This document shows positions 1 to 64,000 of a stretch of DNA of 64,000 nt, in pieces (the stretch's first letter is position 1; each line of letters starts with the position of its first letter). The stretch is taken from assembly GCF_000470315.2 (NCBI RefSeq), contig NZ_CBRF02000016.1, forward strand, positions 1 through 64,000, in the 5' to 3' direction. Position numbers and translations under genes: made by a program. Source of the stretch: Psychromonas sp. SP041 (lineage in GTDB: Bacteria; Pseudomonadota; Gammaproteobacteria; Enterobacterales; Psychromonadaceae). The notes under the pieces are model-generated. The model did not search any database. It was not told the origin of the DNA and saw only the letters and a list, made by a program, of their open reading frames with translations.

Positions 1-42
1 CCGCCAGCGTTCAATCTGAGCCATGATCAAACTCTTCAATTT
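1..42 (-). rRNA. 16S rRNA, 5' end only (cut by window edge)
   Basis: The reverse complement reads AAATTGAAGAGTTTGATC and continues into the universal 27F region of bacterial 16S rRNA. The gene starts at about 42 and runs leftward out of the window, so only its first ~42 nt are present. The rest of the operon is unseen. Transcription runs away from oriC, in the direction of the leftward replication fork. Confidence 0.97.
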
Positions 43-260
43 AAAGTTTAATTTGCACTTAACTAAAAGTGCGACTCAATACTACTGACTAAAACTTACT
101 GCTAATGACTTATATAAATATAAGCAATTAACAACTTATTATTCTGAAATAATGAATTATTTCGTGTGTCACTATTATTGATGTTGCCTTTACAAGAAAG
201 GACTTTGATTTTTTTGAAATCACATCAACAACAAGTGCTCACACAGATTGTTTGATTAAA

Positions 261-273
261 TTGTTAAAGAGCG
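261..273 (-). promoter_or_regulatory. rRNA leader boxA antitermination site
   Basis: On the minus strand the sequence is CGCTCTTTAACAA, which matches the E. coli rrn boxA (TGCTCTTTAACAA) except for the first base. It lies in the leader between promoter P2 and the 16S 5' end, where NusB/NusE load for rRNA antitermination. The remaining leader (43-260) is AT-rich and holds no gene that I can see. Confidence 0.85.
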
Positions 274-294
274 TGCCTTTCGGCTAGGCGGCGT

Positions 295-322
295 ATATTA
301 CGCGCCTTTCGAACAATGTCAA
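295..322 (-). promoter_or_regulatory. rRNA operon promoter P2
   Basis: Minus strand: TTGACA (317-322), a 16-bp spacer, then TAATAT (295-300). It lies just upstream of boxA, as rrn P2 does in enterics and vibrios. Confidence 0.75.
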
Positions 323-430
323 CGTCTTATTTTAACTTAATTTCAAACCGAAGTTCGAATCGTTAACGCGTTTATTTTATTCTCAAACTCGCTAGGTAAC
401 TTGCGCTACATCCCGTGTCTGTGGGGTCGC

Positions 431-458
431 ATTATAGGGATTGAGATCACATTGGCAA
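431..458 (-). promoter_or_regulatory. rRNA operon promoter P1 with GC-rich discriminator
   Basis: Minus strand: TTGCCA (453-458), a 16-bp spacer, then TATAAT (431-436), followed directly by GCGACCCC. That GC-rich discriminator is typical of stringently controlled rrn P1 promoters. DNA upstream of the -35 (459-500) is AT-rich, as expected of an UP element. Growth-rate and ppGpp control are inferred from this architecture. Confidence 0.8.
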
Positions 459-620
459 GTGTTAATTACTGTTTTATTCGATTTTTTGTTTGAATGATTA
501 TTTAGCGAACAACCTGCTTTATTTTTATACTAATTCATCTCTATATTTACTATTTATCTCGTTATAATGTATCCCTGTTTTATAAATTCATTATTTCTAT
601 ATATAGAGAGAGTAAATATT

Positions 621-1082
621 GTGATTAATATAGATATATTAGTTGGTAGTACATTAGGCGGAACGGAATATGTAGCTGAAGCAACACAGCCACTTTTAGA
701 AGCTGCAGGTTTTGCTTCTCAAGTTCACTTTTCTCCAGACCTGACGATGTTAGATATAGAAGGCCAACATATATGGTTAATTTGTTTAGCAACACACGGT
801 GCAGGAGATTATCCAGATAACTTTAAAATGTTTGTTGAACAGATTAATGATCTATCTGATGAATTAACGAATGTGCATTTTGGTTTAATTGGCGTTGGCG
901 ATTCAAATTACGATACTTATTGTTATGCAGCAAAATATTTTGATCTTCTGTTAAGAGATAAAGGTGCTAAGCGTTTAGGCAATATTTTCAATATTGATGT
1001 AGTGGATTCTCCAATTCCTGAAGATCGTGTTGATGATTGGATCCCATTATGGATAAAAGATCTTAATTTATTAACGAATTAA
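621..1082 (+). CDS. mioC: MioC, flavodoxin-like protein beside oriC
   Basis: Short flavodoxin-fold protein. The FMN phosphate loop GSTLGGTEYVAE is at the N-terminus and THGAGDYPDN in the middle, both as in E. coli MioC. The known biochemical role is FMN binding and support of biotin synthase activity in vitro. I take the GTG at 621 as start: it gives 153 residues (E. coli 147) and is preceded by AGAGAGAG. An in-frame ATG at 567 is unlikely because it lies inside a good -10 element (TATAAT, 563-568), so the transcript would begin after it. The gene reads toward oriC, and such transcription is known to influence initiation in E. coli. Confidence 0.9.
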   Translation: MINIDILVGSTLGGTEYVAEATQPLLEAAGFASQVHFSPDLTMLDIEGQHIWLICLATHGAGDYPDNFKMFVEQINDLSDELTNVHFGLIGVGDSNYDTYCYAAKYFDLLLRDKGAKRLGNIFNIDVVDSPIPEDRVDDWIPLWIKDLNLLTN

Positions 1083-1352
1083 TGATTAAGTTACCCACAA
1101 GGTTCTGTGCATAATTCATTTATAACTATTGAATTAGTTTGGCGTAATTACTTTATAAAAATGTGCATAAGAAGCCCTGTTGATAAAGGCTGTTTCTATA
1201 CGCAGGTTGATCGCATTAAGATCCCTTATTATGCACACGATCGGATCTCTTTTAAGATCCTGATCTTTAATCGATTAAACGTGTTCTACACAGAAATGCG
1301 TTTGCTTAATAAGTATAGTAATAAAAGATCTTTAAAGATCTATATATAATAC
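1083..1352. other. oriC: Chromosomal replication origin oriC
   Basis: Non-coding DNA between mioC and mnmG, the classical oriC position in gammaproteobacteria. Eight GATC (Dam/SeqA) sites fall between 1209 and 1340. DnaA-box-like 9-mers: TTACCCACA (1091-1099, +), TTATGCACA (1106-1114 and 1162-1170 on minus; 1229-1237 on plus), TTATCAACA (1179-1187, minus) and TTCTACACA (1284-1292, +). The AT-rich unwinding segment with two AAGATCT-type repeats (about 1320-1350) lies on the mnmG side, as in E. coli. The strongest consensus TTATCCACA is absent. The 80-codon open frame at 1107-1349 overlaps these signals and is not a gene. Confidence 0.9.
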
Positions 1353-1452
1353 TAATACTATTGTTTTCTTTTAAAACAACCTTGTTGCTTTCCTTTATTT
1401 TTTAAAAGAGTAAAATCACGCTTTAATTTTATACTGCTGTATTTGGAATATT

Positions 1453-3342
1453 ATGATTTACCATGAACAATTTGACGTTATCGTTATTGGCGGTGGCCAT
1501 GCGGGAACAGAAGCTGCTGCTGCGCCAGCTCGAATGGGATTAAAAACCCTGTTATTGACTCACAATATTGAGACTTTGGGTCAGATGTCATGTAACCCTG
1601 CTATTGGTGGGATTGGTAAAGGACATCTTGTTAAAGAGATTGATGCTTTAGGTGGCTTAATGGCATCAGCGATTGATAAAGGTGGTATTCAATTTAGAAC
1701 CCTTAATTCAAGTAAAGGACCAGCTGTTCGTGCTACTCGTGCACAAGCAGATCGTCTTCTGTACAAAGCAGCTATTCGTGAAAAACTAGAAAACCAAGAA
1801 AATTTAAAAATATTCCAACAGGAAGTTGAAGATCTTATTATTGAAAACGATCGCGTTGTTGGTGTAATTACTAAAATGGGCGTTCGCTTTTCTGCAAAAA
1901 CAGTGGTTTTGACAGTAGGTACTTTCTTAAATGGTTTAATTCATATTGGTTTAAAAAATTACAGTGGCGGTAGAGCAGGTGATCCAGCTTCGATTACGTT
2001 ATCTGATCGATTAAAAGAAATGCCATTACGTATGGGACGTTTAAAGACAGGTACACCAGCACGTATTGATGCGCGTAGTATCGACTTTTCTGGTTTAGAA
2101 GTTCAACATGGCGATGATCCAACACCTGTATTTTCATTTTTAGGTAGCCGTAGTGAACACCCTCGTCAAATTCCATGTTATATCACTCATACCAATGAGA
2201 AAACACACGATATCATTCGAGCTAATTTAGATAGAAGTCCAATGTATTCTGGTGTGATTGAAGGTGTAGGTCCTCGTTACTGCCCTTCTATTGAAGATAA
2301 GATCATGCGTTTTGCTGATAAAAATTCACATCAAATATTTGTTGAACCAGAAGGTTTAACGACCCACGAAGTTTACCCTAATGGTATTTCTACAAGTTTA
2401 CCTTTTGATGTTCAACTTGAATTTATTCAATCGATGAAAGGATTTGAGAATGCGTTTGTAACTCGACCTGGTTATGCAATTGAATATGATTATTTTGATC
2501 CACGTGATCTTAAAGCGACTTTAGAAAGCAAATATATCGATGGTTTATTTTTTGCAGGGCAAATCAATGGTACCACTGGTTATGAAGAAGCGGGAGCACA
2601 AGGCTTGTTAGCAGGTATGAATGCTGGTTTACAAGTACAAGATAAAGAAGGTTGGGCTCCTCGCCGTGATCAAGCTTACATGGGGGTTTTAGTTGATGAT
2701 CTATCAACGTTAGGTACTAAAGAACCTTACCGTATGTTTACTAGTCGTGCTGAATATCGATTACTGTTACGTGAAGACAATGCTGATACACGTTTAACAG
2801 AGAAAGGACGTGAACTTGGTTTAGTCGATGATGTTCGTTGGAAAGCCTTTAGCGAAAAACAAGAACTTGTAGAAACTGAATTAAAACGTCTAAAAGTCCA
2901 ATGGGTTAACCCAAATTCTATTAATGCCGATAAAATTAATGAATTATTGAAAAAACCTATGCAACGTGAAAGCACATTGGAAGCAATGATACGTAGACCT
3001 GAAGTGAACTATCAAAGCTTGATGAAAATTGAAGGTTTAGGACCAGCAATTGCCGATCCTATTGCTGCTGAACAAGTTGAAATAAATATAAAATATCAAG
3101 GTTATATCGATCGCCAGTTAGATGAAATTGAAAAATTGAAACGTCATGAAGACACTGCGTTACCTGTCGATCTTGATTATTCGGAGATTAAAGGTCTTTC
3201 AAATGAAGTGACGGCTAAATTAAACGATATTAAACCACACAGCATTGGACAAGCATCAAGAGTCTCGGGGATCACCCCTGCAGCTATCTCTATTTTATTA
3301 ATCTATTTAAAGAAAAGCGGCGTTCGTCGTAAGGCTGGATAA
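1453..3342 (+). CDS. mnmG: tRNA uridine-34 5-carboxymethylaminomethyl synthesis enzyme MnmG (GidA)
   Basis: FAD-dependent half of the MnmEG complex, which builds the cmnm5 group on the wobble uridine of several tRNAs. Its partner MnmE is encoded at 30359-31726. The dinucleotide-binding motif GGGHAG is at residues 13-18. Family blocks [11 protein letters not shown] (near residue 273, with the conserved Cys) and GYEEAGAQG (near 380) are intact. Length is 629 residues, identical to E. coli. It directly follows oriC and overlaps the next gene by one base (TAATG), so it is cotranscribed with rsmG. Confidence 0.98.
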
Positions 3343-3968
3343 TGAATTTACGTTCTCAATTAGATAGCCTTTTAGCACAAACTGACTTAATTGTAACTGA
3401 TCAACAGGCCTCTCAACTAGTAGCGTTAGTAGAGCTATTAGCTAAGTGGAACAAAGCCTATAACCTTACTTCTGTCCGTGATCCATCACAAATGCTTGTC
3501 AAACATATTTTGGACAGTATAGTCGTATCTCCTTATTTACAGGGCAATAGCTTTATTGACGTTGGTACTGGACCAGGATTACCTGGCTTACCTTTGGCTA
3601 TTTTAAATCCTGATAAGCAATTTGTTTTATTAGATAGTTTAGGGAAGCGAATGCGTTTTATTCGTCAAGCTATTCTTAGCTTAGGGCTTAAAAACGTTGA
3701 AATAGTACAAAGTCGCGTTGAAGAATATCAACCAGAAGTTGGTTTTGATTGTGTGTTAAGTCGTGCCTTTGCTTCATTGGAAGATATGCTATCTTGGTGC
3801 AGTCACTTACCTAATGAAAGTGGACATTTTTTAGCCCTTAAAGGGCAATATCCTGAATCTGAAGTAGTTAATTTAGATTCTAAATTTGAATTTATAGAGT
3901 CAGTTACATTACAAGTCCCACAATTAGATGGTGAACGCTGTTTAGTCAAAGTTAAGCGTGTATCGTAA
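3342..3968 (+). CDS. rsmG: 16S rRNA m7G527 methyltransferase RsmG (GidB)
   Basis: SAM-dependent methyltransferase that makes N7-methylguanosine at 16S position 527. The SAM-binding loop [15 protein letters not shown] starts at residue 73, and [13 protein letters not shown] near residue 35 is a family signature. Length is 208 residues (E. coli 207). The start overlaps the mnmG stop (TAATG), indicating translational coupling. Confidence 0.97.
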
Positions 3969-3998
3969 TAACTCTCATATATTATTAAGTAGGTTTTT

Positions 3999-4793
3999 GT
4001 GGGTAAAATAATAGCAATTGCAAATCAAAAAGGTGGTGTAGGCAAAACCACTACTTGTGTTAATTTAGCGGCTTCAATGGCTGCAACAAAACGCAAAGTA
4101 CTTATTATCGATCTCGATCCTCAAGGTAATGCCACCATGGGTAGTGGTATCGATAAATATGAAGTTGCACATACAGCCTATGATCTATTAATCGATGAGT
4201 TACCGCTTTCTGACGTTGTTGAAACTGAAACAACAGGTGGTTTTCATTTAGTGGCCGCTAATAGCGATGTTACTGCAGCTGAAGTTAAGTTAATGACCTT
4301 TTTCGCACGTGAAACCCGTTTAAGAACGGCTTTAGAAGGTGCTAGAGAGGTTTACGATTATATCTTTATTGATTGTCCTCCTTCATTGAATATGCTGACT
4401 GTTAATGCCATGACAGCAGCAGATTCAGTATTAGTACCAATGCAGTGTGAGTATTATGCTTTAGAAGGATTAACAGCCTTAATCGATACCATAAGCAAAT
4501 TAACTGCTGTTGTTAATGCAGATCTTAAGATCGAGGGTATTTTACGTACGATGTACGATCCTAGAAATAGATTATCTACCGATGTATCAGATCAGCTTAA
4601 AAAACATTTTGGCGATAAAGTTTACCGTACGATCATCCCTCGTAACATTCGTTTAGCTGAAGCACCTAGTTTCAGTAAACCGGTGATGTATTATGATAAA
4701 AACTCAACGGGTGCAAGAGCTTATTTGTCATTAGCCGGTGAAATATTAAGACGAGAAGAACAATCTATCAGTACTGATCAGGAAGTGATTTAA
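3999..4793 (+). CDS. parA: Chromosome partitioning ATPase ParA
   Basis: Deviant Walker-type ATPase that, with ParB-parS complexes, moves the origin region to its cell address. KGGVGKTT is at residues 11-18, and [11 protein letters not shown] and FIDCPPSLN supply the Walker A' and B segments. It lacks an N-terminal DNA-binding extension, so it is of the chromosomal (type Ib/Soj) kind. Start is GTG at 3999. One base separates it from parB, so the two form an operon, probably continuing from mnmG-rsmG. Confidence 0.96.
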
Positions 4794-4794
4794 T

Positions 4795-5703
4795 ATGCTA
4801 GGTAAAAAAAGAGGGTTAGGGAAAGGATTAGACTCATTGTTAAGTAGCAGTACTGTTACACGCAACAAACAAGTCTCCCATGATATTAATGCTGAAAAGA
4901 CGCAACAACTTGTTAGTAATGAACAAGGTGCCCTTCAAGACTTAGATATCAACCTGTTGCAGGTTGGTAAGTACCAACCTCGTCGTGATATGTCAGCTGA
5001 TGCATTACAAGAGTTAGCTAACTCAATTCATGCTCAAGGCATTATTCAACCGATTGTAGTTCGAGAGACCGGTCATCAAAAATATGAGATTATTGCAGGT
5101 GAACGTCGTTGGCGTGCAGCTAAAATAGTTGGATTAGCTTCTATTCCGTGTTTGATTAAAAATGTGGAAGATGATGCTGCGATTGCGATTGCTTTAATTG
5201 AAAATATTCAGCGTGAAAACCTGAATGCAATGGAAGAAGCGATCGCGTTAAAGCGTATTGTTGATGAATTTGAGTTAACACATCAAGAAGTGGCGACCGC
5301 AGTCGGTAAATCGCGTACAGCTGTTAGTAATTTATTACGTTTAAATAACCTCAATGAAGATGTTCAAATATTATTAGAACATGGTGACTTAGAAATGGGT
5401 CATGCTAGAGCTTTATTAGTATGCGAAGGGCAATTACAGTCTGACCTTGCAAAGACGGTTGTTAGTAAAGTATTGAGCGTGCGTGAAACTGAAAAATTAG
5501 TTAAACAGGCTCAAACCCCAGATAAAGTTAAAAAAACCGCTTTAGTTTGTGACAAAACTGAGTTGTTTGTTACAACTTTAGAAAATAAATTTGGTCTCAA
5601 AGTAACAGCTAAAAATAGTAAAAACGGTAATGGAAAACTAGTTATAGATTACACTTCCATCACTGACTTAGATGCATTGATCACATTAATTGAAAATAAT
5701 TAA
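4795..5703 (+). CDS. parB: Chromosome partitioning protein ParB
   Basis: parS-binding CTPase clamp. The N-terminal ParB domain holds the CTP-binding arginine motif GERRWRAA (residues 102-109) and ENIQREN (about 135-141). A helix-turn-helix follows (THQEVATAVGKSRTAVSNLL, about 162-181), then a C-terminal dimerisation domain. Length (302) is usual. Its likely targets are the four parS sites at 18055, 18165, 19521 and 23658. Downstream, 5704-5818 is AT-rich with no clear terminator. Confidence 0.96.
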   Translation: MLGKKRGLGKGLDSLLSSSTVTRNKQVSHDINAEKTQQLVSNEQGALQDLDINLLQVGKYQPRRDMSADALQELANSIHAQGIIQPIVVRETGHQKYEIIAGERRWRAAKIVGLASIPCLIKNVEDDAAIAIALIENIQRENLNAMEEAIALKRIVDEFELTHQEVATAVGKSRTAVSNLLRLNNLNEDVQILLEHGDLEMGHARALLVCEGQLQSDLAKTVVSKVLSVRETEKLVKQAQTPDKVKKTALVCDKTELFVTTLENKFGLKVTAKNSKNGNGKLVIDYTSITDLDALITLIENN

Positions 5704-5818
5704 AAATAAATACATCTTTTCAGCAATTTATTATTTTAGGTCATTAAATATTTAATTCATTTAATATTAAATATACCTCAATTTTACTCTATTCTTGCAT
5801 CACAAGAGCTCACTCATA

Positions 5819-5846
5819 TTGCATTGACATTTTTTGTCGGTATAAT
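5819..5846 (+). promoter_or_regulatory. Candidate promoter of the atp operon
   Basis: TTGCAT (5819-5824), a 16-bp spacer, then a perfect TATAAT (5841-5846), about 85 bp before atpI. A better-looking TTGACA at 5824-5829 is only 11 bp from this -10 and so is wrongly spaced. Confidence 0.5.
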
Positions 5847-5930
5847 TTGCGCGGGTTTTAGTTTGTGACAATAAAATGATTAATTTAGTTATTTTTAATG
5901 TTTCAAGCTAGCTAGTAAAAGGAAATCGGA

Positions 5931-7125
<1,195 letters not shown>

Positions 7126-7174
7126 TTATTTAGGTATGACGTTAACTTTTACTTTTATTAGTAATTACTTTTAA

Positions 7175-7468
<294 letters not shown>

Positions 7469-7506
7469 TAACGGATCCTAATTTACTTAATTACTAAGGA
7501 GCTGTT

Positions 7507-7977
7507 ATGAATATTAATGCAACCCTAATTGGCCAAGCTATCGCATTTGCGATATTTGTTTGGTTCTGCATGAAGTATGTGTGGCCACCACTTTTAGACG
7601 CAATTGAAGCGCGTCAAAAGAAAATTGCTGATGGTTTAACGCAAGCTGAACGTGCAGGAAAAGATCTTGAACTTGCGCAAGCAAAAGCAGCTGAAAAGCT
7701 GAAAGAAGCTAAAGCACAAGCTGCAGAAATTATTGATCAAGCTAATAAGCGTCGTACACAAATTGTTGAAGAAGCTAAAAATGAAGCAGAAACAGAGCGC
7801 AGTAAAATTGTTGCTCAAGGTGAAGCTGAAGTTGAAGCTGAACGTAACCGTGCTCGTGAAGAGTTACGTCAACAAGTTGCTGTTCTAGCTATTGCGGGTG
7901 CTGAGAAAATCATTAAGCGTACTATTGATAAAGAAGCGAATAGCGACATTATTGATAAATTAGTTGCTGAACTATAA
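7507..7977 (+). CDS. atpF: F1Fo ATP synthase subunit b
   Basis: Peripheral stalk subunit: one N-terminal membrane helix (about residues 5-26), then a long charged alanine/glutamate/lysine-rich coiled coil that dimerises. Length is 156 residues, exactly that of E. coli. AAGGAG lies just before the ATG. Eleven bases separate its stop from the atpH start. Confidence 0.97.
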
Positions 7978-7988
7978 GGAGCGAAGTT

Positions 7989-8522
7989 ATGTCTGAATTG
8001 ACTACTGTAGCTCGTCCTTATGCAAGAGCCGCTTTTGAATTTGCAGTTAGTAATAACAATATCGAAGCTTGGTCTACGATGATGTTTTTTGCCACTGAAG
8101 TTGCACAGGATGCAACCATGGCAAAAATACTAACACGCGATAAAGCACCAAAAGAGTTAGCTGATCTATTTATTAATGTTTGTGGCGACCAACTCGATGA
8201 GAATGGTCAAAACTTTATTAAAGTATTAGCTGAAAATGGACGTTTGAGTGTTTTGCCTCGCATTACACAACTTTTTTCTGATTTAGAAACTGAGTATAAA
8301 AAAGAGATCGACGCTGATGTTGTCTCTGCTTACGCTCTGTCTAAAGTTCAATTGAATGAGTTGAGTATTTCGCTAGAAAAACGTCTCGCACGAAAAGTAA
8401 ACCTAAATTGTAGTATTGATAAAAGCTTAATTGCCGGGATGGTAATTACTGCTGGAGATTTAGTGATTGATAGCACAGCTAGCGGTCAATTATCTCGTTT
8501 ATCACATACCTTACAATCATAA
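7989..8522 (+). CDS. atpH: F1Fo ATP synthase subunit delta
   Basis: Caps the F1 head and joins it to the b stalk. ARPYARAAFEFA at the N-terminus and the C-terminal block SLIAGMVITAGDLVIDSTASGQL are family hallmarks. Length is 177 residues, the same as in E. coli. It lies between atpF and atpA with short gaps. Confidence 0.97.
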   Translation: MSELTTVARPYARAAFEFAVSNNNIEAWSTMMFFATEVAQDATMAKILTRDKAPKELADLFINVCGDQLDENGQNFIKVLAENGRLSVLPRITQLFSDLETEYKKEIDADVVSAYALSKVQLNELSISLEKRLARKVNLNCSIDKSLIAGMVITAGDLVIDSTASGQLSRLSHTLQS

Positions 8523-8534
8523 TGGGAAGTTAGC

Positions 8535-10076
8535 ATGCAACTGAATTCCACTGAAATTAGCGATCTTATCAAGCAACGAATTGGAAAATTTGAAGCGGTA
8601 AGCGAAGCGCGAAATGAAGGTACAATCGTTTCTGTAAGCGATGGTATTATTCGTATCAATGGCCTTGCTGAATGTATGCAAGGTGAAATGATCGAACTAC
8701 CAAATGGTAGCTTTGCTATGGCACTTAACCTTGAGCGTGACTCGGTAGGTGCAGTAGTAATGGGACCTTACCGTAACCTTAAAGAAGGTGAAAAGGTAAA
8801 ATCAACTGGTCGTATTCTTGAAGTACCAGTAGGTAAAGGTCTTCTAGGTCGTGTTGTAAACACAATGGGTGAGCCGATTGATGGAAAAGGACCTATCGAA
8901 AACGATGGTTACTCTCCAATTGAAGTTATTGCACCTGGTGTTATCGATCGTAAATCAGTTGATCAACCAGTACAAACTGGTTGGAAATCAATTGATTCAA
9001 TGATTCCAATCGGTCGTGGTCAACGTGAACTTATCATCGGTGACCGTCAAGTAGGTAAAACTGCTATTGCAATCGATGCAATCATTAACCAAAAATCAAC
9101 AGGTTTATACTCAATCTATGTAGCAATTGGCCAAAAAGCGTCAACAATTGCCAACGTAGTACGTAAACTTGAAGAGCATGGCGCATTAGAAAATACTATC
9201 GTTGTTGTTGCCTCTGCTTCTGAAGCGGCTGCACTGCAATACCTAGCTCCATATGCTGGTTGTTCAATGGGTGAATACTTCCGTGACCGCGGTGAAGATG
9301 CACTGATTGTATATGATGATCTTTCTAAGCAAGCTGTTGCTTACCGTCAAATTTCACTATTGCTTAAACGCCCACCTGGTCGTGAAGCATACCCTGGTGA
9401 TGTTTTCTACCTTCACTCACGTCTTCTAGAGCGTGCATCTCGTGTAAGCGAGCATTACGTTGAAACCTTTACTAAAGGTGCAGTGAAAGGTAAAACTGGT
9501 TCATTAACAGCATTACCAATCATTGAAACACAAGCGGGCGATGTATCTGCATTCGTACCTACTAACGTAATCTCTATTACAGATGGTCAGATATTCTTAA
9601 CAACTGAGCTATTTAATAGTGGTGTACGTCCAGCCGTTGATCCAGGTATATCTGTATCTCGTGTTGGTGGTGCTGCTCAGTGTAAAGTGATTAAAAAGCT
9701 TTCTGGTGGTATTCGTACTGCTTTAGCGCAATACCGTGAATTAGCAGCGTTTGCACAGTTTGCATCTGACTTAGATGAAGCGACTCGTAAACAGCTTGAT
9801 CATGGTAAAAAAGTAACTGAATTAATGAAGCAGAAACAATATGCTCCAATGTCAGTTGTTGAACAAGCGTTATCACTATTTGCTGCAGAGAAAGGCTTCT
9901 TAAATGATGTCGATGTTGAAAAAGTATTAGACTTTGAAGCATCTTTAATCTCTTACGCTAAAAATGAGCATGCTGAGTTCTATGCTCAAATTAATGCATC
10001 TGGTGATTACAACAAAGAAATTGAAGGGCAATTTAAAGCACTTTTAGAATCTTTCGTTGCGACGCAAACCTGGTAA
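8535..10076 (+). CDS. atpA: F1Fo ATP synthase subunit alpha
   Basis: Non-catalytic nucleotide-binding subunit of the F1 hexamer. The P-loop GDRQVGKT is at residues 169-176, and the arginine-finger region lies in [11 protein letters not shown]. Length is 513 residues, identical to E. coli. Codon use is strongly biased, as expected for a highly expressed gene. Confidence 0.98.
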
Positions 10077-10123
10077 TTAATTAACGGCGCGAGTCGTTAA
10101 TTAGCATTAATTAGGAGTTAGAA

Positions 10124-12416
<2,293 letters not shown>

Positions 12417-12431
12417 CAGCTGGAGGTTACT

Positions 12432-12851
12432 ATGGCTAAATCAATGACCACACATTTAGATGTTGTAAGTGCTGAAAAATCTCTGTTCTCAGGGCTTGTT
12501 TCGCATTTATCAGTATCTGGTCAAGAAGGTGAACTAGGCATTATGCATGGTCACACGCCATTACTTACACCGATTAAACCAGGAATGGTTCAGTTAGTTA
12601 AACAAGATGGTGGCGAAGAAGTCATTTATATCTCAGGCGGTTTTCTTGAAGTGCAGCCTGGTGGTGTTACCGTATTAGCCGATACTGCAATTCGTGGTCA
12701 AGATCTTGACCAAGCGAAAGCAGAAGAAGCAAAACGTGCTGCTGAAGCTCAAATGTCAAATCCTTCTAAGGATATTGATTTTGCACTTGTTACTGCACAG
12801 CTTGCGCAAGCTGTTGCACAGTTACGCGCGATTAAGTTAATACGTAAGTAG
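12432..12851 (+). CDS. atpC: F1Fo ATP synthase subunit epsilon
   Basis: Regulatory subunit of the rotor that can inhibit ATP hydrolysis. The beta-sandwich block [12 protein letters not shown] is clear and a helical C-terminal domain follows. Length is 139 residues, as in E. coli. CTGGAGG precedes the ATG. It is the last gene of the operon and is followed by a strong terminator. Confidence 0.97.
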
Positions 12852-12870
12852 ATATTTAAACTCTCGTTAA

Positions 12871-12897
12871 AAAGGCGACCTTAGGGTCGCCTTTTTT
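12871..12897 (+). terminator. Rho-independent terminator of the atp operon
   Basis: AAAGGCGACC, a TTAG loop, GGTCGCCTTT, then a T-run: a perfect 10-bp stem 20 nt after the atpC stop. Confidence 0.93.
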
Positions 12898-13431
12898 ATT
12901 ATGTTTAATAAATTAAATCTATTTTACTTGTTAAAAAAATCCACTCCCTCGTTGTAAATTTCGTAAAGGGAACAGTCATTCACATCTTTAATTGAACTGT
13001 TTTTTCAGGGCAAAATTTAGATTACACATTTAATGTCATCGGTATAAATTATCTTTTACTTAATAACCTGTTTAGCCAATAAAAATAATAGAGAATAGTT
13101 TATTTTACTGTTAGATCCAATGTCAGAGACTCTAACACTATGTTTTACATGCTGAATAGCTGATTCACATTTATTATTATTAGATTAAATACCCAGTATA
13201 AATATAATATAAACACTAATTCGCTGTAATGCTTACGAGGCTTTTAATCTAAGAAATGAGTTAATATCATAACTTTAGTCCCATCAGCACTCATTCTGTA
13301 AACAGTATTTTATTATTAATAACAAGAGATTATGAGTAGAGGCCATTGAAGACTATGTACTGTATAAGCTGTATTTTTTATTAACAGACTTTTTGAGATT
13401 TGAGTTTAAAAAAGCAGGTAAAATAGATATA
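12898..13431. other. Gene-free AT-rich interval after atpC
   Basis: About 530 bp with stop codons in all frames. I found no start-plus-ribosome-site ORF, no repeat and no RNA structure worth naming. Confidence 0.6.
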
Positions 13432-13460
13432 AAAACGCACCCATTAAGAGAGTGCGCTTT
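13432..13460 (-). terminator. Terminator of the small lipoprotein gene
   Basis: On the minus strand: AAAGCGCAC, a loop, GTGCGTTTTTAT. The stem includes one G-U pair and is followed by a U-run. It lies 32 bp past the stop of the DUF4223-type gene. Confidence 0.85.
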
Positions 13461-13491
13461 AATATTTATTATCAGAGTTTGATATTAAATA

Positions 13492-13647
13492 TTATTCTCC
13501 ACATGCACCGATAGCAGCAGGGATAGAAAGAGCTGGAACTAGTAAGTAATCCATAGAACAGTCTTTAGCGCTGTTGTAAGTAGTACCAGTACAACCAGCA
13601 AGAAGAATTACGGCTACAGCAGCTACTGCTAACTTAATAGATTTCAT
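13492..13647 (-). CDS. Small lipoprotein, DUF4223 / YhfL-like (51 aa)
   Basis: A 51-codon gene. The N-terminus is a lipoprotein signal peptide (KSIKLAVAAVAVILLAGC) with lipobox LAGC and lipidated Cys at residue 19. The mature part is about 33 residues and keeps the DUF4223 pattern of E. coli YhfL: Cys-x-x-Asp-Tyr-Leu-Leu, Pro-Ala-(L/I)-Ser-Ile, Ile-Gly-x-Cys-Gly. AAGGATAT precedes the ATG and a terminator follows, so it is a complete single-gene transcript. The two Cys of the mature part could form a disulfide. The function of this family is unknown. Confidence 0.85.
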   Translation of the reverse strand: MKSIKLAVAAVAVILLAGCTGTTYNSAKDCSMDYLLVPALSIPAAIGACGE

Positions 13648-14017
13648 GTTATATCCTTATTTTATATTTAAATTCAAACAATCAAATTATTGTCAGTGGG
13701 AATATAACTTATCATATAGAAATTGGCTATTAAATATTTTATTTAAAAATATAATGTGAATTTTATTTTTTACTTTTTATTTTACATTTAAAGTGTTGAT
13801 AATAAATATAAATAATTGGTTTGTGATTACTTAGTAAACAAGGTGTGATGTTTTAATTTAATTAAAATCATAAATTAATATATATTTATAATATGATTTT
13901 ATAAGGAATTTAATTTGTTTTTAAATTAAATTTAATATAATAAAGTTAGTATTAGTTTATATATTTTACCTTCTCTCTAATGTATTTTACAACGTATTAA
14001 AAATACCATTTAGGCCT
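13648..14017. other. AT-rich interval, no gene seen
   Basis: About 370 bp, extremely AT-rich, between the small lipoprotein and the DUF2161 gene. It must hold the lipoprotein promoter (minus strand), but I cannot pick hexamers with confidence. I see no terminator for the DUF2161 gene. Confidence 0.5.
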
Positions 14018-14710
14018 TTAAAATGTTGTTGCCTTTATTTTTAACTGCCATTCTGGCAATTCTGTTTTTCCTTTATCTGATAATTTATAAGTTCCGTGCC
14101 CTATTTTATCAAACCATTCATAATAATTACTGTAGAGAAACTGCGTAGCTTGTTGCTCGTCAATTCCCTTTTTGATTTCAGCCCCCGAAGCCGTATCTGT
14201 TTTAGATAAGTACTCAGCGACTCGTATACATCGTTGTCGATAAGCCGTTAAACCTGCTTTTTTTGTTGTTGAACCGCCTTTTTGAGTGTCACCTTGGCGT
14301 AGGCTAAATTCTTTTAATAATGCTGATTGTTTACGTTTGTTTTTTCTCGGTTGGTATTCTTTAGGGTCACTAATAACTTCAACATATTGTTGTTTTTCTT
14401 GTATATCTACAACAATCAAACCTAACCCTAAACGTGCAACTAGTTTTTTGATTTGTTTGCTTTTGGTTTTATACATTGGCGTTTGTTTAGGGATGGCAAT
14501 GTAGACTATATCCGCTAAAGTAAAACGATCGATAGATTGTAATAATAGGGTAATGTTGAGTGTTAATTTTAATTCGATAATAATAATTTCATCGTCTTTT
14601 TTAGCGACAATATCGCATTGCTTTATTTCACCTTTAACTTCGTAACCTTGTTTATTTAAAAAGAGTTTAATAGGTAAATAAAGATCGCTCTCTTTTAATT
14701 TTTTAAGCAT
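14018..14710 (-). CDS. DUF2161 family putative PD-(D/E)XK phosphodiesterase
   Basis: 230 residues. The N-terminal half has the layout of a PD-(D/E)XK nuclease core: an Asp in KQCDIVAKKDDE (about residues 32-43), then the strand IIIIELKLTL with the E-x-K pair (about 44-53). The C-terminal half is basic and helical and resembles a winged-helix segment (AGLTAYRQRCIRVAEYLSK...FDKIGHGTYKLSDKG). This matches the DUF2161 family, whose substrate is unknown. It stands alone between AT-rich gaps and has no operon partner. Related nuclease folds act in DNA repair or defence, but nothing here decides which. Confidence 0.75.
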   Translation of the reverse strand: MLKKLKESDLYLPIKLFLNKQGYEVKGEIKQCDIVAKKDDEIIIIELKLTLNITLLLQSIDRFTLADIVYIAIPKQTPMYKTKSKQIKKLVARLGLGLIVVDIQEKQQYVEVISDPKEYQPRKNKRKQSALLKEFSLRQGDTQKGGSTTKKAGLTAYRQRCIRVAEYLSKTDTASGAEIKKGIDEQQATQFLYSNYYEWFDKIGHGTYKLSDKGKTELPEWQLKIKATTF

Positions 14711-14931
14711 TTTAATTCACTTTTTTATTTCAATTTAGAGTCTATTTTAAGCTTAAAAGTCTACTCTATTTATTGTCTTTTTGTTTGTTATCTATTGTGC
14801 CAGTTAATATATTTACTTATTGAGTTTATGATTTATTAGACACTAACAATTGACGGTATCAAAATTATTCAATTTTGTTTTTCTGCTGATCTAATATTAC
14901 GCTGTAAAGTTAGCGTATACATCTATTGCCA

Positions 14932-14960
14932 TTGGTATAATTGGCGTCAATAGGTATAAT
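14932..14960 (+). promoter_or_regulatory. Candidate promoter of glyQS
   Basis: TTGGTA (14932-14937), a 17-bp spacer, TATAAT (14955-14960), 37 bp before the glyQ ATG. The -35 lies in TTATACCAATGG (reverse complement), a 12-mer also found at the left end of the MITE-like element near 20041. The other 270 bp back to the DUF2161 gene show nothing else. Confidence 0.5.
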
Positions 14961-14997
14961 GAATTTCATTTTTTTTAATCAACTCGAAGCCTAAATC

Positions 14998-15903
14998 ATG
15001 CAAAAATTTGATACAAAAACATTCCAAGGGCTGATTCTTGCGTTGCAAGACTTCTGGGCTCGCCAAGGTTGTGCCATTGTACAGCCACTTGATATGGAAG
15101 TAGGTGCTGGAACATTCCACCCACAAACTTTTTTACGTTCTATTGGTCCTGAGCCAATGAGCAGTGCTTATGTACAACCTTGCCGTCGCCCTACTGATGG
15201 TCGCTACGGTGAAAACCCTAATCGTTTACAACACTATTACCAATTCCAAGTTGTATTAAAACCTTCTCCTAAAAATATTCAAGAATTGTACTTACAATCA
15301 CTTGAAGAGATTGGTATTGATACTTCTATTCATGATATCCGCTTTGTTGAAGATAACTGGGAATCACCTACGTTAGGTGCATGGGGATTAGGCTGGGAAA
15401 TCTGGCTAAATGGTATGGAAGTGACGCAATTTACCTATTTCCAACAAGTTGGTGGTCTTGAGTGCTCCCCGGTTACTGGTGAAATTACTTATGGTTTAGA
15501 ACGTCTTGCTATGTACGTTCAAGGTGTGGATAGTATCTACGATCTCGTCTGGACAGATGGCCCAATGGGTAAAGTAACTTACGGTGATATCTTCCATCAA
15601 AATGAAGTGGAACAATCTACTTACAACTTTGAATATGCAGATGTTGATGCATTATTTACACAGTTTGATCAATGTGAAAAAGATAGCCAAAAATTAATTG
15701 AAGTTAATTTGCCGTTACCTGCTTATGAGCAAGTAATGAAAGCATCACATGTATTTAACCTGTTAGATGCTCGTCATGCTATCTCTGTTACTGAACGTCA
15801 GCGTTATATATTACGTGTTCGCTCATTATCAAAAGCGGTTGCAGAAGCTTATTACGCTAAGCGTGAAGCACTTGGTTTTCCACTTTGTAAAAATTTAAAT
15901 TAA
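14998..15903 (+). CDS. glyQ: Glycyl-tRNA synthetase alpha subunit
   Basis: Catalytic alpha chain of the bacterial alpha2-beta2 glycyl-tRNA synthetase. It opens with [18 protein letters not shown] and [18 protein letters not shown], and [13 protein letters not shown] and GLEIW-type class II motifs follow. Length is 301 residues (E. coli 303). glyS follows after 14 bp. Confidence 0.98.
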
Positions 15904-15917
15904 TAGAGGCAAGTTTA

Positions 15918-17984
15918 ATGTCACAAGAAAATTTATTGATTGAGTTGGGAACCGAAGAGTTACCACCAAAATCACTTCGTAAACTTGCAGAGTCATTTGC
16001 TAGCAATATTGAAGCGGAATTAAATAAAGCTGAATTAACATTTGAAAAAGTTAGTTGGCTAGCATCACCAAGACGTTTGGCAGTAGTAGTTACTAACTTA
16101 GTGGCAACTCAAGCAGATAAAGTCGTTGAAAAACGTGGTCCTGCAGTCAACGTTGCATTTGATGATAATGGTGTAGCGACTAAAGCTGCACAAGGTTGGG
16201 CTCGTTCTAATGGTATTACCGTTGAAGAAGCTGAACGCTTAGTCACTGATAAAGGTGAGTGGCTATTATTCAAGTCAGAAGTTAAAGGTCAGCATATTAA
16301 TGGCTTGATCCCTGCTATTGCTGAGTCAGCTCTCGCTAAATTACCTATTGCAAAACCAATGCGTTGGGGAAGTGAAAGCACACAATTTATTCGTCCTGTG
16401 CATACTGTTACTATGTTATTTGGTAGTAAGTTAATCCAAGGTGAATTATTAGGTGTTGCTTCGAATCGCGTTATTCGTGGACACCGCTTCATGGGAGAAG
16501 CTGAATTAACATTATCACACGCAGATGAATATGAATCGTTATTAGATGATTCTGGTAAAGTGATTGTTGATTATGAACGCCGTAAAGCAATTATTCGTGA
16601 GCAAGTAGAGGCACTCGCTGCTCATGAAAATGGTATAGCTGCAATTGATGATGAATTATTAGAGGAAGTAACCTCTTTAGTTGAATGGCCAGTAACATTA
16701 GTTGGATCATTTGAAGAAAAATTCTTAGCTGTCCCTTCTGAAGCACTTATTTATACAATGAAAGACAATCAAAAATACTTCCCTGTATTAGATAAAGAAG
16801 GCAATTTATTACCACGCTTTATCTTTGTTTCAAACATTGTTAGTCGTGATCCTAAACAAGTTGTTTCAGGTAACGAGAAAGTGGTTCGCCCACGTTTAGC
16901 CGATGCTGAGTTCTTCTTTGAAACCGATAAAAAGAAAACATTAGAAAGTCGTTTAGACTCTCTATCAACCGTATTATTTCAAAAACAATTGGGTACGTTA
17001 AAAGAGAAATCTGAACGTATTAGTGCTGTTGCTGAAAAAATCGCTGTTAGTATTCAAGCAAACCCTGAACATGCACAACGCGCTGGTTTATTATCAAAAA
17101 CGGACTTAATGTCTGAAATGGTAATGGAATTTCCAGACGTTCAAGGTGTTATGGGCATGTACTATGCTCGTTTTGATGGTGAGCATGAAGATGTTGCAAT
17201 TGCATTAAATGAACAATACTTACCTCGTTTTGCAGGGGATAAACTGCCTACTTCATTAGTTGCATGTGCTGTTTCATTAGCAGACAAATTAGATACGTTG
17301 GTAGGTATATTTGGTATTGGTCAAGCACCTAAAGGTGATAAAGACCCATTTGCATTACGTCGTGCTGCTATCGGTCTATTACGTATCATTACAGATAAAA
17401 ACTTAGACTTAGATATTGTCGATTTAGTTGAAATAGCTAAGACACAGTACGCAGATAAATTAACAAATAATAATGTCGTTATTGATGTTGTTGATTTCTT
17501 ATTTGCTCGTTTCCGTGCAACTTATCAAGCAAACGGATATTCAGTTGAGTTAATTCAATCTGTATTAGAACGTCGTCCAACTAAACCTGTTGATTTTGAA
17601 AAGCGTATTAAAGCGGTTGCTAAGTTCCAAACTTTACCTGAAGCAGCTCCGATTGCTGCTGCTAATAAACGTATTAGTAATATTCTTGCTAAGGTAACAG
17701 AAGATATTAACGATGAAGTTAGTCAAGATCTGCTACAAGAAGACGCTGAAAAGGCTCTTTCTGAAATATTAGGCTCTCTAGAAAGCAAGCTAAGCCCTTT
17801 ATTTTCAATCGGAGACTACGAGTCAGCCTTGTTCGAGTTAGCTAGCTTACAGACGCCTGTAGACGCTTTCTTTGATAATGTGATGGTAATGGCGGATGAT
17901 TTAGCAGTGAAAAATAACCGTTTAGCGTTATTAAACCGTTTACGTAACTTGTTTTTACAAGTGGCCGATGTGTCAGTGTTATAA
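15918..17984 (+). CDS. glyS: Glycyl-tRNA synthetase beta subunit
   Basis: tRNA-recognising beta chain of the heterotetrameric enzyme. It starts with [20 protein letters not shown], includes the KDNQKYFPV and [21 protein letters not shown]-type central region, and ends with a DALR-like anticodon-binding helix bundle ([13 protein letters not shown]). Length is 688 residues (E. coli 689). It is cotranscribed with glyQ and ends at a strong terminator. Confidence 0.98.
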
Positions 17985-18026
17985 ATAAGTTTGTCGGTTT
18001 ATCGATAAACCGTTAATCGTTCTTAT

Positions 18027-18055
18027 AAAAAGCTCAGTTTATACTGAGCTTTTTT
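18027..18055 (+). terminator. Terminator of glyQS
   Basis: AGCTCAG, a TTTATA loop, CTGAGCT, then six T. The last base of the T-run is the first base of parS site 1. Confidence 0.92.
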
Positions 18056-18070
18056 GTTTCACGTGAAACA
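18055..18070. promoter_or_regulatory. parS: parS site 1 (perfect)
   Basis: TGTTTCACGTGAAACA, identical to the 16-bp consensus bound by ParB across bacteria. It abuts the glyQS terminator. Confidence 0.95.
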
Positions 18071-18164
18071 CTGAAACAAAAATATCTTATTTATGTAATA
18101 TCAATTTCCAATATTTTATTGCTTGTTTAAAGGTATTAAATTTCATTAGTAGTTGCCAGTCTAT

Positions 18165-18180
18165 TGTTTCACATGAAACA
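18165..18180. promoter_or_regulatory. parS: parS site 2 (one mismatch)
   Basis: TGTTTCACATGAAACA differs from the ParB consensus at one central base, which breaks the palindrome. It lies 63 bp before avtA. Confidence 0.75.
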
Positions 18181-18242
18181 ATTACGTTATTAAAAGCCTT
18201 ACGTTTTAATTTTAATTCTCATTATATATTCAGGATTTTTAC

Positions 18243-19496
18243 ATGCCCTATTCAACATTTGGAAATAAGTTTACACAGCACTCAGGTATTACAGAATTAA
18301 TGGATGATTTAAATGCAGGTGTAAAAGGTGGCGATGACATACTAATGTTAGGGGGAGGTAATCCAGCATCTATACCCGCTATTCAGCAACGATTTACCGA
18401 TTTAATGCAAACGCTGCTAAATGAAGGAAAGCTAGTTGATACATTAGCAAATTACGATGGGCCTCAAGGAAAAGATTCTTTTATTGTTGCACTCGCAGAG
18501 CTGTTTAATGATTTATATGATTGGGATTTATCATCAGAAAATATCATGTTAACCAATGGTAGTCAGAATGCTTTTTTCTATTTGTTTAATTTATTAGCGG
18601 GCGATTTTAGTAATGGGAAAAAACGTAAAATACTATTCCCATTAGCACCTGAATATATTGGGTATGCAGATGCAAGTGTTTCAGAAGCGTCTTTTGTTGC
18701 TATTCGTCCTAAAATTACTGAGCTAGATAATCAGCAATTTAAATATCATGTTGATTTCGATGCTTTAGAAATAACTGACGATATCGGTGCTATTTGTGTT
18801 TCTCGCCCGACTAATCCTACCGGTAATGTTTTAACTGATAGTGAAATAGATAAGCTAGATAAATTAGCGAAGCAACATAATATCCCGTTAATAATTGATA
18901 ATGCCTATGGCACACCTTTCCCAAATATTATCTTTGAAGATGTTAAAGCACATTTTAATGACAATACTATTTTGTGCATGAGCTTATCTAAATTTGGTTT
19001 ACCAGGTGCTCGTTGTGGAATTGTCATTGCAAATCCGACAATTATTAAAGCAATGTCTAACTTATCCGGCATTATGGCGTTATCACCTGGTGGAATTGGA
19101 CCTGAAGTTGTTTTACCTTTAGTGAAGAGCAAAGAAATTATCACCTTAAGTAATGATGTTATTAAGCCTTTTTATCAAGATAAATCGCAAATAGCGATGT
19201 CGTTATTATTAAGTAAAATAACCAATAAGAATTTTAGGATTCATAAAGCAGAAGGTGCATTATTTCTTTGGCTTTGGTTTAAAGATTTGCCGATTAGCTC
19301 AAATGAGTTATATAAAAAATTAAAAGAAAAAGGACTTATTGTTGTCTCTGGACATTACTTTTTTCCTGGCCTTGATCAAGATTGGCAACATACACATGAA
19401 TGTATTCGACTTAATTACGCACAAGAAAGTGATGTTGTAGAACGTGGTATTGATATTTTAGCTTCGGTAGTTAATGAACTATATCAAGATAAATAA
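18243..19496 (+). CDS. avtA: Valine-pyruvate aminotransferase AvtA
   Basis: Fold-type I PLP enzyme that exchanges amino groups between valine and pyruvate/alanine. It matches E. coli AvtA throughout: FGNKFTQHSGITELMDDLN at the start, LGGGNPASIP, NYDGPQGK, SRPTNPTGNV, and the PLP-binding Lys at residue 250 in CMSLSKFGLPGARCG. Length is 417 residues (E. coli 417). It is a monocistronic gene between parS sites 2 and 3. Its terminator may be the palindrome containing parS site 3. Confidence 0.95.
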   Translation: MPYSTFGNKFTQHSGITELMDDLNAGVKGGDDILMLGGGNPASIPAIQQRFTDLMQTLLNEGKLVDTLANYDGPQGKDSFIVALAELFNDLYDWDLSSENIMLTNGSQNAFFYLFNLLAGDFSNGKKRKILFPLAPEYIGYADASVSEASFVAIRPKITELDNQQFKYHVDFDALEITDDIGAICVSRPTNPTGNVLTDSEIDKLDKLAKQHNIPLIIDNAYGTPFPNIIFEDVKAHFNDNTILCMSLSKFGLPGARCGIVIANPTIIKAMSNLSGIMALSPGGIGPEVVLPLVKSKEIITLSNDVIKPFYQDKSQIAMSLLLSKITNKNFRIHKAEGALFLWLWFKDLPISSNELYKKLKEKGLIVVSGHYFFPGLDQDWQHTHECIRLNYAQESDVVERGIDILASVVNELYQDK

Positions 19497-19511
19497 TCAA
19501 TAAACTCATGC

Positions 19512-19545
19512 TGTTTTAGTTGTTTCACGTGAAACAACTAAAACA
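19512..19545. promoter_or_regulatory. parS: parS site 3 inside a 34-bp perfect palindrome
   Basis: The perfect 16-bp parS (19521-19536) is extended by nine further complementary bases on each side, giving a 34-bp palindrome 16 bp after the avtA stop. As RNA it could fold into a long hairpin and might also end avtA transcription; TTATTT follows it. Confidence 0.9.
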
Positions 19546-20040
19546 TTATTTATATTAAACTGCACACTTCACCTTCTCTATTTTCTAATATTTGAGTCTT
19601 TTTTGTATAACCTGGAAATAAAGAAAATAGTTATCTATAGCATCACATTAGTCATAACTACTTTAACTATCTTTTAAATATAATTGAAACTTATTAACTG
19701 TATTTAGTTTTATAATCGTTATTCGATTATGAATACTCAATTAACTAAAAATACTGAATAATCTTATACAGACATTACTTAATTAGCTTTAGATGCATTC
19801 TCTATTACATGAGCAATGATTTTTTATTTTCTATTAAGTTTGATGCTGAATTGCTAAGGCGTTAACTTCATTTTTATGTTAGTAAATATTCTATATCCTG
19901 CTTCATTACTATTATTATCTATTATCAAATTTATTACAGCATTGAAAATAAGTAACTCACCAGTTTTAAAGCATGATTAATAATATTTAATCGAGTTAGT
20001 TTCTATTGTTCATATCTATATTTATTCGCATACTATTATT

Positions 20041-20203
20041 TATACCAATGGAATTAAATAAGTGATAAGAGATTGTGCAGGAAAAATTAACACTAATAAG
20101 GCGTGAGTTGTAGGAGATAGTTGTTCTCACTTCAAAACTCACAACGCAGTTAGGGGGGATTTTAACCAGCAAGAATGATCACCTTATTAATTCTTTTGGT
20201 ATT
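20041..20203. mobile_element. MITE-like element with terminal inverted repeats
   Basis: The left end reads TATACCAATGGAATTAAATA, and the right end, reverse complemented, AATACCAAAAGAATTAATAA. About 22 of the outer 25 positions match when two single-base gaps are allowed. The element is ~163 bp, has no ORF, and its inside holds further imperfect inverted segments around GTGAGTTGT/ACTCACAAC. This is the layout of a non-autonomous miniature transposon. No matching transposase is in the window, and I cannot define a target duplication beyond TA. Confidence 0.45.
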
Positions 20204-20849
20204 AGTATCGCGATTATTTTTCTGATGGCCTATTTATCATTAATCTCTATAACTAAACTTCTTTGAAAAATTATTTACTGACTTTAATAATGAAATTAAT
20301 TAATGATTCTACCTATTCAAATGAATTATTGATTGGCTATATTAGAAAGTGAGTTAGATAGTTATGTTACATAATTAAAGGGTTATCTAATTCAAGGTAT
20401 CAGTAATTATACTTATTTTTCATGCTGTAGACCCTCTTCAAGGAACATAGAGCACGTTAGCGTAATAAGTAACGAATGTGGTAAGGATTACTAAGATTGA
20501 GCTTGTGATGTCTTTGTGAATGCTATAATTAAGAATGTAATTAAGTGCAATAAATAAGGGATTGATATGGATTCTGATAATGGGTTTTTAATAGGGTTTT
20601 TTATTTAATTGCTCATTAGTAACGTATCAAGGTAGATAAAAATCGACTTATAAAATATAAGCTTTGAATTTTAGATACTACCCACCACTACTATTATCAT
20701 TGCCATTCTTAAAATAAAGTCGAATAATAAGAAAGTCTTAATATCGTTTACTTTTTAGATTATTACTTTGTTTTTAATGGAGGGCGATAACGATAAATTA
20801 TGAGGCAAAACGTTATTATTAATTATCTAATGTTACCTAAGACAATCTG

Positions 20850-20880
20850 ACTATCATTAACTATCATTAACTATCATTAA
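20850..20880. repeat. Three tandem copies of a 10-bp unit
   Basis: CTATCATTAA occurs three times without interruption (20851-20880). Purpose unknown. Confidence 0.85.
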
Positions 20881-21091
20881 CATTTCTGTTGTAAATAGTT
20901 TGTTTCGCTATTTAGTTTTTCTCTTTTCTTTTTTATTAGATCGTATGAAGTACTTGTTGATTCGAAAAATGACACATTAGTTAATGTGGTATTTAAACAA
21001 TATAGTACTAATAAAAAGGGATAAACAGTCAATACCGGATAAGCTCTAATATCACGATCAAACATTTTATGAGTAGATATCAGTAGGCATA

Positions 21092-21117
21092 AAAAATCCA
21101 GCTAATAAGCTGGATTC
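21092..21117 (-). terminator. Terminator of the dnaA-dnaN-recF-gyrB cluster
   Basis: Minus strand: AATCCAGCT, a short loop, AGCTGGATT, then TTTT. It lies about 80 bp after the gyrB stop. Confidence 0.88.
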
Positions 21118-21195
21118 TTATATTGTTTAACTTTATGACAACTTATGAATAATAAGTTGTCATAAGCAAACGAAGTTAGATATTAATAAATGAAC

Positions 21196-24715
<3,520 letters not shown>

Positions 24716-24815
24716 TAATCAATTCCCTAAATAAGTTGAATGTTTTTTATGGCTAGGTTGTTAATGCCCATTGTTGTTATTGCATCAAACACTTTTATAA
24801 TAACAATATTTATAA

Positions 24816-25919
24816 CTATAAACGCATTGGCATTAGTACATAAAGTGAGTCATCACTATCAAGAGACTCTATCAATGCACTATGATCTGATGTACTGAAC
24901 GTGATTTTAACTTGTTCACTTTTTAAGGTGTTTAATACATCTAGAACATAACTTACATTAAAGCCTATTTCTAACTCTGCTGAATGGTAATCAACATCAA
25001 TGTATTCTTCTGCTTCTTCTCGTTCAGGATTATTAGCCGTTATTTTTAATAAGTTTTCAGATAGCGTTAAACGAACACCACGGAATTTCTCATTGGATAA
25101 AATAGCAGCACGACTAAAAGCTTGTTTTAATGTTTCACGGCTAGAGATTAATTCTTTATCGCCATTACGTGGAATAACGCGTCGGTAATCAGGAAAACGT
25201 CCATCCACTAATTTGGTCGTAAATACAAAACCGTCAATCACTGCACGTAAATTATTTTTACCTAATTGAATAGTGACATTAGCTTGGTCTTTATCTAGCA
25301 ACTTAACTAATTCTAATACCCCTTTTCGAGGTACAATCACTGATTGCTCTTCAATCGCTTGGTCGATGTTAATAGAACATGATGCTAGGCGATGTCCATC
25401 GGTGGACACACTACGTAGTGTGTTACCAGAAACTTCAAAGAACATGCCATTTAGGTAATAACGAACATCTTGGCTAGCCATTGCAAACTGAGTAAATTCA
25501 ATGAGTTTTTTAAATTCAGTTTGTGGCACAGTTAGTTCAATCAAACTCTGCCATGACTCTATATTAGGGAAATCGATAGAAGGTAATGTCGATAGTAAAT
25601 AACGGCTGCGTCCTGATCGTACTGTAACGCGTTCATTCTTCACTTCAAATGTCACTTCACAAGGATCGGCTAAACCACGGCATATATCTAATAACTTACG
25701 CGCTGGTACCGTAATAGCACCCTCAATAGAAGCTTGTTCTAATGGGATTTGTGCCATTAATTCAACTTCTAAATCTGTACCAGTTAAGTTTAAAAAATTA
25801 TCTTTTACCTCAATGAGGATATTACCCATGATAGGCAAAGCTGGACGTCCGCCTGCAACAGAGCCAACAACTAATTGTAATGGGCGTAATAATATTTCAC
25901 GAGAAATAGTAAATTTCAT
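24816..25919 (-). CDS. dnaN: DNA polymerase III sliding clamp (beta)
   Basis: Ring-shaped processivity clamp made of three repeated domains. It begins MKFTISREILLRPLQLVVG and ends with the conserved YVLMPMRL. Length is 367 residues (E. coli 366). It lies 14 bp after dnaA. A 100-bp gap precedes recF, in which I see no terminator. Confidence 0.98.
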   Translation of the reverse strand: MKFTISREILLRPLQLVVGSVAGGRPALPIMGNILIEVKDNFLNLTGTDLEVELMAQIPLEQASIEGAITVPARKLLDICRGLADPCEVTFEVKNERVTVRSGRSRYLLSTLPSIDFPNIESWQSLIELTVPQTEFKKLIEFTQFAMASQDVRYYLNGMFFEVSGNTLRSVSTDGHRLASCSINIDQAIEEQSVIVPRKGVLELVKLLDKDQANVTIQLGKNNLRAVIDGFVFTTKLVDGRFPDYRRVIPRNGDKELISSRETLKQAFSRAAILSNEKFRGVRLTLSENLLKITANNPEREEAEEYIDVDYHSAELEIGFNVSYVLDVLNTLKSEQVKITFSTSDHSALIESLDSDDSLYVLMPMRL

Positions 25920-25933
25920 CAGATAACCTTTTC

Positions 25934-27310
25934 TTACATTGACAACGTACGGATAAGTATTTTGTAATCTTCTTGAATGTCGTTATTTTCACGACGTAGC
26001 TCTTGAACCTTACGACAAGCATGTAGCACTGTAGTATGGTCTCGGCCGCCAAAAGCTTCGCCTATTTCAGGTAAGCTATGTTGAGTTAACTCTTTCGCTA
26101 ATGCCATGGCTATTTGACGTGGACGAGCCACTGTACGAGTACGGCGTTTTGAAGACATATCAGAAATTTTAATGCGGTAATGTTCTGCCACTACCTTTTG
26201 AATATTATCAACTGTCGTTTGTTTTGTGTGAACGGCTAACATATCGCGTAATGCATCTTGTACTAACGAGATAGTGATATCTTGTCCTGTAAACTGTGCT
26301 TTTGCTGAAATATTAGCAATTGCGCCTTCTAATACACGAACATCGGTAATTGTTAGACGTTTTGCAATAAAGAAAGCAACATCATCAGGTAAATGCAAAC
26401 CTCGTTCTTCAGCTTTAGTAATTAAGATAGCAACACGCGTTTCTAGTTCAGGTGGATCAATTGGAATTGATAATCCCCAACCAAAACGTGTACGTAGTCG
26501 TTCATCTATACCTTCAATCTCTTTTGGAAAGCGATCACTGGTTAAAATAACTTGTTGGTGAGCATCTAACATTGAATTAAAGGTTTGGAATAACACTTCT
26601 TGAGAACGGTCTTTTCCAGCGAAGAAATGAATGTCATCTATTAATAGTGCATCTAACGACGCGTAATATTCTTTAAATTGTTCAATCGTATTGTTACGAA
26701 TTGAATTGATCATATCTTGAACAAAACGTTCTGAACGAATGTAAACAACTTTACTATCAGGATTTTCAGCAACAATTGCATTACCTACTGCATGTAATAA
26801 ATGTGTTTTACCTAAGCCGGGATGAGCATATAAAAATAATGGGTTATACACATCACCTGGATTCTCTGCTATTTGTTGTGTTGTCGCGATCGCAAAATTA
26901 TTTGACTTACCTTCAACAAAGTTATCAAAAGTGTATTTTTTAATTAAATTACTTTTATGTGCAACTGTGGTTGCTTTGGATTCACCTTCCCAAGGTTGTT
27001 GGGTATTTAATGCTGGTGCGATTTTGGCTGCTGCTGGTTTATTAGCTGCTGCATTAGCAGTACCGACTAATAAACGAATTTTAATAGTGAGGTTTTCATC
27101 TACTTCATGTACTAATGTTTGTAATTTAGTCTCAATGATATCCATGTACTTTTCACGGACCCATTCGCTGGTGTACTTGTTTGGCGAGTATAATGATAAC
27201 GTTTCATTATCGTATTCTGCCTGTAAAGGACGTAACCAAGTACTAAAGTCTCCTGCTGATAGCTCATCTTTTAATTGTGCTAAACATTCTTGCCAAATAG
27301 CGAGGGACAT
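25934..27310 (-). CDS. dnaA: Chromosomal replication initiator DnaA
   Basis: AAA+ initiator that binds the boxes in oriC. Domain I (residues 1 to ~85) is followed by a variable Ala-rich linker (~85-115). Walker A AHPGLGKT is at 162-169, Walker B is [12 protein letters not shown], and the domain IV DNA-binding signature [15 protein letters not shown] is near 425. Length is 458 residues (E. coli 467). It heads the dnaA-dnaN-recF-gyrB cluster, 26 kb from oriC. Confidence 0.98.
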
Positions 27311-27356
27311 TGTGGAACTCCAGTAAATACATTAGGGCGGATAATTCTACCGATAA

Positions 27357-27538
27357 GATCGTCTGGACGCCATAAGATCAGTGAACAAAAATAAAAAAAA
27401 GATCCTTGTATTTAAACTCATTCAATGGTTAAAGCATCCACAAGCTTGTGAGTAGCTATCATCTACCACTGGGTACTTTATCCACAACGAGATAATTTAG
27501 TTATTTACAAATCTAACTTTATAAGATCAAGGAAGATC
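27357..27538 (-). promoter_or_regulatory. dnaA upstream control region: DnaA box and GATC cluster
   Basis: The 510 bp between dnaA and rpmH contain a perfect DnaA box TTATCCACA (27478-27486, +) and five GATC sites (27357, 27376, 27401, 27525, 27535). AAGATCCTTG occurs twice (near 27400 and 27534). This pattern is typical of autoregulated, SeqA-sensitive dnaA promoters. I could not choose the dnaA promoter hexamers with confidence. Confidence 0.7.
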
Positions 27539-27671
27539 CTTGCTTATTGGTGTCGCTTATATATAATCGCGCCACCCTGACTTTTGAGTTTGGCTCGTAG
27601 TGACAATTTTTTTACTTAGGATTCTTTTCTAAGGAATATTAATTTAATCTACCAGAAAGAAGCATCTCTGA

Positions 27672-27700
27672 TTGACTTTTAGTCGATCAATCAATAGAAT
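27672..27700 (+). promoter_or_regulatory. Promoter of rpmH-rnpA
   Basis: TTGACT, a 17-bp spacer, TAGAAT; about 124 bp before the rpmH ATG. Confidence 0.65.
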
Positions 27701-27823
27701 TCGCTCTCTTTTTAATCGGCTAATGCTTTTGATTATTATTGTTTGGTTACTTTATAGTAATTAAGCAAAAAAAATTAAAAAATCTAGCTACTGTACAGTA
27801 CTTAACAATAAGTGGAAAAGAGC

Positions 27824-27958
27824 ATGAAACGTACTTTTCAACCAAGCAACATTAAGCGTAAGCGTTCACACGGTTTTAGAACTCGTATGGCGACTAAGAA
27901 CGGTCGTGCCGTATTAGCTCGTCGTCGTGCTAAAGGCCGCGCTAGCTTAAGCGCATAA
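27824..27958 (+). CDS. rpmH: 50S ribosomal protein L34
   Basis: 44 codons, very basic: [18 protein letters not shown] at the start and [13 protein letters not shown] at the end, the full L34 family pattern and length. GTGGAAAAG precedes the ATG. It sits at its usual place, divergent from dnaA and 10 bp before rnpA. Confidence 0.97.
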
Positions 27959-27968
27959 TTTACCAGAC

Positions 27969-28325
27969 GTGGTGAATTATTCGTTTTCTCGGGAGTTACG
28001 TTTGTTAACTCCCGATGATTTTCAACCTGTATTTAAAAATGCTATTCCAGCAGTATCTCCACACCTAACTCTTCTTGCTAGAAAAAATACTTTTGAACAC
28101 CCCCGTATTGGTATGGCTATTCCTAAAAAGCACATTAAACATGCTGTAGGACGTAATCGTATTCGTCGCATTGTAAGAGATCATTTCCGCCTTCAACAAC
28201 ATGAGCTTCCAAACATCGATATCGTAGTCGTTGCTAAAGCTGGTATTGCTGATTTATCAAATCAAGAACTTCATAAAGTATTGGATAAGTTATGGCGAAA
28301 ATTAGTGCAGCGCTGCAATGGGTAG
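27969..28325 (+). CDS. rnpA: Ribonuclease P protein component
   Basis: Basic protein cofactor of RNase P, which matures tRNA 5' ends. The RNR-type motif is present as [16 protein letters not shown] (about residues 64-79). Length is 118 residues (E. coli 119). The start is GTG; two adjacent GTG codons (27969 and 27972) are possible and differ by one residue. It overlaps yidD by 34 bp. Confidence 0.95.
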
Positions 28326-28555
28326 CCATTAAATTCATTCGTGGTTATCAGCTAGTTATTAGTCCCATTCTTGGACCTCGTTGTCGTTTTACGCCAAGTT
28401 GTTCACATTATGCGATAGAAGCAATTAAGAGTCATGGTATGATTAAGGGATGTTGGCTAGCGGGCTGTCGTCTTGTAAAGTGCCATCCTTTTAATGAAGG
28501 AGGATATGATCCTGTACCTCCTTGTTGCGCAACTAAAAATAAACCTAAACCTTAG
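28292..28555 (+). CDS. yidD: Membrane protein insertion efficiency factor YidD
   Basis: Small membrane-associated protein that assists YidC-dependent insertion. The conserved core is [20 protein letters not shown] followed by EGGYDPVPP, with the family cysteines present. 87 residues. The ATG lies inside rnpA, so translation is probably coupled, and yidC follows after 14 bp. Confidence 0.95.
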
Positions 28556-28569
28556 AGATAAAATACGTT

Positions 28570-30243
28570 ATGGAATCACAACGCAATTTACTTTTCCTCG
28601 CACTTTTGTTTGTTAGCTTCTTGCTATATCAAGCATGGGTTGTTGAGCAAGCACCTCAGCCAGCTGCTACAGCGCAAACGACTGAACAAAGTACGACAAA
28701 ATCATCAGTTCCATCGACTAGTAATCATAGTGCTGATGTACCAACTTCATCAGAAGATAGTTCTTCATCTTCTGATGTTCAAGTACCAACACAAGCATCT
28801 ACAAGCGCAATCGCTATATTAGCTAATGATCAATTACGCTTAGAGATTACCTTAGTGGGCGGTGATGTCATTGTTGCTGATTTAATTGAGCATGATGAGC
28901 AACTTGATTCTGGTGTTCCATTCCGTTTATTAGAAAATGGCAACGGCTTTACCTATATCGCACAAAGCGGTTTAATTGGTAAACAAGGCCCGGATGCAAA
29001 TCCAAAAGGCCGCCCTTTCTACAGCGTTGAAAATACTGAAAGTATTATTTCTGAAGGTCAAGAATCTGTTTCTACAGTATTACGTTATGTTGATCAGCAA
29101 GGTAATGTCTTTACTAAAACCTTCACACTAAAACGTGGTGATTTTAATGTTAATGTTGATTACACGATTGAAAATAAATCGGATGCTGATATTAACGTAC
29201 AATTGTATGGTCAGTTAAAAGAGTCATTACAAGATCACTCAACAAATTTAATGATGCCTGTATATCGTGGTGGCGCTTTCTCAACATCTGATACTAAATA
29301 TAGTAAATACAGTTATGATGATATGCGCGAACGCGGACTAAACAAAACAACTGAAGGCGGTTGGGTTGCAATGTTACAGCATTACTTTGTGTCAGCTTGG
29401 ATTCCATCATCAACAGATACTAATGTGCTATACAGTAAAATAATTCAAAATACAGATGCAACGATTGGCTTTAAATCGCCGATTAAAACAATTGCACCTA
29501 ATAGCACTGAAAAGTTTGCTACAAACCTTTGGATTGGTCCTAAATTACAAGAAGAAATGGCACAAGTTGGTGAGAACTTAGACTTAACTGTAGATTACGG
29601 TTGGTTATGGTGGCTTGCACAACCATTGTTTAAATTATTGTTATTCTTCCAAGGTATTGTTGGTAACTGGGGTGTTGCAATCATCTTAATTACTTTCACT
29701 GTTAAAGGCCTTTTATACCCACTGACAAAAGCACAATATACGTCAATGGCTAAAATGCGTTTATTACAGCCTAAGATTCAAGCTTTACGTGAAAAATATG
29801 GCGAAGATCGTCAGAAAGTATCAAAAGCGATGATGGAAATGTACAAAGAAGAGAAAGTTAACCCATTAGGTGGTTGTTTCCCTATCTTATTACAGATGCC
29901 AATATTCATTGCTTTATACTGGTCATTAATGGAAGCGGTTGAACTGCGTCACGCACCATTTATGTTCTGGATCCAAGATTTATCAGTACAAGACCCGTTC
30001 TACATCTTACCTATCTTGATGGGTGTGAGTATGTTCTTCATTCAAAAAATGTCTCCTGCTACGGTTCAAGACCCAATGCAGCAGAAAATTATGAAGTTTA
30101 TGCCTGTTGTCTTTACTTTTTTCTTCTTGTGGTTCCCTGCAGGTTTAGTACTTTACTGGTTAATGAGTAATATCGTAACATTAGTTCAGCAAACTATTAT
30201 TTACCGTCAGTTTGAAAAGCAAGGTTTAGGACATAAAAAATAA
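28570..30243 (+). CDS. yidC: Membrane protein insertase YidC
   Basis: Inserts and folds inner-membrane proteins, alone or with SecYEG. N-terminal helix (ESQRNLLFLALLFVSFLLYQ), then a Ser/Thr-rich linker (about 30-75) and a large periplasmic beta domain. The conserved five-helix core starts with GNWGVAIILITFTVKGLLYPL; its hydrophilic-groove Arg lies in the flanking segment. Length is 557 residues (E. coli 548). Confidence 0.97.
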   Translation: MESQRNLLFLALLFVSFLLYQAWVVEQAPQPAATAQTTEQSTTKSSVPSTSNHSADVPTSSEDSSSSSDVQVPTQASTSAIAILANDQLRLEITLVGGDVIVADLIEHDEQLDSGVPFRLLENGNGFTYIAQSGLIGKQGPDANPKGRPFYSVENTESIISEGQESVSTVLRYVDQQGNVFTKTFTLKRGDFNVNVDYTIENKSDADINVQLYGQLKESLQDHSTNLMMPVYRGGAFSTSDTKYSKYSYDDMRERGLNKTTEGGWVAMLQHYFVSAWIPSSTDTNVLYSKIIQNTDATIGFKSPIKTIAPNSTEKFATNLWIGPKLQEEMAQVGENLDLTVDYGWLWWLAQPLFKLLLFFQGIVGNWGVAIILITFTVKGLLYPLTKAQYTSMAKMRLLQPKIQALREKYGEDRQKVSKAMMEMYKEEKVNPLGGCFPILLQMPIFIALYWSLMEAVELRHAPFMFWIQDLSVQDPFYILPILMGVSMFFIQKMSPATVQDPMQQKIMKFMPVVFTFFFLWFPAGLVLYWLMSNIVTLVQQTIIYRQFEKQGLGHKK

Positions 30244-30302
30244 TTTAACTATTTAGCTTTTACATAAAGCATCATAAATAATTATATTATTTAGTAATTG
30301 AT

Positions 30303-30331
30303 AAAAGGCGACTATAATGGTCGCCTTTTTT
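30303..30331 (+). terminator. Terminator after yidC
   Basis: AAAAGGCGAC, a loop, GTCGCCTTTT, then T. Its stem is nearly the same sequence as that of the atp operon terminator. Confidence 0.9.
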
Positions 30332-30358
30332 ATTGGCTTCATTTTTTAGGAACAGAAC

Positions 30359-31726
30359 ATGATAAAAGCGACTGATACAATTGTTGCACAAGCAACTGCT
30401 CCTGGGCGTGGTGGTGTTGGCATTGTGCGTGTTTCTGGACCTGATGCAGAAGCGGTTGCACAAATTGTTTTAGGTAAGTTACCTAAAGTACGTTATGCAG
30501 AATACCTCCCTTTTCACGACCAAAATAACGAAGTGTTAGACCAAGGTATTGCGATATTATTTAAAGGGCCTAATTCATTTACAGGTGAAGATGTATTAGA
30601 GCTTCAGGGACATGGCGGTCCAGTTGTAATGGATATGCTGATCAAAGCTATCTTAACCATTAAAAACCTTCGTAGTGCCAATCCTGGTGAGTTCTCTGAA
30701 CGTGCATTTATGAATGATAAGCTAGATTTAGCACAAGCAGAGGCTATTGCTGACTTAATTGAAGCTAGCTCAGAACAAGCAGCAAAAAGCGCTTTAAATT
30801 CGTTACAGGGTGAATTTTCGAATAAAGTAAATGATTTAGTTGAAAGCCTTATCTATTTACGTATTTATGTTGAAGCGTCAATTGACTTCCCTGAAGAAGA
30901 AGTGGACTTTTTAAGCGATGGAAAAATAGCAAAAGACCTTTACCAGATTATCGATAACCTGAGTGCGGTAAAAGAACAAGCCAAACAAGGTGCGATTTTA
31001 CGAGATGGTATGAAAGTGGTGATTGCTGGACGCCCTAATGCAGGTAAATCGAGTTTATTAAACACATTAGTGGGTAAAGAAAGTGCGATTGTAACAGATA
31101 TTGCGGGCACAACCCGAGATGTGATGCGGGAACACATTCACATTGATGGTATGCCATTACATATAATTGATACTGCTGGTTTACGTGAAGGTGTGGATGA
31201 AGTTGAACGTATCGGTATTGAGCGAGCTTGGACTGAAATTCAAAATGCAGACCGCATTTTATTTATGCTCGATGCAACAACAACTGATGCTGAAGACCCT
31301 CGTGAAATTTGGCCTGACTTTATTGAAAAGTTACCTAAAGGCGTAGGCTTAACCGTTGTACGTAATAAAGCCGATTTAACAGGTGAAGCGTTATCAATGA
31401 CTGAGCATGAAAATCACCCTGTTTATCGAATTTCTGCGAAAACAGGTTTAGGTGTTGATGATTTAAAACAACACCTTAAAGATATAATGGGCTATCAAGG
31501 TAATACTGAAGGCGGCTTTATGGCAAGACGTCGTCATTTAGAAGCGATTGATCAGGCTGAGAAACATTTACTTGAAGGTAAAGTACAACTCGAAGAGTAT
31601 CAAGCAGGTGAATTACTGGCAGAAGAGTTGCGTTTAACACAGCAACACTTAAGTGAGATAACCGGTGAATTTACATCTGATGACTTATTAGGGCGTATCT
31701 TCTCAAGCTTCTGTATTGGTAAATAA
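30359..31726 (+). CDS. mnmE: tRNA modification GTPase MnmE
   Basis: GTPase partner of MnmG. N-terminal formyl-THF-binding domain, helical domain, and an inserted G domain with P-loop GRPNAGKS (224-231), TTRD switch, DTAG and NKAD. The C-terminal CIGK (452-455) supplies the essential Cys. Length is 455 residues (E. coli 454). It starts right after the yidC terminator. Confidence 0.98.
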
Positions 31727-31760
31727 GTAGCTTATTAATAAGCGATTATCTCTTTTAATT

Positions 31761-31784
31761 AAACCACTTTAATGTGGTTTTTTT
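31761..31784 (+). terminator. Terminator of mnmE
   Basis: AAACCAC, a TTTAAT loop, GTGGTTT, then TTTT. Confidence 0.9.
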
Positions 31785-32168
31785 ATGCTCATTTTTACTA
31801 AATAAAATTAAAAAATATTTATAATTACTTTACGTATTAGAAGCTCAATACCGCTTTAATAAATCAATTTGTACTTATGTTGCTTTTCTAGGTAGCGTGG
31901 TTATTTTTGTTACTTGGGCTGAAATTGTAATGGGATGAATTTATAAAATAGTTAATATAAAAATAGTAGAGGAACTAAGCTCATATTTAGAAATACAATT
32001 TATCTTCACTCCTCTTATAGACTTCTTTATAAAAATTTCTATTTACTTACTGCTTTTTAAAATGACAGGTAATAACAGTTTTTAAAGCAGATCAAATTAT
32101 TTTTTAATCTGTATTTTAACGATAATCAAGTTTTTGAAGTCATTGACCCATTTTCTATAGTTTACTCT
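31785..32168. other. AT-rich interval before the CsrB pair
   Basis: No gene supported. One open frame ending near 31935 reads like a hydrophobic peptide (LGSVVIFVTWAEIVMG) but has no start codon, so I leave it uncalled. From about 32125 the sequence resembles the DNA upstream of the second RNA copy (from about 32865), which sets the left edge of the duplication. Confidence 0.5.
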
Positions 32169-32186
32169 TGTGAGACATTGACCATA
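32169..32186 (+). promoter_or_regulatory. Putative GacA/UvrY-type activator site of RNA copy 1
   Basis: TGTGAGACATTGACCATA. The left half equals the start of the UvrY/GacA box of E. coli csrB/csrC (TGTGAGAGATCTCTTACA); the right half matches poorly. It is repeated with one change before copy 2 and lies about 150 bp before the proposed RNA start. Function is inferred from position and conservation. Confidence 0.45.
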
Positions 32187-32320
32187 GCCAATAGAGGTTA
32201 TTGTACTTTTTATTCGAGGTTATTTAATTTAAAAAAACAATAAAAACACATAAGTCATTGTTTTTAATTTAATTGTTGTTTTTCGTGTGATGAGAGTCAG
32301 TCATTAAATATTATCTTTAC

Positions 32321-32737
32321 CCCTTTTATTTTAGAAAGACCGTAATATCTATCTTGCAAACGGGGATTGATTTACAGGATGTAAAATTTGAACCTTTGTA
32401 TTGCTAGGATGGCAATTTGGACCTCTCAGGATGAGAGCTTATAAAACAGGAAGTTTTATAATTAAGGATGATCAGGACACTCCAGGATGGAGTTTTTAGT
32501 ACCTACTAGGATTGTAGTTATTTAAGCCAGGATGGCAAAAGAAGGACACCTCCTAAGGACAGGGAGATGACGGATAAACAAGATGTTTATCTAATATGGA
32601 TATTACAAGGATGAACCCAAAGAATTTGGGAAGTGGACGCCTAGTTTGGCTTAGTCAAAAGGATGTACTGCAGGGAGCATCAACTATCACGGATTCGATA
32701 GAAAGACTAAATTAAGGGCAGCTTCGGCTGCCCTTTC
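32321..32737 (+). ncRNA. csrB: CsrB-family regulatory RNA, copy 1
   Basis: About 415 nt that sequester the translational regulator CsrA/RsmA. There is no ORF, but GGA occurs some 18 times, mostly as AGGAT or AGGA in the loop of a short hairpin: ACTCC-AGGAT-GGAGT, GCC-AGGAT-GGC, TTGC-TAGGATG-GCAA, AAAAC-AGGA-AGTTTT, CTAC-TAGGATT-GTAG. It ends in the terminator AAGGGCAGC-TTCG-GCTGCCCTTT (32714-32736). This design defines the CsrB/CsrC family. The 5' end is uncertain: I place it after a TATTAT at 32309-32314, but a start near 32355 is possible. Copy 1 has AAAGAAT where copy 2 has AAAGGAT, losing one GGA. Confidence 0.88.
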
Positions 32738-32740
32738 CTG

Positions 32741-32758
32741 TTTCTGGAATACCAGAAA
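32741..32758. repeat. Hairpin after RNA copy 1
   Basis: TTTCTGG-AATA-CCAGAAA, a perfect 7-bp stem just after the csrB terminator. On the minus strand it precedes the csrB stem. It could back up termination on either strand. Confidence 0.7.
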
Positions 32759-32822
32759 TTATTTACCTAGTTTTACCTTTTACCTACCTATAGAATTTCT
32801 TTTCGTACAAGTATTTAAAGTG

Positions 32823-32861
32823 TTACTTCAATTGATGTTTTAAACTATCTTCTAGTAACCT
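32823..32861 (-). pseudogene. Remnant of the epimerase gene 3' end
   Basis: On the minus strand this reads LLEDSLKHQLK-stop, exactly the last residues of the TIGR01777 epimerase at 33558-34475. The only nucleotide changes in that tail are synonymous. Homology stops just before this. It is the scar of the tandem duplication that copied the RNA gene together with the neighbouring gene's tail. Confidence 0.85.
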
Positions 32862-32904
32862 CAATTTTTTGAAAGTGATTTATCGATTTGATCTGGTTTA
32901 TCCT

Positions 32905-32922
32905 TGTGAGACATTGGCCATA
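32905..32922 (+). promoter_or_regulatory. Putative GacA/UvrY-type activator site of RNA copy 2
   Basis: TGTGAGACATTGGCCATA, one base different from the copy-1 site and at the same distance from its RNA. Flanking bases AG(C)(C/T)AATAGAGGTTATTGTAC are also conserved between copies. Confidence 0.45.
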
Positions 32923-33056
32923 GCTAATAGAGGTTATTGTACTTTTTATTCGAAGTTATTTAATTAAAAAAATAATTAAAAAATTACAAGTCATTGTTTT
33001 TAATTTGTTTGTTGTTTTTGGTGTGATAATAGTTAGTTATTAAATATTATCTTTAC

Positions 33057-33472
33057 CCCTTTTATTTTAGAAAGACCGTAATATCTATCTTGCAAACAGG
33101 GATTGATTTACAGGATGTAAAATTTGAACCTTTGTATTGCTAGGATGGCAATTTGGACCTCTCAGGATGAGAGCTTATAAAACAGGATGTTTTATAATTA
33201 AGGATGATCAGGACACTCTAGGATGGAGTTTTTAGTATCTACTAGGATTGTAGTTATTAAGCCAGGATGGCAAAAGAAGGACACCTCCTAAGGACAGGGA
33301 GATGACGGATAAACAAGATGTTTATCTAATATGGATATTACAAGGATGAACCCAAAGGATTTGGGAAGTGGACGCCTAGTTTGGCTTAGTCAAAAGGATG
33401 TACTGCAGGGAGCATCAACTATCACGGATTCGATAGAAAGACTAAATTAAGGGCAGCTTCGGCTGCCCTTTC
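33057..33472 (+). ncRNA. csrB: CsrB-family regulatory RNA, copy 2
   Basis: Tandem copy of the RNA at 32321, offset by 735-736 bp. By eye there are six differences over ~415 nt: five substitutions and one single-base indel. All preserve the hairpins: AAAAC-AGGAT-GTTTT here against AGGA-A in copy 1, and CCCAAAGGATTTGGG here restores a GGA that copy 1 lacks. It has the same terminator (33449-33471). Each copy has its own upstream element and start region, so the two are likely separate transcripts. The 5' end is uncertain as for copy 1. Confidence 0.88.
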
Positions 33473-33475
33473 CTG

Positions 33476-33493
33476 TTTCTGGAATACCAGAAA
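33476..33493. repeat. Hairpin after RNA copy 2
   Basis: TTTCTGG-AATA-CCAGAAA, identical to that after copy 1. Here it lies 64 bp from the epimerase stop and may help end both convergent transcripts. Confidence 0.7.
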
Positions 33494-33557
33494 TTATTTA
33501 CCTAGTTTTACCTTTTACCTACCTATAGAATTTCTTTTCGTACAACTATTTAAAGTG

Positions 33558-34475
33558 TTACTTCAATTGATGTTTTAAACTGTCTTCTAATAATTCGTAC
33601 TCAAACTTAAAGCCCGCTTTTAATAACTTTGTAGGACGTACGTTAGTACTTGAAAGTAATAATTCTTTACCCATTTGTCCAAATAGTAGCGTTATTAAAA
33701 ATGCTGGTAATGGCAATATGCAAGGACGTTTTAGAATATTAGCCAATATAATGGAAAAGGTTTTATTATTGACTGGATGTGGAGAAACTAAGTTAATAGG
33801 ACCAACCAACTTTGATTGTTCAATAATAAATAAAATAGCATTTAACTGATCTTTTAAATCTATCCAGCTCATGACTTGTTTGCCAGAACCTATTTTTCCA
33901 CCAAATCCCATGTTAAAGGCTGGTAACATTTTCGCTAAGGCCCCTTCTTTGTTATTTAAAACAATACCGGTACGTAGATTAACAATACGTGTTTTTGGCG
34001 ATGTTATCTGCTGGCAAGTCAGTTCCCACCTATCCGCCAATTCACTGACGAAATCTTTGCCCTTTGAGGTTCCTTCATCTACTGGTTGTTGCCCTCTATC
34101 GCCATAAAATCCAATAGCTGAAGCACAAATAAGTAAACTAGGTGGTGCTGCACTGTTGTTGATGAAGTCGACTAAAAGTTGTGTTGATTGTATGCGGCTG
34201 TTAGTGATTTTTTCTTTTGCTTTTGTTGTCCAGCGAGAATTGGCAATATTTTCACCTGCTAGATGGATAATAATATTAGGAGTTGGGCATCCATTGAGGT
34301 GTATTTCTTGTTTTTCTATATTCCAATAAGGTCGGGTTGAGTCAGGAGTACGTTGCAAAGCATGAACAATATAGCCCTGTGCTTCTAAGAATGGCACTAG
34401 TGCACTCCCAATTAAACCAGAAGCGCCTGTTATTAAAACGTTGTTATTACTATCCGCTGTTTTACTCATGACCAT
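33558..34475 (-). CDS. TIGR01777 family NAD(P)-dependent epimerase (YfcH-like)
   Basis: Extended short-chain dehydrogenase fold. The dinucleotide loop GASGLIGSAL (about residues 17-26) is N-terminal. IHLAGENIANSRWT, ASAIGFYGDRG with the catalytic-type Tyr, and NLRTGIVL are the marks of the TIGR01777/YfcH family. 305 residues, full length. Substrate is unknown. The start could be either Met in MVMSK. It is convergent with the CsrB pair, and its last ~11 codons are duplicated at 32823-32861. Confidence 0.9.
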   Translation of the reverse strand: MVMSKTADSNNNVLITGASGLIGSALVPFLEAQGYIVHALQRTPDSTRPYWNIEKQEIHLNGCPTPNIIIHLAGENIANSRWTTKAKEKITNSRIQSTQLLVDFINNSAAPPSLLICASAIGFYGDRGQQPVDEGTSKGKDFVSELADRWELTCQQITSPKTRIVNLRTGIVLNNKEGALAKMLPAFNMGFGGKIGSGKQVMSWIDLKDQLNAILFIIEQSKLVGPINLVSPHPVNNKTFSIILANILKRPCILPLPAFLITLLFGQMGKELLLSSTNVRPTKLLKAGFKFEYELLEDSLKHQLK

Positions 34476-34548
34476 CCCTTAATGTTATTAGGATTACATA
34501 CGTTACTAATGTTAAAATGGATCTTTATGTTTGAGATGAAATTGAATT

Positions 34549-35133
34549 ATGCTCCTAATGATCGATAATTATGACTCCTTTACCTATAACTTAGTTCAGT
34601 ATTTTGGTGAACTAAAACAACAAGTGATCATAAAGCGTAATGACCAAATCAGCTTACAAGAAATTGCAGATTTAAGCCCTGACCATATTGTTATCTCACC
34701 TGGCCCTTGCACTCCTAATGAAGCAGGTGTGTCATTGGCAACTATTGAACGTTTTGCTGGAAAAATTCCTATTTTAGGTGTGTGTTTAGGCCATCAAAGT
34801 ATTGCTCAAGTATTTGGCGCAAATGTCATACGTGCTGATAAAGTAATGCATGGGAAAAACTCATTAATTGAGCATGATAACAAAGGTGTATTTAAAGGAT
34901 TGAACAATCCATTAGATGTAACGCGTTATCATAGTTTAATTGTACAAGAAGCCAGTTTGCCATCTTGTTTTGATATTTCAGCAAGAGTCATACAAAGTCA
35001 GGAAATTATGGCGATTCGTCATAAAGAAATGGTATTAGAGGGTGTACAATTTCATCCTGAAAGCATTCGATCAGAGCAAGGCTTAGTACTGCTCAATAAT
35101 TTTATTGGACAAGCTATTGGATTGTTAAAATAA
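34549..35133 (+). CDS. pabA: Aminodeoxychorismate/anthranilate synthase glutamine amidotransferase subunit
   Basis: Class I glutamine amidotransferase giving ammonia to the chorismate-using partner (PabB for folate, or TrpE). The catalytic triad is C79 in GVCLGHQ with H169 and E171 in VQFHPES. 194 residues. There is no trp operon nearby and the gene precedes argD, an arrangement usual for pabA in vibrios and relatives. Dual use with TrpE cannot be excluded. Confidence 0.9.
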
Positions 35134-35199
35134 GTGCGTATATTAAGGCTTTTACAAACCATCTTTTATAAACGTTGCTAATTATCAGAGGATTTTTTT

Positions 35200-36420
35200 A
35201 TGTCAGACACTCATATCACCCGTCCGTTATTTGATCAAGTTATGGTGCCAAACTATGCTCCGTTAGAAATGATCCCTGTACGCGGTGAAGGCTCTCGAGT
35301 GTGGGACCAAGAAGATAACGAGTATATTGATTTAACCGGAGGTATTGCGGTTAATGCTTTGGGTCATGCCCATCCTGAACTAATTACGACGCTAACAGAA
35401 CAAGCACAAAAATTATGGCATGTTAGTAATATTTATACTAATGAACCAGCATTACGCTTGGCACAAAAGCTAGTGGATAATACATTTGCTGAAAAAGTGT
35501 TTTTTGCTAACTCTGGTGCAGAAGCTAATGAAGCCGCTTTAAAATTAGCTCGTCGTGTTGCATTCGATAAATTTGGTATTCAGAAAACAGAAATTATTGC
35601 TTTTTACCAAGGCTTCCATGGTCGTACTTTTTTCACTGTTACCGCTGGTGGACAATCTACTTATTCAGATGGTTTTGGTCCTAAACCTGCTGATATTACG
35701 CACCTTGAATATAACGATTTGAGTGAGCTTGAAAAGGTTATTTCAGATAAAACCTGTGCTGTTATTTTAGAACCTTTACAAGGTGAAGGTGGTGTTTTAC
35801 CGATCACGCCAGAATTTGCACAAGGTGTCAGAGCGTTGTGTGATAAGCACAATGCTTTAATGATTTTTGATGAAGTACAAACAGGTATGGGAAGAACGGG
35901 TGAGTTATTTGCTTACATGGGGTTGAATGTCATTCCTGATATTGTGACTTCTGCTAAAGCACTGGGTGCAGGTTTTCCTATTGCCGCGATGTTAACAAAA
36001 ACATGTTTTGCAGAACACTTGAAAGTAGGTACACACGGTACGACTTTTGGTGGCAATCCATTAGCCTGTGCTGTTGCTGGGAAGGCTTTTGACCTTATTA
36101 ATACTCAAGAGATGATGTTAGGCGTTAAACACAAAGAGCAATTAATACGTCAACATCTAGAAGCCATCAACGATGAATTTTCAGTGTTTAAAGAAATTCG
36201 TGGTGCAGGTTTATTGTTGGGCGCAGTATTAAACGAACAATATAAAGATCAAGCAAAAACCTTCTTTTTAGAGTCTGCACAACAAGGCTTATTGATTTTA
36301 GTTGCTGGTGCAAATGTATTACGTTTCGCACCTGCTTTGAATATTTCAGATGACTTGATTGAACAAGCAATGCTGAAACTGAAACAAGCAGTAAAAAATA
36401 TCGTTAATAAAGATACTTAA
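35200..36420 (+). CDS. argD: Acetylornithine / succinyldiaminopimelate aminotransferase
   Basis: Class III PLP aminotransferase of arginine (and lysine) synthesis. [26 protein letters not shown] and the PLP Lys at residue 253 in [11 protein letters not shown] are all intact. Length is 406 residues (E. coli ArgD 406). The paralog AstC is similar in sequence; position after pabA favours ArgD. Confidence 0.9.
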
Positions 36421-36500
36421 AAGCAAGGTTTGTTAATTGATGCGCTTTATCATTAACAACACTTGTTTCAATTAGATTTAAAAAACTGGGAGCTCATAAA

Positions 36501-37511
36501 ATGAGACGCGAACTAGCAATAGAATTTTCTCGAGTAACAGAAGCAGCTGCATTAGCTGGATATAAATGGTTAGGTCGAGGTGATAAAAATATTGCCGATG
36601 GTGCTGCTGTTGAAGCAATGCGCCTTATCTTTAATCAAATTGATATCGATGGTGAAATCGTTATCGGTGAAGGTGAAATAGATGAAGCACCAATGTTATA
36701 TATTGGTGAACATGTAGGGACTGGATCGGGTGATGCGGTTGATATTGCCGTTGATCCAATCGAAGGTACGCGTATGACGGCAATGGGGCAATCAAATGCG
36801 CTTGCAGTATTAGCTGTTGGCGAAAAAGGTAGCTTCTTACGTGCTCCTGATATGTACATGGAAAAACTTATTGTTGGTCCTGGCGCAAAAGATGCTATCG
36901 ACCTAGAGCTTTCTTTAGAACAGAACTTAAAAGCGATTGCGTTAGCGTTAGGTAAATCTCTTTCTGAATTAACGGTTGCGACACTAGCAAAACCTCGTCA
37001 CGATCGTATTATTAAAGATATGCAAGGTATCGGAGTTCGTGTCTTTGCTATCCCTGATGGGGATGTTGCTATCTCTGTACTTGCGTGTATGCCAGAAAAT
37101 CAAGTTGATGTATTGTATTGTATTGGTGGAGCGCCAGAAGGTGTTATATCGGCTGCTGTAGTACGTGCACTAGACGGTAACATGCAAGCTCGTTTAATTC
37201 CTCGTCCGATGGTTAAAGGCCCGACAGAAGAGAATATCCGTATTGGTGAAGAAGAAGTTGCACGTTGTGAAGCTGCTGGCATTCAAGTCAACAAAGTATT
37301 AAAGCTTGAAGACTTAGTAAAGAACGATAATGTTATCTTCTCGGCAACGGGTATCACTAAAGGTGATTTGGTTGAAGGCGTATCGGTTAATGGGCGTTTA
37401 GCGACAACAGAAACATTATTAGTACGTGGTAAGTCACGTACAATACGTCGTATTCATTCTACGCATTACTTGGACCGTAAAGATCCAGATTTAAAAGATA
37501 TTATCCTTTAA
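36501..37511 (+). CDS. glpX: Class II fructose-1,6-bisphosphatase GlpX
   Basis: Gluconeogenic phosphatase, Li-sensitive superfamily. GEIVIGEGEIDEAPMLYIGE and DIAVDPIEGTRMTAMGQ carry the metal and phosphate ligands, and CIGGAPEGVISAA is conserved. Length is 336 residues, as in E. coli. It stands alone, not in a glp operon. GGGAG precedes the ATG. Confidence 0.96.
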   Translation: MRRELAIEFSRVTEAAALAGYKWLGRGDKNIADGAAVEAMRLIFNQIDIDGEIVIGEGEIDEAPMLYIGEHVGTGSGDAVDIAVDPIEGTRMTAMGQSNALAVLAVGEKGSFLRAPDMYMEKLIVGPGAKDAIDLELSLEQNLKAIALALGKSLSELTVATLAKPRHDRIIKDMQGIGVRVFAIPDGDVAISVLACMPENQVDVLYCIGGAPEGVISAAVVRALDGNMQARLIPRPMVKGPTEENIRIGEEEVARCEAAGIQVNKVLKLEDLVKNDNVIFSATGITKGDLVEGVSVNGRLATTETLLVRGKSRTIRRIHSTHYLDRKDPDLKDIIL

Positions 37512-37540
37512 GCTGATTAAGCGAGATCGATAAAACTAAA

Positions 37541-37566
37541 AAAGGCGCTATTAGCGCCTTTTTTGT
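37541..37566 (+). terminator. Terminator of glpX
   Basis: AAGGCGCT-ATT-AGCGCCTT with A before and six T after. It may serve coaA on the other strand too. Confidence 0.92.
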
Positions 37567-37591
37567 TTCTTTTTTATAAAATTAACTACTT

Positions 37592-38560
37592 TTATTTGCG
37601 TAATTTTACTTGGCTGACTTGGTGATTAATCGATTTTTTTAAGATTAAATTAGCACGGTCACGTGTTGGTCTAATATTTTCTTCTAAATTAATCCCATTT
37701 ATTTCATCCCAAATCTTTGATGCTATAGCAATCGCCTCACGTTTACTCATTTTTGAATAACTATGAAAATAAGCATTTGGATCGGTAAAAGCCCCTTCTC
37801 TAAACTTTAAAAAACGTTGGATATACCATGTTTTTAATAAGTCAGTATCGGCATCAACAAAAATAGAAAAGTCTACAAAGTCAGAGACAAAAACACGATG
37901 AGATTGCTCAGGATCGTTCAGTCCTGCCGTTTGTAATACATTTAAGCCTTCTAAAATAACGATATCAGGCTTTTCAAATTGCAATGATTTATCAGGGATA
38001 ATGTCATAGGTTAAGTGAGAATAAATAGGTGCAGTAATCTCTTTTTGGCCTGATTTTATGGCGGAAACAAATTCAATTAATGCTTTGGTATCAAAGCTTT
38101 CTGGGAAACCTTTTTTATGCATTAAATTACGTGCAACTAAGTCTTTATTAGGGCGCAAAAAGCCATCTGTGGTGACTAAAGCGACTTTCGGATGCTCAGG
38201 CCAACGTGATAACAATGCCTGTAAAATGCGTGCGGAAGTACTTTTACCTACGGCCACACTACCAGCAATACCAATAATATAAGGTACTTTATCATTATGA
38301 GAATTAAGAAAGGTATCGCGTACGGTATGGCGGTATTGTCGCGCTTCTACATAAAGGTTTAATAAGCGAGAAAGAGGTAAATAAATATCGACCACTTCCT
38401 CCATTGATAATGACTCATTAATACCCTGTAATTGGCTTATATCATCTTCAGATAGCGTTAACTTAACATTGTCCCGTAAATCGGCCCATTGGTTGCGCTC
38501 AAAGTGCATATAAGCGCTATGAATACTTTGTTGGGTAAACGCTTCATGATTACTCATTCG
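37592..38560 (-). CDS. coaA: Type I pantothenate kinase
   Basis: First enzyme of coenzyme A synthesis. P-loop GSVAVGKS is at residues 99-106, and [21 protein letters not shown] and [14 protein letters not shown] match E. coli CoaA throughout. I place the start at ATG 38560: it aligns with the E. coli start, gives 322 residues (E. coli 316), and overlaps the upstream stop as ATGAGTAA. A longer frame from 38656 would overlap the upstream gene by 107 bp and add 32 unmatched residues. Confidence 0.95.
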
Positions 38561-39200
38561 GTACGCTGGCTTGTTCAAGATAGATTGATCTGCTGTTACC
38601 GATTGGGTCATCGGCATAAAGGTGATATTGCCCTGCCGGTTTAATGAGTAATTCAAATAAATTGACTAAGGCTTCTTGCGACTCTTCAATATTAACTTGT
38701 TCATGTAAGCGTTTTAATGCGGTATCAAAATTACTTTTTACCCAACAGCTATAGTCATATAGATCTAAATAAGCTTCTTGTAAAAGGTATACGCCCTCAA
38801 TAAGAATAATATCTATATTTTCGAAGTTATAATCTACTTGTCGAGGGCATTCGGCATCATCTAAATTAACAGATGTTTTAATGCTGCCAAACAGCTTTAA
38901 AGGCAATACTAATTCTTCGAACATTTCATCGAAACGGTAAGCGTTAAGATAATATTCTTCGGGACTGTTCATTACATTGAAGCGAACGTTCTTATTTGCT
39001 TCCCAGTCATCGGTATGAATAACAGCAACATTCAAACCATCTAGGGTTAATGCCGCGGCAATTTTTTCGGTTAGTTCGCGTTTACCACTGCCTTCAATCC
39101 CACTAATAGCAACGACTTGTGCCTTTGTAGATTCTTTGTGGTTATGCAGTTCTTTAATAGCACTTTTCATTTGTGCTGCATTATTAAACATCGTTTTCAA
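38550..39200 (-). CDS. Uridine kinase-like P-loop protein
   Basis: 216 residues with a Walker [10 protein letters not shown] (34-42) and [12 protein letters not shown] as a Walker B-like strand. HTDDW after the second strand fits the uridine kinase/phosphoribulokinase fold. It is therefore distantly related to coaA, to which it is joined by the 4-base overlap ATGA. The actual substrate is unknown. The start is uncertain (three Met in the first 11 residues). AT-rich DNA with the dsbA terminator lies just upstream. Confidence 0.7.
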
Positions 39201-39243
39201 CGGTCATCTCCCCTTCTTGACGGCGCTATTATGCCATAAAAAT

Positions 39244-39268
39244 AAAAAAAGCCACTAAAGTGGCTTTT
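39244..39268 (-). terminator. Terminator of dsbA
   Basis: Minus strand: AAAAGCCACT-TT-AGTGGCTTTT followed by TTT; 31 bp after the dsbA stop. Confidence 0.9.
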
Positions 39269-39298
39269 TATTTTAGAGTGAGGTGTTTAAAAAACGTA

Positions 39299-39907
39299 TT
39301 AGTCCGTTTTTTTAGTCAAGAAAGTCACTAATTCAGTGAACTCTTCAACGCTTTTTACTGATCCAGTATTTACTTTGTACTTACCGTTAACAATCAGTGT
39401 TGGAACACCACGTACTTTAAAGTTTTCTGTGTTACGTTTCATTTGTGAAGCCATACCATTTACAGGGAAACTTGCTAATGCAGCTGTTGCATCTTTCTCT
39501 GAAACGCCTGCTTTAGCGAAGATATCGATAATATCTTTTTGACTGCTAATCGCTTTACGTTGCGTATGAATGCGGTCAAATATAATACTTGTTACTTCTT
39601 CTTTAACATCTAATAGATCTGCAGCTGCGTAAGCTTTTGTGACTTCATCAGCCATTGCACCACCTAAAAAGTTAACGTGGCTCTTTTTAATTGTCACATC
39701 TGAAGGTAGATCTTGTGCTAGTTTTTCCATTAGTGGTTCAAACTTGAAGCAATGCGGGCAGTAAAACGAGAAAAACTCTAATACTTCTGGTTTTTCAGTG
39801 GCTGTTTGTTTAATAACTTCATAGTTAGTGCCTTCTTTAAAATCTGCAGCATTAACACTTAATGGCAGCAGTACTAGGCCAATTAATAGAGCAAAAACCT
39901 TTTTCAT
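39299..39907 (-). CDS. dsbA: Thiol:disulfide interchange protein DsbA
   Basis: Periplasmic oxidase that forms disulfides in exported proteins. Signal peptide MKKVFALLIGLVLLPLSVNA is cleaved after residue 20. The active site CPHC is at residues 50-53 and the cis-Pro loop is RGVPTLIV. I start at ATG 39907, preceded by AAAGGAAC; a start 21 bp upstream would put extra charged residues before the signal peptide. 202 residues. It lies 35 bp after srkA, and the srkA-dsbA pair is conserved in E. coli. Confidence 0.96.
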   Translation of the reverse strand: MKKVFALLIGLVLLPLSVNAADFKEGTNYEVIKQTATEKPEVLEFFSFYCPHCFKFEPLMEKLAQDLPSDVTIKKSHVNFLGGAMADEVTKAYAAADLLDVKEEVTSIIFDRIHTQRKAISSQKDIIDIFAKAGVSEKDATAALASFPVNGMASQMKRNTENFKVRGVPTLIVNGKYKVNTGSVKSVEEFTELVTFLTKKTD

Positions 39908-39941
39908 TATATGTTCCTTTATTGTCATTTTAGGGTGTTAA

Positions 39942-40934
39942 TTAATATTGTGGTTGAAGTGTAAGGGGAACTTCATCTAATAATACTAACTGATGTTGCA
40001 GAGATTGTAACAACTCTTTCCAATATTGGTCAGTTATAAACCATGGAAAGTTTCGAGAAAATGCAGGATCGCTCCATCTTTTGTTGATCCAGCTCACATA
40101 ATCAATGATCCGCATCGTTCTAAGACTCTCTATATGAGCGAGTTGATCGGTATTAAAGTCATTTTCTTCTTGGTAACCCTCTAAAATCATTGATAATTGT
40201 AATAGCTGTTCCTGTCTATCTCCATTCAATAACATCCAGACATCTTGTACTGCTGGTCCCATTTTACAATCATCAAAATCGACCCAGTAAGGTTGACCAT
40301 CTTTTAAAAGTATATTGCTTGCATGAGCATCCCCATGTATTGCAATCATTGGTAATACACTTAATTTAGCATTACTAATTTTATATTTAATCTTCTCAAT
40401 GGTTTCAAATAAAGGAGCTTTGATCGCGTTAGGAATATGCTGACAACTCATTAGGTCGCTGGCAGCTAAATTAATTTTTTCGATGACATTTAAAGTGGGA
40501 CGTTCAATAAATTGATGCTTTGCACCTATCTTATGAAGCTTTCCTAGTGCAATGCCTACATCATATAGGCTATCGATATCATCTACGGCTAAAGAGCGTG
40601 CTGATAGGTTATTAAAGAGTGCAAAATAATATCCTGCAAAAGAATGCAGCGTTTTATCTTCAAAAACTAAGGGGGTTGAAAGATTTAAACCAGCATTTAG
40701 CAAACGTTCACAAAAGGCATGATCTTCCAACAATTGTTGTTCGTTCCAGCGTTCTGGCCGATAAAATTTAACCACATAACGATGTTGGTTTTCATCAGTA
40801 AATGAATACACGCGATTTTCATAAGAATTTAAAGCTAATAAACCTGTTTCAGGATAAATACCAATACTTGCTAAAGCATCTAATTGGCACTCAGGAGTGA
40901 GCTTTTGATAGGTTAAACTGGCGCTAGACATCAT
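39942..40934 (-). CDS. srkA: Stress response kinase A (YihE/RdoA)
   Basis: APH/choline-kinase-fold Ser/Thr kinase linked to envelope stress. ENRVYSFTDEN and YVVKFYRPERW form the ATP-binding lobe, IAIHGDAHASNIL the catalytic loop, and WVDFDDCKMGP the metal-binding motif. Length is 330 residues (E. coli 328). It is cotranscribed with dsbA. Confidence 0.94.
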   Translation of the reverse strand: MMSSASLTYQKLTPECQLDALASIGIYPETGLLALNSYENRVYSFTDENQHRYVVKFYRPERWNEQQLLEDHAFCERLLNAGLNLSTPLVFEDKTLHSFAGYYFALFNNLSARSLAVDDIDSLYDVGIALGKLHKIGAKHQFIERPTLNVIEKINLAASDLMSCQHIPNAIKAPLFETIEKIKYKISNAKLSVLPMIAIHGDAHASNILLKDGQPYWVDFDDCKMGPAVQDVWMLLNGDRQEQLLQLSMILEGYQEENDFNTDQLAHIESLRTMRIIDYVSWINKRWSDPAFSRNFPWFITDQYWKELLQSLQHQLVLLDEVPLTLQPQY

Positions 40935-40943
40935 ATTTCTCCA

Positions 40944-40979
40944 ATAAAAAAGGCGCTGCTAAAGTGTTAGCGCGCCTTT
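40944..40979 (-). terminator. Terminator of ccoG
   Basis: Minus strand: AAAGGCGC then GCTAA-CACT-TTAGC, one bulged A, and GCGCCTTT with a T-run after it. Confidence 0.85.
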
Positions 40980-41030
40980 ATAAAGCTAAGATAGCAAATC
41001 TAGTATTTATTAATACAGCTTAGCTAATAA

Positions 41031-42431
41031 TTAAAGTCCAAGAAAGAACGAAGCATCTTGTTCAATCACTTCATTATTATCTACATTAGTTAGCTTGATA
41101 GTCACAGTTATTTTTTTCGCTTTAATATCATACGGGTCAACAGCAATTGAAATTGGTTGTGTAAATACTTCTCCAGATTGGATGGTTATTTGTTTTGGTC
41201 CAATTAATGTTGCGTCTTTTAACCCTGTAAAAGTAATGCGATAAGCTTGTGCATCAGTACTTTTATTGATGACTTTTAATGTATATGTATTTTCTATTAA
41301 GCCGTCTACATTTTCACGGTAAAGCGAATTTCTATCGCGTAAAATTTCCATCTCAGCGTTGGTTAATGTACTGAGGTTGACAATAAATAACCCTACCATG
41401 AGCAATAAAACCAACCCATAACCAATGATTTTAGGTCTCAATAGTTTGGTTTCTTTGCCCTCTAATACTTGCTCTGATGTATAAGAAATTAATCCTCTAG
41501 GGTATCCCATTTTATCCATGGTTTGATCACAAGCGTCAATACAAGCACCACAGTTAATACATTCGTATTGCAAGCCATCTCGAATATCGATACCTGTAGG
41601 ACAAACTTGTACACATAAGTCACAATCTACACAATCACCTAACCCTGTCTCACTACGGTCAACCTTGCGTGAACGAGGGCCTCGTTTTTCTCCACGTGTT
41701 GCATCGTAGCCAACGCTGTAGGTGTTTTTATCGAACATAGCAGATTGGAAGCGAGAATAAGGACACATGTGAACACAGAAAATAGAACGCATCCATCCTG
41801 CATTTGCATAGGTTGAAAATGTGAAGATAAAAATCATGATTAAAACGAGCATGCTACTTTGACCAGTGAAAAAATCGGTATAGAGTTTTTCAACGGGTAC
41901 AAAATAAGAGCAAAATGCCAAGCCTGTTAATAATGAGACAGCCAACCAACCTGTGTGCTTAGCTGTTTTTCGCCATACTTTATTAAAGTCCCAAGGCATT
42001 TCATCAAGTCGTTTGCGTTTATTCGCTGTTCCTTCAAAACGCTCTTCAAACCAGATAAAAATAAAGGTCCAGACTGTTTGTGGACAAGTATAACCACACC
42101 AGACTCGCCCTAAATAGGTGGTAAAAAAGAATAAAGCAAAGGCGGCTATGATAAAGACCCAGGCGACTAAGGTTAAATCTTGTGGAAAAAATAACATGTC
42201 GAATAATTGGAATTGTTGTTTATCGACATCAAATAATACGGCTTGATGTCCATCCCAGCGAATCATTGGCATTGCAATAAAGAATGAAATTAATCCCCAT
42301 CCAGTAAATTTACGTAATTTTTGAAAAAAACCATAAACAGCACGTACATAAATTCGATTACTTGGGTTAAAGCGATCAGCGCTATTTTTATGAGTACTCT
42401 TGATTTCTTTTATTTTAATTCTCTGGGTCAT
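41031..42431 (-). CDS. ccoG: Cytochrome c oxidase accessory protein CcoG (FixG/RdxA)
   Basis: Membrane-bound copper-reducing ferredoxin-like protein needed to assemble cbb3-type oxidase. About five hydrophobic segments (near 40-60, 85-105, 160-180, 195-215, 335-355). Two [4Fe-4S] motifs, CVDCDLCVQVCP and CINCGACIDACD, then a C-terminal Ig-like periplasmic domain. 466 residues. The ccoNOQP oxidase genes are not in this window, so the gene is separated from its usual partners. CGYTCPQTVW near residue 115 is also conserved. Confidence 0.94.
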   Translation of the reverse strand: MTQRIKIKEIKSTHKNSADRFNPSNRIYVRAVYGFFQKLRKFTGWGLISFFIAMPMIRWDGHQAVLFDVDKQQFQLFDMLFFPQDLTLVAWVFIIAAFALFFFTTYLGRVWCGYTCPQTVWTFIFIWFEERFEGTANKRKRLDEMPWDFNKVWRKTAKHTGWLAVSLLTGLAFCSYFVPVEKLYTDFFTGQSSMLVLIMIFIFTFSTYANAGWMRSIFCVHMCPYSRFQSAMFDKNTYSVGYDATRGEKRGPRSRKVDRSETGLGDCVDCDLCVQVCPTGIDIRDGLQYECINCGACIDACDQTMDKMGYPRGLISYTSEQVLEGKETKLLRPKIIGYGLVLLLMVGLFIVNLSTLTNAEMEILRDRNSLYRENVDGLIENTYTLKVINKSTDAQAYRITFTGLKDATLIGPKQITIQSGEVFTQPISIAVDPYDIKAKKITVTIKLTNVDNNEVIEQDASFFLGL

Positions 42432-42820
42432 TGTCTAACACCTGCTATTAATAATATGGCGATTATAAAGTAATTATGGGCTAATAAATGCTACAGAGAA
42501 AACAAAAAATGAGCTGAAATTAGTGCTTTATAATAAATACTTTTCCGTTAATAGTAATGATTATTATTCCAGGTGTTTTTAACCAATAAATGAATCCAAA
42601 TAGTTAATTTTGTTACAGATATGTAACGCTAAAAAACAGATGTTTAATGATTACAAATGGGTTTGAATTTAGAGATTGTGACAGAGGTAGTTGTTATCTC
42701 TGTATTATAACTGCAGTTATATTGGGTCTGATGTTTAGTGTAATGTTAGGGGCGATGATATGCGTAATGTTTGTATAAGCATTAAGTGTCATCTCGAGAG
42801 AGCGAGTGATTACTGTTAAT
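42432..42820. other. Interval upstream of ccoG with a palindrome
   Basis: About 390 bp without a credible gene. GTTACA-GATA-TGTAAC (42612-42627) is a perfect palindrome about 180 bp upstream of ccoG and might be an operator. A 66-codon minus-strand frame (42694-42894) runs through the lipoprotein terminator and is rejected. Confidence 0.5.
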
Positions 42821-42847
42821 AAAAAAGCTTCGCTGTATAGCGAAGCT
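42821..42847 (-). terminator. Terminator of the 129-aa lipoprotein gene
   Basis: Minus strand: AGCTTCGCT-ATAC-AGCGAAGCT followed by TTTTT. Confidence 0.92.
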
Positions 42848-42865
42848 AGATTTGATGCTTGTAGC

Positions 42866-43255
42866 TTATAGTGTTTCGCTACAGCCTTTAGCACTCATAA
42901 CAGGTGTTGCTGTTTCTTTTGCTGTGTCGTAAGCACTATCTAGTTGAGCTTTTGCACTTGCAGTACTTACACCAGCAGCTGCTAGTAAGCCAGAACCACT
43001 TTCAAGGCTTGCTACTTGTGCTTCATAATCAACAAATTTTTGTTTGATACCTGAACAGCTTAAGCTTGGGAAGTTTGTATCTAAAAGACCACTTGTTAAG
43101 CTTGTAACTGAGTTAGTTGCTGAAGTCGTTGCGCTAGTCGCACTTTCAGTTGCAGTTGTTGCTGCAGAATTAACTGTCGAAGTAAGGTCAGAACTAGTAG
43201 TCTGACAACCGGCTAATAGTGCGCCACCTAATAGAATTAAAGCAATTTTTTTCAT
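42866..43255 (-). CDS. Putative Ser/Thr-rich lipoprotein
   Basis: 129 residues. Signal peptide MKKIALILLGGALLAGC with lipobox LAGC (Cys 17). Residues 18-60 are almost only Ser, Thr and Ala in a loose TSAT-type repeat, suggesting an extended surface linker. The C-terminal part (about 65-129) is helical, with two Cys (CSGIKQKF and KGCSETL) that may pair. AAAAAATG context and a strong terminator make it a complete single gene. I do not recognise a named family, and the function is unknown. Confidence 0.8.
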   Translation of the reverse strand: MKKIALILLGGALLAGCQTTSSDLTSTVNSAATTATESATSATTSATNSVTSLTSGLLDTNFPSLSCSGIKQKFVDYEAQVASLESGSGLLAAAGVSTASAKAQLDSAYDTAKETATPVMSAKGCSETL

Positions 43256-43470
43256 TTTTTAGTTCACTTATTGTTTAAAGAAATAAGAGTGTATTTTTTT
43301 AGATTAAAACAATCAATGAGTAATAAAGGAATAAATCATAATAATTAGCAGAGCTTACTATTTGAATCCTAGCTAAATCCCAGTTGAATAAACCAGTCTA
43401 GAGAAAATGATGGTCAATATTAAATATAGTAATTAGATATCTTTGCACTACACCTCTGAACTAAATATTT

Positions 43471-43526
43471 GAATTATACCTTTGGCCGATACCTTTGAAT
43501 CGTACCTTTAAATTATGCCTTTAAAT
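43471..43526. repeat. Degenerate short repeats before sitA
   Basis: Four imperfect copies of a 12-14 bp unit like AATTATACCTTTG (the core TACCTTT or GCCTTT recurs). They lie 80-135 bp upstream of sitA. The other 350 bp between the lipoprotein gene and sitA show nothing besides the Fur-like box. Confidence 0.5.
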
Positions 43527-43543
43527 TCACAATAAACACTAAC

Positions 43544-43562
43544 GATAATGAATATCATTTGC
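43544..43562. promoter_or_regulatory. Fur-like box upstream of sitABCD
   Basis: GATAATGAATATCATTTGC matches 15 of 19 positions of the Fur consensus GATAATGATAATCATTATC. It sits 43 bp before the first sitA ATG. Repression by Fur (iron) or a Mn-sensing relative is inferred. Confidence 0.6.
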
Positions 43563-43605
43563 GATTGTGTTTAAGCACTGCTATTGTTAATTTCACCTTA
43601 GTTTC

Positions 43606-44511
43606 ATGTGGAATCAGAGCAGAATGCTTAGACCTTTATTATTTATTTTTATACTGACACTTCAATCACAGAGTAGCTTTGCAGCGAATGATGAAAAATT
43701 TAAAGTAATTACTACTTTTACAGTTATTGCAGATATGGTTAAAAACGTAGCTGGTGATGCGGCTATTGTTGAATCAATTACCAAAGCAAATGCTGAAATT
43801 CATAATTATCAAGCAACACCTGGTGATTTACGTCGCGCTCAAGGTGCAGACTTGATTATTTATAATGGACTTAATTTAGAGCTTTGGTTTGATAAGTTTT
43901 TTAATAACTTAAAAGACGTGCCTAAAGTCGTTGTGACTAACAATATTCAGCCAATGGGAATAACACAAGGGACTTATGCTGGAAAGCCTAATCCACATGC
44001 TTGGATGTCTGCGCCTAATGCATTGATCTACGTTGAAAATATTCGAGCAGCCTTAGTTAAATACGACCCTCAGCATAGTGAAACGTATAACAAAAATGCG
44101 AAACAATACAGCCAAGAAATAATAGATGCTGTGGCTCCTTTTAAAGCTGCCATTGCAGCTGTTCCTGAAAATAAACGCTGGTTAGTCACGAGTGAAGGGG
44201 CCTTTAGTTACCTAACACGGGATTATGATTTAAAAGAGTTATACCTTTGGCCAATGAATTCTGACTCGCAAGGTACACCTCAACAAGTTAAAAAAGTAAT
44301 AGACCTCGTTCGATCGCATCATATAACGGCAGTCTTTAGTGAAAGCACCGTTTCAGCTAAACCTGCCTTACAAGTCGCCAGAGAAACGGGTGCTAATTAT
44401 GCAGGTGTCCTTTATGTTGATTCATTAAGCAAAGCGGATGGTCCGGTACCGACTTATATTGACTTACTTACAACAACTTTGAGTCATATTGCAAAGGGGA
44501 TTAGTCAGTAA
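43606..44511 (+). CDS. sitA: Manganese/iron ABC transporter, substrate-binding protein SitA
   Basis: Periplasmic cluster A-I metal-binding protein. Likely ligands by family alignment are H66 (AEIHNY), H131 (NPHAWMS), E197 (TSEGAFSY) and D272 (YVDSLS). [18 protein letters not shown] and [17 protein letters not shown] are close to Salmonella SitA. A signal peptide ([20 protein letters not shown]) starts at Met 7 of this frame. ATG 43624 with GGAAT upstream may thus be the true start, giving 295 residues. First gene of sitABCD; it overlaps sitB by one base. Confidence 0.93.
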
Positions 44512-45416
44512 TGATAACAAGTAAAGTTGACGGGAAGAATACGAATACCAGCTATACCGAAATAGACTATATTAAAGTCGATAATATCAGTGTGACTTAT
44601 CGTAATGGCTTCACTGCCATCCATGATACGACCTTTAGTTTACCGGAAGGCTCAATTACGGCGTTAGTTGGTGTTAACGGCAGCGGTAAATCAACCGTCT
44701 TTAAATCAATCATGGGGTTAGTGAGCTTGAAAACAGGCTCGGTTAATATATTAGGGCTAACGGTTAAACAAGCGTTGAAAAAAAATGTCGTCGCTTACGT
44801 GCCACAAACTGAAGAGATTGATTGGGATTTTCCTATCTTGGTTGAAGATGTTGTGATGATGGGACGTTATGGGCACATGAACATGTTGCGTATGAGCACC
44901 AAAAAAGATCAGGAATTGGTTGAGCAAGCTTTGTTACGTGTTGATATGCAGGGCTATCGTAAACGTCAAATTGGTGAATTATCAGGTGGTCAAAAGAAAC
45001 GTATTTTTTTAGCCCGAGCATTAGCCCAACAAAGTAAGGTTATTTTGTTAGATGAACCATTTACAGGGGTTGATGTAAAAACAGAAGAACAAATTATGGT
45101 GCTATTAAAAGCACTTAGAGAAGAAGGGAAGATCATTTTAGTCTCGACACATAATTTAGGCAGCATTCCTGAGTTTTGTGATCGTACTGTTTTCATTAAT
45201 CGAACTATTTTAGATGAAGGCCAAACAGCCAAAGTGTTTACCCCACAAAATATAGAAAAAGCCTTTGGTGGGGCACTACGTCATTTCGTTCTCGCAGGCG
45301 ATCTCTTACATAATGATGATGATAAACGTCAAGTGACAGTGATCAGTGATGATGAACGGCCCGTTGTTTTATATGGTGAGCAACATACGAATACTGTTAT
45401 TAACCAATCAAAGTAG
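44511..45416 (+). CDS. sitB: Manganese/iron ABC transporter, ATP-binding protein SitB
   Basis: ABC ATPase. Walker [10 protein letters not shown] (about residues 54-62), signature LSGGQKKR and Walker B VILLDEPF are intact. 301 residues, with about 25 extra N-terminal residues before the ABC domain and a polar tail. The start overlaps the sitA stop (TAATG), so translation is coupled. Confidence 0.94.
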
Positions 45417-45424
45417 GGGGTGTT

Positions 45425-46390
45425 ATGTTTGATTATTTATTAGAACCTTTTAGTTATCAATATATGGTTAATGCAATATTTGTAAGTGCTTTGGTAGGCG
45501 GCGTTTGTGCTTTTCTGTCCGTTTACTTAATGTTGAAAGGTTGGTCATTAATTGGCGATGCACTCTCTCATTCGATAGTACCAGGGGTTGCAGGTGCCTA
45601 TATGTTGGGATTACCTTTTGCTGTTGGCGCTTTTTTTTCCGGAGGTTTAGCGGCAACGGTTATGTTATTTCTAAATCAACGCTCAAAACTTAAAGAAGAT
45701 GCGATTATTGGTATCATTTTCACTTCTTTTTTTGGACTTGGTTTGTTCATGGTCTCATTGAGTCCGACATCGGTCAATATTCAAACTATAGTGCTAGGTA
45801 ATATTCTCGCAATCTCTCCTTACGATACGTTACAGCTCTTATTAATTAGCTTTATTACGCTGATTGTATTAACCCTAAAATGGCGTGATTTTATGGTGTT
45901 ATTTTTTGATGAGCAACATGCTAGAAGTATTGGTTTGAATGCTACGGGTTTAAAAATTATTTTTTTTACTTTATTGAGTGCATCTACCGTGGCCGCATTA
46001 CAAACAGTAGGGGCATTTTTAGTGATAGCGATGGTGGTTATCCCAGGCGCAACCGCTTATTTATTAAGTGATAAGTTTAGTAATGTTATTTTTATTAGTA
46101 TTGCTATCGGTACATTGACGTCTTTGATTGGCGCTTATTTAAGTTATTTTATTGATGGTGCGACAGGCGGTATTATCGTTTTATTTCAAACGCTTATTTT
46201 TGTGATCAGTTTCTTTTTTGCACCTAAATACGGCTTAATAAGTAACAGAAAGAAGCTAAAGCCAGTGACTAAGGGCGCCTCGCAATCAACCAATAAATCA
46301 ACAGCTCAGTCAATTGTGAAGCCTTCGAGCCATTCAACCGATTCAACCCCAAAAAATAAAAGGGAGGTTGCTCATGCAAGCTCTATTTGA
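45425..46390 (+). CDS. sitC: Manganese/iron ABC transporter, permease SitC
   Basis: ABC-3 family permease with about eight membrane helices. LKGWSLIGDALSHSIVPGVAGAY and VGAFLVIAMVVIPGATAYLL are conserved. 321 residues; the last ~45 form a polar Ser/Thr/Lys tail. TAGGGGGTG precedes the ATG. It overlaps sitD by 17 bp. Confidence 0.93.
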   Translation: MFDYLLEPFSYQYMVNAIFVSALVGGVCAFLSVYLMLKGWSLIGDALSHSIVPGVAGAYMLGLPFAVGAFFSGGLAATVMLFLNQRSKLKEDAIIGIIFTSFFGLGLFMVSLSPTSVNIQTIVLGNILAISPYDTLQLLLISFITLIVLTLKWRDFMVLFFDEQHARSIGLNATGLKIIFFTLLSASTVAALQTVGAFLVIAMVVIPGATAYLLSDKFSNVIFISIAIGTLTSLIGAYLSYFIDGATGGIIVLFQTLIFVISFFFAPKYGLISNRKKLKPVTKGASQSTNKSTAQSIVKPSSHSTDSTPKNKREVAHASSI

Positions 46391-47279
46391 ATCTCTTGTG
46401 TCGCCTTTTGCATTTGAGTTTATGCAACAAGCATTTGTGATGGTGTTGTTATTAGCTGTTCCTACGGCTCTACTCTCTTGTTTTTTAGTCTTAAAAGGGT
46501 GGTCATTAATGGGAGATGCTATTTCTCATTCTGTATTGCCGGGTATCGTAATCGCTTATGTTTTAGCGATTCCTTTTGCTGTTGGTGCTTTCGTCGCAGG
46601 CATTAGTTGCGCTGTATGCACTGGTTATATTAAAGAGCATAGTCGTCTCAAAGAGGATACGGTCATGGGGATCGTATTTTCATCGATGTTTGCATTAGGT
46701 TTGTTATTAATGACCAAAATAGAAACTGACGTACACCTCGATCAAATTCTTTTTGGGGATTTATTAGGGAGCCGCTGGCAAGGGATAGGAGAAGTTGCTC
46801 TTGTTAGTTTAGTTGTCTGTTCTTTTTTATTTATAAAGGGTAAAGACCTCTTACTTTTTGTTTTTGATAAGCAACATGCACAAGTTATGGGGTTATCTGT
46901 GCGTTTTTTACATTATGCTTTATTGTCTATTTTATCGATTACTATCGTATTTGCGTTAAAAGCGGTAGGTATGATTTTAGTGATCACGATGTTAATTACG
47001 CCAGGTGCTATTGCATTTTTAGTCACTAGAAATTTCTATAAAATGTTAGTTATTAGCGTATTAATTGCCAGTAGTTGCTCTTTCTTAGGTATTTATATTA
47101 GTTTCTTTATTGATAGCGCACCCGCACCGACCATTATTATGTTGTTTAGTGGATTATTTATTGTGGTGTTTTGTTATAGCAGTTTAAAGATAAAGCGCCT
47201 GAGTGAGGCCAAACATAAGCGGCATAAAAAGCATTTAGCTAAAGGAGCTTGGTTAGGTTATCCGTGTCGTTATAGATAA
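46374..47279 (+). CDS. sitD: Manganese/iron ABC transporter, permease SitD
   Basis: Second ABC-3 permease, similar to SitC (LKGWSLMGDAISHSVLPGIV; VGMILVITMLITPGAIAFLV), so the membrane unit is probably a SitC-SitD heterodimer. I start at ATG 46374, which has AGGGAGG six bases upstream; an in-frame TTG at 46368 overlaps that site. 301 residues with a very basic C-terminus. Last gene of the operon. Confidence 0.93.
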   Translation: MQALFESLVSPFAFEFMQQAFVMVLLLAVPTALLSCFLVLKGWSLMGDAISHSVLPGIVIAYVLAIPFAVGAFVAGISCAVCTGYIKEHSRLKEDTVMGIVFSSMFALGLLLMTKIETDVHLDQILFGDLLGSRWQGIGEVALVSLVVCSFLFIKGKDLLLFVFDKQHAQVMGLSVRFLHYALLSILSITIVFALKAVGMILVITMLITPGAIAFLVTRNFYKMLVISVLIASSCSFLGIYISFFIDSAPAPTIIMLFSGLFIVVFCYSSLKIKRLSEAKHKRHKKHLAKGAWLGYPCRYR

Positions 47280-47290
47280 GGTAAATGCGT

Positions 47291-47325
47291 AATATGATGT
47301 TATATCGTTATAACATCATATTTTA
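47291..47325. terminator. Bidirectional terminator, sitD / DUF4250 gene
   Basis: AATATGATGTTATA-TCGT-TATAACATCATATT, a perfect 14-bp stem followed by TTAATT on plus; AT-rich, between convergent genes. Confidence 0.75.
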
Positions 47326-47356
47326 ATTATTGTGGGCTAAGCGTTATAGGTGATAT

Positions 47357-47557
47357 TTATTGTGTAGAGCGCTGTTTAAACTGATGATGATCACCATCAT
47401 AAACAAAATCATGCTTTTCAAGTCTCTCTAATAGTAATGGCTTTTCAATTTGATAGGTGACACATAGATCTTCAAGTGTTTGACTTTCGTTTCTTAATTT
47501 CATATTAACAATGCTCAACAGCATATTAACATCCATTTTTTTATAATTTTCTAACAT
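47357..47557 (-). CDS. DUF4250 domain protein
   Basis: 66 residues: MLENYKKMDVNMLLSIVNMK and LEDLCVTYQIEKPLLLERL match the DUF4250 family, a small, probably helical cytoplasmic protein of unknown role. GAGAGAGA precedes the ATG. It follows yihD by about 38 bp and may share its transcript. Confidence 0.8.
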   Translation of the reverse strand: MLENYKKMDVNMLLSIVNMKLRNESQTLEDLCVTYQIEKPLLLERLEKHDFVYDGDHHQFKQRSTQ

Positions 47558-47595
47558 AGTCTCTCTCCTCTCGATTGATTAAGCTTGTTGTTTTT

Positions 47596-47859
47596 TTACA
47601 ATAAACCACGTGCTTTTAATAATGCGGTTTGAAAGTCATCTTCGCAATCTTTGGCAATGCCAGGAATCATCTCTCCTTTGGCAGTTTGATCCATTTTTAA
47701 CTGATAAATTATCACTTCGTCGGTCAACTCTGCAATCGGTTTATCAAATCCAGACTCTGTTGAAATTAGTTGTAATAGATCTAATAAACTCAATTCTTGG
47801 TTTTTTAACCAGTAAGGCTTAATTAGTTCTAATATTTCATTAATTCGATGGCTTTGCAT
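47596..47859 (-). CDS. yihD: YihD family protein (DUF1040)
   Basis: 87 residues, similar to E. coli YihD along its length: RINEILELIKPYW, ESGFDKPIAELTDEVIIYQL, KDCEDDFQTALLKARG. Function is unknown. In E. coli yihD lies beside srkA-dsbA; here those are about 7 kb away with ccoG and sit between, so the old neighbourhood is loosened. GGAGTAAA precedes the ATG. Confidence 0.9.
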   Translation of the reverse strand: MQSHRINEILELIKPYWLKNQELSLLDLLQLISTESGFDKPIAELTDEVIIYQLKMDQTAKGEMIPGIAKDCEDDFQTALLKARGLL

Positions 47860-47886
47860 GACGTTTACTCCTTACTGTTATAAATA

Positions 47887-48177
47887 TTAAGCCTTATGTA
47901 GATAGACTTTACCGTCTTCACTGAATGCTTGTTGATTAATCATCTCTTCTGCAAGATCTTCAATATCAAAACGCACGTTATCAAATAAAGTCAGTGCTGT
48001 TTTTTCCACGTTAATGCACTGTTCAGAAGTTAACTCTGTTATCTTGTTAAGTTTTTGTAAGTAACTTAATGAGATAACACAACTCATTAATGCTCCTTGG
48101 CTTTGTGCCTGAAACTCTACTTGTTGTGAGTGTATGTTGTATTGTTCATTATCTGAAAAGATGATGGCTTGATTCAT
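47887..48177 (-). CDS. DUF1488 family protein
   Basis: 96 residues. NQAIIFSDNEQYNIHSQQVEFQAQSQGA and the C-terminal FDIEDLAEEMINQQAFSEDG are typical of DUF1488, whose role is unknown. It follows aroE by 19 bp, the same pairing seen in Vibrio, so cotranscription with aroE is likely. Confidence 0.85.
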   Translation of the reverse strand: MNQAIIFSDNEQYNIHSQQVEFQAQSQGALMSCVISLSYLQKLNKITELTSEQCINVEKTALTLFDNVRFDIEDLAEEMINQQAFSEDGKVYLHKA

Positions 48178-48196
48178 ATTAAGTTCTCTATAAAAA

Positions 48197-49015
48197 CTAA
48201 CCGGCTAGGTTATGGCGTAACTCAGTTAACACTTGTTTAGCACCAGGCTTTACACCACGCCAAATCGCAAAGCTTTCAGCTGCTTGACCGACTAACATGC
48301 CTAAACCATCGATTGTTAATCTTGCCCCATTTTCTTTTGCCCAAGCATTGAACGCAGTGACTTCTGCATTATAAGTCATGTCATATATGGCTGTTTCTGG
48401 TGTAATGAGTGATGTTGATATGTTTGGAAGGCTGCCATGTAAACCCGCAGAGGTTGAGTTAATGATAAGGTCAAAGGGGCCTGATAAGTCGTTAAACTCG
48501 CTTGCATTAATATTGCCTAGTTCCTTGAAGATGGAGACTAATGTCTCAGCCTTTTCAAAGGTACGGTTCGCAATGGTTAATTGTGTAGGGTTTTCTGCGA
48601 GTAGGGAGCTACATACACCACGTGCAGCACCACCAGCGCCTAATAACAAAATACGGGCATCGGTTAGGTTTACATGGTTATTTTTTAAGTCTAAAACTAA
48701 TCCTGCACCATCGGTATTATCACCAATAATTAAACCATCATCAGTTTTCTTTAAGGTATTAACTGCGCCCGCTAAACGTGCACGGTCTGTTAAAGATTGC
48801 GCAAACTGAAAAGCTTCTTCTTTAAAGGGCGCGGTAATATTACACCCTTTTGCGTTGCTATTAAAAAAGGCTTGGACTGCTTCTGTAAAACCATCAACTG
48901 GTGCTTCAACAATACCGTAAGACATCTGTTGCTGTGTTTGATTGGCAAATAAAGTGTGAATAAAAGGCGATTTACTATGTTTGATAGGATTGCCAAAAAC
49001 AGCGTACTGATCCAT
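48197..49015 (-). CDS. aroE: Shikimate dehydrogenase
   Basis: NADP-dependent reduction of 3-dehydroshikimate in the aromatic pathway. Substrate site [11 protein letters not shown] at the N-terminus, catalytic Lys in NITAPFKE, and NADP loop [10 protein letters not shown] with NRTFEKA. Length is 272 residues, as in E. coli. The 290 bp upstream, to the methyltransferase, hold nothing I can name. Confidence 0.97.
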
Positions 49016-49304
49016 GTGAGCTCCAATTTCAATAAGTTTAGTAAGGTTAATTTATCATGTCTGCTGACCTCAGGGTATCCATAGAGGTCTTTTTTATAGC
49101 AATTTATGAGCGTTGAATTGACTGGTATCAAGGTAGAGAAAGGTCGTGATTGAGTTGTGGTGATCTAACGTAAGGCATAAATAGACTTTATTTATCACGG
49201 TCAGTCCCGGTTATTCTGTTGAGATTATTAATAGCAATCTTGGTTTTTGTTTTGTTAAAGCATCGGGTTTGATATTATAACTTTTCATTATCTGGCATTA
49301 ATTT

Positions 49305-50366
49305 TTGCTGAATAGCTATTTCTCTTTCATGAGTCTCTCGATTATGCCAATAACTTCTCTGTTAACGACTGCGTTAGCCAAACGTGCCGATCTTATTAAT
49401 AACCTTAATGCTGTTGCATCTGATATTCCACTGACTAATTGTTTTCGTGTGTTTCATGGCACGGTGGAAGGTGTGAATGGTCTTAATATTGATCGTTATG
49501 GTGATGCTTGGTTAATTCAAACCTTTCATGAGCCGCTATCAGCGGAAGAATTTGAGCTGATTAAGAAAGTGTTAATTAATGTAGCCGATTTACCCGTTGT
49601 TTATAACGATAGATCAAACAAAAATTCACGTATTATTAATGAATTAAATGAAAGCACAGAAGCTTTTACGCAAAGTGAACAAATGATATCGGAAAATGGG
49701 GTGTTATTTACCAGTAAATTACGCCATGAAGGGCAAGACCCTCTGTTGTTTTTAGATATGCGTGTTGGTCGTGAGTTTATGAAAGCGAATAGTTATAAAA
49801 AAACAGTGTTAAATCTGTTTTCATATACTTGTGGTATTGGTATCGCAGCTGCTGTGGGCGGTGCTAAACGCGTGATTAATGTTGATTTCTCATCTTTTGC
49901 ATTAGCTGCAGGACAAAAGAATGCAGAATTAAATGGTGTTGAGTCGGTCTGTCAGTTTATTCAAAGTGATGCTTTTCCAGCTTTACGTCAGTTAGCAGGA
50001 CTGAAAGTGGCGAGTCGTAATAATAAAAAGCTACCTAGTTATCCAAAAATGTCAGCGTCACAGTTTGATTTAGTATTTCTAGATCCTCCCCGTTTTGCTA
50101 AAAGTGCATTTGGTACTGTTGATTTGGTGAATGACTACCAAAGCTTATTCAAACCTGCGGTGCTAACAACCAAAACGGGTGGTACGATTGTTTGTTGTAA
50201 CAATGTGGCAAAGGTTGATAAAGAAGCTTGGTTTACTAGTTTAGTGCGTTGTGTTGAAAAACAAGGACGTACAGTGAGTGATGTACAGTGGTTAGACTGC
50301 CATCAAGATTTCCCTTCATTTGATGATAACCACCCATTAAAAATCGTTGCTTTGACGATTATTTAA
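49305..50366 (+). CDS. Class I SAM-dependent methyltransferase, RlmI-like
   Basis: Up to 353 residues. RVFHGTVEGVNGLNIDRYGD at the N-terminus resembles the PUA-to-linker part of RlmI/RlmK-type enzymes. LFLDMRVGREFMK, the SAM loop VLNLFSYTCGIGIAAA and catalytic-type LDPPRFAKS follow. This is the COG1092 layout of 23S rRNA m5C methyltransferases, but the N-terminal PUA domain is shorter than in RlmI, so the target is uncertain. The start is also uncertain: Met 9 (49329) and Met 14 (49344) are alternatives and none has a strong ribosome site. Confidence 0.78.
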   Translation: MLNSYFSFMSLSIMPITSLLTTALAKRADLINNLNAVASDIPLTNCFRVFHGTVEGVNGLNIDRYGDAWLIQTFHEPLSAEEFELIKKVLINVADLPVVYNDRSNKNSRIINELNESTEAFTQSEQMISENGVLFTSKLRHEGQDPLLFLDMRVGREFMKANSYKKTVLNLFSYTCGIGIAAAVGGAKRVINVDFSSFALAAGQKNAELNGVESVCQFIQSDAFPALRQLAGLKVASRNNKKLPSYPKMSASQFDLVFLDPPRFAKSAFGTVDLVNDYQSLFKPAVLTTKTGGTIVCCNNVAKVDKEAWFTSLVRCVEKQGRTVSDVQWLDCHQDFPSFDDNHPLKIVALTII

Positions 50367-50413
50367 TACGTTATATAGTTAATGTAAATTAAAGCATCAA
50401 TAGCTAGATAAAC

Positions 50414-50445
50414 AAAAGCCGAGCAATTTGACGCTCGGCTTTTTT
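50414..50445. terminator. Bidirectional terminator, methyltransferase / purK
   Basis: AAAAGCCGAGC-AATTTGAC-GCTCGGCTTTT with T-runs on both strands, between convergent genes. Confidence 0.92.
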
Positions 50446-50481
50446 ATTAGAGGGTAAAGCTAACTAGAACATAAGCTAATG

Positions 50482-51630
50482 TTAACTTTCCAATAATCGC
50501 TGTGCAGTGCTTTTTATACCTGGGTAATTTTGTTCAGGTAAAATTTCAGCCAGTTGTAATAACTTATTAGCTAATGCTGCATTGGTTTCTGCTGAAACAT
50601 TAATATGTCCCATCTTACGGCCAGCTCGTTGTTCTTTACCGTACCAATGGCTTTTGACATCGCTAATACTAAGTACTTTTTCGCTAATGGATGCTTGACC
50701 TAATACATTGATCATCGCACTCACTTTTTGTAACTTAGTATCACCTAATGGTAAACCCGCAACAGCACGCATATGGTTTTCAAACTGACTACAAGCGGTG
50801 CCTTGCTGTGTCCAGTGGCCTGAGTTATGCACTCGTGGTGCAATCTCATTGACCATTAATTTGCCATCTACATCAAAGAACTCAATGGCTAATACCCCAA
50901 TGTAATCCATCGTTGTCGATAGTTTATTAAAGGCATCAATCGCTTGTTGTTGAATATTAAGGTCAATCTCAGCGGCTAACGATAAAGTTAAAACACCATC
51001 GGTATGCTGATTCTCTGTGACGGGATATATCGCAATATTACCTGCTTTATCACGTGCGCCAATCACCGAAACTTCACGGTTAAAGGGGATCATTTTCTCT
51101 GCAATAATAGTATGCGGAAAAGCTTCTGTGCCAGCTGCAATAAATTCTGCCATTTCTGACCAAATTTCATCAAGTTGATCTAATGATTTTAAGCGCCATT
51201 GTCCTTTTCCATCATAGCCCGCTTGGCAGGTCTTAATGACTAAAGGTAAGCCTAGCAATGAAACCGAATCAATAAGTTGCTGTTTTTCGGTGATCAGTTT
51301 GTAAGGAGCTGAAGGCACACCTGTTTTATCAAGCAATGCTTTTTCAATACTGCGGTCACCACCCGCTTTAATCGCTGCTTTACCTGGGAAAAACTTACCG
51401 CTAGCACAGCAAAGTGCGAGTACGTCATCAGGGATATGCTCAAATTCACAAGTGATCACATCCACTAATGCGATAGCTTCTTCAAGCGTTTGCTCAAACG
51501 AATGCAATGTCAGTGGGTGAACAACTTTTTTTGAGCCTACATCATAAGCGCGTACATTTAAATTTAATGGCGCAGCTTCTAAGCTCATCATACGTGCAAG
51601 TTGCCCTGCACCTAATACTAGAATATTCAT
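50482..51630 (-). CDS. purK: 5-(carboxyamino)imidazole ribonucleotide synthase PurK
   Basis: ATP-grasp enzyme that carboxylates AIR in purine synthesis. ILVLGAGQLARMMSLEAAPL at the start, VIKTCQAGYDGKGQW in the ATP-grasp lobe and NEIAPRVHNSGHWT near the C-terminus are diagnostic. Length is 382 residues (E. coli 355). One base separates it from purE, so the two are an operon. Confidence 0.97.
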   Translation of the reverse strand: MNILVLGAGQLARMMSLEAAPLNLNVRAYDVGSKKVVHPLTLHSFEQTLEEAIALVDVITCEFEHIPDDVLALCCASGKFFPGKAAIKAGGDRSIEKALLDKTGVPSAPYKLITEKQQLIDSVSLLGLPLVIKTCQAGYDGKGQWRLKSLDQLDEIWSEMAEFIAAGTEAFPHTIIAEKMIPFNREVSVIGARDKAGNIAIYPVTENQHTDGVLTLSLAAEIDLNIQQQAIDAFNKLSTTMDYIGVLAIEFFDVDGKLMVNEIAPRVHNSGHWTQQGTACSQFENHMRAVAGLPLGDTKLQKVSAMINVLGQASISEKVLSISDVKSHWYGKEQRAGRKMGHINVSAETNAALANKLLQLAEILPEQNYPGIKSTAQRLLES

Positions 51631-51631
51631 A

Positions 51632-52114
51632 TTAAATCGCAGGATCTGGGTTAGCTAAAACGGTTTCTGTTTGTTTCTGACGGAATGCGTCAACTTTTGC
51701 GAGTAGCTCTGGTTGCTGACAAGCTAGAATTTGTGTCGCTAATAAACCTGCATTTGCAGCACCCGCTTCACCGATAGCAAGCGTACCTACGGCAACACCT
51801 TTAGGCATTTGGCAAATTGATAATAAAGAGTCGATGCCTTTTAGTGCTTTAGATTGAACCGGTACACCTAATACAGGCAAACTAGTAAAAGCAGCCGCCA
51901 TACCTGGTAAATGCGCAGCACCGCCTGCACCAGCAATAATGACTTTAATGCCTCGTGCAGCAGCGCTAGAAGCGTAATCTGCTAATAGTTGTGGAGTACG
52001 GTGTGCAGAAACAACGCGAGTTTCATATTCAATACCAAAAGAATCTAGCATATTTGCTGCGTGTTCCATGGTCGGCCAGTCAGACTTTGAGCCCATAATA
52101 ATACCAACTTTCAT
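51632..52114 (-). CDS. purE: N5-CAIR mutase PurE
   Basis: Converts N5-CAIR from PurK into [20 protein letters not shown] and VVSAHRTPQ carry the substrate-binding residues, and [12 protein letters not shown] is conserved. 160 residues, class I PurE. AGGAGT precedes the ATG. I see no clear PurR operator upstream. Confidence 0.97.
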
Positions 52115-52166
52115 GCATACTCCTGTTATAGGGGGATTGTTAAAACTCGTTCAAAAGATGCGCGCG

Positions 52167-52196
52167 ATTATATACCTGTTACCCTATAAGATGCAA
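52167..52196 (-). promoter_or_regulatory. Candidate promoter of purEK
   Basis: Minus strand: TTGCAT (52191-52196), an 18-bp spacer, TATAAT (52167-52172), about 50 bp before purE. Confidence 0.45.
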
Positions 52197-52269
52197 AGTT
52201 CAGTCCATGGATCGGCTAATGGATTCTGCACTGAAAATAGAAGGGAAAAGAGGTTAAAGAGATACTTGC

Positions 52270-52306
52270 TCGAATCTAAGGTGTTTATTTAACCCCTTAG
52301 ATTCGA
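52270..52306. repeat. 12-bp perfect inverted repeat between tsaC and purE
   Basis: TCGAATCTAAGG and CCTTAGATTCGA separated by 13 bp. It lies after the tsaC stop and before the purEK promoter. There is no T-run, so it is not a standard terminator, although it may end tsaC transcription or protect that mRNA's 3' end. Confidence 0.65.
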
Positions 52307-52333
52307 CTTAATGATTGCTATCGTTACAGCGAA

Positions 52334-52903
52334 TTAACGTAATCGCTTACCGGTTAACGCATCATGGATTTGTGAAGGGTTTTCTAAACCAGTCACAGGT
52401 TGAACAATAACATGATCTAGCAATGGGTTATTCATAAACATTTGTTCGACTTGTGTTGCAGTAATACATGCGTCTCTACCAGATAAGTTTGCGCTGGTGG
52501 AAATAATGGGTTTACCAAACGTTTCGCATAATGCTTGTACTACAGGATGTTGAGTAACTCGTACCGCAATGCTATCAAAGTCTCCGCTGACTAATTTTGA
52601 TAATGAAGTGTGTACAGGAACAACCCAAGTAAAAGGGCCAGGCCATGTTGCTTTTATCTTGTCGAGTTGTTCACTGCTTAATGATGAAAAGTCAGCATAG
52701 TTTTCTAATTGCTCGATATTAGCGGCGATTAAAATCAAGCCTTTATGTGCAGGGCGTTGTTTTAAATCGAGGATTTTTTGAATTGCTATTTCGCTGTCAG
52801 GGTCACAACCTAAGCCAAAAACAGATTCAGTAGGGTAAGCAATCACGCCCTGTGTTGTTAACGCTAAAAGTGCTTGAGAAAGCTCATGTTTATTGATGAT
52901 CAT
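52334..52903 (-). CDS. tsaC: Threonylcarbamoyl-AMP synthase TsaC (YrdC)
   Basis: Makes the threonylcarbamoyl-AMP used for t6A at tRNA position 37. GVIAYPTESVFGLGCDP, KQRPAHKGLILIA and STSANLSG line the active-site groove. Length is 189 residues (E. coli 190). It follows yrdD by about 100 bp, in the order dprA-smg-yrdD-tsaC. Confidence 0.96.
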   Translation of the reverse strand: MIINKHELSQALLALTTQGVIAYPTESVFGLGCDPDSEIAIQKILDLKQRPAHKGLILIAANIEQLENYADFSSLSSEQLDKIKATWPGPFTWVVPVHTSLSKLVSGDFDSIAVRVTQHPVVQALCETFGKPIISTSANLSGRDACITATQVEQMFMNNPLLDHVIVQPVTGLENPSQIHDALTGKRLR

Positions 52904-53002
52904 TCAGAGTTTTCCTAGTAATAAACGAGTTGATCGTAGGTTATTCAGTCGCCCCGTAAAAAGGCAAGAATATAGAGTGTATGGATACAAAAGAGCCCAT
53001 AA

Positions 53003-53563
53003 TTATAGTGGCTTACTTCTATAATTACATCCTTTTTTAGGACAGATTATACGCTTAGCCGTCGCTGTTTTTCGTTCGACTAATATTGGCCATTTACACT
53101 CAGGACAGAACTCATTGACGGGTTTGTCATTCACTGCATATTTGCAATCAGGATAATTGTCACAGGCATAAAATGTTTTGCCAAAACGAGATTGGCGGGC
53201 AATTAAATGACCACTTTTACAGCTTGGACAAGGAACAGAATCTTCTTTAGGAGCTTCTGCTATTGGCTTTTTTTGTTCTGAAAGTTGAGCGGTATGTTCG
53301 CAGGTTGGATAGTCAGTACAGCCAATAAATAACCCAAAGCGTCCTTGTTTTAATACCAGTTCATGTTGGCATAAAGGACAGCTGCTTCCTGTTAATACTT
53401 TTTTTACTTCACTCTTTTCATGTAATGGACGTAAATAATCACATTCAGGGTAAGCACTGCATCCTAAAAAAGGACCTTGTTTACCATTTCTGATATGCAA
53501 TGGAGAAGCACACTTTGGGCAGGCTTCAGATGTTTTTTCATGGTGAGTGCTTAACGTGCTCAT
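53003..53563 (-). CDS. yrdD: Topoisomerase-type C4 zinc-finger protein YrdD
   Basis: 186 residues made almost only of tandem C4 zinc ribbons like those at the C-terminus of topoisomerase I. Cys clusters: CPKC...CSAYPEC, CPLC...CTDYPTC, CPSC...CDNYPDC, and a fourth, CPEC...CPKKGC. A short leader of 15 residues precedes them. It is not a topoisomerase itself; nucleic-acid binding is inferred. One base separates it from smg. Confidence 0.9.
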   Translation of the reverse strand: MSTLSTHHEKTSEACPKCASPLHIRNGKQGPFLGCSAYPECDYLRPLHEKSEVKKVLTGSSCPLCQHELVLKQGRFGLFIGCTDYPTCEHTAQLSEQKKPIAEAPKEDSVPCPSCKSGHLIARQSRFGKTFYACDNYPDCKYAVNDKPVNEFCPECKWPILVERKTATAKRIICPKKGCNYRSKPL

Positions 53564-53564
53564 A

Positions 53565-54038
53565 CTAATGGATTAATCCATCTTCAAAATCCATCAGCAT
53601 GGATTCTAATTGTAAAAATGCATCATCACTAACAGGGTCGTTAAATAAGACCATGAGAATCAGCCATTTCACATCTTCTAATATTAATTCACCGCTGTCT
53701 AAAGACATGATGCAATCAATGACCATTTCACGTGTGTGTGTGGTTAATATCTTTGCTTCTTCTAAATAGTGAATATAATTACGGCACTCTAGACATATTT
53801 GACGTTGTTCTTGTTTGTTGTAAATACGATGCGATGTCTTTTTTTCTGCTGTTGCTCTCGTTTGAGGCTCTTGGTTATGCATGTTTGCAAGGTTGTCTAA
53901 CCAAGCCAACGCTTTGGTTATTTCTGACTTTTGAAAACCTTCTTGCATTAATTCATCGGTCACCTCTTGAGTATCAAGTTCCATCGTTTGATCAACTTGT
54001 ATATAACTTTCAAAGAGATACATGATAATTTCGAACAT
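53565..54038 (-). CDS. smg: Smg family protein (DUF494)
   Basis: 157 residues, acidic and helical: MFEIIMYLFESYI at the start, QICLECRNYIHYLEEAKILT in the middle, LEDVKWLILMVLFN near the end. These match E. coli Smg (157 residues). Its role is unknown, although it is nearly always encoded next to dprA. Two bases separate it from the dprA stop. Confidence 0.93.
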   Translation of the reverse strand: MFEIIMYLFESYIQVDQTMELDTQEVTDELMQEGFQKSEITKALAWLDNLANMHNQEPQTRATAEKKTSHRIYNKQEQRQICLECRNYIHYLEEAKILTTHTREMVIDCIMSLDSGELILEDVKWLILMVLFNDPVSDDAFLQLESMLMDFEDGLIH

Positions 54039-54040
54039 AA

Positions 54041-55150
54041 CTAACCTTTTAACTTGGTGTAACCTTGCGGTTGGACGTTAATTATACCATTTATCTCTAA
54101 TTCTATTAACTCATTTTGTAAGCTCACCACATCCATTCCGCTACGGGCTAAAATTGTTTCAAAACTGGTTAGGTTATAATCAATTAGTGCCAGTAAAGGC
54201 GACTGATTTTTAGCAGAGGTCGGTTGTTCTATCGTGGTTGATGGTAATAAATTTAATGTGGGAAATTCATTAATAATATCATCGCTATTTAATATTAGTT
54301 TTGCTCCTTGTTGAATCAATTTCAAACAACCACACGCTTGAGGGTTATCAACTGATCCAGGTAACGCAAACACTTCTCTATTTTGTTCTGTGGCATAACG
54401 AGCAGTAATTAATGAGCCACTTTTTAATGATGCTTCAATCACCAAAGTACCTAAGCTTAAACCAGATATGATGCGATTACGTCTTGGAAAGTTACTGGGG
54501 TAGGCTGGTGTATCTGGCCAAAATTCTGATATTAATAATCCTTTCTCGCGAATAGTGGTTGCTAGTGAAGCGTGGCGTTTAGGGTAAATATTATTTAAAC
54601 CAGTTCCTAACACTGCAATCGTAGATCCTATTTCTTTTAACGCTCCTTGATGTGCCATCCCATCAACGCCTATCGCTAAACCACTGGTAATGGTTAAACC
54701 TACCTTAGAGAGTTGTTGTGCTAAGTCATGGGCTTTTTCTTTACCATAGGGAGTACAACTACGACTGCCGATAATGGCTATTTGCGGAGAGTTTAAGAGG
54801 TTTAAATTACCTTGAGTAAATAATAGTAACGGAGGGCTGCTTATTTGTTTCAATAATAAAGGGTAACGTGAATCGCCATAACTGATGATATTACGATCAT
54901 CTGCATTTTGTTGCCAATCTAGACAAGATTGAATATGTACTTTATTAGGATGTAAGAAAGCATCTATTTGTTCGGGTTTTAAATGAAGGGCTGCTAATTG
55001 TTGCTGATTAAGTTGAAATAGTTGTTCAATTGAATAGTGAGATAAAAGCGTAAAAACTTTACGCTTTTGAAGTGCTGGAATAGCATCAAGTGCTATCCAG
55101 CAATAAAGGGAGTCTACAATGGCATCATGTTCAAACAGATTTTTTTGAAT
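54041..55150 (-). CDS. dprA: DNA processing protein DprA, apparent ATT start
   Basis: Loads RecA on incoming single-stranded DNA during transformation. The Rossmann core is intact: AIIGSRSCTPYGKEKA, TSGLAIGVDGMAHQGAL, FPRRNRIISGLS, EASLKSGSLITARYA. A start at TTG 54853 gives only 270 residues and drops the N-terminal domain. The frame is open without a stop to 55165, and those ~100 codons read as the usual N-terminus (VDSLYCWIALDAIPALQKRK; GDSRYPLLLKQISSPP). That stretch has no in-frame ATG, GTG or TTG. ATT at 55150 has AAGAGAGG five bases upstream and gives 369 residues (E. coli 374). ATT at 55120 or CTG at 55138 are alternatives, and N-terminal decay is possible. Confidence 0.82.
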   Translation of the reverse strand: MQKNLFEHDAIVDSLYCWIALDAIPALQKRKVFTLLSHYSIEQLFQLNQQQLAALHLKPEQIDAFLHPNKVHIQSCLDWQQNADDRNIISYGDSRYPLLLKQISSPPLLLFTQGNLNLLNSPQIAIIGSRSCTPYGKEKAHDLAQQLSKVGLTITSGLAIGVDGMAHQGALKEIGSTIAVLGTGLNNIYPKRHASLATTIREKGLLISEFWPDTPAYPSNFPRRNRIISGLSLGTLVIEASLKSGSLITARYATEQNREVFALPGSVDNPQACGCLKLIQQGAKLILNSDDIINEFPTLNLLPSTTIEQPTSAKNQSPLLALIDYNLTSFETILARSGMDVVSLQNELIELEINGIINVQPQGYTKLKG

Positions 55151-55152
55151 AA

Positions 55153-55177
55153 CAACCTCTCTTAATTAAAGAGGTTG
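55153..55177. promoter_or_regulatory. Hairpin covering the dprA ribosome binding site
   Basis: CAACCTCT and AGAGGTTG pair across a 9-nt loop, directly after the LysM gene stop. On the minus strand the right arm contains the only Shine-Dalgarno-like sequence (AGAGAGG) before the proposed dprA start. It is not followed by a U-run. It may limit dprA translation; that is inference. Confidence 0.6.
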
Positions 55178-55181
55178 CCGT

Positions 55182-56261
55182 CTAGAACGTTAACCCTTCA
55201 ATTTTGTATGTAGAACCAATAACGTCATTACCACGCATAAGTATTGCAATACTTAAGTGTTCATAAGCTTTAAATACCATCAACTCACCAACACGTTCAG
55301 GTGGAAGTTGTAAATCAGCTTCGCCAATCTTATCGAATACATTACTGTCTTCTTGATAAATAATTTCTTTATTATCGACTAATAGAGCCTGCCCTGAACG
55401 TAAAATAGAAAACATTGAACCGATTTGAATATCGTCTCGTTTGCCTTTATCAATTACCACAATATCCCATTTACCGATCGCGGCAGAACCATTGACAGCA
55501 GCTAAGATGCGACCTTTAGTGCTTTTTGGCACTGGTTTAGGAATAAAATAAGCAGGAATCGTTTCATATTCAGGAATCGCTAAAATTAAGTCACCTTGAC
55601 GAGCTTCACGAGAACTTCTTATTAAATCATGCGGTGTTACTTTATATGTCGTATCTACATTTGGACTTTGTGATACTTGCGATTGCCCGATAAAGATTAA
55701 TTCAGATCCTAATTTTTTGCCAGTGGCGCTTTTATAATTTTTACCTAAACGATATATACCATACAGTTTATTTTTATCGTATTGGCCTTCAGCATAAAAA
55801 ATATCGCCTTCAAAGAAACGAGGAGAACCCACTGAGTCACCCAATAAACGAGGGCTTCCTTCTAATAAAGCAGGGTCAATAATATGATCTCTTGATAGGA
55901 AGGCAGAAAGCATCTCTAATGGAATAATAGGAATAGCTTGTCTTTTTTCTTCTAAACGGGGGATTGGCGACAATTTTTTTAATCTTTTACGAGTGAGTCT
56001 TGGCTGACCATCTACCCATATAAGATTTAAAATGTCACCGGGGTAAATTAAGTCTGGGTTGTCTATTTGACTATTATTTTCCCAAAGGTGTGGCCATAAC
56101 CAAGGACTATTTAAGAATACAGAAGAGATTTCCCAAAGAGTATCTCCTTTTTTAACGATATAAGTATCTGGGTGGTCTGCTTTCAGTTTAATTGTGTCTG
56201 CAATCGCCGCCATTGAAAGAGCTACCCCAATAATAAGCGATACAATAAGTTTTAATTTCAT
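55182..56261 (-). CDS. LysM-domain exported protein
   Basis: 359 residues. Signal peptide MKLKLIVSLIIGVALSMAAIA (cleavage near 21). A LysM domain follows (about residues 33-82: YIVKKGDTLWEISSVFLNSP...NPDLIYPGDILNL) that should bind peptidoglycan. The rest (about 110-359) is a conserved beta-rich periplasmic region without a named function. The same gene type sits between def and dprA in Vibrio and Shewanella. It is divergent from def, and dprA follows after 31 bp. Confidence 0.88.
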   Translation of the reverse strand: MKLKLIVSLIIGVALSMAAIADTIKLKADHPDTYIVKKGDTLWEISSVFLNSPWLWPHLWENNSQIDNPDLIYPGDILNLIWVDGQPRLTRKRLKKLSPIPRLEEKRQAIPIIPLEMLSAFLSRDHIIDPALLEGSPRLLGDSVGSPRFFEGDIFYAEGQYDKNKLYGIYRLGKNYKSATGKKLGSELIFIGQSQVSQSPNVDTTYKVTPHDLIRSSREARQGDLILAIPEYETIPAYFIPKPVPKSTKGRILAAVNGSAAIGKWDIVVIDKGKRDDIQIGSMFSILRSGQALLVDNKEIIYQEDSNVFDKIGEADLQLPPERVGELMVFKAYEHLSIAILMRGNDVIGSTYKIEGLTF

Positions 56262-56355
56262 AACAATCCTTGCTCTGTGATTAATAAAACTGTTTTTTAT
56301 AAAAGGAAATGACTAGAATTAACTTTTTACCATTAATTATGAGCACAATAATACC

Positions 56356-56868
56356 ATGCCTTTACTTGAAGTATTACATTTTCCAGACGAACGTCTAAGA
56401 ACTATTGCAAAACCCGTTGAGGAAATCACACCAGAAATTAAACAATTCGCGTCAGATATGATCGAAACCATGTATGACGAAGATGGTGTAGGACTGGCTG
56501 CAACGCAAGTTAACTTCCATCAACGCCTTGTTGTGATCGATGTTTCTGCTGAGCGTGATCAACCTCTTGTATTAATTAATCCAACTATTTTAGAGAGTGA
56601 TGGTGTAGAAATCTCTGAAGAAGGTTGTTTATCTGTTCCTGAAACTAATGCTGAAGTTGAGCGTGCTGAGTTTGTTACTTTACAGTATCAAGATTTAGAC
56701 GGTGAAACACACGTTGTTAAAGCAGATGGTTTATTTGCTGTGTGTATTCAGCATGAGTTGGATCATTTAAAAGGCAAGTTATTCATTGATTACTTATCGC
56801 CATTTAAGCAAAAACGCATTAAAGCGAAGCTTGAAAAACTTCAGCGTCAAAAAGAAAAATTCTCATAA
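56356..56868 (+). CDS. def: Peptide deformylase
   Basis: Removes the formyl group from nascent proteins. All three metal-site motifs are present: GVGLAATQ (44-51), EGCLSVP (Cys 91) and QHELDH (His 133, Glu 134, His 137). Length is 170 residues (E. coli 169). Start of the def-fmt-rsmB-trkA run. Confidence 0.98.
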
Positions 56869-56898
56869 TTTATAATCACATTAGTTTAAGGTTGTTTC

Positions 56899-57852
56899 GT
56901 GGAAAAACTAAAAATAATTTTTGCAGGTACGCCTGATTTTGCTGCTAATCACTTGCAAGCATTAATTGCCGCAGAATTTGATGTCGTGGCCGTTTATAGT
57001 CAGCCAGATCGTCCCGCAGGGCGAGGTAAAAAGCTGACAGCAAGTGCAGTAAAAGAAGTCGCATTAGCAAATGATATTGCAGTTTATCAACCAGAAAACT
57101 TTAAACAAAGTGACAGTGTTGAGCAACTTGCATCATTAAATGCTGATTTAATGATCGTGGTGGCTTATGGGTTAATTTTACCTACTAGCGTATTAACCAC
57201 TCCTCGTTTAGGTTGTTTAAACGTGCATGGTTCATTATTACCAAGATGGCGAGGTGCTGCACCTTTTCAACGTGCTATCTGGGCGGGTGATAAAGAGACT
57301 GGCGTGACCATCATGCAAATGGATGAAGGGCTGGATACGGGGGATATGCTTAAAAAAGTGAGCTGTCCGATTGATACAGATGAAACCAGTGCGTCACTTT
57401 ATGCAAAAGTAGCGAAGCAAGCTCCTGCTGTTTTAATTGAAACCATTAATCAATTACAAGCAGGTGAGTTGATTGCTGAGCAGCAAGATGAAAACGAAGC
57501 AACTTATGCTAAAAAGTTGAGCAAAGCTGAAGCGTTAATTAATTGGCAAGATGATGCTGAGTTTATTGACCGTTGTGTTCGTGCATTTAATCCATGGCCA
57601 ATCAGCTATTTTGAATGGGCAGGACAAGTCATCAAAGTTCACCAAGCTAAAATAGTAGCATCAACAACCACGGAGCCAGCAGGCACCATTGTAAATGTTG
57701 ATAAAAATGGAATCCAAGTTGCCACTGGTCAGGGTGTGCTTAACCTTGAAGTCATTCAATTAGCAGGTAAAAAAGCAATGCCTGTACAAGATGTTTTAAA
57801 TTCTCGCCGTGAACTGTTTACAGTTTCTAGCAATTTACTCGAACAAGGTTAA
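56899..57852 (+). CDS. fmt: Methionyl-tRNA formyltransferase
   Basis: Formylates initiator Met-t[18 protein letters not shown] at the N-terminus, [12 protein letters not shown], and the formyl-THF/catalytic block [20 protein letters not shown] are intact. Length is 317 residues (E. coli 315). GTG start with AAGGTTG upstream. It lies 30 bp after def and 6 bp before rsmB. Confidence 0.97.
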
Positions 57853-57858
57853 TTAAAA

Positions 57859-59157
57859 ATGAATGTACGTGCGATTGCTGCGAAAGTGCTAAATCAAGTA
57901 GTAGAAAAGGGGCAATCGTTATCACAAGCATTGCCTGCTATTCAACAAGACCTCACCCCTAAAGACAAAGCATTAGTACAAATGCTGTGTTACGGAGTAT
58001 TGCGTACTCTGCCTCGCTTAGATTTTTTCTGTCGCTCATTAATGAAAAAGCCATTAACCGGTAAACAGCGTGATTTACACTTTCTGATTTTAGTGGGTAT
58101 TTATCAATTATTGTATACACGTATTCCAAGCCATGCTGCTGTTGGCGAAACGGTTAACGGTGCAAAAGCCCTGAAAAAACCTGCATTAAAAGGCATGATT
58201 AATGGCGTGTTACGTAGCTTTTTACGCGAACAGGAAAGTTTAATTGAGCAAGCAGATCAGCAACCGGCTTTATTATATTGTCACCCAAGTTGGTTAGTTA
58301 AACGCCTTCAAGCAGCTTACGGTGAAGAAAAAGCGGCACAAATAATGACGGACAATAACCAACAAGCGCCAATGTGGTTACGTGTAAATTCACGCTTTCA
58401 TGATCGTGAACAATATCTTGCTTTGTTAACAGAGCAAGATAAAAAAGCCGATATTGCTGAGTTTAATGACAATGCCTTATGTTTAGAAAATGCGTGTGAT
58501 GTTTACCAGTTACCGGGGTTCTCTGAAGGTTGGGTATCAGTGCAAGATGGCGCAGCACAATTAGCGGCACATTATTTAGATGCACAGCCTAATGATTTGG
58601 TGTTAGATGCTTGTTCTGCTCCGGGTGGAAAGACCGTTCATACATTAGAACTACAACCAAAGCTTAAACAAATGGTAGCCGTTGATTTTGATGAAAAGCG
58701 CTTATTACGTGTTAAAGAAAATTTAGAAAGGTTGAATCTACAAGCGACTGTTATCCCCGGCGATGCATCAAAACCTGATGAGTGGTGGTCTGGTGAACAA
58801 TTTGATCGCATTCTATGTGATGCCCCATGTAGTGCTACAGGGGTTATTCGTCGTCATCCAGATATTCGTTGGTTAAGACGTGATAGTGATATTAGTGAAT
58901 TAGTGTCGTTACAAAAGAATATTTTGAGCGCATTATGGAAAAAACTGAAACCGGGTGGTGTGTTGTTATATGCAACGTGTTCTATTTTACCCGATGAAAA
59001 TGATCTACAAATCAAAGACTTTCTAGAAAGTACAAGTGATGCATCATTAATTCCACTATCTGCACAACATAATGATTCAATTAAAGGTCGCCAAATTTTG
59101 CCTAATGAGCAAAAAATGGATGGGTTTTATTACGCGAAACTACAAAAAGCGTTATAA
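57859..59157 (+). CDS. rsmB: 16S rRNA m5C967 methyltransferase RsmB (Sun)
   Basis: NusB-like RNA-binding N-terminal domain (about 1-140), then the SAM fold with LDACSAPGGKT. The two catalytic-type Cys are in CDAPCSATGVIRRHPDIRWLR and ATCSILPDEN. Length is 432 residues (E. coli 429). Confidence 0.97.
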   Translation: MNVRAIAAKVLNQVVEKGQSLSQALPAIQQDLTPKDKALVQMLCYGVLRTLPRLDFFCRSLMKKPLTGKQRDLHFLILVGIYQLLYTRIPSHAAVGETVNGAKALKKPALKGMINGVLRSFLREQESLIEQADQQPALLYCHPSWLVKRLQAAYGEEKAAQIMTDNNQQAPMWLRVNSRFHDREQYLALLTEQDKKADIAEFNDNALCLENACDVYQLPGFSEGWVSVQDGAAQLAAHYLDAQPNDLVLDACSAPGGKTVHTLELQPKLKQMVAVDFDEKRLLRVKENLERLNLQATVIPGDASKPDEWWSGEQFDRILCDAPCSATGVIRRHPDIRWLRRDSDISELVSLQKNILSALWKKLKPGGVLLYATCSILPDENDLQIKDFLESTSDASLIPLSAQHNDSIKGRQILPNEQKMDGFYYAKLQKAL

Positions 59158-59192
59158 AAAGAACAAAATCAATCGATAAGCAGTGAGATGAA

Positions 59193-60569
59193 ATGAAGAT
59201 TATTATTTTAGGTGCAGGGCAAGTTGGTGCTTCTTTAGCTGAAAACTTGGTTGGCGAAAATAACGATATCACCGTGGTTGATGAAAATCACGAAGCCTTA
59301 CAAGAGCTACAAGATCGATTTGATTTACGTGTAGTACAAGGCAGTGCTTCTAGCCCACATACATTGGGTGATGCAGGTGCCATTGATGCCGACATGTTAA
59401 TTGCTGTGACTAACAGTGACGAAATTAACATGGTGGCCTGTCAAATTGCTTTTACATTATTTAATGTGCCTAAAAAAATAGCGCGTATTCGATCTCAAAG
59501 TGTCGTGATGCATGAGAAAGAGCTCTTTAATAAAGATGCTTTTCCCATTGACCATATCATCGCACCTGAAAAGTTAGTGAGTGATTACATCGCTCAGTTA
59601 ATTGAATATCCCGGGGCGCTTCAAGTTGCTAACTTCGCAAATGGTAAAGTAGGTCTAGTGGCGATTCGTGCTTATTATGGTGGTTCTTTAGTTGGTAACG
59701 CTATTTCTGCTTTAAAAGAACATATGCCTAATATTGAAGCACGTGTGGCAGCTATATTTAGACGTGGTAAAGCAATTCGTCCTCAAGGAACAACCATTAT
59801 TGAAGCCGATGATGAAGTGTTCTTTATTACAGCAAGCCCTAATATTCGTGCGATTATGGGGGAGATGCAAAAACTTGAACACCCTTATAAACGTATCATG
59901 ATTGTGGGTGGCGGTTATATCGGTGAAAGCTTAGCGAAACGCTTAGAAAAAGAAAACTCAGTGAAACTGATTGAGAAAAATTACAGTCGTGCAGAATATT
60001 TGTCTGAAACGTTATCGAATACGATTGTTTTTTGTGGTGACTCATCAGATCAAGATTTACTACTAGAAGAGCATATTGACCAAACAGATTTATTTATTAC
60101 CGTCACCAATGACGATGAAGCGAATATCATGTCTGCGATGTTGGCAAAACGTTTAGGTGCACGTAAAGCCATGGTATTGATTCAACGTACCGCTTATGTT
60201 GACTTGATCCAAGGTAACATCCTTGATATTGCGATATCACCGCAGCAAGCGACATTATCAGCCTTATTAACACACGTTCGTAAAGCCGACTTAAAACATG
60301 TTTATTCATTACGTGAAGGTTTGGCAGAAGCCATTGAGATTGTTGCGCGAGGCGACAATATGACGTCTAAAGTAGTGGGTAAAGAGATCTCTCAGCTAAA
60401 ACTACCTAAAGGAACCAGTGTTGGGGCAATTGTACGTGATGAGCAGGTATTGATTGCACATGATGATACGGTGATAGAAACAGACGATCACGTTATTTTG
60501 TTCTTAGTGAACAAAAAATATATCAGTGATATTGAGAAACTATTCCAACCAAGTCCATTCTTCCTGTAA
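59193..60569 (+). CDS. trkA: Trk potassium uptake regulatory subunit TrkA
   Basis: Cytoplasmic NAD(H)-binding subunit of the Trk K+ uptake system. Two RCK units: [15 protein letters not shown] at residues 4-18 and [15 protein letters not shown] near 234, each followed by a C-terminal RCK half. Length is 458 residues, as in E. coli. trkH follows after 10 bp, so channel and gate are coexpressed. Confidence 0.97.
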
Positions 60570-60579
60570 GAGATAGTAG

Positions 60580-62025
60580 ATGACTTATCGTCCTCTCTTT
60601 TTCATCACAGGGTTAGTACTGTCAAAAATGGCAGTATTTATGTATTTCCCGATGATATTAGCTTTTTACTATAATTCCTTTGGTGGAATGGAGTTTCTAG
60701 CATCAATCATCATCACACACTTAGCATCGATCATTTTCCTCTATTTTGGCGGCGAAACCGATCGCTCCCATTTGGGGGTGAGAGAGATGTTTATGCTCAC
60801 TACTGCGGTATGGATTTTAGCGAGCTTATTTGCGGCATTACCTTTTGTTTTTATTCAACACATTAGTTATAGCGATGCTTTTTTTGAGACCATGTCAGGG
60901 ATCACCACGACGGGTAGTACGGTTTTACATGGTTTAGATACTATGCACCCGAGTATCCTCTTATGGCGATCTATTCTGCAATGGCTAGGCGGTGTGGGTT
61001 TCATTGTTATGGGCGTAGCGATACTGCCATTTTTAAATGTCGGGGGGATGCGTTTATTCCAAACAGAATCATCCGATTGGTCTGATAAATCAGCGTCTAA
61101 AACTCGCCGTGTCGCGTTAGATATTCTGCTGGTATATGTCTCTTTAACGGTTTGTTGTTTCATTGGTTATCGTTTTGCAGGAATGGAAAACTTTGATGCA
61201 GTGAATCATGCGATGACAACCATCTCTACGGGTGGTTATTCAACCTCTGACAGCTCAATGGGGCATTTCTCACATATTGCCCATTGGAACGCTATTATCT
61301 TTATGTTTCTAGGTGGACTGCCTTTTCTGTTGATGATTAGGGGGATGAAACAAAAATCACTACAGCCGTTATGGAAAGATGCTCAAATCCAAGGTTTTGC
61401 CTTGTTAGTGATTGTTTGTTCGTTAAGTTTAAGTGCTTATTTAGTCATGAGTAACCAATTTTCATGGGCTGATGCGATTCGATTAAGCGTGTTTAATGTG
61501 GTTTCTGTGGTTACAACAACAGGCTTTGGGTTAGATGATTTCCTTACTTGGGGAGATTTTAGTTTGATTATCTTTACTGGGTTATTGTTTACTGGCGCAT
61601 GCTCAGGCTCAACCTCTGGTGGGATGAAAATATTCCGTTTCCAAATTGCTTTCAGCCTTTTAAAGCGTCATTTAATGCTATTAATGCATCCTCATGCGCT
61701 CTTCACACAAAAATACAATAATCGTAAAGTCAGTGATGAAATATTGCGTTCATTAGTCGCCTTTGTCATTGCTTATATGATGACAATCGCAGTGTCTACC
61801 TTATTACTGACGTTATTTGGTTCGCAAGCCATGGTGGCATTAACCGCATCAATCACGGCCGTTTCAAATGTAGGGCCGGGATTAGTTGAATCAATTGGAC
61901 CATCTGGTAACTTTGCTGCACTGCCTGATGCGTCTAAGTGGGTATTATCTATTTGTATGTTAATGGGACGTTTAGAAATATTAACCGTTGCTGTCATGTT
62001 TACTGGTCATTTTTGGCGCCGCTAA
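60580..62025 (+). CDS. trkH: Trk potassium uptake channel subunit TrkH
   Basis: Membrane K+ translocating subunit with four pore-loop repeats; FETMSGITTTGSTVL, AMTTISTGGYSTSDS, VSVVTTTGFGLDD and AVSNVGPGL are the four selectivity filters. GACSGSTSGGMKIFRFQ is conserved. Length is 481 residues (E. coli 483). No terminator is evident in the 130 bp before the convergent glyoxalase-fold gene. Confidence 0.96.
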   Translation: MTYRPLFFITGLVLSKMAVFMYFPMILAFYYNSFGGMEFLASIIITHLASIIFLYFGGETDRSHLGVREMFMLTTAVWILASLFAALPFVFIQHISYSDAFFETMSGITTTGSTVLHGLDTMHPSILLWRSILQWLGGVGFIVMGVAILPFLNVGGMRLFQTESSDWSDKSASKTRRVALDILLVYVSLTVCCFIGYRFAGMENFDAVNHAMTTISTGGYSTSDSSMGHFSHIAHWNAIIFMFLGGLPFLLMIRGMKQKSLQPLWKDAQIQGFALLVIVCSLSLSAYLVMSNQFSWADAIRLSVFNVVSVVTTTGFGLDDFLTWGDFSLIIFTGLLFTGACSGSTSGGMKIFRFQIAFSLLKRHLMLLMHPHALFTQKYNNRKVSDEILRSLVAFVIAYMMTIAVSTLLLTLFGSQAMVALTASITAVSNVGPGLVESIGPSGNFAALPDASKWVLSICMLMGRLEILTVAVMFTGHFWRR

Positions 62026-62154
62026 TAAAAACGTGAGCCTGCCAAACGAAAACAGACGATACAAGAGAGCCAATAATTAACTTTATTCATCAGATTAATT
62101 GTTGTTCTCCTGTATTGTTTGGTTTTTTAAAGCATTCAATTAGCTGTTGACCAC

Positions 62155-62661
62155 TTATTTTTGATAAGCACCGCTAGCATAATGCAATTCATAACTGTGG
62201 CTATAAATTTCTAGAATATTACCAAATGGGTCTTCCATGTAGATCATGCGGTAAGGTTTTTCTCCTGGGTAATAATAACGTGGTGCTTTCATTCGGCGTT
62301 TTCCACCAGCGGCGACTATTTTATCTGCTAATGCTTCTACATTTGGATCTTGTACGCAAAAGTGGAAAATACCAGTTTTCCAATATTCAAAATTATTGTC
62401 AGGGTTTTCTTGGTTTTTAAATTCAAACAATTCAACACCAATGCGATCACCCGTTGATAAGTGTGCAATACGAAAACGCTCCCAGCCTGCACCAAAAACA
62501 TCGGTACACATTTCACCAATGGCACTTGCGTCTTCAACTACATCGCTTGGCTCCATAATGGTGTACCAACCTAATACTTCAGTATAAAATTTTACAGCGG
62601 CTTCCAAGTTAGGTACTGAAATACCAATATGTGAAAAACTACGTGGGTAAGGGTTATTCAT
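62155..62661 (-). CDS. VOC (glyoxalase-fold) family protein
   Basis: 168 residues from ATG 62661, chosen because GAGGAGAGAAG lies just upstream; the longer frame to 62688 runs into that site. SFSHIGISVPNLEAAVKFYT opens the first beta-alpha-beta-beta-beta unit, and FHFCVQDPNVEALADKIVAAGGK the second. Metal-ligand-like residues are His in FSHIGI, Glu in GVELFEF, His in IFHFCV and Glu in GNILEIYSH. Lactoylglutathione lyase or a ring-cleaving dioxygenase would fit the fold, but I cannot name the substrate. It is divergent from a LysR gene, its likely regulator. Confidence 0.8.
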   Translation of the reverse strand: MNNPYPRSFSHIGISVPNLEAAVKFYTEVLGWYTIMEPSDVVEDASAIGEMCTDVFGAGWERFRIAHLSTGDRIGVELFEFKNQENPDNNFEYWKTGIFHFCVQDPNVEALADKIVAAGGKRRMKAPRYYYPGEKPYRMIYMEDPFGNILEIYSHSYELHYASGAYQK

Positions 62662-62786
62662 CTCTTCTCTCCTCATTGCTAAATGCAAGTTTGTTTATGT
62701 GAGATAAAGAATAAAGAAATAAAACTCTTTCATGAAATTATCATTTGTTATTATTTTAATAATTTTTTGTTATAGTTGTGAGGTGT

Positions 62787-62804
62787 TGGTAATAGTTATT
62801 ACCA
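62787..62804. promoter_or_regulatory. Palindromic operator candidate for the LysR regulator
   Basis: TGGTAATA-GT-TATTACCA, perfect 8-bp arms, in the gap between divergent glyoxalase-fold and lysR genes. A LysR-type site is expected exactly there. Confidence 0.6.
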
Positions 62805-62871
62805 GTAACTATTAAAAGAACGATGACAAGTCATGCCCTGTCACCATTAACAAAGAAGTGAAGAGATAAAA

Positions 62872-63762
62872 GTGATTAATCAAAAGCATCTTAATACCTT
62901 TATGAAATTAGTTGAGACTAAGCACTTTACGCATACTGCTGAACAGCTGTTTATGACCCAGCCGGGTGTGACACAACACATTAAAAAGCTTGAAAAGCAT
63001 TTTAATACTTTGCTATTAGCTCGTTATGGCAAACAGTTTGAATTAACCTTAGCAGGTGAAAAGCTTTATCAAATGGGATTAAGTGTGCGTGCGTTAGAAG
63101 AACAGTTAAGTGAAAGCATTAATCAGGATGATCCGATACAAGGTATTTGCTCAATAACCTGCTCTGGCGCACTCGCTAATTTTCTTTACCCTTATTTTGT
63201 GCAGCAACAGAGTGTGCATCCTAAACTAAGTGTTTTTGTTGAAGCCGCTCCTAATCAGAATATTATTAATGACTTACTCAGTAACAAAATAGATTTAGGG
63301 ATCGTGACCCGACAAACGGAACATGAACAACTAAAACAAACGCTGGTGGGTTATGAAGAGCTGCAATTGGTAGTGCCTGCTAATGCCGACGTAAGCTTAG
63401 ATCAACATTGCGATTTCTCTGCACTCAACGAACTTGGATTTATTAACCATCCCGATGGCTTACACTTTCTTGAAAAGGTTTTCTCAAGCAATTTTACGGC
63501 TGATTATAAAGGCCCTAGTAGCCTTAATATTAAAGGTTATGTGAATCAACTACAGCAAATTCTACTGCCCGTTGCGCAAGGGGTTGGATACACTATTTTA
63601 CAAAAGCGTGCGGTGCAACAATTTAGTCAACCACAGCAATTAAAAGTACTGCCATTAACTTATGCAGTTCAAGAGTCCCTGTATTTAACTCAAAAACGTT
63701 ATCGTCAATTACCTTCACGCTATCAATGGTTTGAAAATAAAATAAAACAGCTTTTAGGGTAA
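62872..63762 (+). CDS. LysR family transcriptional regulator
   Basis: 296 residues, GTG start with AAGAAGTGAAG upstream. The N-terminal winged helix-turn-helix is clear (HLNTFMKLVETKHFTHTAEQ then TQPGVTQHIKKLEKHF, residues 6-43), with TLAGEKL ending the DNA-binding domain. A periplasmic-binding-like effector domain follows (about 90-290). The divergent VOC gene and shared palindrome suggest it controls that gene and itself. The effector is unknown. Confidence 0.9.
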   Translation: MINQKHLNTFMKLVETKHFTHTAEQLFMTQPGVTQHIKKLEKHFNTLLLARYGKQFELTLAGEKLYQMGLSVRALEEQLSESINQDDPIQGICSITCSGALANFLYPYFVQQQSVHPKLSVFVEAAPNQNIINDLLSNKIDLGIVTRQTEHEQLKQTLVGYEELQLVVPANADVSLDQHCDFSALNELGFINHPDGLHFLEKVFSSNFTADYKGPSSLNIKGYVNQLQQILLPVAQGVGYTILQKRAVQQFSQPQQLKVLPLTYAVQESLYLTQKRYRQLPSRYQWFENKIKQLLG

Positions 63763-64000
63763 GTTATCCATGAAATTATTGGTTATGTAATGGGTAAAGT
63801 TAACCATGAGATAAATAATATAGGAAAGCTAAAGTCTCTGGGAATTCTGACAATAGTATTACTCTTAATTGGACATAATTTGGAGTTGATTGTATTTGTA
63901 TATCAGCAATCTTATTTATAATAAACCTCGAAATTGGTTCGTTTACATAAAATGAAATTATGGACTACAACTCTGAGATGAAGGGTTAATCTCGCAGATT
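63763..64000. other. Interval after lysR to window end
   Basis: About 240 bp with no gene start. Two similar 16-mers (AAGTTATCCATGAAAT near 63762 and AAGTTAACCATGAGAT near 63797) are the only pattern I noticed. Confidence 0.4.

Follow-up and report, generated by a model that had tools for sequence, protein, structure and literature searches.

Two head-to-tail CsrB-family sponge RNA genes with nearly identical bodies and diverging upstream regions in Psychromonas sp. SP041

Psychromonas sp. SP041 (G000; an assembly of 4.80 Mb in 121 contigs) harbors two CsrB-family genes that lie head-to-tail between mnmE and a yfcH-like gene, within a stretch of 64,000 nucleotides that we refer to as the window (Table 1). 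A preliminary description of this DNA had proposed two such genes about 735 bp apart, and we indeed find direct copies spaced by 735-736 bp from start to start, and the second duplication unit extends as far as the yfcH-like 3' end. A UvrY-type box, a -10 and a terminator are present separately for each copy. The GGGCAGC-TTCG-GCTGCCC terminator named in that description is seen in both copies, as a 9-bp stem with a TTCG loop and a T run. The RNA ends are predictions that were set from the -10-like TAATAT and the terminator; the predicted RNAs of 382 and 381 nt are shorter than the ~415 nt given before. The MnmE protein of the window is 95% identical to P. arctica MnmE. At 567-3342 the window contains a mioC-like ORF, three DnaA boxes (TTATGCACA) at ~1106-1237 and an mnmG-like ORF, the two ORF names being our assumption. 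The start of the window is probably oriC, and it is plausible that the csrB pair lies close to it, ~31 kb away.

Table 1. Features of the csrB pair and its neighbours (window positions), and of the third Csr-like RNA of the same genome
Feature	Position	Strand	Basis
mnmE, upstream neighbour	30359..31726	+	NCBIfam NF003661; syntenic in relatives
Extent of tandem duplication, ~735 bp units	32131..33585	+	
UvrY-type box, copy 1, TGTGAGACATTGACCATA	32169..32186	+	17/18 against Salmonella csrC box; zero-mismatch genome match
-10-like TAATAT, copy 1	32343..32348	+	Position; TATTAT/TAATAT...GCAAA context conserved across copies
csrB copy 1 RNA (predicted), 382 nt, 23 GGA	~32356..32737	+	Rfam RF00018 at 32382-32745; GGA counts
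Intrinsic terminator, copy 1, TTCG loop, short T run	32714..32736	+	Sequence; stem kept in consensus fold
UvrY-type box, copy 2, TGTGAGACATTGGCCATA	32905..32922	+	16/18 against Salmonella csrC box; zero-mismatch genome match
-10-like TAATAT, copy 2	33079..33084	+	Position; TATTAT/TAATAT...GCAAA context
csrB copy 2 RNA (predicted), 381 nt, 24 GGA	~33092..33472	+	Rfam RF00018 at 33118-33480
Intrinsic terminator, copy 2	33449..33471	+	Sequence
yfcH-like oxidoreductase, downstream neighbour	33558..34475	-	NCBIfam TIGR01777, 306.1 bits
Third Csr-like RNA (predicted), ~784 nt, 58 GGA	L149:7336-8119, G000:C8	-	Same box, -10 and terminator

Membership in the CsrB family was checked with the Rfam covariance model (RF00018). 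Copy 1 scores 73.1 bits over model positions 1-356, above the curated cut-off of 71, and copy 2, whose RNA body is 98.8% identical to that of copy 1, scores 70.4 bits (E 3.4e-18), 0.6 bits under this cut-off. Matches of 23 bits to PhrS (cut-off 37) also cover both copies and were taken as chance. The copies contain 23 and 24 GGA motifs, more than the about 18 that had been counted earlier; letter shuffles of each stretch give 8.0 (s.d. 2.3-2.4, maximum 15 and 16, 2000 shuffles each), and 382-nt stretches elsewhere in the window, on both strands and outside 31900-33700 on the plus strand, hold at most 10. The idea that these motifs are mostly AGGAT in short hairpin loops holds for the loops only in part: in single-sequence minimum-energy folds 6/23 and 7/24 GGA fall entirely within hairpin loops and 12/23 and 14/24 are wholly unpaired, and AGGAT occurs 9 and 11 times. 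A consensus fold of 8 relatives has 105 pairs, 6 of which are changed on both sides. The Rfam match, the GGA excess, the UvrY-type boxes and the presence of CsrA and UvrY genes support the original assignment as CsrB-type sponge genes.

According to the accessible text of PMC4682653, the SirA/UvrY box of Salmonella csrC is TGTGAGACATTGACCATT and the UvrY box of E. coli csrB is centred at -183/-182. Both boxes in the window are centred ~178 bp before the predicted RNA start. Using GGA density in 23 Psychromonas genomes, we collected 50 Csr-like RNAs, of which 49 had enough upstream sequence. Upstream of 48 of these 49 RNAs lies a site that departs from the Salmonella csrC box at no more than 4 positions, 2 of the sites being exact, and shuffles reach this level in 0.16% of 2450 cases. 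When G000, with its three Csr RNAs, was scanned with a box pattern, only three zero-mismatch matches were found, each preceding a different one of these RNAs. Since these very sites were used to define the pattern, the scan checks specificity and is not a discovery; at two mismatches the 20 matches in all are near the control level, with 13 for the reversed pattern. The palindromic Gac box TGTAAG-N6-CTTACA was also tried. In front of the 49 RNAs it matches at best with 2 to 5 mismatches, and the matches at the window copies have 3 each and are misplaced; the csrC-type box fits instead.

CsrA has one match in G000, and UvrY is intact with 214 residues (404.5 bits). By analogy to the E. coli system, phosphorylated UvrY would be expected to switch on both genes, and each RNA would bind several CsrA dimers at its GGA sites, leading to the release of CsrA target mRNAs. 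A sponge dosage doubled by the two copies, as suggested in the preliminary description, is plausible. In Vibrio tasmaniensis, deletion of some csrB copies makes the remaining copies rise, as the accessible part of PMC6262261 reports, and therefore dosage may not be simply additive.

We then compared copy number across the genus. An Rfam CsrB match is found in 23 of 24 Psychromonas genomes, and in G005, which has no Rfam match, GGA density places a csrB at the mnmE locus. Further upstream in the same genome, beside a porin-like ORF, there is a shorter stretch rich in GGA, with a terminator, which resembles a decayed copy; the two features are L151:3194-3293 and 3685-4011. The mnmE locus was judged in 23 of the 24 genomes, as G020 (51% complete) shows no mnmE, and it holds between 0 and 3 copies. 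Two or three are present in 11 genomes (G000, G002, G006, G007, G010, G011, G014, G016, G017, G022 and G023) and a single one in another 11, and no csrB copy was found at the mnmE locus of G015. In G023 mnmE lies on a contig other than that of the copies, and in G011 (L128) an NhaP-like gene sits between the two mnmE-linked copies. It had been considered earlier that the pair might be an assembly artefact, with one gene counted twice. The repeat does break contigs in the relative G017, where two contig ends carry a copy each. However, the upstream regions of the two window copies are only 73.7% identical and thus differ by about a quarter, the same pair occurs in the sister genome G016, an assembly of 2 contigs, and three copies in G022, a single contig. 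An artefact is therefore extremely unlikely.

Within a genome, the two copies are far more alike in their RNA bodies than upstream. In four members of the clade with two copies, the bodies are 98.8 (G000), 98.5 (G016), 99.5 (G023) and 99.5% (G014) identical, and the upstream regions 73.7, 70.6, 73.0 and 48.6%, respectively. In G014 the downstream flanks are 32.6% identical, so that both flanks of its copies are at background level. Such similar bodies could mean that each species duplicated the gene recently and independently, and that the copies are alike because they are young; gains and losses do occur, as the range of copy number in the genus indicates. The upstream regions speak against this, because in G000, G016 and G023 they are most similar to those at the same position in the other species: between G000 and G016 the identity is 94.8% for copy 1 and 79.5% for copy 2, against 73.7 and 70.6% between the two copies of either genome. 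We therefore regard young, independent duplications as unlikely, all the more since the copies of G014 have flanks at background identity.

To follow this site by site, we used quartets of both copies from two genomes, in which a site counts as concerted when the two copies of one genome share a letter that neither copy of the other genome has, and as orthologous when it follows position. For G000/G016 the upstream regions have 1 concerted and 39 orthologous sites, again at odds with recent duplication, and the bodies are nearly uninformative, with 1 concerted, 0 orthologous and 1 crossed site. The ratio of concerted to orthologous sites is 12:0 in the body and 14:17 upstream for G000/G023 (Fisher p 0.001), and 11:0 and 11:13 for G016/G023. 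G014 against G000, G016 and G023 gives 52:0, 50:0 and 46:0 in the body and 33:9, 24:6 and 27:6 upstream. Over six tests Fisher p ranges from 0.0004 to 0.049, values to be read with the caution that the sites are not independent and the tests not separate. In the tree, copies of the same genome group with starred support in G014, G017 and G022, and not in G000, G016, G023, G002, G007, G010 and G011; copy 2 of the window groups with a G016 copy. Given this grouping and the few informative body sites, homogenisation between G000 and G016 is at most a tentative reading.

Purifying selection alone, acting without gene conversion, would also keep bodies similar, and the body is more conserved than the flanks in all pairwise comparisons, with GGA motifs and stems under constraint. 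Yet under selection orthologues should be no more distant than paralogues, and the G014 bodies are 99.5% identical to each other and 84.2-89.0% identical to the bodies of other genomes, with 46-52 concerted and no orthologous sites in their quartets. We consider this explanation very unlikely. The natural reading of bodies that appear homogenised while upstream regions diverge in this clade would be gene conversion over the RNA part. Judging from the site patterns, the gene was probably duplicated before three sister species separated; gene conversion would then have maintained the near identity of the RNA parts, with the upstream regions diverging by descent. Taken together, we hold it to be highly probable that the pair represents two complete, separately promoted CsrB sponge-RNA genes that are switched by UvrY, with a duplication that pre-dates the three sister species and gene conversion since then. 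Bodies follow orthology in two other Psychromonas lineages (G002/G007 with 1:35 and G010/G011 with 2:23 concerted to orthologous sites), in G159/G226 (0:44) and in the group f2, where G101/G172, with a 219-aa ORF between the copies, has a body ratio of 0:77 and is not homogenised. Conversion would hence be a feature of some lineages and not of tandem csrB as such. A search of the open-licence literature for CsrB together with concerted evolution found no joint paper, which is not proof of absence.

The third Csr-like RNA of G000 is built from repeats, with 5.5 copies of an 81-nt unit that holds 7 GGA each; this genome is fragmented and the exact repeat number is therefore provisional. The third RNA of G016 has 6.7 repeat copies (~864 nt, 64 GGA) and that of G023 has 2.5 copies of an 85-nt unit. 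Among seven other RNAs of the clade in the tree, six have no array and that of G015 has a 63-nt repeat in 2.0 copies; internal repeats of some kind occur in 11 of the 50 Csr-like RNAs. Published GGA numbers are 22 for E. coli CsrB and 25 for Pf1 (PMC11882849). An NhaP-like gene neighbours the third sponge in other genomes, and it is the NhaP-like gene between the mnmE-linked copies of G011 (L128) that gives a hint that the third sponge came from the mnmE-linked array. G002 and G011 also contain a divergent pair of Csr-like RNAs, L115:4451-4802 (+) and L129:5106-5567 (-), which share the UvrY-type box, differ in their terminator and sit apart in the tree on a long branch.

PMC6262261 raises, as an open question, why bacteria maintain several Csr sponges that are nearly redundant. 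The same RNAs behind different promoters offer a natural case that separates dose from diversity of input, and the repeat-built third RNA would provide natural length variants for testing the effect of binding-site number. If our reading is true, the same sponge would answer to different inputs, and repeat number would be an evolutionary dial on CsrA titration. Whether sponge capacity evolves on two such levels, with tandem bodies held by conversion behind free promoters and a third sponge of 81-nt modules as the dial, is a suggestion that we put forward tentatively, as one with a real but somewhat weaker claim than its opposite.

Tandem csrB pairs also exist outside this genus. In a survey of 295 genomes of the order a CsrB match was present in 161, including 17 Psychromonas genomes. 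At least 20 of the 144 other CsrB-positive genomes have two or three matches within 3 kb on one strand, by inspection of the matches listed. Among those 20 listed, an ORF of ~219 residues lies between the copies in 11, all of group f2, which we presume to be Shewanella; in the other 9 the longest intervening ORF has at most 113 residues. The earlier view that a tandem pair is unusual is thus not supported, and cases in Shewanella, Aliivibrio and Pseudomonas are published. The linkage to mnmE was sought in other genera by a GGA-density scan of 80 named mnmE loci, and only the 4 Psychromonas loci gave a strong stretch that lies on the same strand as mnmE, in the gap before the following gene. 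Weaker GGA stretches occur elsewhere (L051, L081, L106 and others); 3 were tested and none is CsrB in Rfam.

The window genes resemble E. coli CsrB/CsrC (RF00018) in their multiple GGA motifs, the terminator, a far-upstream UvrY box (here at about -178) and a genome that also encodes CsrA and UvrY. They differ in that the window copies are almost identical and side by side, whereas the two E. coli RNAs are unlike each other and come from separate loci. The Aliivibrio-like pair G216/G252 has the same concerted pattern as the window clade (body 13:0, upstream 2:12), and G034 has a body identity of 98.7% with flanks at 55.7 and 52.2%. Flank identities from a gap-friendly alignment, which raises unrelated sequence to about 70-80%, were set aside for the surveyed pairs. 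In Aliivibrio salmonicida csrB3 adjoins csrB2, a neighbouring pair as here but at a different locus, which the accessible part of PMC6262261 reads as a recent duplication (one sentence names Aeromonas) and for which that part does not discuss gene conversion. Shewanella oneidensis csrB1 and csrB2 are, in the accessible text of PMC3171408, likewise neighbours that both have a putative UvrY box and show up on Northern blots; unlike the window pair, they flank a transposase gene, a layout shared by the group f2 genomes with their 219-aa ORF. Pseudomonas rsmX-1/rsmX-2 is a tandem duplicate of a CsrA/RsmA-binding RNA gene, but these RNAs differ in being ~110 nt long and 75% identical to each other, according to the accessible part of PMC7911923. 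As far as the sequences tell, the pair is ordinary in kind, a tandem of UvrY-boxed Csr sponge genes, and unusual in detail, with apparently homogenised bodies and diverging promoters in this clade and a third sponge that seems to have expanded by repeats.
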